From Nymphaea colorata (taxonomy: Eukaryota; Streptophyta; Magnoliopsida; Nymphaeales; Nymphaeaceae), in assembly GCF_008831285.2 (NCBI RefSeq), contig NC_045147.1, forward strand, positions 15,974,854-16,038,853: 64,000 nucleotides of DNA, read 5' to 3'. Of this stretch, positions 1 to 64,000 are shown piece after piece. A program made the position numbers and the translations under genes. The number at the start of each line of letters is the position of its first letter. Positions within the stretch are counted from its first letter, which is position 1. Below the pieces are notes generated by a model. It did no database searches, was not told the origin of the DNA, and saw nothing but the letters and a program-made list of their open reading frames with translations.

Positions 1-3000
1 TGCAAATCCAAGATTAGAATTAGGGATGAAAACCGATCCCTCGTTGGTAGTGAATGGTTATGATCATTAAGAAGGGAAACGGTTTTTAAAAGCAGAAAAA
101 TGAATGTTGCTCCTCCTACTGTGAGAAGGGATTAATAGGGTCAGCCACCTAGCCAACCTTCATAATTAATAATAAAACCGTCACTGAATGGAATTGAACA
201 GTTCAGAAACAAACCGGCAAACGAATAACAAAGCTGACGCTTTGTCACAAATAACTTTCATGATTGCTTAAAAATGAAGAAGCTTTCTAAAACAGAAGTT
301 CAATATAATTCTTTAATCTTTCTAACTTGCAAGTATTGCAAAGAAAAGTAAATCTTCACTGCCGATCAACCATTTGTGGTCATGACCATTATCACAAAAA
401 CTTTCATTTAATTTTCATTACTGAAAGGATGAGGGCTGTCCGAACAAAAGGTTCAAGGGTTATGTTATTTATCTGAACAACAATATGATAATTGTATAAG
501 TGATAGCTGTGTATATAGTGATCAACTTTTCGTTGTTACCTAAAAGCCAATGAACCATGGATAAATTGAAAGTTTAAAACAGAGTTAGGATCAATGAAAT
601 GAAGGACGTTTATGAGAAAAGTAACTGGCATATGAAATAATTATATATCAAGAGTATTGGGGTTACCCAATCTCTTGAATAGTGAAGACGTTGCAACCAT
701 CTGCTATATGTACACTGCCTATTAATGTTTTTTGTAGGTTTGCTTCTCATGCTCTACAAATGCTACCATTCGTGCCGTGTACTCCATATGTTGGCGTCAG
801 TAATGGGCATACTTATAAATAGATAGAGGAAGTTGATCATATAGAAGCCACGCTATCGCCACCCAAGAATCTTAAATTCGAACAAGTGAAATGTTGTTTT
901 TGTTTCATCGATTAATTTGAATTGGATATCCAACTGAACCATTTCGAAAAAAATCGAATATATAAAAAAATTTAAGATTTGATTCGGAAATTGGAACCGT
1001 TTCAGGTTTAAGTAATGACATTTGATCGGATTTAGATTTAGAGTAGACTTAATTTTAATGTTCGATATCCAATGCTCTTGTATTTTGAAAAGCTGTTGGA
1101 TTCAATTTAAAAATCAGATTTGGATTCATTATGAAAGTACAAATCGAATTTCGATTACGAACTCAGATTTCAAATTCAAATATGACTTTTTTTTGTTCCT
1201 GTTTGAATCAAAATTGAAATCCAAATATCTTAAAAGGAGAATGTGGTTAAGAGTATATCTGATTCAAATCACTTCCATTGACACCCCTATCTACTATAAT
1301 ATCTCAGCTTCTAAAAAAAAAAAAAAGGAGAACAAGAAACTTGGAGAGAAGGATAATGAAAAAGATACATATGTTACGATCATCCATATGTATATAGTTA
1401 ATTTTTGATTCGACTTCAACCGCCCCACCTGAATTTATAAATATAAGGATGACCCAAAAAGTAGTTGGTTCTAACAAGAAGTATCCCACCCCACCGTGTG
1501 TGCCTAACGATGCAGAGTCAAAATGTAATGGTGCTGATCATATCACTCAAACCAGATCGACTGGTCATCAGCAAGTACGCATTCAATATCCCTAGAAACC
1601 TGACACTAAACATTGGTGTGGTGGGCTCAGACGAGTAGACGATGATGATGGTGCTGTTGACATCATGCGAGGTTGATGAATGTGGGACACGATGTCTGCT
1701 CGTTGTTAATGCTAATAATAATGGAGGTTTAATTTCCACACACCCTAGGAAACGAACAACTTCGCCTACCTATGGTTGGTGTTCCAGCGAGTGCAAGATC
1801 TTGACGCCGCTTGCCTCCAACCAGCAATCGAATCCCAACTTTGTCGCTCCAGTTGACTGCTGTAGCGATCAGCCGAAAAACCTAGAGAGAGAAGGAGGGA
1901 GACGGGCGAAGTGAAGCCGCCAGCTCTTCAATGGCGGACGGACGGCCACTTGGAAGGTGGAGGCGGCGGAATCCGGGTGGGGGGACTGCAAACCGCCAAT
2001 TTAGCAAGATAACCCTGCTTCTGTCACCACTACTGTAGCCGCACCTTATGGCCGGCATTTGGCCATGTAGCAGAGCAGAATACATGAGTACAAAGCTTTT
2101 GGAGCCGAAGGAAAGGAAGTGACAGGAATGGCGGCGTTTGACGTGTCCTCTGCATATCGGTTTAACCATTTCTTCCTCCTTGTGGCTTCTCCTTTTGCCT
2201 TTACAGACCAATCTATAGAAAAGCTTTAGCTGGGGTTCGAAAGTTCAACCTAAAGTTGCAGGGATCAGACAAACTGAAAAAGAAGAAATCACCTCCTAAA
2301 ATTTTGTTACTTGTGATTTTGGGTGGAGTATCTCCTTTTCCCTTCAAGTTTTTCCTTAATTGGGAGCGTGACATCTGTCAACTAGACACTCGGGTTTTTA
2401 GTTTATAAAAGAAGTAACTTGAGCCATTGTAGTTGAGAGATGCTGCAATTCATTGACAAATTTAAAAAAAGAAGAAGATTGGGGTGGATTTTTTTTATCA
2501 TTTATGAAGCATATATTCTTTATAATGGAGTTAACCTTTTACAACTGAATTTATCGGGTTAAAACCTATAAATTTGATTCACATTAGAAGAAAAACACAC
2601 TTTGACGGTGAGGCCCAGCCTGATAACTAAGCGGGTTGGCTTGGGCCACTCGGGCCAGTGTGATCCTGACTTTGTCGAGCCTTGGGCCAGCTGGCCCAGC
2701 CCGATGCCCAACATTAAACACCATGTGACTGACTAAGTGTTAAGGTTGCAAATGGACACGGTTTGAACTGAAGTCCACCAAACCTCTATTCAGGTCCCAG
2801 GTACATAAATACTACAGGAAACAAATTCAGACATGAATTAAAGTAGGAACGATTAATTGTCACCAAAATCTGATTATTAACAAATTATCTCTCTTACTCT
2901 TGTATAAAGGACTTCCCATTAGTCAATTTGCGCACAACTTGTTCGACATTTCAAAGTTATTTCTGACGCATCAATTGTTAAGGCATTGGATGATTTCACA

Positions 3001-4159
3001 CGTTTGAAAACGTAGGAACCAAAAACTATAAATTTTGGAGGTATATGCCAACTTGTAAGAAGGCAAGCTGGACAGGATTGTCAGCATATATATGCAGTGG
3101 GAAAGAGAATTTGTCCTCTAACTCACGATCAACTAAAAAAGATTGGACCTAAACAATGAAATTAACAAAATAATCGAGAGCAAAGGAATGACGTTTCCCC
3201 CAAGATCATCAACTAAGAAGAAAGAACAAAAAAGAAAGGGAAGTGTGGTATGTATACCACACAAAACAAACTACTAGTGGCTTCAAACTTCAAACCAAAT
3301 AAAGGTTCGAGTGCCAAAATAGATCCAAAAGAAATATGCTACCTCTTGAAGGATTGAATGCCTTTGTGTCATTCTCTCCTAGCTGAAAAGAATTCAGCTG
3401 ATCAGATGATTTATTTGCGTTATTAAATTTGTCTACCAACCAAAATTTTGAAGATTTGGACACCCGATGATTTTTGTGGCACTCATTTTTCTAATATTTT
3501 GGCCGTGACGGTCACACTCATGTGCTCTCAATTGCCTTAAACAATACTAAAAAAAAGATTGTAATTTCTTAATTACGTGCCTTCTGCACAAACTTTTGCA
3601 GATTGCATTGCACGTGATCCCTTGTCGTGCGGCAGGAGCTTGACAGGATCAGAGGCGATGATGTAAGGAATCTTATGTGCCAAACACGAGGTCGACCAAA
3701 CTCTTAGTTAAGTTCTCAAATATTTCCACGTAAAAACCATTAAAAAGACTAGGCCAGTCCTTGCTTGATCTTATCATGGGATCCCCACGTTCGTAATTAT
3801 ATTTTATTACTATTATTTTTTTAAAGTTCACAAAAATCTGGATGAAATGCGGTAGCTTCTGGTCAGTTGGTCGGATGTCTGAATGGATGGATTGATTTTT
3901 AACAGAGGTCCAACTGGCCTCCTTTCACTATTGTCCGTTCCTTCCTCCCTTCCAATCGTAAAACTGGAGAATCTACTGTATGGTTTTCGTCTTTTCAACT
4001 TCTTGGCGTTCAACCGCACAAATAATTGCTCTCTCTCTCTCTCTCTCTAAAAGAATAAATGAGGGGCAGGTCGCAGTAGCAGGGAAGAGGGCAGGGAGGG
4101 TAAGCAGAAGAGTTCCGGCTCTCAGTAGAGCGCTGTTGATGCTGAAGAAGCCGGTGAGG
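1..4159. other. Intergenic DNA upstream of the NPF3.1-type gene
   Basis: AT-rich non-coding sequence with no open frame that resembles a known protein. Around 2610-2710 there is a cluster of GGGCC/GGCCCAG motifs of the kind found in degenerate plant repeats. The open frames near 1.5-2.2 kb overlap on both strands and look like chance. The last ~130 bases probably hold the 5' leader of the downstream gene, including a CT-repeat. Confidence 0.5.
4029..4048 (+). repeat. (CT)10 microsatellite in the likely 5' leader of the NPF gene
   Basis: A pure CT run about 110 bases upstream of the start codon. CT-rich leaders are common close to transcription starts in plants, so it may mark the core promoter/5' UTR. 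No clear TATA box was found close by. Confidence 0.7.
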
Positions 4160-5338
4160 ATGGCAGACCAGCAGCAAGAGCAAAATGGGGAGCAGAAAAG
4201 GAGGAAAGGAGGGCTCATCACCATGCCCTTCATCTTCGGTCAGTCTACTTCTGTTCTCTCTTTCTTTCTCTGATAATTTACTGACTATAAGGCTCTTATG
4301 AATACTTCACAGTAGTTTTTTTTGGTTGTCTTTGAAAAGAAGATCACGAATCATGTTGATTTGATGAAAGTAAAGGTTTTTTTTTAATTCTTTGAGCTCT
4401 TTTGTGCATTCTGAATAATCGATTGCTTGATTCAGAGAGCCTTTTTCTGCATATGATGCCGCAACTTAGTGGTATTTGGTGTGCTTTTTGGGTGAAAATT
4501 AATTGATTGGTGCAGCGAATGAGGTGTGTGAGAAGTTGGCAGTGGTGGGGTTCGGAGCAAACATGGTGAGCTACTTGACGCTGCAGCTGCACATGCCGGT
4601 CACGAAGGCCGCAGTCACGCTCTCCAACTTCGGCGGAACCGCCAGCTTGACGCCGCTGCTGGGCGCCTTCATAGCCGATGCCTACGCCGGCCGCTTCTGG
4701 ACCATCGCCGTCTCCTCCATTATCTACCAAATCGTTAGCATCTCTCCCCCACTCTCTTCCGTGTGGTGCTTGTATTTGTGGCTCAATCTTTGCCAGGATG
4801 CGATTTTGGCATTACTCTGAAGCTTGAACAACGGCCAAGTTCGTGATCTTTTTAGAGCTCGAACTTGGTCATGGTTAGCCGGAATATTTGTCAGTTTCTA
4901 GAACAGATATTCCGTGGGAATCAACCTTACCGAGTCAAAGGGCAACGCTGAGAAGGCCAGACTCGTACTGTATTACTATTAATTGTTTCACGTGGCTACA
5001 CAGTAACTAAATTTGCTTCCTTAGCCGCATTTCATGAGTCCCAGCCAGCCATAGTCCTTCTGCACTCAGCCTTCAGTAATTAATTGCCCAGTTCTTTCAG
5101 TGTGGTGTGTTACAACTCGCCACATTGCTTTATTTTATTTAAATGTTAGCTCTGTGTGATCTTTTGTCCAATACTTCTGATCATCTGTTGATTCTATTAT
5201 AAAGTTTAACTTTGTTTAATCTCTTACGCAAGTGTTAATCATAATTGATGTCTATCGGCTGACTCATGCTGCTACACGTCGAGAGAAAGAGACTAGCTGA
5301 AAATTAATAGACCAAAAAGACAAAGCTTGACCACTTAC

Positions 5339-5386
<48 letters not shown>

Positions 5387-8338
5387 GAATAAAAGCTTTC
5401 AATCACCTGAGAAAAAAGGAATTTCTAGAATATGAATGTGTGTGTAGAGTTGAATCTTTAAATAACTAGCTGTGTCAAAAGAACCAGTACATTGACCTCC
5501 GTTAATTATATAATATAAAACTTAGTTCATATTCAAAATAACCTTTTTCTTACATGGTAGTTTGATTATCTCATAGTTATGCATATAATAAACTGGTTGA
5601 TCTTAATTGGTATAGGGGATGGTTTGCTTAACAGTATCGGCAGTGCTGCCTAGTTTGAGGCCACCACCTTGCAGCATCGATGCAAGTGGGAAGAAGATCT
5701 GCCTAGAAGCGACCACGTCTCAGTTAATGGTTCTATATGTGTCACTGTTGCTTACAGCCTTAGGAGCCGGCGGAATCCGGCCATGCTGCGTCGCCTTCGG
5801 GGCCGACCAGTTCGACGAAAGGGACCCCAAGCAGAGCACAAAGATATGGAACTTCTTCAACTGGTACTACTTCTGCATGGGGTTCTCCATTCTACTTGCA
5901 GTGACCGTCATCGTCTACATCCAAGAGAACGTAGGATGGGGATGGGGGCTGGGCATCCCAACGGTCGCCATGTTCCTCTCCGTAATCGCCTTTGTATTGG
6001 GGTACCAACTCTACAGAAACTTGAAGCCCTCTGGTAGTCCATTAACCAGGCTGGTTCAGGTGTTGGTTGCAGCCACAAGGAAGAGAAAGCTGCCTAACGC
6101 GTCCGACCCGAGCTTGTTGTATGAGAATGAGGAACTGGATGCCCCAATCTCCATCTCCGGCGTTCTCGTCCACTCAGATCAATTCAAGTGAGTTTTTTGC
6201 TTTTCTTTAGTTTAACAGAATCTTTGAGTGATGGCTGCTCTGATCTTCAGTTGCTTTGTTGATAGTGAAAGCAGCTTTGATTTTTAGCAATCATGTTGCG
6301 GGACACTTCCAATTAGACCACAATAAATAAGCATCTTGGTCTTAAGAATAGGTCGATGGCATTTTATCAAAGGCACACTTTTTAATTGGTAACATGATTC
6401 GTTTAGCTTATTTGCAGCAAAGACTAACTGTGGTAGAAGGTTTCATTCGGAAAGCTTGCCTTGAAGTTAATTTGAACATTAAAAGCTAAGTTATATACAT
6501 GGATACTTATTAAAAAGGTCCACGTACTTGCGTCATCATATTCATTTCCAAAGTGGGTACTTTTTAGTGGGTACTTTTTACTTGAAACTGATTCAAACTA
6601 CTTAATTGTGTTTGATTTAAGTTTTTCCAACTCAGTTTTCATTTTGTTTTTAGAGTTACAGTTTATTAACATGTAATGTTTTTATTTATATCACTTGTTT
6701 ATTTAGATGTTGCTTTCATTTTATTTTATTTTTACTGAACCCCATGCATATATTTTTTAAAGTTACTGTGCTTATATTCATATCTCCATACCTATACCCG
6801 AACCATACCTATGCCCATGTAGCTTAGATTGAAAGATTTCAAAGCTTTTGGAAATCTTTGGTATATATATAGACAATATATTTTCTTTTTCAGAATGACC
6901 TTGAGTTACCTTCTGGTAAAGATAGAGAAATATATGGGAGGCACATACATTTTTCGAAGACATTTAACACTCGAAAGGGAAATACATATACCACAGATAT
7001 CAGGTTAACTCACATAGGTCGATACAGAAATCGGGAAACCTCACAAAGGTGGCGACAAGTTATTGCCTGTCAATCGACAAGCGAGTCACTATCGAAAAAA
7101 TTGGGAGAAAATGATGCCTGGTCTCGGATTTGTAGCAAAAGAAAGGTTCAACCCAAGAATGCATGCAATCAAGGGCCAAGGCATTTAATGTAACATTCTT
7201 GTGTAAAATTAACCTGAATGTGTCCAAAAGGAGTCATGGAACTGCAGCCAGTAGAAAAGAACGGCTACCCACCACCAATTGATGATGCCCACCATGTATT
7301 TTTTATGACAAAATTGGGAACAAGTTCCGTCATGTAAATTACTAAAATGTCCTTAAAACAAGAAAATTTGATCCTCTGCTGTTCTTTTTGTTATTCTTAT
7401 CGAAACGAAGAAAAGTTCAGAGGTGGAAATGATAAGTTTGACGTGGTGCTTAGTGATGATAATGATGCAGGTTCTTGGACAAGGCAGCGATCGTGAGCGG
7501 AGATGAGAGCCGGAAGGCGGCAGAGGACGTCAACCTGTGGAGGCTGGCCACCGTTCACAGGGTGGAGGAGCTCAAGTCAGTGATAAGAATGGTGCCCATC
7601 TGGTTCGCAGGCATCATCCCCATCACGGCGTCGGCGCAGCAGGGCACCTTCCAGCTGCAGCAGGGCCGCACCATGGACAGGCACCTCACCCCTTCCTTCC
7701 AGATCCCCCCGGGCTCCATGTCCGTCTTCACCTTGATCTCCATGCTCGCCACCATCTGGGCCTACGACCGCTTCCTCATCCCCCTCGCCCGCCGCTTCAC
7801 CGGCCTCGACCGCGGCATCTCCTTCCTCCACCGCATGGCCATCGGATTCGCTATCTCCGTCACCTCCACCTTCGCCGGGGGCTTCATTGAGCAGAGGCGC
7901 AAGCAAGCGGCGGCGGCCGCCGGCCTGCTCGACCACCCGGACCACACCATCCCCATTTCGGTTTTCTGGCTCATACCGCAGTACAGCCTGCATGGGATCG
8001 CCGAGGCCTTCATGTCCATCGGCCACCTTGAGTTCTTCTACGACCAGGCGCCGGAGAGCATGCGCAGTACGGCGACGGCCTTGTTCTGGACGTCAATATC
8101 CGCCGGCAGCTACTTGAACACCTTGCTGATCACCTTGGTGCACAGGACGACCGACTGGCTGCCTGATAATCTCAACAGGGGGAAGTTGGAATACTTTTAC
8201 TGGATCATCACCATGTTGCAGGTGTTCAATCTGTGCTACTACATGCTCTGTGTGCGTTACTACACCTTCAAGCCGCTGAAGCTGCGTCCTCTTTACTCTT
8301 CCGCCGACGATCATGTGGAGCTTGCCGCTGCTCCGTGA
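4160..8338 (+). CDS. NPF3.1: NRT1/PTR family (NPF) transporter, NPF3.1-type
   Basis: Proton-coupled major-facilitator membrane transporter; characterised NPF3.1 members move nitrate/nitrite and gibberellin-type hormones. I assign four exons: 4160-4238, 4516-4733, 5616-6187 and 7471-8338. All junctions are GT..AG and phases agree, giving 1737 nt and 578 residues, normal for NPF proteins. The start MADQQQEQNG is the ATG followed by the conserved KGGLITMPFIF. Exon 2 holds the TM1 motif NEVCEKL (residues 28-34); this is ExxEK rather than ExxER, as in the NPF3 members I know. Other family marks are GGIRPC, FGADQFDE, FNWYYFCMG, the charged central loop with RKRK, WLIPQY and FFYDQAPESMRS. The last exon is strongly GC-rich compared with its surroundings. 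Intron 2 carries a long AT microsatellite. Substrate is inferred from family only. Confidence 0.95.
5343..5384. repeat. (AT)21 microsatellite in NPF intron 2
   Basis: An uninterrupted AT dinucleotide run inside the second intron of the NPF gene. Likely length-polymorphic; no other role is visible. Confidence 0.9.
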
Positions 8339-11300
8339 AGCGCTCTTACCGGAGGCGCAGCTCCAGCTTCCCATATTTACCTAGTAACGCATTTTGAAGA
8401 ATATATATATATAAGAACTTGTTCGTGTATAGAAATTTTCATGAAAATGGTTCAACCTTTCAGTGGGTACTGCTTACACATTGATGAATCAAAACAGAGA
8501 TTCAAAAGAGAGAAAGATTGATTCGCTGGGATGTTTCCTCTCTTCAAACTAAACAAAAGAGAGAATAAGATGGATTCCTCCTTGGGCAACCGATGTATAG
8601 GAAGATATACACAAAATGCTTACAAATTAATTTAAATTAAATATTTCCGCATCTTAACCTGCCACAACATCAGCAAATATGACGGTGAACCTCTCGGCAT
8701 GGTTATGATGCAAGAATCTCATCGGGGCTGATACATCGCCTGCTATATTACTTAAATTTGAGAAACCAAAACTTTGTAAATGTTGGATATATATGGCTTT
8801 GGACTTGCCCATGGACAACATATGCTTTAAAACCTAAAGTGTTTCTCCCGAGTTGGAGAACAAATTGAATTAAGGATGAAGGTTGGGGGCTGTACCCAAT
8901 ACTAACTTTTATACATGTAACAAGAATTGTAGGAAAAGGATCCTCATATGCTGAGACCTTTTGTATGCTGAAAAGCAAGAGGCTGCGATCTTTTGTCCTG
9001 GAAGAACTTGTTAGGCTTTTAACCATTCTATAGTCTGAATCAATCGAACATATAATATGCACAGATACCACGTCAAGGAGAATGTAATTATCTTACACAA
9101 GAAAAAGAAAGTTATCATTTTTTGAATCTAAACCATGTCTGTGTTTCTTTGTCAAGAACATGCTGAACTGCTGATCATACTTGTCTACGTTTAGTTCAAA
9201 CGTGCAATTAATTCAGATCCAGGAAACTTTGATTTAATGCTTTTTTCCTTGGCCACGACAATTCATGACTTTGAATGTTTCACAAGCAAAACCTCTTGTT
9301 TTGAACCTTCTTTAGCGGCCTGGTGTTATCGACCAAATTTTCTGGTAAAACTTTAACTCTACATCGCCGAGTATTGTAGCCCGCTTCTATATTCGATAAA
9401 TTTCTTTGGCTGATTCCTCTAATCAATAATTTCTTTCTAATGCTTGAGTTTGGTTCAGATGTTCCACGGCAATAGGACATGTCTGAACCAACTCTTTCGG
9501 AAGCCCGGGCGCCCCCTTGTCTTCCACGCGTTAAAGAAACAGGAGATCGTTCAAGAAATGAGCTAATGAACTATTGATGATTATTAAATCCCTGATAGAC
9601 ACTTATTCCATGACAGAATCTGTTAAAGATTCTCATTCTTGAGAAATAGTTTCATAGCTGTGATTTTGAGAATGGTCTGTAAACTGCATATATATACACA
9701 TACTTGAGCTCCTTGCTAGCCATTTATGGCTTTTTTAATGTCAAACCAGTGAAAGGCTGTGAGCTGGGTTGGGATCCAGTAGATCAGAATATATTCAGGT
9801 AAGTATATTTACATTCATGTTAAAAGAATTTCTCAAACCATACTTACCCAGAAACTGAATGGATGTGAAGCAATATGAATGTGAAGATGATTTTTCCAAG
9901 AATAGTTGGATAAAGGAAAAGAGTGTAAGAGAAAATGGTTGATACAAAATGAAAACAAGCTTGAAGACAATAAAATGATTAGGAAGTGAGATAGGAACAA
10001 ACAAGTGTAGCATTTACAGTAAACTGCACATCTATTCATGTAAAAGGCATTAAAAGAAACATCAAAGAAGCGACCTCCTCTTCAAGAGAAATACAGCTTC
10101 TGGCTCCTATAGGCTATTAAAGCATTTACTCCTCAAGTAGAAGCTTCTAATAACTATGGCAATCGCAAGCAGAGTAACGAATCTTTGCATTGTCTGCAAG
10201 ATCAGGATTATGCATAAGAGCTTAGTTAGATTAGTTGCATGTGAGCTCCAACAGAAATGTAAGTGAGTGTGTGCGTGGAAGGAGTTGTGCACCGTTCAGG
10301 AAAAATCTACAATGAATTGTGTAGACAGGGAGCAGCAGGAAATAGCAAGAAAAACGACAAAATTAAGGGGAAGCAAAGACTAATTCATGAATTCGTTCGA
10401 CAAATGCACTTATTACATGAGTGGCTGTCCCATCTATATTTTGTAGGTTAGAAAAAATAGAACAATAGAGAGCAAATGTCACTTATTTATAGATGAAAAT
10501 TAAAGCTAAAAAATAGCAAGATGATCATTTTCCTGACACCGAGAATGATCATAAAGTAAATACTAACTTGATAATTGATCACCGACAAAATTCAGAAAAG
10601 GTTTTTAATACTGACCCTAAAATTCCTACATCTAGATCCAAATTAAGTGGTGCTGGTGGACGCTCTTGATCCATGGAATCTGTACCACTTTGCAAACAGG
10701 AACAGGTCAAAAGGGTTGTAAATAGAAAAATCAAATTTGAGTAAGATCCAAGATAGATGCATGGCGACTCATTTAGTTACAATATCCAAGCAGGACTTCA
10801 CTTGCTGAAATGGATTAAATGGATGTGGAATATTTGATCCATGTGAATCGCGAATCTAATTAATTAACAACTATCCCTTTCAAGTTCGCAGCCAAAGCCA
10901 ACTCAAGCCGGTTCAAGGTGTTGGGTACGTTTAGGCTGAAATTACGGGGCTCACATTCTACTTTGGTTTTGCGCATAGGGTGTAGGAGCATTAATGGCCA
11001 AAAATGGGCTCATATTGAGTCTATTGGCGTCGTGTAGGAAGCCAATTCAAGAGGGTCAGATTCAATAGTTGGTTTTGAACTGCAATCGATATTAACTGGA
11101 TTCGAATTAGATCAGGATCCAAGATTGGTTTTGATTTCGAGACATGGGCTTCGTTTTGGCGTCCTGATTTTGCTTCAATTCCCAGAGCACATTCAAATTG
11201 CATGTGCTAAAGTTGTGATAGATCTGGATTTGACCTATTTTCCAAATTTTATGAGGTTTCGGGTGATGGGTGGACTCCAACTCCTGAATCCTTTTTAAGA

Positions 11301-14151
11301 ACTTTGGGTAGGGAAATAGGTCCTTCAACTGGCCCATCCACTGGAGAAACAGATTGAATGGAAGCAAGTCATATTAATCTCTACGGGATAGTTTGTTGTG
11401 AGTATTTCATGCATCTGTCACAACCTTTTGGGCAGATTTATTAGGCACACACAAAGTGTCTCTGCTTCTGCTGTCAAACGACTCTTATGGTCCACAAAAA
11501 AGTCAGAAGAGATAATTTATATTTGATTACGGTAGGTTTCTAAACTCATCATATACGACGAATTTTGGTTCAAACTAGGTTCGATATAGCAGTCGGATCG
11601 GGTTGCAAATTGGGTCTGCACGAAAAGTATTGGGTAGGATCTGCTGGATTAGGGCGCAAAATCATTGGGATGTGAAACTAGTTTGTATGTTGGTTTGATA
11701 TATGGAAAACGGGGAATTTTGCTCTTTTATACTTGCCATTGGAGCTGAAACCGTACGTCCATACAGATGAAATATGATGCGATCCATTTTGTTCGAAGTT
11801 AAAAAAAGAAAGCGGAAATTAATTAATGACTCATTGATATGAACTAACTCTACTAATGCAAGTCTCATGTATCTATAAATGGAAACTAAAAGAAAGCAAG
11901 ATAGTTTTCAGCTTACCTACGCTACATATGTATAATGTTAAAGGACGAATATTTTCTTTCATAATTGCCTAAGCGAGATACCTAATTTAAAAGATTAGAA
12001 ACCTTTTCCTTTATTTTATTAAACAAGAAAATTAATTCCTAAATCTGAAAAATTAGTCTAGATTCAAATGGATTTTAGCTGGCCTGAGTCGAATTAAGCG
12101 AGACATAAAGTTACTCTGTTCTAGCTCAGCCGTCAGAGTAAGAATCGTAACCTTCTTATTCCAGACGATATTTCATTTCAGTGCTCTGTCAACGAGTTCA
12201 TAATGAACTTTTGAAAAGATTTATGTTAATACAGGTTGCATTGGCATTCCGACTAGGCGGCTTACATCTTTAGCTTTTGACCTTCTAGATTTGAGCTAGC
12301 GTTGTGACTGAATTCTGTGAAGTGATTGATATGAATTAAGAAAAATTTTCTCAAGAGATCAGACTGGTGAAAGAATGCTTTCTTCCCGTGATGAAAGCGA
12401 TGTTTCTAGATCTTGGACTATCATGGTGGTGTTCCAATGATGATAATGATGATGATGATGATGATGCCTCTATAAAATGTAAGGGATCAGATTCATGGGC
12501 AAGCACTAGAAATCATAAATGGTAAATGTCTACCACTGATTTCCTGCCCCATGTTTTTGCATGCATGACAAAGGTGGCCTTGCTTTCTCTCCCTCTTTAA
12601 GCAGCATGGCATGTGCGGATATCAACAAAGTGCCACATGATCAGCTTCAACTATTCAAGTTCCAATACAAACAGCAACATACAGCAATGAAACAGATGAG
12701 GATGATAATTTCTCTCTTAGACTTCCCCACATTGTTTTTGTCTGTGGCGGTGAGCCGCAAAAGGAGAAAGACCTCTCCCATTCTTTTGTTCTTTTTCTGT
12801 TTGTTGTTTCATCTCATTGCCGCTAGAAAATTCTGTTCTGTCATCTATTTTGTATGGATGCCAGTTGAAATTATGAAACAGGACCTACTGTACATATTAT
12901 GTCCACATTTACTTCATCATCAACTTCTATCATGCATCTTGCTGTTGCATAGCTATGCGCATAGGTGCTTTCTTTGGCCCATCTGCTTTTTGAGTTGCTG
13001 GTGCGGTGTTCATCTTTTAGAGGCTTGTCTTCCATTTTTTTAAGCAAGTTGGTGTTAGAGAACAGCTGCCACTTTATACACCATCGAAACCAGGTTGGAG
13101 ATTTTGGCCTTTTGACATCGTATGTTAGGCACGATGACGGCCAATGAACCCACAGCCTTTATTTACACGCCGCTCTGCCGAAGCCTATTATATATATATA
13201 TATCTTCGCATGTATATGTGATGATGAAGTGGCTTTCATTGAGGAAGAATATTTCAAGATCACCTTTCCCTTATTGGGAATGGGAACAAGGGAATCTTGA
13301 AAGATCAGATCTCAGTAACTTGTAAGATGTGTTGCAGAACTCCAAATCTGTGTGCTTCTATGAGGCACTGTGTGGGGTTGCAAACCATGCACCTTTTTCC
13401 TTTCCTTGTTCCGCAACAGGCCATCGTTGACAAGAAGGTGAGAGTTATTGCCTGTGTACATATATAGGCCACATGTCCACAACACGTGAAAAACTGTGGC
13501 AGATGTTAGCCTAATTTTTCCCCAACAAAGAACAGTGGGTAGTCCATTTTTCTTCTCAGGCACGGCTTTTGAGTTCAAGCGACGGTGGAATTATGATGTG
13601 ATGTTGGCTTCAACTATGTGGTATTGATGTTAGTGAGAGTCTTTTTCTTAGTGGTCTCTGAGGTGCTTTAGGTTATTAGGCAAAACCGTAGGTTACTTTT
13701 TCAAATGAACCTGTATGTACATATATACAAAGAGAGAGCGAAAGGAAAAGAGAAAGAAAAATTAGCTACGAAAACTCTTGTACGAGATTTGAGGGGAATA
13801 ATTAAGTTGTTTATTCATATGTAATCAAAAGGAAAACATTAAAATACAATATAAAAGCTAAATTGTTTTTTAAAAAGTTTAAAGATATTCTTCAAGGGAT
13901 ACAAGTGCTTTCATTTAAGAAAACTCATAAGTTTCTTTTAAAAAGTATTTTAGACTCCTAAAAAACTTGTCTTTTATATTCGTAATCTAATTTAATTTAT
14001 ACTGTCAGTGCCTTAGCCCAGCTGGTGTGGGTTTGCCAGCAACAAAATTTTTATTTATTTTTACATATTTTTATATAGATGTCTTGTAATTATTTACTTA
14101 TATTTATTTATATATGTTAGAGCCCTTAAAAATTAAGAATTTAAGAGCGCC

Positions 14152-14246
14152 CTACTGTCAAATCTCCTTCCAATCAATAATCTCATCAAAATTTGATTGG
14201 CTACTGTCAAATCTCCTTCCAATCAATAATCTCATCAAAATTTGAT
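14152..14246. repeat. 49-bp direct tandem duplication
   Basis: A 49-base unit beginning CTACTGTCAAATCTCC is followed at once by a second copy starting at 14201; the copies match through the first 46 bases. This is a simple recent tandem duplication in non-coding DNA. Confidence 0.85.
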
Positions 14247-14907
14247 GTATAATGTAGCTACTTGTTTTACTAAACACCCATGATACGAAGGTAGGACAGT
14301 CCATCTTTTTTATTGCAGGGCCTTGTGAATCTTCATTTTGTATTTTTATTGTTTGGTTTATCATGGGCATGATAGCGAAAAGGGGGAGGAGAAACCCGTT
14401 CCTATGACTATAGGGCGGGCTGGTCGATGGCTTGGATGCCGGCGTCCGGCGACGAATCCCCTCTCGCCCCTCTACCTTGCATGTTTAGGGCTGAGGGGGA
14501 TTCTTCCCACCAACTGATGGTGGTGCTCAGGCCATTGGCTAGCACTACTTGATGGTTCTTGACTGTTTGGCGTCATGCTAGCTGTGTTCAGGCCCTCGGC
14601 CGACACCACCTGATGGTCCTGGACTATCTGAAGGTACCGGCCGACGGCTTGGGCATTGCTGTCGGGTGGCGGCCTTAAAGAATCTCCCCCTCCCCTCTAC
14701 CCCTCAATCTCTGCAGCGAAAGGGGTAAGGAGGATTCCTTCTCCTAGCCATCGGATGGCGGTGCCCAGTCTTTTGCTGACACCGTCCAACCTCGCAAAAT
14801 GCATGATTCCTACAAAAAGAAAAAAAGAAGAAGAAAGAATTCTCAGCCTTTATGATCAAACCAGATGTCCTCCGTGTTAAAAATTTGTAGAGTTACTGTT
14901 TAGTGAC

Positions 14908-14926
14908 TATATATATATATATATAT
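14908..14926. repeat. Short TA microsatellite
   Basis: An uninterrupted TA dinucleotide run of 19 bases in intergenic DNA. Confidence 0.8.
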
Positions 14927-15534
14927 TAAAGTTTTAGTGGTTCGGAAAACCGTTATATGTCATTGGTAACTTTGAGATGAAAAGTTTCAAGTGAACCTTG
15001 CGTATACGTTATGTGTGATCAAATCCTTCAAATACCACCAAGAAAAGGAGTAAACGGTCGGCTCCTTTTTTTTTTTTTCCTTTCCCGTTTCGCTTTTATC
15101 TTTTCATTTTCTAATTCGCGGATCAAGGTCACGGCCTAGATGATTTAGATAGTCGAATGTATCAAGAGCTTTTCGTTGCTCAATGGATGCGCTCAAGTTC
15201 TTTTGATCCGGTGGTCGCTAGTAATGATCGATAGAAAATAAATAACTAGCAAGTAGCTTAGTTTGAGGATCCACTAATCTAACCTTGCCAACCCTGCTTA
15301 ATTATGTTGTTAATTATCCTTGTCAATATGACAAAAACTTGTTTAGTTAATGTTGCAAGAAAAAATACAGATTCAAACACGATAACATATTCCAAATTTG
15401 AATGTGGACACTGATATACAAGTCCAACTATAAATCAATCGGCTGGATATCCTAAGAACTTCAGCCCGACTCTAAGACAAATGAATGACTACACATGTAT
15501 GCTCACACCAGCCTTTATGTATCTCCACTACTGC

Positions 15535-15690
15535 TTAACATCCATGATAGGGCCTACATCTGTTCTGAATCTGCTCTGCATTGTACAGTGGATGGTGTTT
15601 TTTGATCACCAAGATATCACTCGACATGTTGTCCATATAGAACCCCAGCAATCCAGGCTTCTCAAAATGCTGAAATGGCTGATGTTGATG
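15535..15690 (-). pseudogene. Possible 3'-terminal exon of an unidentified minus-strand gene
   Basis: Reading the minus strand there is a gene-like open stretch that ends at a TAA (15535-15537). It includes the peptide EKPGLLGFYMDNMSSDILV and ends in RCRPYHGC. A candidate AG acceptor lies at 15680-15679. I do not recognise the family. It lies on the same strand as two further open stretches at 15880-16185 and 16182-16343, so the three may be exons of one gene or relics of one. Composition looks coding, but no start-to-stop model could be closed with confidence. Confidence 0.25.
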
Positions 15691-15879
15691 TCAAGAGAGA
15701 ACCACTAAGATGTAAAGAAGAAAAGGAAACAAGGAGGAAGAAAAACCAGAATTAAGTGGTTCGGTTTCAGTAAACCTACATCCATCAGTAAACCTACATC
15801 CACGGCCAGAAAGAAAACTCTTGCTTCCTTTTCTTATTTTTGTTTCATGTTCATCAATACATTGTATAGACTGTAGAAA

Positions 15880-16185
15880 TCATCGTGAGAGATTTTTGGA
15901 CATAATGGTTTTGTCAGTTTCACTCTTTTCTTCTAGCGTTTCAGGTTGAGAAACGTGAGCCAGATCAGGGTCATTATGACCTTTCTTTGTCTCTTCTCTT
16001 GTTAACGTTTCATCTTGAGAAACGTAGGCTGGAGCAGGATCTTTCTCGTTTCCTCCTGGCGTTTCAGGTTGAGAAGCGTGCAGCATGAAAACTCCCATTT
16101 TGTTCCTTGCCGCTGTTGATATCATAGTTGGAACGTTGCAGTTGAATTGGGCGTTACAGCATTTGAACCAAGACTTTCTTTTTAG
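15880..16185 (-). pseudogene. Possible internal exon with short peptide repeats, unidentified
   Basis: An open minus-strand stretch of 102 codons. It begins just after a possible AG acceptor with a Cys-containing segment (SWFKCCNAQFNCNVP). It then holds three imperfect repeats of a roughly 21-24-residue unit built around xVSQPETL (HASQPETP, YVSQDETL, HVSQPETL), separated by acidic and lysine-rich linkers, and ends at a stop at 15880. At DNA level the repeats show as a recurring GAGAAACGT / CAGGTTGAGAA motif. The frame differs from the adjoining 16182-16343 frame, so splicing or a frameshift would be needed to join them. Function unknown. Confidence 0.3.
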
Positions 16186-16343
16186 CTGGATTGCTCATGA
16201 TTGTCGTGGGCCACTTTAGGAACAATTTTCTTTAATAAGGTGTAGATGCCTTTGCCACAATTTCCACATTCTCGAGAATGCAGAGGGAAAGTGCTTTGCA
16301 ATGGAGCCGTTCCTTTGTAATGCTTGTCATGTCGAAAGGACAT
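16182..16343 (-). CDS. Small minus-strand ORF (53 aa) with upstream TATA-like box
   Basis: ATG at 16343 opens a 54-codon frame (stop TAA at 16184-16182) with a small CxxC motif in SRECGNCGKGIYTLLKK. About 70-80 bases upstream on the minus strand is a TATA-like CTATAAATTC (16413-16422). It could be a small protein or, more likely, the first exon of a gene that continues through 15880-16185. I do not recognise the family. Confidence 0.3.
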   Translation of the reverse strand: MSFRHDKHYKGTAPLQSTFPLHSRECGNCGKGIYTLLKKIVPKVAHDNHEQSS

Positions 16344-16581
16344 TGCCAAGTTGGTGCGAGTGAAAATATTGTATAAAGGAGACTGCCTTTTACAGGTGCG
16401 CGTACGTGTCTGAATTTATAGTGTATGGGCCAATATTCTCACATAAATATCTACCTTTGTGGCGCATGTAATTTCTTCTTTTTTCGGCGTTCTTGTTCTC
16501 TCACAAGTTGAAATATAAGCATTTTAGCATCATAAAAAAGAGTTAGCCGGAGAAAATTATGGATGTTACTCATCTACGAAT

Positions 16582-16635
16582 GAACTGTAGCATGTGCGAT
16601 AATCAATCTAGGAACTGTAGCATGTGCGATAATCA
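16582..16635. repeat. 30-bp period direct repeat
   Basis: The string GAACTGTAGCATGTGCGATA occurs at 16582 and again at 16612, continuing with AATCAA each time. A two-copy tandem duplication. Confidence 0.8.
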
Positions 16636-18923
16636 AGTTGAAGAGTGCATCGTTTAAGTTGCGAAAAAGCCTAAATCCCCAAAGATATAGTTTCCACCTC
16701 TCCTGTACCACCCAAAATGGATGCACTTATTGAGCTGCCATCCTCATCATTCATTGTTAATAGATCATTACCATTGGAAAAAAAAAAAGAGGGAGAAGCA
16801 GAAGCGGATGTCATGTCCTTCAACTGGGAACTCATTTTCCAAGATATTGCAAGAAGCATCTCATGTTCTTAGTTCCTGGACCAACTGGTGAAAGAATGGA
16901 GTAGAGATCTCAAACTGTGTGAAATTTCTGTGCTTAATTAAGGTCCATCTGGAATATATATTTTATCTTATCGTGCAATAGAAACACCTAGATAATTTTG
17001 TGCTACATCACTTGCAGCATTCCTAGTCCTCCTATTAGTAAAGCACTGTACTTTAAATGTTCATAACATTTTTTTTTGTGATATCAACAAACTTTTTCTT
17101 AATGAACCCGATATTTTAACTCCCCAAATTTTTTTCAACCCATTTCAAGTTTTTGACAACCACCTACTTCTCTATGAATGTCTAGCCAGGCACATCTTCT
17201 TGTCCATATCACTTTCTAGATATATAAACTAAGGTTCGTTTGCCTATAACCTGTAGAATGGGGGTTTCAAGCTCAATTAGAAGTAGGGATTTATTTGCAA
17301 ACTTGTAAAAAAGAAGGAAGTTATTCGAAAATGGTTGGTATTGGTGGCTGTCATGAAAAAATTTCAAATGTCAATTCTAAACCACGGTAGCTGTCATAGA
17401 ATGAGGGTCCTAATTAGGAAATTGACTATATATTTGTCGATGTATGTTGAAATACATAGCTCTTTTATTTCATTTTTAAATTCAAAATACTTAGTTGACG
17501 GGTGTCTCATTTCAAGGGTTGTAGCGCATACCGGAATAGGTTTCGAAGTATGATTTGTGAACTTTAAGGGTGGTGAACAAGAAGAAAGACCCAGAAAAAA
17601 CCACTCACTCATTCAATAAAATTAAAATTGATAGTTGATTGGTGCCTCACTTTCCATTTAAATTTCGAAACAGTCGTACATTTTAGAAATAAAAAAATAA
17701 AAAGAAAAGTAAGGGCATCTACCTCCTCCTTCCCAACTTTTAAATGTACAAATAATCTAAACTACTTTAAATCAATTTAAAAATAAAAAATAAAAAACAG
17801 ATATGCGCCTGCATCCAGCGGCCTATGTGCCTGCCAGTCAATACTCGTCATAACGTATTGGCCAGTATAACCCTATTTTTTTTCATTTTATACATTTTAA
17901 AAATAAATAAAAACGTTTAAATCGATTTAAAAAAAAAAAACATGTAGCTGCCCGGTATCATGTCCACAAGGAGCTCTGACAAGACCATGGATCGCATTGT
18001 TGCTCAGTAACTCAGTCAAGCAACAACCGACCTCAAGATGAAATTAGATGCATGGCCACCACCGACTTAATTTGAATTCTTCAGTTCCTCACTTTTATGG
18101 ACTCAATCCATATGGGCTACTTGTTACTGTTCAATGTTAAGTCTCCTCTAATATTGCAAGAGTTTGGAACAAAAGCCTTTCTAATACGGCAAAGATATCT
18201 TTTAAGATTAATAAGAAGTGCAAGGATGTGCAAAGACACTAAGGAAATAATTTGTGAGTGTTTCATAAATTTGATTTAAAAATTAGGCAAATTAATGTTG
18301 TCAAACAACTTCTAAAGGACATTAAAATTGACCACGAAATGTTTGGGAATCAATAAGAAGGTTTTCTTTGTAAAGTTTTACTAAAAATTAGATTACTATA
18401 TGTACCCGATCTAGTTTCATGACTGCTTAATTAATTATCTGTACCTTAACCTTTAACTCTCTTGAATGTAAACTAAAGTAAAGTATCGTGCAAGGCAACT
18501 TCGAACTGTCCACCAGATTAAGTTAATTTCATGCGAAGTCATTATTCAAACTTCGAAGACCAATAGGGAGGATGTGTTTTGACAATGACTCGGAAATAAG
18601 TAAAAGGGAAGATATCGACAGCTATATAAGCTTGCGTTTTATTATCAGCGCATTTGACTATTAGTAACCTTCTTCTTTTTTGGCTGCTGGACTGTAATAG
18701 GTTACAAAATGAGTTGAGATCTGAGAGAGCTAGTCTTCAGGCAACCAAATTGTTAATATAATCTTTCTTTTCTTTTCCTGAACTGTTGGTAGGCCCATTC
18801 TTTTTTCCACCAAAAGTAATTGGTAGCCAGACTGTTCATCAAATGCCTCCGCCGCCGGCCCGCCAGCGTCAAATTTCTGCAACTGTTTTGAATTATAAAT
18901 ATTTATATATATAAAGAGGGAGC

Positions 18924-18947
18924 AGAGAGAGAGAGAGAGAGAGAGAG
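18924..18947. repeat. (GA)12 microsatellite
   Basis: Uninterrupted AG/GA dinucleotide run in intergenic DNA, preceded by an AT-rich segment. Confidence 0.85.
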
Positions 18948-20087
18948 TAATTGGTAGCCGGACTGTTGTGGAACACAGTCCATATATGAGATGCCACGGC
19001 CGAAGAAGAATAACATGAACAAGAGAAGTACTACTGCATCAGCTGCGGAATCAGAGTCCGGCCTCACATAATTTAATTGAATTCGAATTGTATTAATTTG
19101 TTATTTGCATATTGGACGGTGGACCTTGTCTACGATTCACTGTCGGCTTGCTGTAATTTGACTATGAAATGTTGCCATGAAACTTACTAACATGGCTGGA
19201 GATCCACCATTGAAATAGAAGCTTTCCAGTTTTCGTTCGCTGGCTAATTTCTTGTTGCTTTCTTGATTTTCTCTCAGAATACTGCGTCACTATAGCAAAG
19301 TGGTGAATTCTTTCAGGTTTTGTAAATAAGCATCTGGTTCAGCATTATGTATGCGAGAGAGAAGACAAGTGACAGACGTATAAGACCAAGCAGAGGAGGG
19401 TACGTTGTAAAAGCATCTGAAGGTTTAAATAGAATAAACTATCAAATGAAAATGGTTTCAGTGGCATAGTGGCTGATGAAAGTCACATGCAACAGTTGTT
19501 CAATCATGCAAAGGGAGTGCAGAGAAAGCACTACCAATCTCTGCACAAATCAGCAGCATCAAAGGTGGACGGTTCAGAGAGCAAAGAATTGGAAGGATCT
19601 GCGGCTCTCTGTAATTGGAGAATTTGGGCGGCCTGCCAAAATATATAGATTTGAAAACAATGAAGATGGTAACACACAGACGAACCATACAAGGCCCATA
19701 ACCTCCCACAATGGCTTCCCAAGGAACACCACCAACAAAAACTTCTAGAATCTGTCATTCTCTTTGTGACCTAGGTAAGGTAAGCTACATACCAAAAGCA
19801 AGATCACATCCCACTTCGCAGATATATTTATTAGGATCTAATAAGCACATTTGCATAGAAAAGAGATGAAAAAGTAATGAGTAAATCTGCAGGTTATGAT
19901 GAAAGGGAAGAAAGCAGAGTTCCAGCACACGGAATTGGCTTCTCAAAACAAGGGTATGACTCAAGCGCTCGTTCCATTTTCCAATGACGTAAGCTCATTC
20001 CCATGCACCTTTTATATTTTTCTCGTCACTGAGTATTTCCCCATGGCCTTTTTTATTCTCCCTCCCTCTGCGCACTGCTGATGATTA

Positions 20088-20097
20088 TTTATAAAAG
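20088..20097 (+). promoter_or_regulatory. TATA box of the CYP735A gene
   Basis: TTTATAAAAG lies about 195 bases upstream of the CYP735A start codon in the correct orientation. By usual spacing transcription would start near 20120-20130, giving a 5' leader of about 165 bases. Inferred from sequence only. Confidence 0.5.
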
Positions 20098-20218
20098 GGT
20101 GCCGAGTCTTACCTTAATCCCATCGACTCGCTTCGGTGGGATTCTGTTATCTTCCACGCCATTTTTTCTGATTCCTTATATTGATCCTCTTTCTGATCCC
20201 CACATAGACAGTTGATAT

Positions 20219-20242
20219 ATGAGGAAGGCATCAGGAGTCTAG
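20219..20242 (+). promoter_or_regulatory. Upstream ORF in the CYP735A leader
   Basis: An ATG at 20219 opens a seven-codon frame (MRKASGV, stop TAG at 20240-20242) that ends 48 bases before the main start at 20291. If the leader starts at the TATA-predicted site, ribosomes meet this ATG first, so it may damp translation of the enzyme. Conservation is unknown. Confidence 0.35.
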
Positions 20243-20290
20243 GGATATATTCTCGCTGTGTACTTTATACCAGACAAAGTTATAGCAGCC

Positions 20291-22747
20291 ATGGCTGTCC
20301 TTTTGCTCATTGTTTTGATATTGGCTTCATGTTTGGTGCTAAGAGTGGCCGTGGAAACCATCTGTGTCTACTGGTTAACTCCCCGACGCATCAGACAGTT
20401 CATGGAAAAGCAAGGAGTTCGTGGACCTCACCCACGGTTTTTAGTTGGCAATCTTTTCCACATGGCTTCTCTTGTCCAGGAGACCACCTCCTCTGACATG
20501 GGCTCTGTTCACCATGACATCGTCGGAAGACTCTTGCCTCATTACGTCCTCTGGTCTAAGCTATATGGTAAAAAGAACAATAACCAAACAGTTAAAAAGG
20601 GAAAATAAAAAGATAAATTAACTTTTCAATTACGTCTTGATCCCTTTGCTCTTGTCTGTAACCTGCCTGCAAAACCAACTCGATTCCTTAACCATGAAGT
20701 TTGCTTCTGTTTGCAGGAAAAAGATTCATATATTGGTGGGGAGTTGAGCCAAGGATGTGTCTGTCAGAAACGGAGCTGATCAAAGAGCTGCTTTCTGCTA
20801 AAAATAGCCAAGTTTATGGAAAATCATGGCTGCAGAGGCAAGGGGCGAAGCACTTCATTGGGAAAGGCTTATTGATGGCCAATGGTGAAGAATGGGTCCA
20901 TCAACGCCACATAGCAGCACCGGCATTTCAAGCAGACAAGCTCAAAGTAAGAAAAGAAGGGAAACATAGTAGATTCTTCTTTTTAAATTGCTTGGAAGGA
21001 AGGATGCCCTATTGTTGGATCTGATTTTTTTTCTTCATTTTTCATTCTTGGCCTTGTTCTGGCTTTCCGGGACAGGGGCGCATTGGGCATATGGTAGACT
21101 GCACGAGGCGTGCATTGCAGTGCTTGCGTTCAGCAGCAGAATCGGGACAAACAGAGGTGGAAATCAATGGCTTCTTCAACAGGCTAACTGCAGACATCAT
21201 ATGTAGGACAGAGTTTGACATTAATTATGAGAAAGGCAAGAAGATTTTTGATCTCCTTACCACCCTGCAGCATCACTCTTCTAAGGCAAGCCGGCATCTA
21301 TGGTTTCCTGGTAGCAGGTGTATCTCTTTTAGCCATCACCATATCTTGATGATTTTCAACCTTCTTCACTTTTAGTTAGATCAAGGTTGTTTTCCGGAGA
21401 AGTTTGACATCTATCTATGCTCTGTTTGTAGGTTTTTTCCTAGTAGATACAACAGAGAAATCAAGAGGGTCAAGGTGGAAATAGAGTATCTACTGATGCA
21501 GATCATCGAGAGGAGGAGAGACGGAGTGGAAATAGGAAGGAGCGCCTCCTACGGCAATGGTTTGCTTGGGCTCTTATTGGAACAGGTTGAGAACAAGAAT
21601 TCCAAGTCTAACTTCACGATACAGCATCTTATAGACGAATGCAAGACGTTCTTTTTCACAGGCCACGAGACCACTGGTCTCCTTCTAACTTGGACAGTTA
21701 TGCTGCTTGCTTGCAACCCTTCTTGGCAAGAGAAAGCCAGGGAAGAAGTGCTCCGAGTCTGCCAAGGCTCACCTCCTTCTGCTGATCACCTCACGAAGCT
21801 CCCTCTGGTAAAGATTCCTAAGCAACTCACCACCATCTTCTGGTTTAGTAATTTTTTAACTGCTAATTCTGCAAAGCGAACTATGAATATGACTAGTTGT
21901 AAGATCCAAAGGTAGAGTCATGAGAGAGGAACAAAAGTAGACGACTCCTAGGGATCCCCAGAAGCCAAACAGAGAGAGCCCTATGATTTTATGGGAAGTC
22001 TAATCTTTAAAGCAGCCACGGCCACGTATTCACAACTTGGAACACTTCCGATTGGAAGGGTAGATTGTTTATTAATATTCAAAAGCCAGGGGAGATTAAT
22101 TATCGAGAGAAGCCATGTCTATATACTTGCATGCGTGTCGCTTATTGCGCAGAAGGATGAAACGTAGTGAACATGATGCTTTTCATTTTGACTGCATTGA
22201 TTGATTGATTGAAAGATTTTGAGTGAGAGATAAAGAAAGCAAGAATTTATTTATTAGTTTTAGAAGCATAGAGATGCCTTTACTGCCTTCCATGGATTGA
22301 CAGTTTGGCGATATTCTGGGTGTGCAGTTGGGCATGATTCTGAACGAGTCCTTGAGGCTGTACCCACCTGCTGCACTCCTACCCAGGCAAGCATTCGAGG
22401 ACACCATGCTGGGCGACCTCCAGATTCCCAAAGGTCTGTCCATATGGATCCCAGTGCTGGCGATCCACCACAGTGAGGAGCTCTGGGGGAAGGACGCCAA
22501 TGAGTTCAATCCAGAGAGATTCGCCGGCAGATCGTTTGCCTCAGGCAGGCACTTCATGCCATTTGCAGCAGGACCCAGGAACTGCATCGGCCAGGCCTTC
22601 GCCATCATGGAAGCCAAAGTGGTCTTGGCCATGCTGCTTTCCAGCTTCAGCTTCACTGTCTCTCACAACTACAGGCACGCACCCGTCTATGTCCTGACTT
22701 TGAAGCCTAAGCATGGAGTGCAGATCGACTTGAAGCCTCTTCAGTAG
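20291..22747 (+). CDS. CYP735A: Cytochrome P450 CYP735A, cytokinin trans-hydroxylase
   Basis: ER-anchored monooxygenase of the CYP735A subfamily. Known members hydroxylate the side chain of isopentenyladenine nucleotides to make trans-zeatin-type cytokinins. Five exons are assigned: 20291-20567, 20717-20946, 21076-21317, 21432-21807 and 22328-22747. All are GT..AG with consistent phases, giving 1545 nt and 514 residues, the family length. There is an N-terminal membrane anchor (residues ~2-25), then YWLTPRRIRQFMEKQGV and the Pro-rich hinge GPHPR. HHDIVGRLLPHYVLWSKLYG and LTADIICRTEF are close to Arabidopsis CYP735A1 as I remember it. Helix I is TGHETT (326-331), the ExxR is ESLR (382-385), followed by FNPERF. 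The heme loop FAAGPRNCIG has the Cys ligand at residue 461. Nothing looks broken. The subfamily call rests on remembered similarity along the whole protein. Confidence 0.93.
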
Positions 22748-25700
22748 TGCTGTGATTGATCCTTCATTAATTTTCTTAGCTTACCACTTTCCTGTTTTCT
22801 TTAACTTATTCAAAAGCCGATGAAGCCGACGCTGTAACTTGGGTCTTAAGGTGGAGTTCCCAAGGGAGCACTTCAGTTGCAGGTCTCCTAGTTTCAAGCT
22901 GGTTCGGGAAAAATATTTTCTTTTCTCAGCATGCAGGTGGGTCTAGCAGCATATGGACAAAAGAGAGCAGCCTAATGTGTCAGCAGCCAGCTTCTTTACC
23001 AATCTTCGGTTTTTTTTTTCTTTCTTCCCTACTGTTTGCATATGTTGCAGATGCTAATTAATGCAGTCAATGGGAAATTCGTCTTCAATGGTACTAGACA
23101 CTGGAAAACATGACGTAAACGATTGACCCTCTCTAGATCGGGACATGCAATAAAGTTTAATTTAGAAGTCATCTAAGTCATGAAAACTCCATTTGAACGT
23201 CATACGAAACAAATCTATAGCAAATTTTAAAAGGGCCAATCACCAGCAAAGGATGGGGGCTACACTGATCAGCAACAGATACGGATATGGATGACCCAGT
23301 GTAGCATCCACAAGATTTTCCTCAAGATTGCTGTTTCGATAAAAAACCTAATGAGCTAGGAAATGAAAGCATAAAAAGCATCTTTTATCATTCTTCTTAT
23401 TTTTCTAATGCGGGAGTAAACGTTTAATTAGTATTGTCTATTTCTTTGTCCGAAAAGGTCCATAGTGCATATACATAATTTGGTGATTAACTTAATGTGG
23501 TCAAGTTGAATGTCAGGAGACTCGTTTTTTCTTAGAATGACATGAGAGAAAGCTGAGACAAGAAAATAGCAAGGTTGGGTTTGTTTCAATTCAGGATTTT
23601 CGATCCCTTTTATCACCTGCACATTATGAGGACTACCATTTTCATCACACATGTTGAACTTGGCTGATCTCAATCCGATCATAACGATTCCAGTTTATGT
23701 GATCAATTCTGAACCAAGTCATTGCAGTGAGTACCAAAGTCAAGTGCAATATTATTTTGTTTACAGAGTCAGTTTTGGGATCCATCATATGGCCAGTCGA
23801 TTTTGGATGAATTGGGTCATGATAATTTTCATTTTTGAGAACAAGTTTTTACTCTTCGGATAATATTAGCTTATACAAATTGGAATTGATTGATTCTAAG
23901 GCGCAGAATGAAACCAACAGTGTTCCACGTTCTTTTTAAATCTGTCGAAACCAGATGCAAACACGTGTTGTTTTTGTCGCATTAATTTTAGAGGATGTAG
24001 GGTCAAGCGATGTAGCTCCACTGCTCTAGAGTCATCACAAACTCCACTACTATGTGATATACATATTTAATCAAACTGTGCCTAACATTTATGTATATCT
24101 ATATAAGTTGTTAACAATTTAGAAAATCACTTGTGATATTAGTATTTGCAGCACTCTGCTGATTGCCACTGATAAGGTTTTAGACTTTGGAACGATGTAC
24201 ACGACTCTTATTTTTTATGTTCTAGTGAAGGGGTCCATTGTGCTAAACCACTTCCCCTTGAACAAAGGAGGACCCTACAACACTTACGTTAGTTAAAATA
24301 AAGAGACTTTATAAAAAAGCTAGGTTGGCAAGCCGCTGACTTTTCTCTGATCTTGATGTTAATTAGCAGTATTTCTTGCATATGTTACTAGCTAAAACAG
24401 AGTTCTTTCCACTTTAATTGAGCTTAAGACCTTCAAGTTGCAGAAAATAAAGTTTGTTTTTGCTTAAATTGGAATAAGGGAGCCTGCCCAATTGCCAATT
24501 TTAAATATCCTGAAAAGCCAAAACTGGTTAAACCAACTGCAACAACTTCCCATTGACAACCTAAGGGCATAAGCAGTAGATAATTAATGGCATGCATTGG
24601 AATTTGTAACCTGAATTTAATTGTAGCTGATCAATCAAATACATAAAATATGACCTCTCCGGCCCATAGGGCCAGTCTTTTTACAGTGGTTTCTTAATTT
24701 AGGAGCGCAGCAGAATTTTTTGACTGTCCAATAAATTCTCAAACGGACATAATTTTACAGTCTAATGACTCATAGTTTGCCTCAACCAACCATTATGGAT
24801 TTGAATACTTCAATCCACTAAAACGCACACCCTTAATGCTCGTAACATGCATGATAGATCCATTTGACATACAAGAAGGATGGTGAAAAAGAAGGTACGC
24901 AAGTCTTTGAAGAGGTTGGTGCAATGGTCAAAGTAGGGGCATGTAGGTGACTAGTTCTTGTTTTGAATGCCTGAGGCATTAACTCCTTGTGCTACAAACA
25001 AGGAACCACATGACATGCAAGTTGAAGCATGGTAATGGCAGCATCCCTGATGTACAGAAAGCATGTCCTTTACCTTACAAGAATGAGAGGTTGAGCATAG
25101 ACTTCAGCTCTTATCTGAACAGTAGGATGAAATACTCATTCAATTCACCTAAAGAAAAAAGATATGTAAATGTGTTGGGCTTGGATTGGATATAACTATT
25201 CTCATTTTCAAACATTGGATATTGCATAACCAAAATTGAGTTTGTACAGGATTTGGATTGGATATGACTATTACCATCTTATACCATAGGACATTGCCTA
25301 GCCAATATGAGAGTCGGACTCACAGTCGGCTGTACAGAATACAAGACGTGGTCACGCCCAATTGTCAGTTAAATTAGGGTATAAGGTCAATCTGATAAAA
25401 AATTCGAATTTAGCTACTAATTGGACCAGAATTTCATTGAGATCTGAGTAATTGGTTATGGATTTGAATTTACATCAACTCCCAGAGTGATAAGAGAAGC
25501 AACGATAAGATTGTGATGCCGTCGTAGTCTCTATGGGGTTGTGCCCCACTTTGTGCAGTATGTTGCAACCTTGAACCAAAAAAGGGGCCTTACGAAGAAT
25601 GACCATTGCGGCCTTATTTTTAAAATTACTTTAAAAGGAAAAACTTTCTTTTACATGTAGGGGCCGTTTGACAACAGTAACAATATGTTATTGTTTAATA

Positions 25701-28539
25701 TATCTGCCTCAAATCTTAGGTTATATTCGTGGAACGGTATTTTAAGTGTCCAACATCTAGTGGTGGATACATAAAATAATAACATGCTATTAGTATCGCC
25801 AAACAGCCCTTTATTACCTAGTTGATGTTTTAAGGTTATGTTTCCTAAAACTAATCATATGAAAGTGATCCCATGCTTAATACTTCCAAAATTACTATGA
25901 GAACTTCGAATCAATGTAACGGTTAGAAAAATAAACAGTGCACATTTAGCTCATAAAATGTCTACACAACAAAAGAATATGATTTTTATGTTGATCACTG
26001 TAGTTTTGAACATAAGCATCACATTTGACATTGTTGGCTTTACAAAATAAGTCTGAAATGTAAATGTCTACTATAATGGCTTTGAAATAAAAAGTGCAAC
26101 GCAGAGGACCATCGATCTAAAGAAGAATCGATGGTGAGAGGGAGGGAGAGAAAAGGTCTCTCTGGTTTGGGAGAAAGAGAAAGGATCAAACGCCTGAAAA
26201 ACTTTACACGTAACCGCACTTTGGGTTGTGATCAACATCACTTAAATTTATAACGATTAAAGACGATATATGAATGTCATGTAGCTGAGCGATTGGTGAC
26301 AAGACAAGGATAAGATGTGTGATCTTCGTCCAATCATTTATTTGGATAAATGCATACGTATAGACGTTTTTTAACATAATGACAGCTTCGTGGTTTTCCA
26401 TATCGGCTTCTCCCCAATATCTTGATACAGTTCGAGGAAACTCCTCCTTCAGTTTACGGAATCTCTGCCTCTCTTGTGACAGAAAAAGAGAGAGAAAAAA
26501 ATAATATATTGCTTTTAGGTTGTTTTAGAGAGAGACACTTGAATACTTTTTTTTTTAAAGAAAATTACAAAAGTTGGCTCTACAAGTGTGCAAATAATTA
26601 TAAAAATCACCCTCGAACTTTGAAATAACATTAAATAGCGACCAATTTTCCCAATTAATTTCAAACAGCGTTATTAAGGGAAAACATACAAAATGGATGA
26701 ATTAGTTACAACATTTCCTTTCTAAATCAAAATTAGCTCTAGAAAAAAAGAAAAGAAAAAAAAAACATTGAAGAAGTAGTTTTCTAGTTCATTCATGTAC
26801 AATTTTTTTTTTCTTTTCTGGTGACACAGATGCTTGAGAAATAGTTGAAAAAAATGAGTGGCTAGTTGATGTTTTCCATTTTTTTTTTCTTGTCCGGAAA
26901 CTTAGGCTTCATTATACCTGGCTTACCTATATATATGCCTCGTTTACATGCTTAGCGCTTTTGGTCTTGTCATCTTTATTATTATTGTACTATCTGTACA
27001 TATCTCGCATTTACCTCCCATTAATTAACTCTAGTGGAGATTCCGTTGCGAACTCTGCAGCTACGATTTGGCGACCTTTTTAAGATAGTCAAGAAAGTCG
27101 TTCCTGAATTCTTTCTCAATGGTGCTTCATCCAAAGTCAAACTTAAATTCACACTCCAAATCTTCATTTTAATTATTCATGTAGAAAAGGGGAGAGTCTG
27201 ACCTTATTTTCCTAAATCGAGTAAATCAAGGGCAATCAAGAGCCGGCGAGGAATTTTCTGCTGAAATATTTTTTTTGAAAGAATTTATTTTCACTAACTT
27301 AAGAGAAGATGAATCATGTTAGCGGGAATTAAACTGGTAATACGTTATTAACGTGTTACAAACCTGACCAGCAACGCTATATCCCTTGAGAAACTTGCCT
27401 CAAATCCGATACTAGTGTAAGCTCTTTTAATTTATCTAATTAACTTACGGAAACATTTGAGTAGCTAAAGAAAAACAAATAAACTAAGATCCCATTATGA
27501 GAAAGGAAGACTTTTCCTCAATCTGAAAGTACTTTTCCTGCTACAATCTGAATAATGAGAAATACATTTTTTTGTGAAAGGCAATCACTCAAAGTTCTAC
27601 TCCAAGTATATAGTTAATTCAGTTTTTTCGTCACCTAAAAGAAAAAAAAAAGAGGAGAACTTTGGCACATGTGCATTATATCGAGTAGGTCCGGCCTTCA
27701 AAGATCAATGGCTCAGACATCCCAAATATTTACGACTTAGAAAGTTTGGTGCTGTTAATATACTCGAAAAGGAGAAAGAAACAGAGCATTGGAAGATGGT
27801 TTCCTGCAAAACAATGTCCTGCTTGATCTTGGTTGGAAAAGACCGCCCACGGTTTGGCCGAGGTGGGTGCTGAACTACTCTCAATATACAACAACTTCTA
27901 CTTTATGTGCATTGAAAAGTTTGGGTTTCGGCCTTCTAATCAAGTGGACGATCTCTATGGTTGACAGTGGCGGAGCCACCACACTCACCTCTACCAAACA
28001 ATTCATCTCTACAAATCTATAAACCTCCAACATAAATTATGGATCCAACCAAATCGGGAGAGAATCAAATAAATTAGATCTTTTTGAGAGTGACTTCGTA
28101 CCCTTTTGTCTTGACCCTCATATTCCCCAACCAAGGAACATGATTACCCACTAATAAGAGGCTTGACCCAACTCCATGTTCAGCAAATTGGATTTCATCT
28201 GGTTTCAATGTTAAATCATATAGAATCTTGTGGATGTATTGCTCAATGAAGTTTAGTGATATTTACTTGTAGGGTTTCACTGCCACTGAATTGATATACA
28301 TAGTCTGGCTTGATCTCCTAGTAAAATCTAAAGCTGCCAATTTTGGTTTCTGGAGACCAAGTTGAGTTTACAGTTAATAAAATCTAGCTTAGTTCTTTCT
28401 CGTGAAGGACCTTAGAGGCAATTTGGCGCCAATAACAAATTGTTACTGACTAGTGAAACTGCTTGAAAAATTGGGTTAGGTTCACAGAACCTCTTTTACC
28501 GACATTTTCCGGCTGTTGATAAAAAACCAATTTTTTGTA
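22748..28539. other. Intergenic DNA downstream of CYP735A
   Basis: Starts with the probable 3' UTR of the P450 gene, then AT-rich non-coding DNA. Open frames here are short and carry no recognisable domain. A SINE-like patch near 24905-25000 and a two-copy tandem repeat at 25181-25310 are the only structure I noted. Confidence 0.45.
25181..25310. repeat. Two-copy degenerate tandem repeat, ~72 bp period
   Basis: TTGGATTGGATATAACTATT at 25181 recurs as TTGGATTGGATATGACTATT at 25253. Both are followed by similar text ending in CATTGGATATTGCATAACCAA / CATAGGACATTGCCTAGCCAA. Confidence 0.6.
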
Positions 28540-29793
28540 GTACCTGTTATCAAGCCGCAAATCCTGCTTGGACTTGGTGAATAGCCATCCGTTCAATTTA
28601 GCCTATTTGGGTAATGTAATCCAACAACTTAGAGAAAATCCTGATCAGATGGCAGTCTTGCTTCATAAGCACTACAGCACTGTAGCCAGCCATTCTAGAG
28701 AACAAAGGCCAACCGGTATGTCAATAAACATGGGTATGATCACATATACTGGAGCCAGATTTCCGACAAATTCAATGTAACTTATGAGGGCAACTACTTG
28801 CTTTTTTACCAACAATTTTTCAATATTGAATTGAAACTAATACTAATAAGAAAATATCAGAATTATTCAGAAAGATTGTCATACATGTTAATATGGCTGG
28901 GTATGAGGGGCTAATTTAGTGGACCCTGGCTTGATTCATGATGGCTAGTTTAGATCAGCATTAGAAAAAGGTTGTGATCAAGTAGGTACAGTCATCAATC
29001 TTTCTAATAATCTTGGACAAAACACTATTCCCAATCCATTCTTATTTGTTAGATATTTTAATTTACACACTGAAAGAAGAAGCCTGTTGTAGCTCTGCAT
29101 CCAAGGATGGAATGTCTCTTTGATACTAACCATAACATCAGCAAAGAGACTTGCTTGAGCTAGTCTAGCAAATTCTAACTCGCTCAGTAACTGAATTAAT
29201 TCACATAAAAGGACCAATGAATCATGATATATCCGATCACAACTTTCTAATGATCTTAGATGTGGGAGAATTTTTAAGCCACTTCCAGACATGGGGATAT
29301 TATTGTTAGAGCAATAAGCTTGTTGAAACTCTTACATCCAACATGGTAAATCTGAACAATTAGATCAGGAGACTGGGTTCAGGTAGGGCCACCGGCTTCT
29401 CTATTGAATGGGTCCAGTCGAAGTTCTATGGGCTAGGCTCGATCTTAGACCTGTGTACTTAGCACAGCTCTTTGCTTCTCCCCCAAGAGCAGAATACACG
29501 GTTACCCTTTTTTACAACTTCTTGGGGAGGACTAATCATATTTTGCATAATTTTTAGGAGAGATATAAAGGTTTTTTCACAAAGGACACCAATGAGTTCA
29601 TGTTTTTTTTTTTGGGAGTTAGAATCATCGTAAGAAATATAAACTCATATCCTCGTTTAATTTAACCATTTCAAGTTGGCCCTGAGGTTAAACTTGTTCG
29701 TTGATCAAATCTATTTTCTTCTAGTAGAATAACATACATAGATGCCATCTAATAACAGATAGACCAACGAAGTGAAAATCATGTAAATGCTAA
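28540..29793 (+). repeat. Left arm of a ~1.25 kb inverted repeat
   Basis: This segment matches the reverse complement of about 33537-34790 nearly end to end with scattered substitutions and small indels. For example, 28561-28600 pairs with ~34745-34790, and 29701-29793 pairs with ~33537-33630. The arms enclose ~3.7 kb. On the minus strand the arm contains an open frame (28978-29292) whose amino-acid sequence is largely preserved in the other arm. The family is not recognised. Confidence 0.75.
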
Positions 29794-31977
29794 ATTTAAA
29801 AGCTGATTTTACTAAGCATGGCTAAATTCACCAAAAGACGGATGTCTTCACCTTTTGTTTAATTGAAGGCAAGAGTTTTGCCTTTTGCAAATCGTCTGCC
29901 CAAAAATATAAGACCCTACATTTTCTTGAACCAAGCAAACATGACAAATCTTTTACTTATTTAGATGCTTACTATTACTATTATTTTAATTTTAAGAAAG
30001 AACCAACAGAAATTCTCTCAGGAAATATTAAAATAAAAACTTTCTCATATTTTCCTTACGCAAAGTAAATAGGTTGATTAGCGATCATTCTCTGTTTTGA
30101 ATCCTCAAGGCATCAATTCTCTATACTGCAAAAGGAAGCCATCAATGTGCAAGCTAAACCGCAGCAGGTACAACACCCCAAAACATTAAAAACAAACCAT
30201 ACATCCCACTCGGATAAAATTTCGGGTGGAGGCTTTGATCTTTAGTCGGGCGGTGGATCTCTTCTACTGACCCAAAAATATGCTTGAGACAAGAGACATA
30301 GTTGCTTACTTAGGGTCGTAAAACCCTATAGATAATACCGTCATGCTTAGGGCATATTAATGCTTTTGCTTGCCCAAAGGGTTGATGCCTACAAAGCTAG
30401 AAAATGCGACTAAAACATGAAAACTACTGCAGCCTACTGTCCATGTCCATGTGAGACATGACGGAAGGGCACGTCTTTTATAACTAAAAATGCAAAATTA
30501 AGCTAACAACATTGTACTTTTGAACGAATATCGTTGAACTTGGCATGGATGTTTGGTTAGTCCAGATTTCAAATTCATGGGTCTGATGTGGATGTAAATT
30601 GACATGCTCCTATGATATAGCAAAAGATTTATAGTAAAGTTCTAATTTATGAAACTGAAAATCTTAAGTCACGACGACAATCCATATTTTACCTTGTTAC
30701 ATTAAAAAGAATATCAGATTTAAAATTGAAAAGGAGGGAAGATATTTGATCTTTGGTAGCCAAATTTTAGGAATTTTATATTAAAAGCAATTTAAACACA
30801 CTTCTGGTTTTTAGTAGCGGTGGAGTCATTTGTGACACCATAAACATTTAGTTTTTATATAAGTTTGCGAAAATTTTTGAAGGACTTATAAAAATGGTTA
30901 TTAAGTAACTGGTTGTTATATTAAAACCACAATTAGAACAAGGCCCACCCAAATGTACTTTATTTGAATATTAAAATTCCATTGATTTTCAAATTTTTAG
31001 ATATACATGCTAATTTAAGGAGTATGCTTTAATTGGAAATTTGTACATCGACCAATTTTTTTTGTTTTAGAAATTTAAGTGGTAATTTAAAATATTTTCC
31101 TATAGATTGTGATCAATTTTTTTCTGCACATATGTTAGGCAGAGCGCTGTGTAATTGTAGCGTCAGAATTGTCTAGATTTGTAAAATGATTTTAATTATT
31201 AGAGGATTTGCCATCTGCATTCATTTTTTTCCATTGAATTGTATCTTTGAGATGTGTAGCGGTGAAGTAGTCATCTCTCCTCTTGCTTTTTGTACCCGTC
31301 ATGTTCTTCTGGAGAGACACTTTTTGTTTTCTTTGGACTTGAATTATGGAAGTTAGTGGCTTTGGGATTCAGAAGGTTTCTTGCAAAAGATGGATTAGAA
31401 ATAGTGTGCTGCACTCTTTTAACATTCCATACCCTTTTCGTACAAAATGTAGACATGAATCTCGGTCATCAAAACAATAGAAATCTACCTAAAGAGGCTT
31501 TGCGATGTAGAAATAAGATCTCAAGAGTCAATAACATCTTTTTAAGCTTATAAAACTCACTTTTGTGTTGATTTCCATAGTGTAAAACATAATGATTAAT
31601 AAAATTTGAGTTAAAATAATAAATGGTTTTTATGTATATATGCTTTGTTAATTTTTTTTTACCTTTCATATTGATACAAACCTAGACCCATTTGTACAGG
31701 ATTTGACTCAATTAGTTTTTGGTTCAAGTTACCAAACAAGAACACCATTCATCTAAATCCAAAATAGTGATAGTAAAGGTGAGATTGAAAGCACATACGC
31801 AGACAAATTATGGCTGTGTGCATACATGTGTGTGTGTGAGAGAGAGAGAAACATAGAACTAAATTTAATGTATTATTGTGCCCAATGTATTACATGATGA
31901 TACATAGCATCATAAGTAGGATTTGGTTAATGGGCACCAACATAGTTGAAAGTGGGAAACAACGACTGGTGGTTTGC
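29794..31977. other. Spacer inside the inverted repeat, no gene called
   Basis: AT-rich non-coding DNA. A SINE-like patch around 30085-30135 resembles the one near 24960-25010. No coding region is supported before the terpene synthase exon. Confidence 0.45.
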
Positions 31978-32244
31978 TTAGGCAGTCTGAATGAGCTTAG
32001 CAATGAGAGAGTAGACACGGTCTATGGACTCATGCTCCAAGACACCAACCCCATTTTCATAGTTGTACATGCACTGGGAGACCCTCGCAATGTTGAGAGC
32101 CACGTTTATGAAGGAACGAGCGAAGGCGGTATGTTGCTGCTGATGCTGAACTGAGAGCATCTCCCTGTTCAGCCTCCTCCATGCATCCCTTAGCAAGTTC
32201 CTTATGTGTTGTCGTGCTTGCTCCTCCGCTACCCTTGCCTTATT
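31978..32244 (-). pseudogene. Orphan terminal exon of a terpene synthase
   Basis: The minus strand codes for 88 residues from a splice acceptor (AG at 32246-32245) to a TAA stop. They run NKARVAEEQARQHIRNLLRD, then AWRRLNREML, FINVALNIARVSQCMYNYE and a C-terminus ESIDRVYSLIAKLIQTA. This matches the last exon of angiosperm terpene synthases (helices after the NSE/DTE metal site; the ARVxQxxYxY..DG-like block is typical). The catalytic DDxxD and NSE motifs are coded in earlier exons, and none is visible upstream within the spacer. It is therefore a gene fragment unless a very long intron reaches across the repeats. Directly upstream are tandem repeats that begin next to the acceptor. Confidence 0.75.
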
Positions 32245-32249
32245 CTGCT

Positions 32250-33215
32250 AACGATAAGGTTGAAAGACAATCGTTTTAGAGAAATTAAAGGAAAGAATCC
32301 TAGCAAGATCAATCAAAATTAATGATAAAGAAAAAAAAATTCGACAGAAATCAGATTTAGTTTCTCATGTTCACCGTTGTCAAGATTATAGTGTTAACGA
32401 TAAGGTTGAAAGACAACCATTCTAAAGAAATTCAAGGAAAGAATCTTAGCAAGATCAATCAAAATTAATGATAAAGAAAAAAATAAAATCTTTCCACAAT
32501 AATCAGATTTAGTTTCCCATGTTTATCATTGTCAAGATTATAAAAACTTCAACTATTTAAACTCATTCTATGCATTGAGTAACCAAGGCTCATGGTGGCC
32601 TTTCATGGTGAAAAACTATTCACGTTTAATGAAAATAATATTTTCATATCTGGTTTTTATTTGTTTTGTTTCTTCTTTATTTTTTAACTTGGCATCAGAG
32701 CATGATGCTTGACGAAGAAGAATGAAGCCCATAGGTGGCCTGCAGACCACCAAATACTTCGTTGTCTTCTTCATCAAAGCGAAGACTCGATCCTGTAAAG
32801 AAAATCTTGAGAAATCAAATTTGGGTTTTCTGAAAAGCATGATACCTTCACAAAACACTTCATGAAGTAAATTTGGGCTCGCCGAATCACTGTCAAAGAG
32901 ATAGCATGATCACCTTTTACAAAGTTTTGCAACAAACTTGGACTTTTAGATCTATTGCCCAGATTGAAGGAAGATGTTAACAATAAGGTTGAAAGGCAAC
33001 CATTCTAGAGATATTCAAGGAAAGAATCCCGGCAAGATTAATCAAAATTAATGATAAAAAAAAAGAAAATCTTTTCACAAAAATCATATTTAACTTCCTA
33101 TGTTTATCGTTGCTAATATTATAGAAACTTCAACTATTTAAGCTTGTTATATGCATTGTGTAACCAAGGCTCATGGTGGCTTTTCGTAGTGAAAAATCAT
33201 GCATATTTAATGAAA
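32250..33215. repeat. Three imperfect tandem/dispersed repeat copies
   Basis: A unit that begins with ACGATAAGGTTGAAAGACAA and continues through AGCAAGATCAATCAAAATTA and CAGATTTAGTTTCCCATGTT occurs at about 32250-32396, 32397-32635 and 32975-33215. The second and third copies also share a downstream part with AACCAAGGCTCATGGTGGC. The copies are roughly 85-90% alike by eye. Confidence 0.75.
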
Positions 33216-33536
33216 AGACATTAAACCTACATGTACAACCCACCATTTGATGAACAAAAGAGATCACAAGTTTCTGCATCTGCCAAAAGGGAGAATTTTT
33301 GAAATAAACATTAAAGGAAGAAGATAAACACTTAAAACCAACAAAGCAGTGGCGGAGCCACACGGTGGCTAGTATGGGAAATTGCCCATCCCAACCTTAG
33401 AAAGTTTACTTATTTTGATGTTTTTCATATATTGGCACCAAAACTTTGATGCAAGGGGCATAAAGTACTTGGGTGATAAGACAACTTATATTTAAAGGGA
33501 CATGAGATTTGAATTTATGGTCAAAGTCATGTGGGC

Positions 33537-34790
33537 ATTTACACGATTTTCACAGTTTTGTTGGTCTATCTGTTATTAGGTGACATCTATGTATGTTATT
33601 CTACTAGAAGAAAATAGATTTGATCAACGAACAAGTTTAACCTCAGGGCCAACTTGAAATGGTTAAATTAAACAATGATATGAGTTTATATTTCTTAAGA
33701 TGATTCTAACTCCCAAAAAAAAATCATGAACTCATTGGCGTCATTTGTGAAAAAACCTTTATATCTCTCCTAAAAATTATGCAAAATATGATTAGTCCTC
33801 CCCCAAGAAGTTGTAAAAAAAAAAGGCAGTCGTGTATTCTGCTCTTGGGGGAGAAGCAAAGGGCTGGAATGGTGCTAAGTACACAGGTCTGAGCTCGAGC
33901 CTAGCCCATAGAACTTCGACTGGACCCATTCAACATAGAAGTCGGCGGCCCTACCTGAACCCAGTATCCTGATCTAATTATTCAGATTTACCATGTTGGA
34001 TATTAGAGATTCAACAAGCTTATTGCTCTAATGATAATATCCCCATGGGAGTGGCTTAAAAATTCTCCCACATCGAAGATCTTCAGAAAGTTTTGTGATC
34101 GGATATATCATGATTCATTGGTACCTTTATGTGAATTAATTCAGTTACTGAGCGAGTTAGAATTTGCTAGACTAGCTCACGCAAGTCTCTTTGCTGATGT
34201 TATGGTTAGCATCAAAGAGACATTCCATCCTTGGATGCAGAGCTGCAACAGGCTTCTTCTTTCAGTGTGTAAATTAGAATATCTAACGCATAAGAATGGA
34301 TTGGAAACAGTGTTTTGTCCAAGAATATTAGAAAGATTGATGACTGTACGTACTTGATCACAACCTTTTTCTAATGCTGATCTAAACTAGCCATCATGAA
34401 TCAAACCAGGGTCCAATAAATTAGCCCCACTCATACCCAGCCATATTAAGATGTATGACAATCTTTTTGAATAATTCTGATATTTTCTTGTTAGTATCAG
34501 TTTCAATTCAATATTGAAAAATTGTTGGTAAAAAGCAAGTAGTTTCCCTCATAAGTTACGTTGAATTTGTCAGAAAGCTGGCTCCAGTATATGTGATCAT
34601 ACCCATGTTTATTGACATACCAGTTGGACGTTGTTCTCCAGAATGGCTGGCTACAATGTTGTAGGTTTATGAAGGAAGACTGCCATCTGATCAGAATTCT
34701 TCTCTAAGTTGTTAGATTACATGACCCAAATAGGGTAAGTTGAACGGATGGCTATTTACCGAGTCCAAGCAAGATTTGCGGCTTGATGAC
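33537..34790 (-). repeat. Right arm of the ~1.25 kb inverted repeat
   Basis: Reverse-complement partner of 28540-29793. It carries an open frame at 34031-34357 on the plus strand that matches the minus-strand frame of the other arm over ~85 codons (shared CELIQLLSELEFARLA and FADVMVSIKETFHPWMQS). At its right edge it runs straight into the truncated COX11 copy at 34792, so the two duplications share a junction. Confidence 0.75.
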
Positions 34791-34791
34791 T

Positions 34792-36632
34792 GGCTTATGT
34801 GGTTGACCTCAAGTTTGAATTTTGTTTTATTATTTGATCAATCCCAAAGTTCTGCAGTATCATGAATTTGGAATAAAACATCTCATTTATGTCCATTGTG
34901 GAAGACTTAGTTATGGTTTCAATTGCCATACAACAGTTGTCATTTTAAATGTAAACTCTTGGGTGAAAACCATTTCAACAAAAAACAAGAAAGGCATTTG
35001 CCAATATAACTTGAAATAAACACAATGAACAGCCTTTTATTAACCAGACCCCTCCCTAACTGTGCTACTCCTGGATTTCATTTATAGCACTCTCTTTGTC
35101 CTTTTGTATTGTCATGCATCGCTTTGAATACAGAACCCTTCAAACCATGCGTGAATGTATGATATTGTTATTTTCTGCTACATAATTTGCTAGCTACACT
35201 TGGAATTCAGGTTCCTTACAAGCTTTATCTCTTTCAAGCTTTTTGGTGTTGCCTTCATGCGTCTGTGTATTACAGTACTAGGTTGGATGTGATCTTACAT
35301 TGGACTTACAGACATGTTGTTCCGACAAATCCAGCAAACTAGCAACTCAGAAAACAAATCAGGATTTACCAATTGCTTCAATAATATATGCAGGAAAAAC
35401 ATTACACTTTTCACAGGAAACCCCAAGACCAAGCGCCCCACGCAAGGAAATATTACAAGAAAAAGTTTCTTTCGTTTGAAATTTCTTCCATAACAAGCAA
35501 AGAAAGAAAGGTAAAGATGAAAGTAAGGAACGTCCAAAGGAGAAAAGAGCAGTTCATTTAGTTGTATCTCTTATATTAGCTTGTATGAAACAAGTAAACG
35601 ACCTCTTCAGGTTAAGTCATTGGTCATAGAAAAGTTTGTCACCAGCCCACGTCCCAGACAACCTTTGAATAGGTTAGTTCCTTACTTTGTCTTTCAGGAT
35701 AATCCAGCAAACATTTTTAAGTCTCAGCAGCACACCATAGCCTCAGTTGAGTAAGCACATGGCTCTCACCTACCATCCAGCAAACATCTTTATGTCATCC
35801 TTGAGCATCCCATATAACCGAAAATCATGTCGAACATGTTTGCCAGTTTTCAACTCTAGCTTATCTATTGCAGGCCAACCCCCACCCCCACCACCCACCC
35901 CACTTCCTTTCGTCTAGGACCTTGGTCACATCCATGTTGGGTGTAGGCTTTTGACTTGAACAAAAAAAAACACAAAATACACTTCTGACTTGAACAAAAA
36001 AAACACGAAATACACTTCTGACTTGAACAAAAAAAAACACAAAATACACTTCCCTTACAAGATCAATTTGAACATTTAATGTTTTTGCCTGACAGAAACG
36101 AATTGCTTTAACTGACTTATTTAACAGGAACCGTTTCTACTCTGTGGCACAATGAACAGTCAGAACATTCTTACGAAAGTGCAAAAATCTCAAACAGAAA
36201 CCAAAATGGAGCATGTCAACGAATAGCCAATTTACCTTGAAGCAGTAGTTCCCTCCTGTGCATGCCACGCAATTTCTCCTCAACAGTCTGCAGAGACTTA
36301 GACCTTGTCACAATGTATAAGAAAGACTCAGAAATATATGGTGACCACTGACCAACCATTATTTTCTACAGCAATGTGTTCCACCATACTCAAACTAAGC
36401 AAGGAAACCAGCCATACTGAACAGCAACCATTAATATAATGATGCAAACTTGTTAAATTTTCATCCTAAATTACTCTATTTGTACAAAATTTACTGACTT
36501 TTGTACTTCCACATTCGCAAACAATGGAGACAAAACTCATACGAACCAGTAATGAACCAAGACACTAGTTTTCCGAATCACACATCTATATCGTGTAGGA
36601 AAAACGGGATTTCGGGAAAATTCATGGTTACC
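34792..36632 (-). pseudogene. Truncated inverted copy of COX11 (intron 2, exon 3, intron 3 and 3' flank)
   Basis: In reverse complement this segment follows the intact COX11 gene. 36632-35205 corresponds to ~51150-52575 and 35205-34792 corresponds to ~54387-54800. The part of COX11 from 52575 to 54387, with exons 4-7 and the stop, is missing, and the break lies in a shared GCTT. Exon 3 is recognisable near 36236-36290 but has lost one A in the GAGAAAATTGC stretch, which shifts the frame. No exon 2 or exon 1 of COX11 is present, so it cannot code for the chaperone. Confidence 0.85.
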
Positions 36633-36955
36633 TCTGCCCGGATGTTGCTCAGATATTCCTTAAGCTGCCCAATAGAAGAGAGCAAGTCCATTAATGAAGT
36701 GAAGATGTCGGCCGTCAAATAGGAGACCCTGGAACTGTGGCTCATGCATCTCAGATATCCACTTCATTAATGGACTTGCTCTTTTCTATTGGGCAGCTTA
36801 AGGAATATCTGAGCAACATCCGGGCAGAGGTAACCATGAATTTTCTAGAAATCCCTTTTTTCCTACACGATATAATAGATGTGTGATTCGGAAAACTAGT
36901 GTCTTGGTTCATTACTGGTTCGTATGAGTTTTGTCTCCGCTGTTTGCGAGGAACA
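36505..36955. repeat. Palindrome with ~200 bp arms
   Basis: The left arm (about 36505-36703) and right arm (about 36761-36955) are near-perfect reverse complements around a ~57 bp centre. The arms hold an exon-like stretch (peptide DLLSSIGQLKEYLSNIRAE) followed by GTAACC and sequence shared with COX11 intron 2. Long palindromes of this kind can form hairpins and are prone to rearrangement. Confidence 0.8.
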
Positions 36956-38424
36956 AACTTGAGGGAAGTAATGAAAGGAGTGGAAAGAGAGGTAAGATAA
37001 GCAGCCATTAGAACCAGCAATGCTTTTAATGCCTCTCTGGTGACTTAGCTCACGAATGGTTTGCTAGTTTATATAGACGAGTGTACATTGCATGTTTATA
37101 ATGGTTGAAATATTTTAATAAGGTTCAATTTCTTAAACTATAGCGTTTGCGTAAGCTAATATGATGGTTTTTTCTTTTTAAACTATGACACTTGCCTATT
37201 ATTTTCTTTGCATAAAAATAAATTCTTTCTTCACGTTTTGGAACAAAGAAGGCGGTTTTCGAAAGCCCTTTTGCTACCTTCACGCGCCACTCTCTCGATG
37301 TGGGAGGTTTTCGCGGAATGCCCGAGATCTCCTACTTTATTATGCTGGTATCACTCAAGGGCCGGGCACATGCTCGGTTTCCCAGAACTTTCAAAGAAGA
37401 AAGATGGAATGGCTGGTATGTCGACTGAATCGGTTTTCAGATTTCTATCGGATCGGGTGCCTTGCTTGATGGCTTTTTTTTTGTAGCGTAGAAATTGACA
37501 CCACTAAAAATAGAAATAAGAACCGGGCTGCCTACAAGCCCTCGTCCTATCCATTGTGCCAACCCTCATGAGAATACTTCACCATTACTACTAAACGAGC
37601 AACTTAATAAAGAAAGCATACATATCTTAGACAAAGATCTAGATGCAGTCACATGACTATGCAGGAAAAGGGGCATTATGTAATGCACTCTGTCTAGAAC
37701 TTGAGGATCACTTAGTGCATGTCCTCACTTTTTTCATTCACCATCTTAAGAAAGGGTCTTTCTTCATTAAGACCTTTTCTTTCCAGGTTGTCCGTGTTTG
37801 TTTTGGCAACCTGACTGATTGCCTTTGACACGAATAAAACGAGAGTGAGTTGCATGCACCAGGGTGGTGATGCACGTAAAAGATAAGCACTACAAAAAAG
37901 AAAGGGGGATTTCAGGTATTTTGGAGATTTTTTAAAAGAAATGCGACTATTTTTCACTTTTTTTTGTCATCACAAGAGTGCTCTTCTTTTTACTGACCAG
38001 GGGCATTTTGGTCATTTTGTTCTTACACAAAAATTTTTTATGTTAGCTTCAAGATAAAATGGAAAACAAATTTTAGCTTTTCCAATTTGTGTGTAATTAA
38101 AAGAAGGATGCCAACCTCGCACCTTAGAAAGAAGATGAGAAAAGAAATAAAAACACAACAATTTACGTGGTTGGGAAAGATCTAGGTCTTCCTACATCTA
38201 CAGCTGCAATGAGTCTCCATTATTTCAAATAAGAGCAGTCACAAGTGATTGTTGGCCCTCTAATAAAACAAGAGTTTAGTGCAACACAGCAAACACATTG
38301 AAAAGTTACAATACAAGATTTTAATGCAACGCAGCAAACACATTGACAAATTACAATAATGTTCCTGCCCAACAATTTTTTTGCATAAAACAGGTGAATC
38401 CTATTGAAATTGCATATAGGCTCC
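36956..38424. other. Non-coding DNA left of the retrotransposon
   Basis: Mostly AT-rich. A GC-richer island at ~37240-37480 differs in texture from its flanks; two overlapping frames run through it but neither is recognised. Poly-T runs and a short direct repeat (CAACACAGCAAACACATTGA / CAACGCAGCAAACACATTGA) at 38281-38345 are visible. Confidence 0.4.
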
Positions 38425-38429
38425 ACACT
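38425..38429. repeat. Target site duplication ACACT (left)
   Basis: ACACT directly precedes the TG of the left LTR and recurs directly after the CA of the right LTR at 47977-47981. This is the five-base duplication expected of LTR-retrotransposon integrase. Confidence 0.9.
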
Positions 38430-41400
38430 TGGTAGGACCTAACTCCGGTATAGGCGACAGCCCAGTCCTAGAGTCGATCCTACACCCAAGATCCTCGTAG
38501 AGGGTCCACACGGGTCTAAAGACGCCTAAAGATTGAACCAACACAACTCAAAGAGGAAACTAAGGCTAGACTCAGACCAAACACACTCCTTGTAGCCGGA
38601 TCTTAGGCTCTAGGCCACCGAAAAACTACAGGAATACTGGACAAATGCGGAAGCGATTCAAAACTATGCAAGGAAAATAGCAAATCTAACTAGTCTAAAT
38701 GAAGTACCTCCCCAAGGCTTGCTCGGGGTTCATTTGATGAATCTTCTGGAATTCTTTGATGATCTGCTGTAGGTGCTGTTGAGGATGAATTCCAGACGTC
38801 AGGTTGTAGCTGAGAAAATCGGGACACCAAGGTGGAAGGTGCTGCAACGCCAAGTAAGACGCCAAGTTGGAGAAGATCGCTGGTAAAGTCTTTGATGTCT
38901 TCTCTTCAACTCGGTTGCTGCTGCTGGTTTTGACGGAGCTGATACAAATGCTGCTGCTCCGGGTGTGGCAGTAGGCTCTAGATATAGCTGAGAGAGAGCC
39001 TCTTAGCTCAGCCCACCTGGCTGAGTGCCGTGGTAGCACACGGGATCCGGTTGCTTGGTGATAGCAACCTCAATTCGCTTGGGCGAGTGGATGAAATGCC
39101 CAAGGGTAGCACACCAAATGTTGTAGTCGTGGCTGGGGATGGGTGGATTCAGCTTGGTCTTAGCTGAGGAATTACCTAACTACAGTCAATAGAGGAAAGC
39201 TCGGCCGTAGAGCTTGGTAATGATCCTAAGTGTGGCTGGCTTAGGGCCGGTTAGGAGCGATAGGGGCTTGGACGGCTTCGGCTACGGTGTAAGGGAAGAT
39301 GATCTAAGGGTGTGAGGTCTAGAATGAGGTGGCTTAAGACAAGGGAATGTGGGATGTTGATTAGGAACTGGTGGTTAGGTTCAAGGATGATTGAACGAGT
39401 GGCTTGGGTTTAAATGAGAGAGCTAATGAGGAACTAAGGAGGGTTAGGGATCACGTGAGTGAGTTTGACGTGGGATCAAAAGGTGGACTCCTACACTTGA
39501 ACCTAGGATAATCCTCTAGATCTAAGGCTGAAAATTCAAAGGTGGTAAGTGGGATGTGATGTGGCTGGGATCTAGGGATGGTTAATGATTGAATCACCTA
39601 AACTAAAGAGCAAATCCCTCCAAATGTGGGCACTAGTGGCGCCGGCTCCTCCAATGTAGTCAAATGTGGCGAGGTGGCGCCTTGTGGAATGATGATTCCA
39701 AATGTGGGGATTCTCTTCCAAATCACGTGCAAATCAAGGGTCAGATCTTCTCCTAAGGATCTGGATGAAGGGCTAGGAGAGACTTAGATGGGTAAGGATG
39801 AAGCTCGTACCACTTTTTGAAGCTAGAATGTAGGAGTTTCCCCTTAATTCTCGCCTAGAAAATCTCCTCTCCATGCGATATCTCCTTGGAGTACTTTTGG
39901 ACGGACTTACCCTTGGAAATGATGGTCCCACTTCGTGGCAAGGAAGGGCACTTTGGTCCTTGGGTGATGATGACCAGAATCCCCCAAATGTGGCCGGAAT
40001 TATGGCAGAGGTCGCCGGAAAACCAGAAGTTCCCGGTGACTTGGTGCTTGCTATCGCCTAGGCCGTTCTTCGCGAAACCAATGTGTATCTTCTTCTTTCT
40101 TTGCGTGCAATCACCTTATATGGTCCATTCCCATGTCCAAGATGGTCTCACCGTGATTTCTTGAGGATGGGATTCTGATTTTGCCGGCGAAATTCCAGAG
40201 ATGGACCGCGGATGAAAACTAGAATCGATCGACTCTTCTTGTGCCGTTTCCTTGAGTGATTTCTCAACTAGGAAAGCCTCAATGCCTAGGATCTTCTAAG
40301 ACACGTAAAACTTAGTTTAAATCAAGTTTCAACCGTGGAAAAGAAGGGAATCTCGGCTGTGACTCGAGACTTCTCCTCTTCTTGTAAGTCAAACCTTGGA
40401 TCAAACCAAACCAACGTAGTTGCTTAGCTTTCACCTTAGGAATCCAAGAACTAACCTTGTATGAGGAAACCGTGGGTTTGCTGTCCTTCCTTGGATGAAG
40501 ACGCAGCCTCCTTGTTCAACTTAGGCCTCTAATATCTCTGATGTAGCAGAGATATTGCACCCAAGACGTGGCTGGGTAGATGCGAAGATGAAGACGATGA
40601 TAACTCCTAGGGCCGTGGCTCACCCAAGAGAAAGCCCTCACCTTCTTCTTCAACGAGAATTGATGTAAATGAAAGAGAGGGGAGATAGTGAGGAGTTGGG
40701 AAGGAGAGGAGAGGAAGACGTGAGGGGGAAGGGGAAGTAGAGGGCCAGCATGCTGGTCTTGGGAGAAGAGATTGGAGGGAACGTGAGAGAGAGAGAGAGA
40801 GAGAGACACGAGAAGAGAGAGAGAGAAGTGAGGAGAGAGAGAGAGCAAAGAAGCAAATGACCTTGATTTCCCAAAATTCCATCCATTTACACATGAATCA
40901 AAACCTTATATACATGAGTACATAAATCTGGTTCCCATGCATGGAACCAGCCCAAATCCAAATCCAGAACATGCTAAAGCAAAACGGATCCAAGGCACAA
41001 CCCGCCTTGGTAAGTTTGAATCCAAAACCGAATTGGCGCAAACTCAAATAAAGCAAATCAAGAAGTGAAAAACGGCTAAGTCCTAGCTAGACGCCCCTTG
41101 AGCCTTGTGAGCTCAAGGTGGGGACCTCGTCCGGGTTGCCGCCCAAACTTCGGACTTGACACATCCCTTAACCTCATTGAGCTGAGCTCAATTCAGCCAA
41201 GAGACCTCCCTAGACTCGTCCTAGACCGACTCTAGAGACTTGGGTTTCGATACGACTCAAGAATGGACCATGGCCTATACCAGAGAAGTCCTATGGATCT
41301 AGTATCCTAACTCGCGGATTCTCTCAATTGCTGGTCTTCACCTAGTTCATTCATGTCCTAGAGCCGTTGCATATCCTCCCGCACCTCCCATTGCATTTGC

Positions 41401-41495
41401 TCTAGGCTCGAAGTTTAATTCCATTGAGCCGTGATCTCTCACTGTGGCCGTGCCTTTGGCCTTGGTTAGGCCTACTCGGACTAAGGCTCGTATCA
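38430..41495 (-). repeat. 3' LTR (left copy)
   Basis: 3066 bp, TG..CA ends, almost identical to the right copy. On the element's strand it has U3 at the right end, a TATA-like TATATAAGG (40904-40912), then a CT-rich run (GA on the plus strand, 40788-40850) that would fall just inside the transcript, then a ~2.4 kb R-U5 region. Open frames of 78-114 codons inside occur identically in both LTRs and have no recognised domain. Confidence 0.93.
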
Positions 41496-41497
41496 GA

Positions 41498-41510
41498 TCC
41501 ACCCTCCTTA
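41498..41510 (-). promoter_or_regulatory. Polypurine tract of the retrotransposon
   Basis: Read on the minus strand, TAAGGAGGGTGGA directly precedes the 3' LTR with only TC between. This is the expected position and composition for plus-strand DNA priming. Confidence 0.75.
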
Positions 41511-41533
41511 AATCGAGCTTGTCCTCAAGCTCA

Positions 41534-44164
41534 TTATGAACTTGTTTCTTGGTGGCTCTGACGCACGCAGTCATCTTTCACCTTGTGTTTCCTCCCTGGT
41601 CCATAGTCTCTGGGTAACACCTTCACTGAGTTCCTAAGATGGAGGAAACATCTTCTTGGGCCTCTTGAATAAACCTTGAACATGGCCCTTTTAACTCTGA
41701 GTTTAGCTATGGTCAATGTGTCTGGACCATAGTCTCGAGGTAACTGTCCAATTCGCTTCATTGGTTGCCCAAGCAACCTTTCATCATTCTGGATCTCATT
41801 CGTTGACATGGCTTTACCACGGTCATGTGGTTGCCACTTTCTACCACCATGTTGTAGTGGTTTTTGCACTTGTTTAGGACTATAATCCCTTGGGAGTTGC
41901 CCTATAGCCCTCTTTTGCAGCCCTTGTAGCTGCTCAATAGTGCCCTCCTGATGTGCGAGGGCCTTCCCTCTGTCGTGGGCTTGCCATAGGCGCCCACCTG
42001 CTTGTAGTACTTGTCGGTTGATGATGTAGTCTTTCTGTTTACAATTACTCTGTACTGCCCATTGCACCTCAGTTGCGCTCATGTCGTTGGAGTCAATTGA
42101 TGTTGGTGACTCCGACTTGTAATCCTCACATGAACTCGAGGGGTTCCACATCTCTTCATTGCAATTTGGTGACTCTGAGTACTGGAATGCTCTCCATCTT
42201 TTTGGGTAGAGTTTTTCATTCTTATCTCTGTGAATCACCTCTTCATTTTGTTGTTGTCCACCCTCCTTAGGATGTATCATCTGTTGTTGTAATAGAGAAT
42301 GGGTGGACAAAGATCTTTCCTTGTTCTCATACGATTCAATGTGCCCACTCTTAGCCATTGGGCCTTCACGATTCACTCGTGGATCTTCTTGAGGAGCCTT
42401 ATATTGGTTGAATGATGGTCTTGGCTCCAAAGTAATAGTGTGATCGTCATCAGAACTGCACAAGAAATCATCTTCAAACTCAAAGAAGAATCCTGCTAAT
42501 TCCTCTTGCACTTCCTCTTGCCACTTTTGGATGCAACGAAGCTTAGCATGTTGATCACTTTCACTCATCTCAATAGGGGCTAACCACGTATCCTCGCTCT
42601 GTGGATGATTCTGACAAGAGGGTATTCCTTCAAGTTGCTCCACCCGTGGTCCGATACCTTGGTCTTGGTGTGAGCACGTCATGTGGAAAGCTAACTCTTG
42701 GGTTGCTTGTAGTTGTAACTCTTCCACAATCTGTGAGCAGTCAGTTGAATCCGCTCCACCCTCCTTATGATCTGCCTTACCTTCTATTGTGGAAGGATAT
42801 GATGGATGATCCTCGCTTCGCTGGCTGGACTCTTCATCTCCTTCTATTTCCATGGGATCATTAGAGTCCATGCTGCTTGCCTTTTCTACATCATTCCTTT
42901 GATCTTCAAGGTTAAGATCTTCTGGCATTTGACAACGGATTAGCTCCACCTTGTCTTCTGGCTGTATGATCTCAAGAGGTTGAAGCTCGCTTGATTCTTC
43001 CACTTCCATCATGTTGGGTGAAGCTAGAGCTGTACACACTAAAGATTCTTCTTTGTACGTATCTAATGCTTGGTTGGGACTAGACGCGTGCATTGAGTTT
43101 GTAGAGATTGAAGCTCTTTCTTCATGTGATCCTAAAGAATCTTCACTTGGAAGTGTCTCTTCAATAGATTCGCACTCTTGACACTTGCTTTCTATTTCAG
43201 CCAATAACTCATTGGTAGTCCATGTCTTCAATGATTCGCCATCACTTGAGTTGTTGGATGGCTCCTCAACTGTAGCTTGATCATGAACACCCTTGCCCTT
43301 GAGGCTATTGTTCGGCACTTCACATTTGATTGTCTCTACCGCTTGGTGCATTTCATCTCTCTTGTTCCTGCTTACTTCGTCCCTTTTCTTAGGTTGATAA
43401 TTGGTCTGAGGGACCTCGGATTTTTGAGTAAGGCCTTTAGTTGAGTAGGCCTTGCGGTAGGCTTTAGTGTTGTCAGTTTTCTTTGGAGGTGATTGTGACA
43501 CCGCACTCATGATGCCTTGGTTCTTGCTTCCGTTGCCTTTGCTCATGTGCTCCGTGCGAGGTGGCGGAGTAGCTGGTCCGAGTAGCTCTTTGCTCTTCAT
43601 GTTGGTCGGAACCATGCCCTTGGACGTGTTGCTCCTTAACTCCACGTGAGGCTTCTCTTGTTTCACGTTGTCCAATATCTCATCCATCTTTGAGAGCGCT
43701 TGTCGTATCATCTCTTCAATGTTAGGAGATGACTTTCCTGGGTTACTATTTCCAGGTTTCCCTACTTGTTTGACGGGTTTGGGTGCTGGGATTTCTTCCA
43801 ACACAAACTTATGACTCATGTCTCCTATTTGTATCACTTCTCCTGGATAAACTTGTAAAAGCTCACCCAGGTTGACTACTCTTCCTGCAACCCTAAGTCG
43901 ACCCACTAAGGTCCTATTGGTGATCCTAATGTTACAGGTCCCCTTGTCCACTTCAATCACACAATGATAACCCATTACACTGACATCTCGTAGGATGATG
44001 TCGCATCTCGGGTTTTGCCCAATCAAGAAACTGATGAACTGTGGGCCGTAACTCCAATCTTCTCTGTGAACTAAAATCTTCTCTTCCATGAGTTTTCCGT
44101 AAGAATAGGTGCTAAACACTAAATCAACATCTAAACTTCTGGGATACGCACCTTCTTCCATCAT
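41534..44164 (-). CDS. Retrotransposon-borne FHA-like domain protein, 876 aa
   Basis: The sole long ORF of the element, uninterrupted from ATG (44164) to stop. Residues ~43-123 read as an FHA fold: FISFLIGQNPRCDIILRDVS, H67 in the SxxxxHxxIE block, ITNRT in place of the usual STNGT, then VAGRVVNLGELLQVYPGEV and IQIGD. Two core phosphothreonine-contact positions appear changed: the usual GR arginine is Gln50, and the Ser three residues before His67 is Met64. Residues ~135-290 are basic and low in complexity. Residues ~300-580 are acidic and Ser/Glu-rich, with an aromatic-acidic patch FFFEFEDDFLCSSDDD near 559-574. The C-terminus (723-857) holds two copies of a ~50-residue repeat (GGRxWQxHDRGKA ... 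IGQLPRDYxP) and a third partial LPRDYGPG. I see no gag, pol or zinc knuckle. It could be a captured host domain, an unusual ORF1, or a strongly diverged structural protein. Open for 876 codons, so probably translated. Confidence 0.8.
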   Translation of the reverse strand: MMEEGAYPRSLDVDLVFSTYSYGKLMEEKILVHREDWSYGPQFISFLIGQNPRCDIILRDVSVMGYHCVIEVDKGTCNIRITNRTLVGRLRVAGRVVNLGELLQVYPGEVIQIGDMSHKFVLEEIPAPKPVKQVGKPGNSNPGKSSPNIEEMIRQALSKMDEILDNVKQEKPHVELRSNTSKGMVPTNMKSKELLGPATPPPRTEHMSKGNGSKNQGIMSAVSQSPPKKTDNTKAYRKAYSTKGLTQKSEVPQTNYQPKKRDEVSRNKRDEMHQAVETIKCEVPNNSLKGKGVHDQATVEEPSNNSSDGESLKTWTTNELLAEIESKCQECESIEETLPSEDSLGSHEERASISTNSMHASSPNQALDTYKEESLVCTALASPNMMEVEESSELQPLEIIQPEDKVELIRCQMPEDLNLEDQRNDVEKASSMDSNDPMEIEGDEESSQRSEDHPSYPSTIEGKADHKEGGADSTDCSQIVEELQLQATQELAFHMTCSHQDQGIGPRVEQLEGIPSCQNHPQSEDTWLAPIEMSESDQHAKLRCIQKWQEEVQEELAGFFFEFEDDFLCSSDDDHTITLEPRPSFNQYKAPQEDPRVNREGPMAKSGHIESYENKERSLSTHSLLQQQMIHPKEGGQQQNEEVIHRDKNEKLYPKRWRAFQYSESPNCNEEMWNPSSSCEDYKSESPTSIDSNDMSATEVQWAVQSNCKQKDYIINRQVLQAGGRLWQAHDRGKALAHQEGTIEQLQGLQKRAIGQLPRDYSPKQVQKPLQHGGRKWQPHDRGKAMSTNEIQNDERLLGQPMKRIGQLPRDYGPDTLTIAKLRVKRAMFKVYSRGPRRCFLHLRNSVKVLPRDYGPGRKHKVKDDCVRQSHQETSS

Positions 44165-44894
44165 TCTTGCCTTCTCTTAAATCAAAACAAATGCTTAAAA
44201 ACTTTCTAAGCTATCTATTTCAAACACCAAACTGAACTACTAAAAGCTGAAAACCACGACACTTGTAAATTCTGTAACTCTCTAACTCGATGTCCAAAAA
44301 TCACGAAACTTGGTAGCAAAATACTAGACACGATAAGGAATCCAACGCCACCAAGATCAAGCTCTAACTCTGCTCCAGGAAAGCACTCGTTCTTCTGAAA
44401 GTCACGCCTGGGCTTGCTCTTCAACCGCGCAGGACTCCCCCAGTGATAGGGGTCCACTCAAAAAATCATAACTTTTCACCCGTAACTCAAAAAAATCTGA
44501 AATTTGGACTGGAGATTCCTGAGACGTAGGCGCTTCCAACGAGCCTAACCTTGACCAATTCCGATGCCGGATCTGACAGCGCCGGCCAACGGAATCCGGC
44601 GTAGTTTCTGGTTTTTCAGAAACTGAAAAAAATGCAGGCTGAAGAGGATGAGTTTCTGCTATGCTACCATCAAACCAAACTAACACTGCTGGAATCTGAA
44701 AACTGAGTGCGGCGGCCTCTCAAGATGGCTCTGATACCAAACTGATAGGTTTGGTATCAGCCGGATAAGTTTGGAACTCTCCTTTCCAACTTTCACCCGC
44801 TTTTACCAAAATCGATCTTTCTTGCACTTATGAGCAACATAAACTCTAGAATTTGAATTCACAAGATGTAAACAAGCAACGGAATCCTCCACGT
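44165..44894 (-). other. Leader region of the retrotransposon
   Basis: About 730 bases between the primer binding site and the ORF start. It contains short open frames in two phases but no recognised domain. A second primer-binding-site-like copy lies at 44726-44739, with a 12-bp-stem hairpin at 44731-44760 (arm TGATACCAAAC, loop TGATAG, arm GTTTGGTATCA, plus a closing C-G). Confidence 0.6.
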
Positions 44895-44908
44895 TGGCTC
44901 TGATACCA
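44895..44908 (-). promoter_or_regulatory. Primer binding site (initiator Met tRNA)
   Basis: On the element's strand TGGTATCAGAGCCA begins three bases after the 5' LTR. It complements the 3' end of plant initiator methionine tRNA, the usual primer for plant LTR retrotransposons. This fixes the orientation of the element as minus. Confidence 0.9.
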
Positions 44909-44911
44909 AAT

Positions 44912-47900
44912 TGGTAGGACCTAACTCCGGTATAGGCGACAGCCCAGTCCTAGAGTCGATCCTACACCCAAGATCCTGGTAGAGGGTCCACACGGGTCTA
45001 AAGACGCCTAAAGATTGAACCAACACAACTCAAAGAGGAAACTAAGGCTAGACTCAGACCAAACACACTCCTTGTAGCCGGATCTTAGGCTCTAGGCTAC
45101 CGAAAAACTACAGGAATACTGAACAAATGCGGAAGCGATTCAAAACTATGCAAGGAAAATAGCAAATCTAACTAGTCTAAATGAAGTACCTCCCCAAGGC
45201 TTGCTCGGGGTTCATTTGATGAATCTTCTGGAATTCTTTGATGATCTGCTGTAGGTGCTGTTGAGGATGAATTCCAGACGTCAGGTTGTAGCTGAGAAAA
45301 TCGGGACACCAAGGTGGAAGGTGCTGCAACGCCAAGTAAGACGCCAAGTTGGAGAAGATCGCTGGTAAAGTCTTTGATGTCTTCTCTTCAACTCGGTTGC
45401 TGCTGCTGGTTTTGACGGAGCTGATACAAATGCTGCTGCTCCGGGTGTGGCAGTAGGCTCTAGATATAGCTGAGAGAGAGCCTCTTAGCTCAGCCCACCT
45501 GGCTGAGTGCCGTGGTAGCACACGGGATCCGGTTGCTTGGTGATAGCAACCTCAATTCGCTTGGGCGAGTGGATGAAATGCCCAAGGGTGCACACCAAAT
45601 GCTGTAGTCGTGGCTGGGGATGGGTGGATTCAGCTTGGTCTTAGCTGAGGAATTACCTAACTACAGTCAATAGAGGAAAGCTCGGCCGTAGAGCTTGGTA
45701 ATGATCCTAAGTGTGGCTGGCTTAGGGCCGGTTAGGAGCGATAGGGGCTTGGACGGCTTCGGCTACGGTGTAAGGGAAGATGATCTAAGGGTGTGAGGTC
45801 TAGAATGAGGTGGCTTAAGACAAGGGAATGTGGGATGTTGATTAGGAACTGGTGGTTAGGTTCAAGGATGATTGAACGAGTGGCTTGGGTTTAAATGAGA
45901 GAGCTAATGAGGAACTAAGGAGGGTTAGGGATCACGTGAGTGAGTTTGACGTGGGATCAAAAGGTGGACTCCTACACTTGAACCTAGGATAATCCTCTAG
46001 ATCTAAGGCTGAAAATTCAAAGGTGGTAAGTGGGATGTGATGTGGCTGGGATCTAGGGATGGTTAATGATTGAATCACCTAAACTAAAGAGCAAATCCCT
46101 CCAAATGTGGGCACTAGTAGCGCCGGCTCCTCCAATGTAGTCAAATGTGGCGAGGTGGCGCCTTGTGGAATGATGATTCCAAATGTGGGGATTCTCTTCC
46201 AAATCACGTGCAAATCAAGGGTCAGATCTTCTCCTAAGGATCTGGATGAAGGGCTAGGAGAGACTTAGATGGGTAAGGATGAAGCTCGTACCACTTTTTG
46301 AAGCTAGAATGTAGGAGTTTCCCCTTAATTCTCGCCTAGAAAATCTCCTCTCCATGCGATATCTCCTTGGAGTACTTTTGGACGGACTTACCCTTGGAAA
46401 TGATGGTCCCACTTCGTGGCAAGGAAGGGCACTTTGGTCCTTGGGTGATGATGACCAGAATCCCCCAAATGTGGCCGGAATTATGGCAGAGGTCGCCGGA
46501 AAACCAGAAGTTCCCGGTGACTTGGTGCTTGCTATCGCCTAGGCCGTTCTTCGCGAAACCAATGTGTATCTTCTTCTTTCTTTGCGTGCAATCACCTTAT
46601 ATGGTCCATTCCCATGTCCAAGATGGTCTCACCGTGATTTCTTGAGGATGGGATTCTGATTTTGCCGGCGAAATTCCAGAGATGGACCGCGGATGAAAAC
46701 TAGAATCGATCGACTCTTCTTGTGCCGTTTCCTTGAGTGATTTCTCAACTAGGAAAGCCTCAATGCCTAGGATCTTCTAAGACACGTAAAACTTAGTTTA
46801 AATCAAGTTTCAACCGTGGAAAAGAAGGGAATCTCGGCTGTGACTCGAGACTTCTCCTCTTCTTGTAAGTCAAACCTTGGATCAAACCAAACCAACGTAG
46901 TTGCTTAGCTTTCACCTTAGGAATCCAAGAACTAACCTTGTATGAGGAAACCGTGGGTTTGCTGTCCTTCCTTGGATGAAGACGCAGCCTCCTTGTTCAA
47001 CTTAGGCCTCTAATATCTCTGATGTAGCAGAGATATTGCACCCAAGACGTGGCTGGGTAGATGCGAAGATGAAGACGATGATAACTCCTAGGGCCGTGGC
47101 TCACCCAAGAGAAAGCCCTCACCTTCTTCTTCAACGAGAATTGATGTAAATGAAAGAGAGGGGAGATAGTGAGGAGTTGGGAAGGAGAGGAGAGGAAGAC
47201 GTGAGGGGGAAGGGGAAGTAGAGGGCCAGCATGCTGGTCTTGGGAGAAGAGATTGGAGGGAACGTGAGAGAGAGAGAGAGAGAGAGACACGAGAAGAGAG
47301 AGAGAGAAGTGAGGAGAGAGAGAGAGCAAAGAAGCAAATGACCTTGATTTCCCAAAATTCCATCCATTTACACATGAATCAAAACCTTATATACATGAGT
47401 ACATAAATCTGGTTCCCATGCATGGAACCAGCCCAAATCCAAATCCAGAACATGCTAAAGCAAAACGGATCCAAGGTACAACCCGCCTTGGTAAGTTTGA
47501 ATCCAAAACCGAATTGGCGCAAACTCAAATAAAGCAAATCAAGAAGTGAAAAACGGCTAAGTCCTAGCTAGACGCCCCTTGAGCCTTGTGAGCTCAAGGT
47601 GGGGACCTCGTCCGGGTTGCCGCCCAAACTTCGGACTTGACACATCCCTTAACCTCATTGAGCTGAGCTCAATTCAGCCAAGAGACCTCCCTAGACTCGT
47701 CCTAGACCGACTCTAGAGACTTGGGTTTCGATACGACTCAAGAATGGACCATGGCCTATACCAGAGAAGTCCTATGGATCTAGTATCCTAACTCGCGGAT
47801 TCTCCCAATTGCTGGTCTTCACCTAGTTCATTCATGTCCTAGAGCCGTTGCATATCCTCCCGCACCTCCCACTGCATTTGCTCTAGGCTCGAAGTTTAAT

Positions 47901-47976
47901 TCCATTGAGCCGTGATCTCTCACTGTGGCCGTGCCTTTGGCCTTGGTTAGGCCTACTCGGACTAAGGCTCGTATCA
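44912..47976 (-). repeat. 5' LTR (right copy)
   Basis: 3065 bp, partner of the left LTR. As the upstream LTR it should drive transcription of the element; the TATA-like TATATAAGG is at 47385-47393 on the minus strand. Differences from the left copy that I could read include C/G near 38494, an absent A in AAGGGTAGC, and single changes near 45607, 46118, 47477, 47804 and 47872. Confidence 0.93.
47385..47393 (-). promoter_or_regulatory. TATA box in the 5' LTR
   Basis: TATATAAGG on the element's strand, about 585 bases into the LTR, followed some 40-130 bases later by a long CT-rich run. A reasonable core promoter for the full-length transcript; inferred by sequence only. Confidence 0.5.
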
Positions 47977-47981
47977 ACACT
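47977..47981. repeat. Target site duplication ACACT (right)
   Basis: Matches the five bases before the left LTR; see the left copy. Confidence 0.9.
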
Positions 47982-50580
<2,599 letters not shown>

Positions 50581-53500
50581 ATGTCGTGGTCTCTCTTTCA
50601 GAGGAGGATCGCTCTCGCTCACTCAAGGATCGATAGTCTCAATCGACTGTTCTCCCACTCTCCTCTTGGATTGAGGTAACCGCCCGCCAATATGCTGCTA
50701 CTCCAACTAAAGGAAACCCATTAGCAAGAAAATGTCTTTCATTATTTGGGCTTCCTTCCCTCACTGCTTTGGAGTTTTTGGGTTTTCAGAGGAATGAGGA
50801 ATGCGAGGAATGGTCGAGTTTCGGATTCGTTTCCGCCCGTGAGTGATGGCAGGCAATCGATCAGTCATATTACGTATGGAGGACTTCCGACTCGGTCGAT
50901 GGTCCGCTCGGGTTCTTCGTGCATGGACGTCGCGTCAGTGAGGGCATTGATTTCCGGAAGAGATCGCCGGTGGTACTCAGCTCGTTCGGAGGGGGTTTCT
51001 CGGTTTCGTGCGGCGAGGGAGGGTAGTCAATCAATGCTTCTGTATCTGTTTGCTTTGGTTGTGGCGATGGTGGGTTCGACGTATGCAGCGGTTCCATTGT
51101 ACAGGAAGTTCTGCCAAGCCACTGGTTATGGTGGAACTGTTCAGAGGAAAGAGGTAACCATAAATTGTCCAGAAATCGCTTTTTTCCTACACAAAAATAG
51201 ATGTGTGATTGGGAAAACTAGTGTCTTGGTTCATCACTGGTTCGTATGATCACTGGTTCGTATGAGTTTTGTCTCCCCTGTTTGCGAACGTGGAAGTACG
51301 AAAGTCACTAAATTTTGTACAAATGGAGCGATTTAGGACGAAAATTTAACAAGCTGGCATCTTTATATTAATGGTTGCTGTTCAGTATGGCTGGTTTCCT
51401 TGCTTAGTTTGAGTGTGGTGGAACACATTGCTGTAGAAAATAATAGTTGGTCACCATATATTTCTGAGTATTTCTTATACATTGTGACAAGGTCTAAGTC
51501 TCTGCAGACTGTTGAGGAGAAAATTGCACGGCATGCAGAGGAGGGAACTACCACTTCAAGGTACATTGGCTGTTCGTGACATGCTCCATTTTGGTTTCTG
51601 TTTGAGATTTTGCACTTTCGTAGGAATGTTCTGACTGTTCATTGTTCCAGAGAATGGAAACAATTCCTGTTAAATAGGTCAGCTAAAGTAATTCGTTTCT
51701 GTCAGGCAAAAACCTTAAATGTTCAAATTGTTCTTGTAAGAGAAGTGTATTTTGTGTGTTTTTGTTCAAATCAGAAGCCTACATCCAATATGGATGTGAC
51801 CAAGGTCCAAGACGAAAAGGAAAGGGGGTGGGTGGTGGGGTTGGGGGTTGGCCTGCAACACACAAGCTAGAGTTGAAAACTGGCAACCATGTTGGACATG
51901 ATTGTCGGTTATATGGGATGCTCTAAGAAGACATAAAGATGTTTGTTGGATGGTGGGTGAAGGTATTGTGGTTAATTATGTTGTTACTCAACTGAGAGTC
52001 TGAGACTATGGTGGGCTGCTGAGATATAAAGATGTTTGCTGGATTATCCTGAAAGACAAAGTATGAAACTAACCTATTTAACGGTTGTCTGGGGACAAAC
52101 TTTTCTATGACCAGGGACATTACCTGAATAGGTCGTTTACTTGTTTCATACAAGCTAATATAAGAGATACAACTAGATGAACTCTGACACTGACTGGATT
52201 ATGTGTAGCTTGCTGGATATAGTTGGGGCATATGGCTTCTATGCATGCCCTGCTCTTTTCTCCTTTTGACGTTCCTTACTTTCATCTTTACCTTTCTCTC
52301 TTTGCTTGTTATAGAAGAAATTTCAAATGAAAGAAACTTTTTCTTGTAATGTTTCCTTGCTTGGGGTGCTTGGTCTTGGGGGTTTCCTGTGAAAAGAATA
52401 ATGCTTTTCCAACGTATATTACTGAAGCAATTGGTAAAGCCTAATTTGTTTTCTGAGTTGCTAGTTTGCTGGAGTTGTCTGCACCACATGTCTATGAAGT
52501 CCAATTTAAGATCATATCCTACATAGTACTGTAACATACAGACGCATGAACCAAAAAGCTTGAAAGATATTGTATCCTGATAGACAACCCCCACCATTGT
52601 CTCTTCTGGTTTATCAGTAGAAAGTCAGAAACTAAGAAGTTGATGACTAGAAACAGGTCTATATGATGTGAAGTACAGAGCCCAAAATGGCCTCTGTTGC
52701 GGTGGGCTGATTACACTACCAAATAGTAAGACATGAATGCACATACCTTTCCTTCTTGGTTTGTTAAACTGATAAGCTCTTTCGTTGCAGGGTACTCACT
52801 GTTCAGTTCAATGCAGATGTTGCTGATGGCATGCCATGGAAGTTTGTTCCGACACAACGAGAAGTACTCTAATTCCACAAACAGTAAACAGTAGCCGTCT
52901 AGAACCTTTCCAGAAAACAGAGTGCACTAAGTCATCTTTCTCTTATTTTCCAGGTAAGAGTTAGGCCAGGAGAAAGTGCCCTTGCTTTTTATACTGCTGA
53001 AAATCTAAGTTCGGCACCTATAACTGGTGTCTCCACATACAATGTTACACCAATGAAGGTAATATTCACTTGAATTTGTTGATTGGTCGTCTCATATTGG
53101 TTTTTTACTTGTTGTAGTTAGATTGCAACATACACATAAATGCATGTTGTCCCACACACCCAAGATATTTGGTCTTATAAGATAGTAGAAAATATCAGTC
53201 TTGGTTGGCGTCAGTTTGGTTACTCCTTGTCACTGTTTCTTCATTTTGATTTTTATGCTTTTGTTAGTGGGACCTTTGTTTATGATGAATGAGAAAAAAA
53301 GTAGTGTTCTACTTGGCTAACAATCGGCTTTCAGGCTGCAATTTACTTCAATAAGATCCAGTGCTTCTGCTTTGAGGAACAACGTCTTCTCCCAGGGGAG
53401 CAAATTGACATGCCTGTAAGCATTGTGTTTTTCTATCTTACCTCTTTGATCTTTTCTGGAGGAGCAATGTTGAATCACATGATGATGTTGGGTGGTCTCA

Positions 53501-53600
53501 GGTATTTTTCTACATTGATCCTGAATTTGAAGAAGATCCAAAAATGGATGGCATCAACAATTTAATATTGTCGTATACTTTCTTCAAAGTCAGTGATTGA
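50581..53600 (+). CDS. COX11: Cytochrome c oxidase assembly protein COX11, mitochondrial
   Basis: Inner-membrane copper chaperone that delivers copper to the CuB site of COX1 during complex IV assembly. Seven exons are assigned: 50581-50675, 50790-51153, 51508-51560, 52791-52863, 52954-53058, 53335-53415 and 53502-53600. All are GT..AG with matching phases, giving 870 nt and 289 residues. The N-terminus MSWSLFQRR is basic and Arg-rich, fitting a mitochondrial targeting peptide. One transmembrane helix is at ~114-135 ([20 protein letters not shown]), followed by [20 protein letters not shown] with a conserved Cys140. The soluble Cu-binding domain has [26 protein letters not shown] and the copper motif CFCF (240-243) in [16 protein letters not shown], ending FFYIDPEF and [10 protein letters not shown]. 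The C-terminus is short compared with the Arabidopsis protein. Intron 2 and exon 3 are duplicated in inverted orientation at 34.8-36.6 kb. Confidence 0.96.
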
Positions 53601-56260
53601 CGAGATTCTTATCCTTTTGTCTTTTTGTTTTCAATGTAATAATATGCTGGTAAGGAATTATTCAAAGCAAATAATTTTGGGAATGCAACTTGTCTTATTG
53701 CTGTAACTTTTCTGGTGCAACTTTTTGTATGCTGAGGTCCTACGTGGACAGTTCGTTGTGTATTGGAGGTGGAATATATTAAGGTATTGGATGATTATAT
53801 TTTTTGCTTCTCAATATAATGAGGTCTCACTTCCATGTTGAGCAGCATATGATAGTATTAAGATTAATGCTGTTGGAACCGAATTGACAGTGATATCAAC
53901 AAAAAATAAAAAGGCATCCATCTGGAAACTATGATCAGGTCACGCTGCATTTTACACGTCCTACAATGGGCCACGCATGGTCCTGAGCCTTTTCATTGTA
54001 GTGCTGATGGAACATTGACATATATGAATGACTGGTGGCATTTCAGATTGCAATAAGAACCACAGGACGATCTGATCTTCTCCCTTGATTCGAGGGACTG
54101 AATGAGTGGTATGTGGAAAGTCACCTCTTCCCCCCAAAAAGTTCTCAAGTCTTCTGTTAAATGATATAAATTAGTCGAGTAATGTAAAGAGTACTGGCGT
54201 CTGTGAGAACAAACCATGTATGGTTGGAAGTTTATTTGTGATGTTCATCAGATTCGATCTCCTCTCCTTGTTTGTGATGCAAGTACAATTTGTTTGCTCA
54301 CTACAAGTAATTTGTTTTTGCAGTTAGCCAACAAGTGGCTTATTAGGATCACCCTTTCTCCCCGACTTTCTTTGTATAAAGCTTCTAAGTAACCTGAATT
54401 TCAAGTGTAGCTAGCAAAATAACGATATCATACCTTCGCGCATGGTTTAAAGGGTTCTGCGTTCAAAGCGATGCATGAAAATACAAAAAGACAAAGGGAG
54501 TGCTATAAATGAACTCCAGGGGTAGCACAGTTGGGGAGGGGAGGGGTCTGGTTAATAAAAGGCTGCTTGTTGTGTTTATTTTAAGGTATATTGGCAAATG
54601 CCTTTCTTGTTTTTTCTTGAAATGGTTTTCACCCAAGAGTTTAAATTGTTAAAATGACAACTGTTGTATGGCGTATTGAAACCATAACCTAAGTCTTCCA
54701 CAATGAACATAAATGGGATGTTTTATTCCAAATTCATGATGCTGCAGAACTTTGAGATTGATCAAATAATAAAACAAAATTCAAACTTGTAGTCAACCAC
54801 ATATGCCAGGGCGCATGTATGATATCACTCGTTTGATGCATTGCATGGGGCGCCAGGTTTCAATCCTAGAATCTGTTGGGTTACGGGCCCATGCTAACTT
54901 CCACACTGCCAAGGTCTCATCCCATGTTTCTAGGTGGTGGGTCGTAATCCTCTGATTCACAGGGAAAGAGAGAACTTGAAGCACCTTGGAAAGGATTAAG
55001 GTGACAGTAATTTCAACGCCGAAAACTTTAGCATCTTCCCACATCATCTACTTCGAGTCTGCATTTGAACAGGTCCCATCAATTTGAACAGGTCCCATCA
55101 AGTGGCTTTCCGTAGATATCCACGCCATTAGCAAAATCTAGGCAGGAGCACGCACAAAACAGCGACAAAGATGAACAAGTGAACTTGAGCTTTCAGAAGC
55201 AGAAAAACGTGACTTGTAGGCGCCCATCTTGCAATGACTCTCTCAAGGATGTCACCCATCCACGATCAAATAGTGAATCAAATCAGCTATTTCCTAATTG
55301 GGAGTTGTTGAAACCAGCTTGCACCCTAACGTGGGTGTCCTTTCTCGACGCATCCACAACCAAAAGGACACGTCCAACGCACGACCCGACGAGATTTGAC
55401 ACTACTAGTGTTTAAGATAACATTGCCACCCTCAAGTGTCGCATCTTTTCAGCAGGTACCGTCTTGTCAACGAAGAATTCATCAACATCTTCCAATTAAG
55501 TGTTGAATTAGTGCATGTCACTGTTCAAGAGATTTGGAATTTTATTGATTTTTAGAGGCTCTCCGTATTTTCCAGAATGAAAAGGATGACCAAGCTAAAG
55601 ACTCCAAGACGATATATATAGGGTTTGGCATGAAATTATATGCCGTTATAAAAGCATTTCAAAAAAGCTTTCTTTCAAAAAAATGACCAGATACGCATGG
55701 TGTACCTTATTGACTTTGTAGGAGCTAACCCCTGCAACACTAAAGGTATATTAATATAGACAGGTTCAAAGAGATAATCAACTGGCTCAATAAATATTTA
55801 AAGCTCAACAAGCGTGCTTTACTCATTAAAAACAATAGCAAGTGAACTTTTGCTGAGAATAACTCCATGTCCAAAATTCAGAAAAAAAAAAAAAGGATCA
55901 CGAGTACCACCCTCGGGCCACTGAATATGGAAAGTGTTATATTTTGGCAGTCAATTTTAAGTCCTACTCTTACTGCATTGCCGAAGACTAGGAAAAGCCA
56001 TAGCCGGAGTATAAACAAGTGTATAATAGTTGATTCATGGACTCAACGTATAACTGACCATATGCAAGTCCTTTCATAACATATTTACAGATCTAAAGTA
56101 TGCCAAAGATGGGTACATCAGCAGAAAAAGTTTCGGACTGTCCCAAGATTAATTGGAGATGTCCAACACTTGCTCATCTGCAAAACACCGAAGAATGCAT
56201 TGAGTTAAGAAAGAAGTTCCACTACCACCCTTGCATATCAAAATGGATTGCCCTGTAAGA
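53601..56260. other. Region between the convergent COX11 and SPRTN genes
   Basis: Contains the probable COX11 3' UTR and downstream flank; the stretch ~54387-54800 is duplicated in inverted form at 34792-35205. A direct repeat TTGAACAGGTCCCATCAA occurs at 55066 and 55083. Open frames here are short and unrecognised. Confidence 0.5.
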
Positions 56261-59200
56261 TTACTCTGCATCAGATTCACTTTCAGAGATCTCAACGATG
56301 TGGCCAACATGCTGGAGGGTCATATGCCTCAGTCTAGCCCCCGCATGTGATCCACCTTCCTCATCTTTCCGGGATTCCAGGCTCAATGAAACACTAGGCT
56401 GACTGTTCTTTAAAACTTTAGCGTAGCCATTTGCAATGCTTCCTAAAGCATTCCCCTGGTTAGTGACAGCAAAAGCTTGAGACTTATCCATGGCTTCTCC
56501 AACAGAAAGTCCACTATAACTGTAGCTGCCTGGAACACCTGTATCATCTTTTCGACTGTTATTACAATTCAAACTGCAGTGACGTTCATCTATGGTGCTT
56601 TCTTCTGCTAAACCCTTTATACATTGATTCAGTTCAAGGTCATTGTTCTCTCCTGCAGCCTTTGGTAGTAACCACTTTCCCATGTTTGATTCACTCTTTT
56701 GCTTCTTCTCTGATCTTTTATCTATCAAGGGTTCCGAAGAATCACTTTCTTCTTCATATGCATACCAACTTTTCCATTTGATTATGACTGTGTAAATATT
56801 CTCTCGATGCTGCTTTCTCGTCCTGCTTAAGGATCTACACTTGCTGTCTGAGACAAATCGTCTAGTGGACCTTGATGCCTTCACTGGCCTTCTGTTGCTT
56901 CTAGGATGCTCACTTTCTGATGTGCCTGAGTGCTCTTCAATTGCACCCAATTCATTCAGATCATCTACCCTTTGGAGGTCTTCTCTAGATGGAGAAGAGC
57001 CATGCTTTTCAGTTTCAGGTTCATTCTTAAGGATGGAAAAGAACTTCTCCAGCGTTTTGCATTTCAGTGAACCAGAACATTCTTTTCCCTCCACTGCACT
57101 ATCACCAAAGCCAACTCTTTTCGTATTTTCATTGTTGAAACCAGCCAATTCTTTTGAATAACTGGTACCAATGCCATGGTTACCTGCACAGATATGAGTA
57201 TTGTTTGCAGTTCAGCTCTGTTTTCCAAGGTAATATTATGCTCTGCAAGTTTGTATACAATACTTGTGCTGAAAAAGAAAAGAAAGTTTTAAAGTAGAGA
57301 AAAGAACTAGGGAAAAAATAGCAATGGCAGGATGCCCCAATAGAGAATGATTATCTATATGTCCGTCATACTTTAAAGATAACATGAGAAAGTAAGTAAG
57401 ATGAACTGCATGATCTGCACAAAGACCCAACATAATTCTGGCAACCCTGAGTTTAAATCTGCAAGAAAGTCACCTTCTAGTATTACATGCCTATTGTTGC
57501 TAAGCATGCTTAATGACCATCTTGAACAATTCAATTAAGCTCAAAGCTATATTTTTTTTTTCAGTTATTTTTCTATCCTGAGCATTGTCAAAGATATCGC
57601 TTTCAGGTATTAAACAGCAAGATTTTTCTTGGTATAATATGGCAGAGTTGTTTTTATCGGGAAAATAACGACAAAATCTCAGCAAGTTTTAAAAAATATA
57701 ATAAAGGAAATAACCTAAAAATAACATGTGAAAAATGTGAATAAAAATCTGGTAACTAAAAAATGTAAAAACCGCAAAAAATAAAAAAGGAAAAAAAGAA
57801 AAGAAAAACGCAAAATATGGAAAAAAAACATATTTTTCATGTTTTTTCATTTTGGCATTTTCCAAAACAACACGTTTATTCCTGTCTTTTTCGACGTGAC
57901 TTGTTTTTAACGTTTTTTTTGTGCTTTTTTTAATAGAACACGTTTTCTGTGTTCCTAAGGCACATAAAATGAAATTGATATGGAGAATCTCATTTTTGTT
58001 TTGATGTAAAAAAAAGTGTAAGATATATATATATATAAATATAAATATATAAATATATATATATAATATATATACTTGTCCATGCAGTGTAAAGGACACA
58101 GTAGCCATTTTCATAACTTTTGAGCCTCTTTCCATTCACTGTATTAAGGGAGATCCATGTAGACTTTTGTTTTGTGCATATGCAGTATAGCCAAGTGATG
58201 TTAATAATAAGAAGACTGATACCCCTCAGATGAAGAATATTTGGACTACGCTTTTCTTCCAGTTCTTCCTCTATACTGAGTCACTGACACATAAAGAGCT
58301 TGATCATTTTTTTTTCTCCTATTCTATAGAGGGTATGCAGTCAATATTACAAATCTGATAAGTCTCTGACTCTCTACATCATCGTCTCTTTGCAAAAGAC
58401 TCCTACTAGTGGATTGAGATTTGGATTAATTGATTAAAACTCTCACATGGGGATGGACAGTGAACCAATGTCATGTCTTTGATACCCACTTGAAGTTAAA
58501 CTAACTCGGCTTCTGCTTTTCTTAGAATCCTTTTTTGCTGCCTCATGGATGCTGATTTCGGTTTTCTCAGCCTTATTTTCTGTATGCTGAGACCCTCAAA
58601 TTGAGATTTTTTCTTCCCCAAAAGATGAGGAATACTCTAAGGATCACACCACCTGATGGGATTTTTCTTGAAAGGAAAAGGAAAACCTGGATGGGTCTCA
58701 GACAAGTATCTCAGGTTGCCTAGTGAACATGTGTGTGATCCAGGGTCACCTCAATATCTTTCACAATTTCCTTTCCCCACATGACATTCACCAGCAAAGG
58801 TGAGATCCTTCTCACCTTCTCTGTACAGTAGACCTCCTCTCTTTCAGCAACATGCAACTAAAAGCATGATGATATGCATAAGTTGTTTTCAAGGAAAGAA
58901 ACAATGTTATGATGTTATCTAACAACACTCACATCATAATTATGCACTGCATTTGTTACCAATAAAAACACACACCCAAGGAAGTAATTTGACTTCCTCA
59001 GTTTCTTCATCAAAATGAACAAAAACATTGCTCATATTCACAATGCCAAATGAACAAAGACTGTGATTTGTGAAAACACATTACTTGCCCCAACAATGTA
59101 CATCTTTTATCATTAGTCACCATGTTAATTATGCCTAGAAAGTTGGAAAAAGGAATAGTAATTTGATGTTCAGCAGGCAGTTCAATATAGAACAAGCTGC

Positions 59201-62200
59201 TAAAAAACTGAATAGAAGAATGGCCATTTCAAATTTTATGAAATTTAACAGATGCAAGCATCAATGGAAACAAAGTAATCATGAGGATGGACGAGAATGT
59301 ATTTAACACGATGCTATTACCTTGGCTTCTCTTAGATCTTTTTCTTTGGCATCCAGCCGGTTCTGCTATCTTTTCATAATTACCGCTGCATAATCTTTTA
59401 TGGCTGCAGAAGAAAATTATGACAAATTCATTAAACTGAACAATAGACTTGGCTGAAACATCAACTTCAATGTTTTCAGAAGAGGATCAAACTGATGCTA
59501 CTTTTGTGCCTGTATAAGTTGATGATAGGTATCTACCTGTGCCAATGGCACGATGGGTGATTACAAACTTGACCCTCCTTGAGTCTTTGAATACAATCAT
59601 TTGGTGAAGGTTCTCTGTTCATAGCCCTCTTCACAAGGTCTCCACAATTATTGCACTGCATGTTAGAAAGATGCAGAGAACTTTTGGTTGGTTGTGGATC
59701 TTCAAACGGATGATAGCTTGCATAAAATTCCTATGCTTGAAATGCTTCATAAGAACCATAAGGGTGCAAGTACAAGTTACCATCCAGTGATGGACTCTAT
59801 AGCTATCAACTTCATCAAAAAAATTATGGTAGATGGTGATGCCGTAACCACCAGGAGGTCTCTACACAAATAATTAGCTTTAACAAATATCATGCTATAT
59901 CTAAATATCCAAAAGCAAAAAAGGAAAAAAAAACGATAAAAAAGAAATAAAGAAACTAACCTGATAATCAACCACAGTGCTACAGTTGATCTTTTTCATC
60001 AAGTTTTGGAATTCATTACCATGAGAGCTGATCAATCAAGACAGAAAAGTAATGTTAGGATGAGTCCTTCCTTAAAAATCAAAATCAATAGCACTAGGAC
60101 TTGACTCAACAAGGGGAACATTTCAATGTGATGCAAGGCAAGCATGCATCAACTCAGTGACCTCGTCACAGCAATTCAAGAGAATCAGTCTCCTGAGATT
60201 AGTCCAGATCACATCCAAGTAACTATCGAGTCCCGAGTCGAGTCCATAAACTTCCAAACCATGATAATTCCAACAAAATTACCCATGATCACGGTTGTTA
60301 TATTTGATGAACAAATATGCATGAATCATTTCATGCAACAAGGTGTTCTTAAGATCTATACTTGATCGGAACTTTAACAATGGCTCAGAAAGACGAATTT
60401 CACAGCTACCACCACCCATATAACGGCAGGTACCTGCACACCTAATTTAAGTCACAAAGTTAATACAAAATCTATTTTCAATGCAAATAATTTCTCAACT
60501 GATAACAGAATCAATAAACATGAACTCAATGATTGGCATATGAGGTCCAGTTTCCTGCATGATAATCATAATATTATCATGCCAAACTGATGGGAAGAGA
60601 GACTAAGAGAAAAAATAACGATAGCCCAGACAGAAAAGCCTTTTCAATGACCAACCTTAGCGTGAGAAATCAAATATGGCATGCAATAAATAAGGTAGAT
60701 TACATTCAGACCTCCATCATGGCCATCACCCAGATTAACTCGCCACAGGTTGTCATACCATACAAAAACATAATGAGAATTAAACACTGCAACCCTGTCA
60801 ATGACCCAATGAAACTACCAGTAGATATCTCTAGTAAAAAAAATCAGATATTACATTACCCCTCACACAAAACAACTGATATGAGAAAACATAAAAGGGA
60901 TGACTCCTGACACCCATTCAACTCCCAAACTCTATACTTATGTTAAAGTTCATATGAGGAGACATATTTTTAATTTCACAACTGAAGATGAATGAATATT
61001 TTTTTTTCTAGGATAATATTTCTATGAAAATTTGTTCAAATTTAAAAGATTGATGATATAATAAGACATGTTGGTCTCTAAAATAGCATGTCCTCCTGTC
61101 ACCAAGAACACAAGATAAAAATGGCTGTCCTTGTGACATAGTGAAAAAATGAAAGCCGTATATTAAAACTACTGAAATATAAACCTCTTGAACCTTTTTA
61201 ACTAGAAGTCTAAGAGGCCTAGACTCATCTCTCATGTCACCAAGAACACAAATACAAAAGTGGGATAAAACAACCGACAGCCATTCAATACAACTACCAA
61301 AATACAAACCTGTGAACCATTCTGAACAAGCATATGATATACAATCTAAGCTTTCTTGGCTGGAAGGCCTATGGGCTCTCACAATCTAAAATTTCTTTTT
61401 ATGTATATAATTTTGGAAACACTATTATCAGTAATTAACTAATTTTTTTATAGTTACATACTTCTCTTACCAACACTAATGTTTCAAAAAACCTAAAAGC
61501 TAATAATACTTGACATTTCTTCAGTATCTGTGTAAAATAGACTATTTAAAGAGGCTCCACCTGTGCTGCAAGCCTACAACAGAATCAGATGCCAATGTAG
61601 CTGTGGCTATAGACATTTTGGTGATGCAGCGTTGTTCATAATGCTGATAGAGTTTGTAAGACCACGATTGATACTGGAAGGCAATGCCAGCTGGCCCAAA
61701 AAAAAAAAAAAAGGTTGAGCTATGACAAGTCCAGATAAACAGCATCCACCCAATCTGCCCATACCTGAAAGCACATCAAACTCACATTGGGTACAATCAA
61801 ATGAGTCATAAACTCAGGTTATCAGCTAATTCTCATGGATAATTTTGTTTATTATGTTTCTAAATTATCATATTGAAAAACTTCAATCTTATAATTCTTT
61901 CACTTCTGTAAATAATTGACTGTTCAATGCTTGTTAATGCTTAATCGACCCAGGGTACCCGCCCTTTTCCTCCATCCTTGTGGCAAAAGATACATGCCTC
62001 AAGTATTCATCTACAAACCTCCTCTAACTCTGAGTTTTACCACCTACCCAGGTGTGCAACCTACTGTGAGCCTCTGACTGTACATCTTGCCAATATGCAT
62101 GTATAGAAATTTTAGGACTAATCACAGACACAAATACAAGGCCAATTGCAGATAAACAGCTTCTTCATGATTTATATTGTCAAGCACTAGAAGAGAAATA

Positions 62201-63532
62201 ATACACCTGATGTCCAACTACCTTCCATATAAGTTCAGATCAACTATTTCCTGTACTTCAATGAAAAGAATATTATAACATACCAAATCTTGGCATATTC
62301 ATCTTTTGCTGGAGCCACAAAGACATCTATAGGGAGTTACTTTGGATGTACTCGTAAACCTAAAATCCCAGTGATAGATATTTTTGCTTTTTCGCATTAC
62401 AACCAAAATCTCTAGTTACTCCAAATCAGCACCCAATTAGCATCACAGTAACACCATAGGAAAGAATTTATGCATTCCAAAATCGGAGATGGGATCCAGA
62501 AACATGCATCCTAAGAATTTTGGGAAGCCAGTATGCAATTTAGTTCAACTGCTTAGATCGACCATGCTTCATAATTTTTTTACCCTATGTTCAGCACCAT
62601 TTTTTACTCTGTGCTGACCCTTATTTCAGGCTTTCAGCTATGCCCGGAGAAGATCAATACAATTAACAAAAACAGAAGCAGGAATCACAAACAACTCTTA
62701 ACCAAGAACGGGCAAATCAGGACTCTGCTTATGTTCCTTGCATACAAGAGAAGTTCTACCAAGACGCTCCTGCAAACCTGCCTGTATACACTCAAGGATG
62801 CACACACGCACGCATGCAGGCACTAATGTAACTCCCTGCTGAACTGGAAAGTTCAGAGTACCGTCTTCAAAATTTAAATGATACCATTATACTATCAAAA
62901 AGAAAGTGACAATTAAACCACATGAAAATGGGTCACGAATCAAAGTTCTGCAAGATAAGCTCTCGAAAGGAGAACCCAACCAGCGACTGTCAGTTAACAA
63001 CTATCTTGCAACCACAAAAACACCCAGGGAACAAAAACAACCAAAATAAATAAGAGAAAAGAAAAAAAAAACAATACAATAGCCATTATGCAACCAAAGC
63101 AAACACCGAGAGGAAGGAAAAATAGATGCAAGGATGGGAATAGAAACAACTGGGAATAGAAACAACCGCGGCCACCCAATTGGACACACTCTGAGACGAT
63201 GCAGCTCGGGAGATAAAAAAAAAAAAGAAAAATGTTCACTACCCACAAGGCGGTTTTCCGTAGACGTTCAATTGGATACGAAAACTCGAAAATCTAAGAT
63301 ACAAAAAACCGCTAATCTTCGTAATGAAGTCACAATATGTACTAAAACAGATCACTGCATGAAACCAACGGCTAACAACAACAGGGGAAGTTGCTCACAG
63401 GGTCATGCGCCCGGAGCTCCACGTGACGAGGCAAGCACCGAGGATGTCCTCGAAGTAGAGGGCATTATAGTAGCAGAAGAGTTCGTGGATGTCTGGGTGT
63501 GGGTCTAAGACGTCCACCTCCATTAAATCCAT
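56261..63532 (-). CDS. SPRTN: SprT-like DNA-protein-crosslink protease (Spartan/SPRTN-like)
   Basis: Zinc metalloprotease expected to cleave proteins crosslinked to DNA, in the nucleus. Seven exons on the minus strand: 63532-63399, 60441-60283, 60027-59961, 59861-59781, 59655-59537, 59403-59321 and 57183-56261. All are GT..AG, phases agree, giving 1566 nt and 521 residues. The start is the first of two in-frame ATGs (63532 and 63523). Residues 1-187 form the SprT domain: IHELFCYYNALYFEDILG, WSSGRMTLCAGTC, IRLSEPLL, then the catalytic HEMIH (H81, E82, H85) with a likely third ligand at His100. RPPGGYGITIYHNFFDEVDS and a zinc ribbon CNNCGDLVKRAMN (C148, C151) with C178/C183 follow. The C-terminal half is disordered and Ser/Lys/Glu-rich, with a PIP-like CKTLEKFF (256-263) and a terminal HIVEISESESDAE. 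Intron 1 is ~3 kb. Nothing appears broken. Confidence 0.93.
58023..58074. repeat. AT-rich microsatellite in SPRTN intron 6
   Basis: A run of TA and TATAAA units within the 2.1 kb last intron, next to a tract dense in A and T homopolymers (57780-57960). Confidence 0.8.
60442..63398 (-). other. Intron 1 of the SPRTN-like gene
   Basis: About 3 kb of AT-rich sequence from donor GTGAGC at 63398 to acceptor AG at 60443-60442. Open frames inside, such as 61542-61745 and 61008-61382 on the minus strand, show no SprT-related sequence and no other recognised domain. The sequence CACCAAGAACACAA recurs at ~61100 and ~61237 in a short duplicated context. Confidence 0.6.
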
Positions 63533-64000
63533 TCGCGGCAAAAGGAGGAAGGTGGGTGGCGTTTCACAAGGAAAACGAAGGCAGGGTGGCGGTTGCTATT
63601 TTGTATTTTGCTGGCTTGCGGAGAGCTCGTCCCACCCTCACACAGACACACTTTTCCCTCCGCTCGCTGTTCCCTCTTTTCTTTTGGCTTCTTCGCTTGG
63701 TCAGCCACGAATCCTCCCCCGGCGTTCAATGATGTGATGTGTGGGTAGAAATTTATGGTGAAAAAGTAGGCCCTGTTCAATCTCGGTGACTTGCTTGCTT
63801 AAATGGAAGTGGATACATATCGTCTCAACTTAAAAATGATACTGAAACAATGAAACCTGTACCGTCATGTAAGATTTTCTGCGCCTTTCTCCAAATGCAT
63901 TTTGGACACATCGATAGGATTGTAAAAGGATGGAGCTTGTATCAAATCTAATGAATTAGATTCGAACAAGCTATTATCATCGTCATGCAAGATTTTTCTG
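63533..64000 (-). promoter_or_regulatory. 5' leader and promoter region of the SPRTN-like gene
   Basis: The ~190 bases beyond the start codon are GC-richer, pyrimidine/purine-skewed and free of long reading frames of interest, fitting a 5' UTR and core promoter on the minus strand. Further out, sequence turns AT-rich. No clear TATA box was identified. Confidence 0.4.

What the first reader, a model, noticed from the sequence alone, without database searches (positions are those of the whole stretch)
38430..47976. Non-autonomous LTR retrotransposon whose only ORF encodes an FHA-like protein
The element has all cis-acting parts of an LTR retrotransposon (LTRs, TSD, PBS, PPT) but none of the enzymes. 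Instead it keeps an intact 876-codon ORF that begins with an FHA-like domain. Known plant non-autonomous classes are LARDs (no ORF), TRIMs (tiny) and TR-GAGs (gag ORF). An FHA-fold ORF does not fit these and would suggest either captured host signalling sequence or a novel accessory/structural protein used by a retrotransposon family. This is the best candidate for an undescribed system here.
Basis: partly seen in the sequence, partly recalled or inferred. Interest (0 to 1): 0.88.

Follow-up and report, generated by a model that had tools for sequence, protein, structure and literature searches.

The report
Chromovirus satellite retrotransposons encoding FHA protein
In a water lily genome, a group of "hitch-hiking" jumping genes carries, in place of its own enzymes, a single conserved protein that starts with an FHA-type fold, while keeping start and end signals like those of fully equipped jumping genes that presumably copy it.

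Summary
Window 38430-47976 (minus-strand sense) is a 9,547-bp LTR element with TSD, tRNA-Met PBS and PPT, no gag/pol trace in the sense frames, and one 876-codon ORF. The ORF begins with an FHA fold whose phosphothreonine-binding residues (recalled) are not kept. It is neither gag nor unique: the same 408-Mb genome holds three FHA-ORF LTR families (A, the window's; B; C) and two more FHA types, roughly 30-40% alike in protein. dN/dS is 0.22-0.29 between families where computable, 0.42-0.83 within B and C, and about 1 (few changes) within A, where only 2 of 9 loci have an uninterrupted frame. A gag-pol lineage (Ty3/gypsy, chromovirus-like) shares the PPT/3'LTR junction and, with family A, the 5' UTR (81% over 510 bp), or, with family B, LTR sequence (about 78% over 568 bp). 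The FHA ORF stands where gag-pol should be. Best reading: satellites of chromovirus-like elements with their own accessory protein. New variant of a known kind; the protein's role and the mobilisation are inferred.

The parts
38425..38429 (.). target site duplication ACACT (3' side of the element in sense)
   Evidence: matches 47977-47981
38430..41495 (-). 3' LTR, 3066 bp
   Evidence: 99.7% identical to 5' LTR
41496..41510 (-). terminal PPT TAAGGAGGGTGGATC, directly at the 3' LTR
   Evidence: the 17-mer junction TAAGGAGGGTGGATCTG occurs at 98 genome sites, reversed-pattern control 0
41534..44164 (-). the only ORF, 876 codons
   Evidence: homologues
41597..41674 (-). conserved C-terminal motif VYSRGPRRCFLHLRNSVKVLPRDYGP (aa 831-856)
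   Evidence: alignments; aa 690-861 is 36-53% identical between families
42257..42269 (-). internal PPT copy 2, TAAGGAGGGTGGA, read as KEGG (aa 633-636)
42755..42767 (-). internal PPT copy 1, TAAGGAGGGTGGA, read as KEGG (aa 467-470)
43787..44128 (-). FHA-fold domain, aa 13-126
44223..44749 (-). 5' UTR homologous to the 5' UTR of a gag-pol locus (L033)
   Evidence: 80.6% over 510 bp, E 2e-137, plus 36 bp at 92%
44727..44739 (-). second PBS copy, with an upstream inverted repeat able to pair with it; aligns with the LTR-end/PBS junction of L033
44896..44908 (-). PBS TGGTATCAGAGCC (tRNA-Met type)
   Evidence: tRNA type by PMC2829016 and recall
44912..47976 (-). 5' LTR, 3065 bp
47977..47981 (.). 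target site duplication ACACT (5' side in sense)

Best explanation
The element belongs to a group of non-autonomous satellites of water-lily Ty3/gypsy, chromovirus-like elements. SHOWN: it has LTRs, tRNA-Met PBS and PPT, and shares its PPT/3'LTR junction and 5' UTR with a gag-pol locus of the same genome; a single FHA-fold ORF stands in place of gag-pol; the ORF recurs in several families and is conserved between them; the PPT core is multiplied inside the ORF. INFERRED: the LTR-driven RNA is packaged in the partner's particles (shared UTR), reverse transcribed by its RT from PBS and PPTs, and integrated by its integrase through matching ends. INFERRED, weaker: the FHA protein is made from the element's own RNA and favours that RNA or its cDNA, for example by binding the partner's Gag or integrase complex or a host factor; because the phosphothreonine-reading residues are lost it probably acts as a plain protein-binding module. 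The internal PPTs would give extra plus-strand start sites.
For: Anatomy. FHA: above the Pfam cutoff in 7 of 8 ORFs scanned (window, P0002, P0003, P0004, L029, L031, L018; L024 of family C only 17.5 against 20.7). Group. Partner: L032 pol with RVT_1 6.7e-36, RNase H, integrase zinc finger, SH3_Tf2-1 (integrase core rve below its cutoff); L033 gag and protease just upstream; same 17-bp PPT/LTR junction; UTR 80.6% over 510 bp to the window element, and LTR pieces. For family B, L037/L038 (pol ends of loci with open frames of 1712 and 1713 aa) have the B-type PPT and LTR start and 77-78% identity over 568 bp of LTR; their pol frame ends ..AWGQA..EGGSDT.., as FHA ORFs of relatives end ..AWGQA..KEGG... 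Selection: dN/dS 0.22, 0.23, 0.29 in the 3 of 6 between-family pairs where dS could be computed; 0.42 in B (L018/L021), 0.46-0.69 in three C pairs. PPT core frozen at DNA level. Recent movement: window LTR divergence 0.0026; 0-3 substitutions between LTRs in 6 of 12 other copies.
Against: Mobilisation in trans was not observed. Only 3 of the 82 scored RT loci lie (by eye) next to the exact 17-bp junction of the window family, and the one that I read (L032/L033) has interrupted frames; loci with long open frames were shown only for the family-B type of end, and gag inside those frames was not scanned. Within family A three dN/dS values are 0.89-1.02 (10-18 differences each) and only 2 of 9 loci (window and C2) have an uninterrupted full-length frame: no sign of selection there. 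One B pair gives 0.83 (4 differences). Between-family dS is near or at saturation. At the protease-RT junction 4 of 8 examined gag-pol loci lack the internal PPT within 3 mismatches.
Confidence: 0.78

Rival explanations
1. The FHA ORF is a relic: a gag-pol element with an extra FHA ORF lost gag-pol, and the ORF only hitch-hikes in deletion derivatives.
For: [quoted passage not shown] PMC6317226 passages). The ORF ends close to the PPT, as such 3' ORFs do. In family A dN/dS is 0.89-1.02 and 7 of 9 loci are interrupted.
Against: In the 8 family B and C stretches whose 5'LTR, PBS, ORF and 3'LTR start were all located, PBS to ORF is about 0.5-1 kb and ORF to 3'LTR leaves no room for gag-pol. The gag-pol loci read have no FHA ORF before gag (L033) or between pol and the PPT (L032, L037-L042). 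No stop lies in the matched piece in 8 of the 11 rows that cover nearly the whole query at about 32% identity, and in 8 of 8 group C FHA pieces (other, shorter rows, some with stops, left out of these counts). dN/dS 0.22-0.29 between families.
Confidence: 0.14
2. The ORF is an unusual gag (a TR-GAG): the FHA fold is a misreading and the protein is a capsid.
For: The ORF follows the 5' UTR as gag would; TR-GAG is the known class with one ORF (recalled).
Against: FHA by profile, PDB profile and structure; the L033 locus has its own gag (Retrotrans_gag above cutoff, Ty3_capsid below cutoff) with no similarity to the ORF.
Confidence: 0.03
3. The KEGG repeats are a protein motif, not extra PPTs.
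For: They are in frame, and KEGG (QEGG at site 1 of B) is kept in the families compared.
Against: The third bases of the codon before and of K/Q, E and the first G (T, G, G, T) are identical in 4 of 4 families at site 1 and in 3 of 3 at site 2 (E_L031 has a gap there), while the next glycine codon varies; only 11 of 64 invariant degenerate columns have one codon in all four families, and that 11 probably includes two PPT codons. The string equals the terminal, non-coding PPT in the window, and recurs in gag-pol loci (3 exact and 1 with one mismatch of 8).
Confidence: 0.15

Closest known systems
TR-GAG / LARD non-autonomous plant LTR elements (listing only; definitions recalled)
   Same: LTRs, PBS, PPT, no pol; dependence on a partner; large size
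   Different: LARDs have no ORF and TR-GAGs keep gag; here a non-gag FHA ORF is kept
TelKA2n of bdelloid rotifers (PMC5408684, passages)
   Same: non-autonomous family that lacks most of pol and part of gag but has an extra (env-like) ORF
   Different: env-like ORF in an animal; here several diverged families with an FHA ORF
Plant elements with additional ORFs: Ogre (plant mobile domain), Retand (Transposase_28), Athila, SIRE, orchid AlkB elements (PMC7264820 parts 1-2; passages of PMC6317226, PMC11963269; PMC9289625 passages and section 12)
   Same: a non-canonical protein domain fixed in LTR elements
   Different: there the ORF mostly accompanies gag-pol (some Retand clusters lack gag or other domains). 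The text of PMC9289625 section 12 names no FHA among its unusual domains (figure and supplements not seen); its screen used RT as marker and so could not see RT-less elements
Sireviruses: multiple identical PPTs (PMC2829016, abstract, passages, section 12)
   Same: several identical PPT copies; tRNA-Met PBS; CA-ATTTGG-TATCAGAGC resembles their CA/ATTGG-TATCAGAGC
   Different: octamer AGGGGGAG absent from the element; PPTs lie inside an ORF; the partner is Ty3/gypsy, not Ty1/copia
Ty1, HIV-1, Athila4 and Calypso extra PPTs (as cited in PMC2829016)
   Same: an additional internal PPT
   Different: two in-frame copies in a non-autonomous element

Membership tests
LTR retrotransposon | paired LTRs with TG..CA ends, TSD, PBS, PPT | tested here: met
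LARD | no coding capacity between LTRs (recalled) | tested here: not met
   876-codon ORF with conserved relatives
TR-GAG | single ORF is gag (recalled) | tested here: not met
   no gag match up to E=1; FHA fold; no similarity to the gag of L033
TRIM | very small element (recalled) | tested here: not met
   9547 bp
Sirevirus | PPT octamer AGGGGGAG and AT/TG attachment site | tested here: not met
   octamer absent on both strands; junction is TC/TG
Chromovirus-dependent satellite | shared termini and leader or LTR with a gag-pol element in the same genome | tested here: met
Chromovirus-dependent satellite | mobilised in trans by that element | not testable with these tools
   no expression or cDNA data
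Partner as chromovirus | Ty3/gypsy RT-RH-INT order with a C-terminal chromodomain | tested here: inconclusive
   RVT_1, RNase H, integrase zinc finger, SH3_Tf2-1 in that order; no Pfam Chromo hit at E<=0.01 in the L037, L039, L041 C-termini, although ..HEVLIEWEG..GTSWE.. reads like one (recalled); lineage not placed on a tree
FHA domain | FHA beta-sandwich fold | tested here: met
   Pfam above cutoff in 7 of 8 ORFs scanned
FHA domain | phosphothreonine-reading residues (GR, SxxH, N; recalled) | tested here: not met
   G-R is G-Q, G-S or G-T, the serine and asparagine positions are replaced, the histidine is kept except in L025

The most novel reading that the evidence does not exclude
A new class of retro-satellite: lineages without gag-pol that carry their own dedicated, FHA-based helper protein and a reinforced set of plus-strand priming sites, and that have diversified alongside their chromovirus-like hosts, so that the protein gives them an edge (packaging, nuclear entry, targeting or anti-silencing) over the elements that they exploit.
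Probability: 0.4. Interest if true: 0.85.

Novelty: new variant of a known kind. Interest (0 to 1): 0.72.

Why it matters
Non-autonomous elements are usually pictured as deletion remnants without a product worth keeping. Here a group of them carries one non-gag protein that stays recognisable through deep divergence, next to identifiable partners in one genome. That gives a testable satellite-helper pair, a natural case for what an accessory protein adds when the enzymes come from elsewhere, and it points to a blind spot: screens that use RT as marker cannot see such elements.

Tried and rejected
Gag disguised as FHA: rejected. Sirevirus satellite (because of the multiple PPTs and the PBS type): rejected, octamer absent and the partner found is Ty3/gypsy. 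P0001 as a real gag-FHA fusion: not accepted; it matches the ORF only over aa 685-861 and carries a copia-type gag, which suggests a merged gene model. Hairpin in the 5' UTR: an inverted repeat is there, but the 261-nt fold is not clearly better than shuffles (z -1.04). No Rfam family at gathering threshold in the element. Profile search A5 of the protein database gave no hit, not even known members, so it is uninformative. NCBIfam: none. No second copy of the element in the window at E<=1e-3. No homologue outside Nymphaea among the hits of two protein searches, which need shared 5-residue words. The broken copy L030 gave no Pfam hit, FHA included. The structure model is poor outside the FHA part (mean pLDDT 40.9), so nothing is said about the rest. 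Not achieved: domain-only structure jobs (A4; A6; queue full) and the Foldseek 'pdb' search. Genome searches that never got an answer: family-B junction pattern, L031 ORF, 5' UTR. My own notebook entries say '9/9 FHA' and 'intact gag-pol'; both are too strong and are corrected here.

Full report
WHAT IS THERE. The window holds a complete LTR element in minus-strand sense at 38430-47976. Both LTRs are about 3.07 kb and differ by 8 substitutions (K 0.0026) and one indel; with rates of 7e-9 to 1.3e-8 per site and year (recalled) this is about 0.1-0.2 million years. The three sense frames of the whole element, read with X at stops, hit nothing in Pfam at E<=0.5 but the FHA domain and an FHA-like model, Yop-YscD_cpl, below its cutoff. 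The 876-codon ORF is far beyond chance (longest stop-free run 210 codons in 300 Markov imitations).

IT IS A GROUP. In the protein database the only relatives found are four hypothetical proteins of Nymphaea thermarum. One, P0004, carries similar stretches on both sides of the ORF (80% over 184 columns), as LTRs read as protein would. The genome of the window (G000, 407.8 Mb; unnamed; the size fits N. colorata, recalled) gives 91 matching pieces, 52 of 320 candidates scored. I fetched 20 stretches. Family A (window type, 9 loci): 8 fetched; 4 of 8 align over all 9.5 kb, the other 4 are rearranged; in these four full-length copies, TSDs are perfect in L009 and L014 and match in 4 of 5 bases in L010 and L015. 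The double PBS, 169 bp apart, is in 8 of 8. Only 2 of 9 family-A loci (window and C2) have an uninterrupted full-length frame. Families B (7 stretches) and C (5): in 8 of these 12 the 5'LTR, PBS, ORF and 3'LTR start were located, with LTRs of about 3.4 kb (B) and 4.0-4.2 kb (C). Two more FHA types turned up at PPT junctions: L029/L030 (broken) and L031 (open 626 codons); their 5' ends were not read in full. Stops inside the matched piece: none in 8 of the 11 nearly full-length rows at about 32% identity and in 8 of 8 group C FHA pieces; shorter rows, some with stops, are left out. LTR pairs in 12 copies differ by 0 to 78 substitutions (the 3' LTR was incomplete for 8 of the 12).

SELECTION. 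Of 14 pairs: family A dN/dS 1.02, 0.89, 0.89 (10-18 differences, uninformative); B 0.42 and 0.83 (the latter with 4 differences); C 0.46, 0.61, 0.69; between families 0.22, 0.23, 0.29 where dS could be computed (dS 2.0-3.0), and three pairs saturated. B and C frames include a stretch that runs into the 3' LTR. Repeats inside the window ORF show the same pattern: the LPRDY(G/S)P and GGRxWQxHDRGKA blocks have saturated synonymous and low nonsynonymous distances.

THE PARTNER. The 17-mer TAAGGAGGGTGGATCTG occurs 98 times in the genome, its reversed control 0 times. I fetched four such sites away from the listed FHA hits: three (L029-L031) carried FHA ORFs or their C-terminal part, and one, L032, carried RT (6.7e-36), RNase H, an integrase zinc finger and SH3_Tf2-1. 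Just upstream, L033 has gag (7.3e-15) and protease, and its 5' UTR is 80.6% identical over 510 bp to that of the window element. LTR pieces of L034 and L036 match the window LTR (up to 82% over 98 bp). The second PBS of the window element aligns with the LTR-end/PBS junction of L033: the simplest reading is that the element arose by joining another LTR-PBS end to an older leader of that lineage. The L032/L033 locus has stops in its frames. The RT of L032 finds 82 scored loci of 4839 candidates, with open frames up to 1917 codons; by eye 3 of 82 lie at the exact 17-mer. Of six further pol ends fetched, three (L037, L038, L041) have the family-B junction CAGGAGGGTGGATC|TGATACGG, two (L039, L042) the variant CAGCGTGGTGGATC|TGATACGG, and one (L040) another PPT. 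L037 and L038 share 77-78% of 568 bp of LTR with family B L018, and L043 70% over 1.1 kb. So at least two FHA families match different gag-pol groups. The chromodomain was not confirmed by Pfam, so 'chromovirus' rests on gene order, SH3_Tf2-1, the tRNA-Met PBS (used by most chromoviruses and not by non-chromovirus gypsy elements; PMC6317226 passages) and a recalled look of the segment.

THREE PPTs. The core TAAGGAGGGTGGA occurs at two in-frame sites in the ORF and at the true PPT; 0.0001 copies are expected in the internal region (first-order Markov). Three copies are present in 6 of 8 fetched family-A loci and two in the others. Family C has three exact TAAGGAGGGTGG in 5 of 5 stretches; family B has three with at most one mismatch in the 5 of 7 stretches examined. 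At the ORF sites the synonymous positions of the core are identical between families and variation starts right after it. Gag-pol loci carry the same core at the protease-RT junction in 3 of 8 exactly and in 1 with one mismatch; 4 of 8 lack it. Multiple PPTs are known from Sireviruses and extra ones from Athila4, Calypso, Ty1 and HIV-1 (PMC2829016, passages).

LITERATURE. Nine searches were answered. 'FHA domain' with retrotransposon and LTR gives six papers, none on such an element by title and start of abstract. Seen: PMC7264820 (parts 1-2 of 3), PMC9289625 (passages, section 12), PMC2829016 (abstract, passages, section 12), and passages of PMC6317226, PMC11963269, PMC5408684, PMC6394760. 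In what I saw there is no FHA ORF in a plant LTR element. Preprints and most subscription papers are outside the library.

MECHANISM AND LIMITS. Shown: structure, fold, families, conservation, shared ends and leader. Inferred: packaging, priming and integration by the partner. Open: what the FHA protein does. My preferred guess is a protein-binding accessory that favours the satellite's own RNA or cDNA; conservation of a non-enzymatic protein in elements that must borrow all enzymes argues for a benefit to the element, but no datum here says which.

Noticed in passing
G000 C3:28.4-30.9 Mb and small contigs (loci L022, L024, L026, L028): Many FHA family B and C matches and partner RT hits lie in one 2.5-Mb stretch and on small contigs (capped lists), while the window's family A is scattered over C1, C2, C4, C6, C7, C8, C9 and C10.
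   Followed up: no
window 44727-44760: Inverted repeat CTGATACCAAA/TTTGGTATCAG upstream of and overlapping the second PBS, able to form a hairpin that would cover it.
   Followed up: partly
P0001 (Nymphaea thermarum protein): A predicted protein joins a copia-type gag to 177 residues of the C-terminal part of the FHA ORF; probably a merged gene model or nested insertion.
   Followed up: partly
window 5619-8338, 21475-22747, 50746-51249: Neighbouring ORFs read like a peptide/nitrate transporter, a cytochrome P450 and COX11 (impression from the translations, not tested).
   Followed up: no
G000:C3:14316170-14319800 (L040, L048): A related but distinct gag-pol group (71% RT identity) with another PPT (AGGGAGGGGGAATC) and without the internal PPT at the protease-RT junction.
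   Followed up: partly
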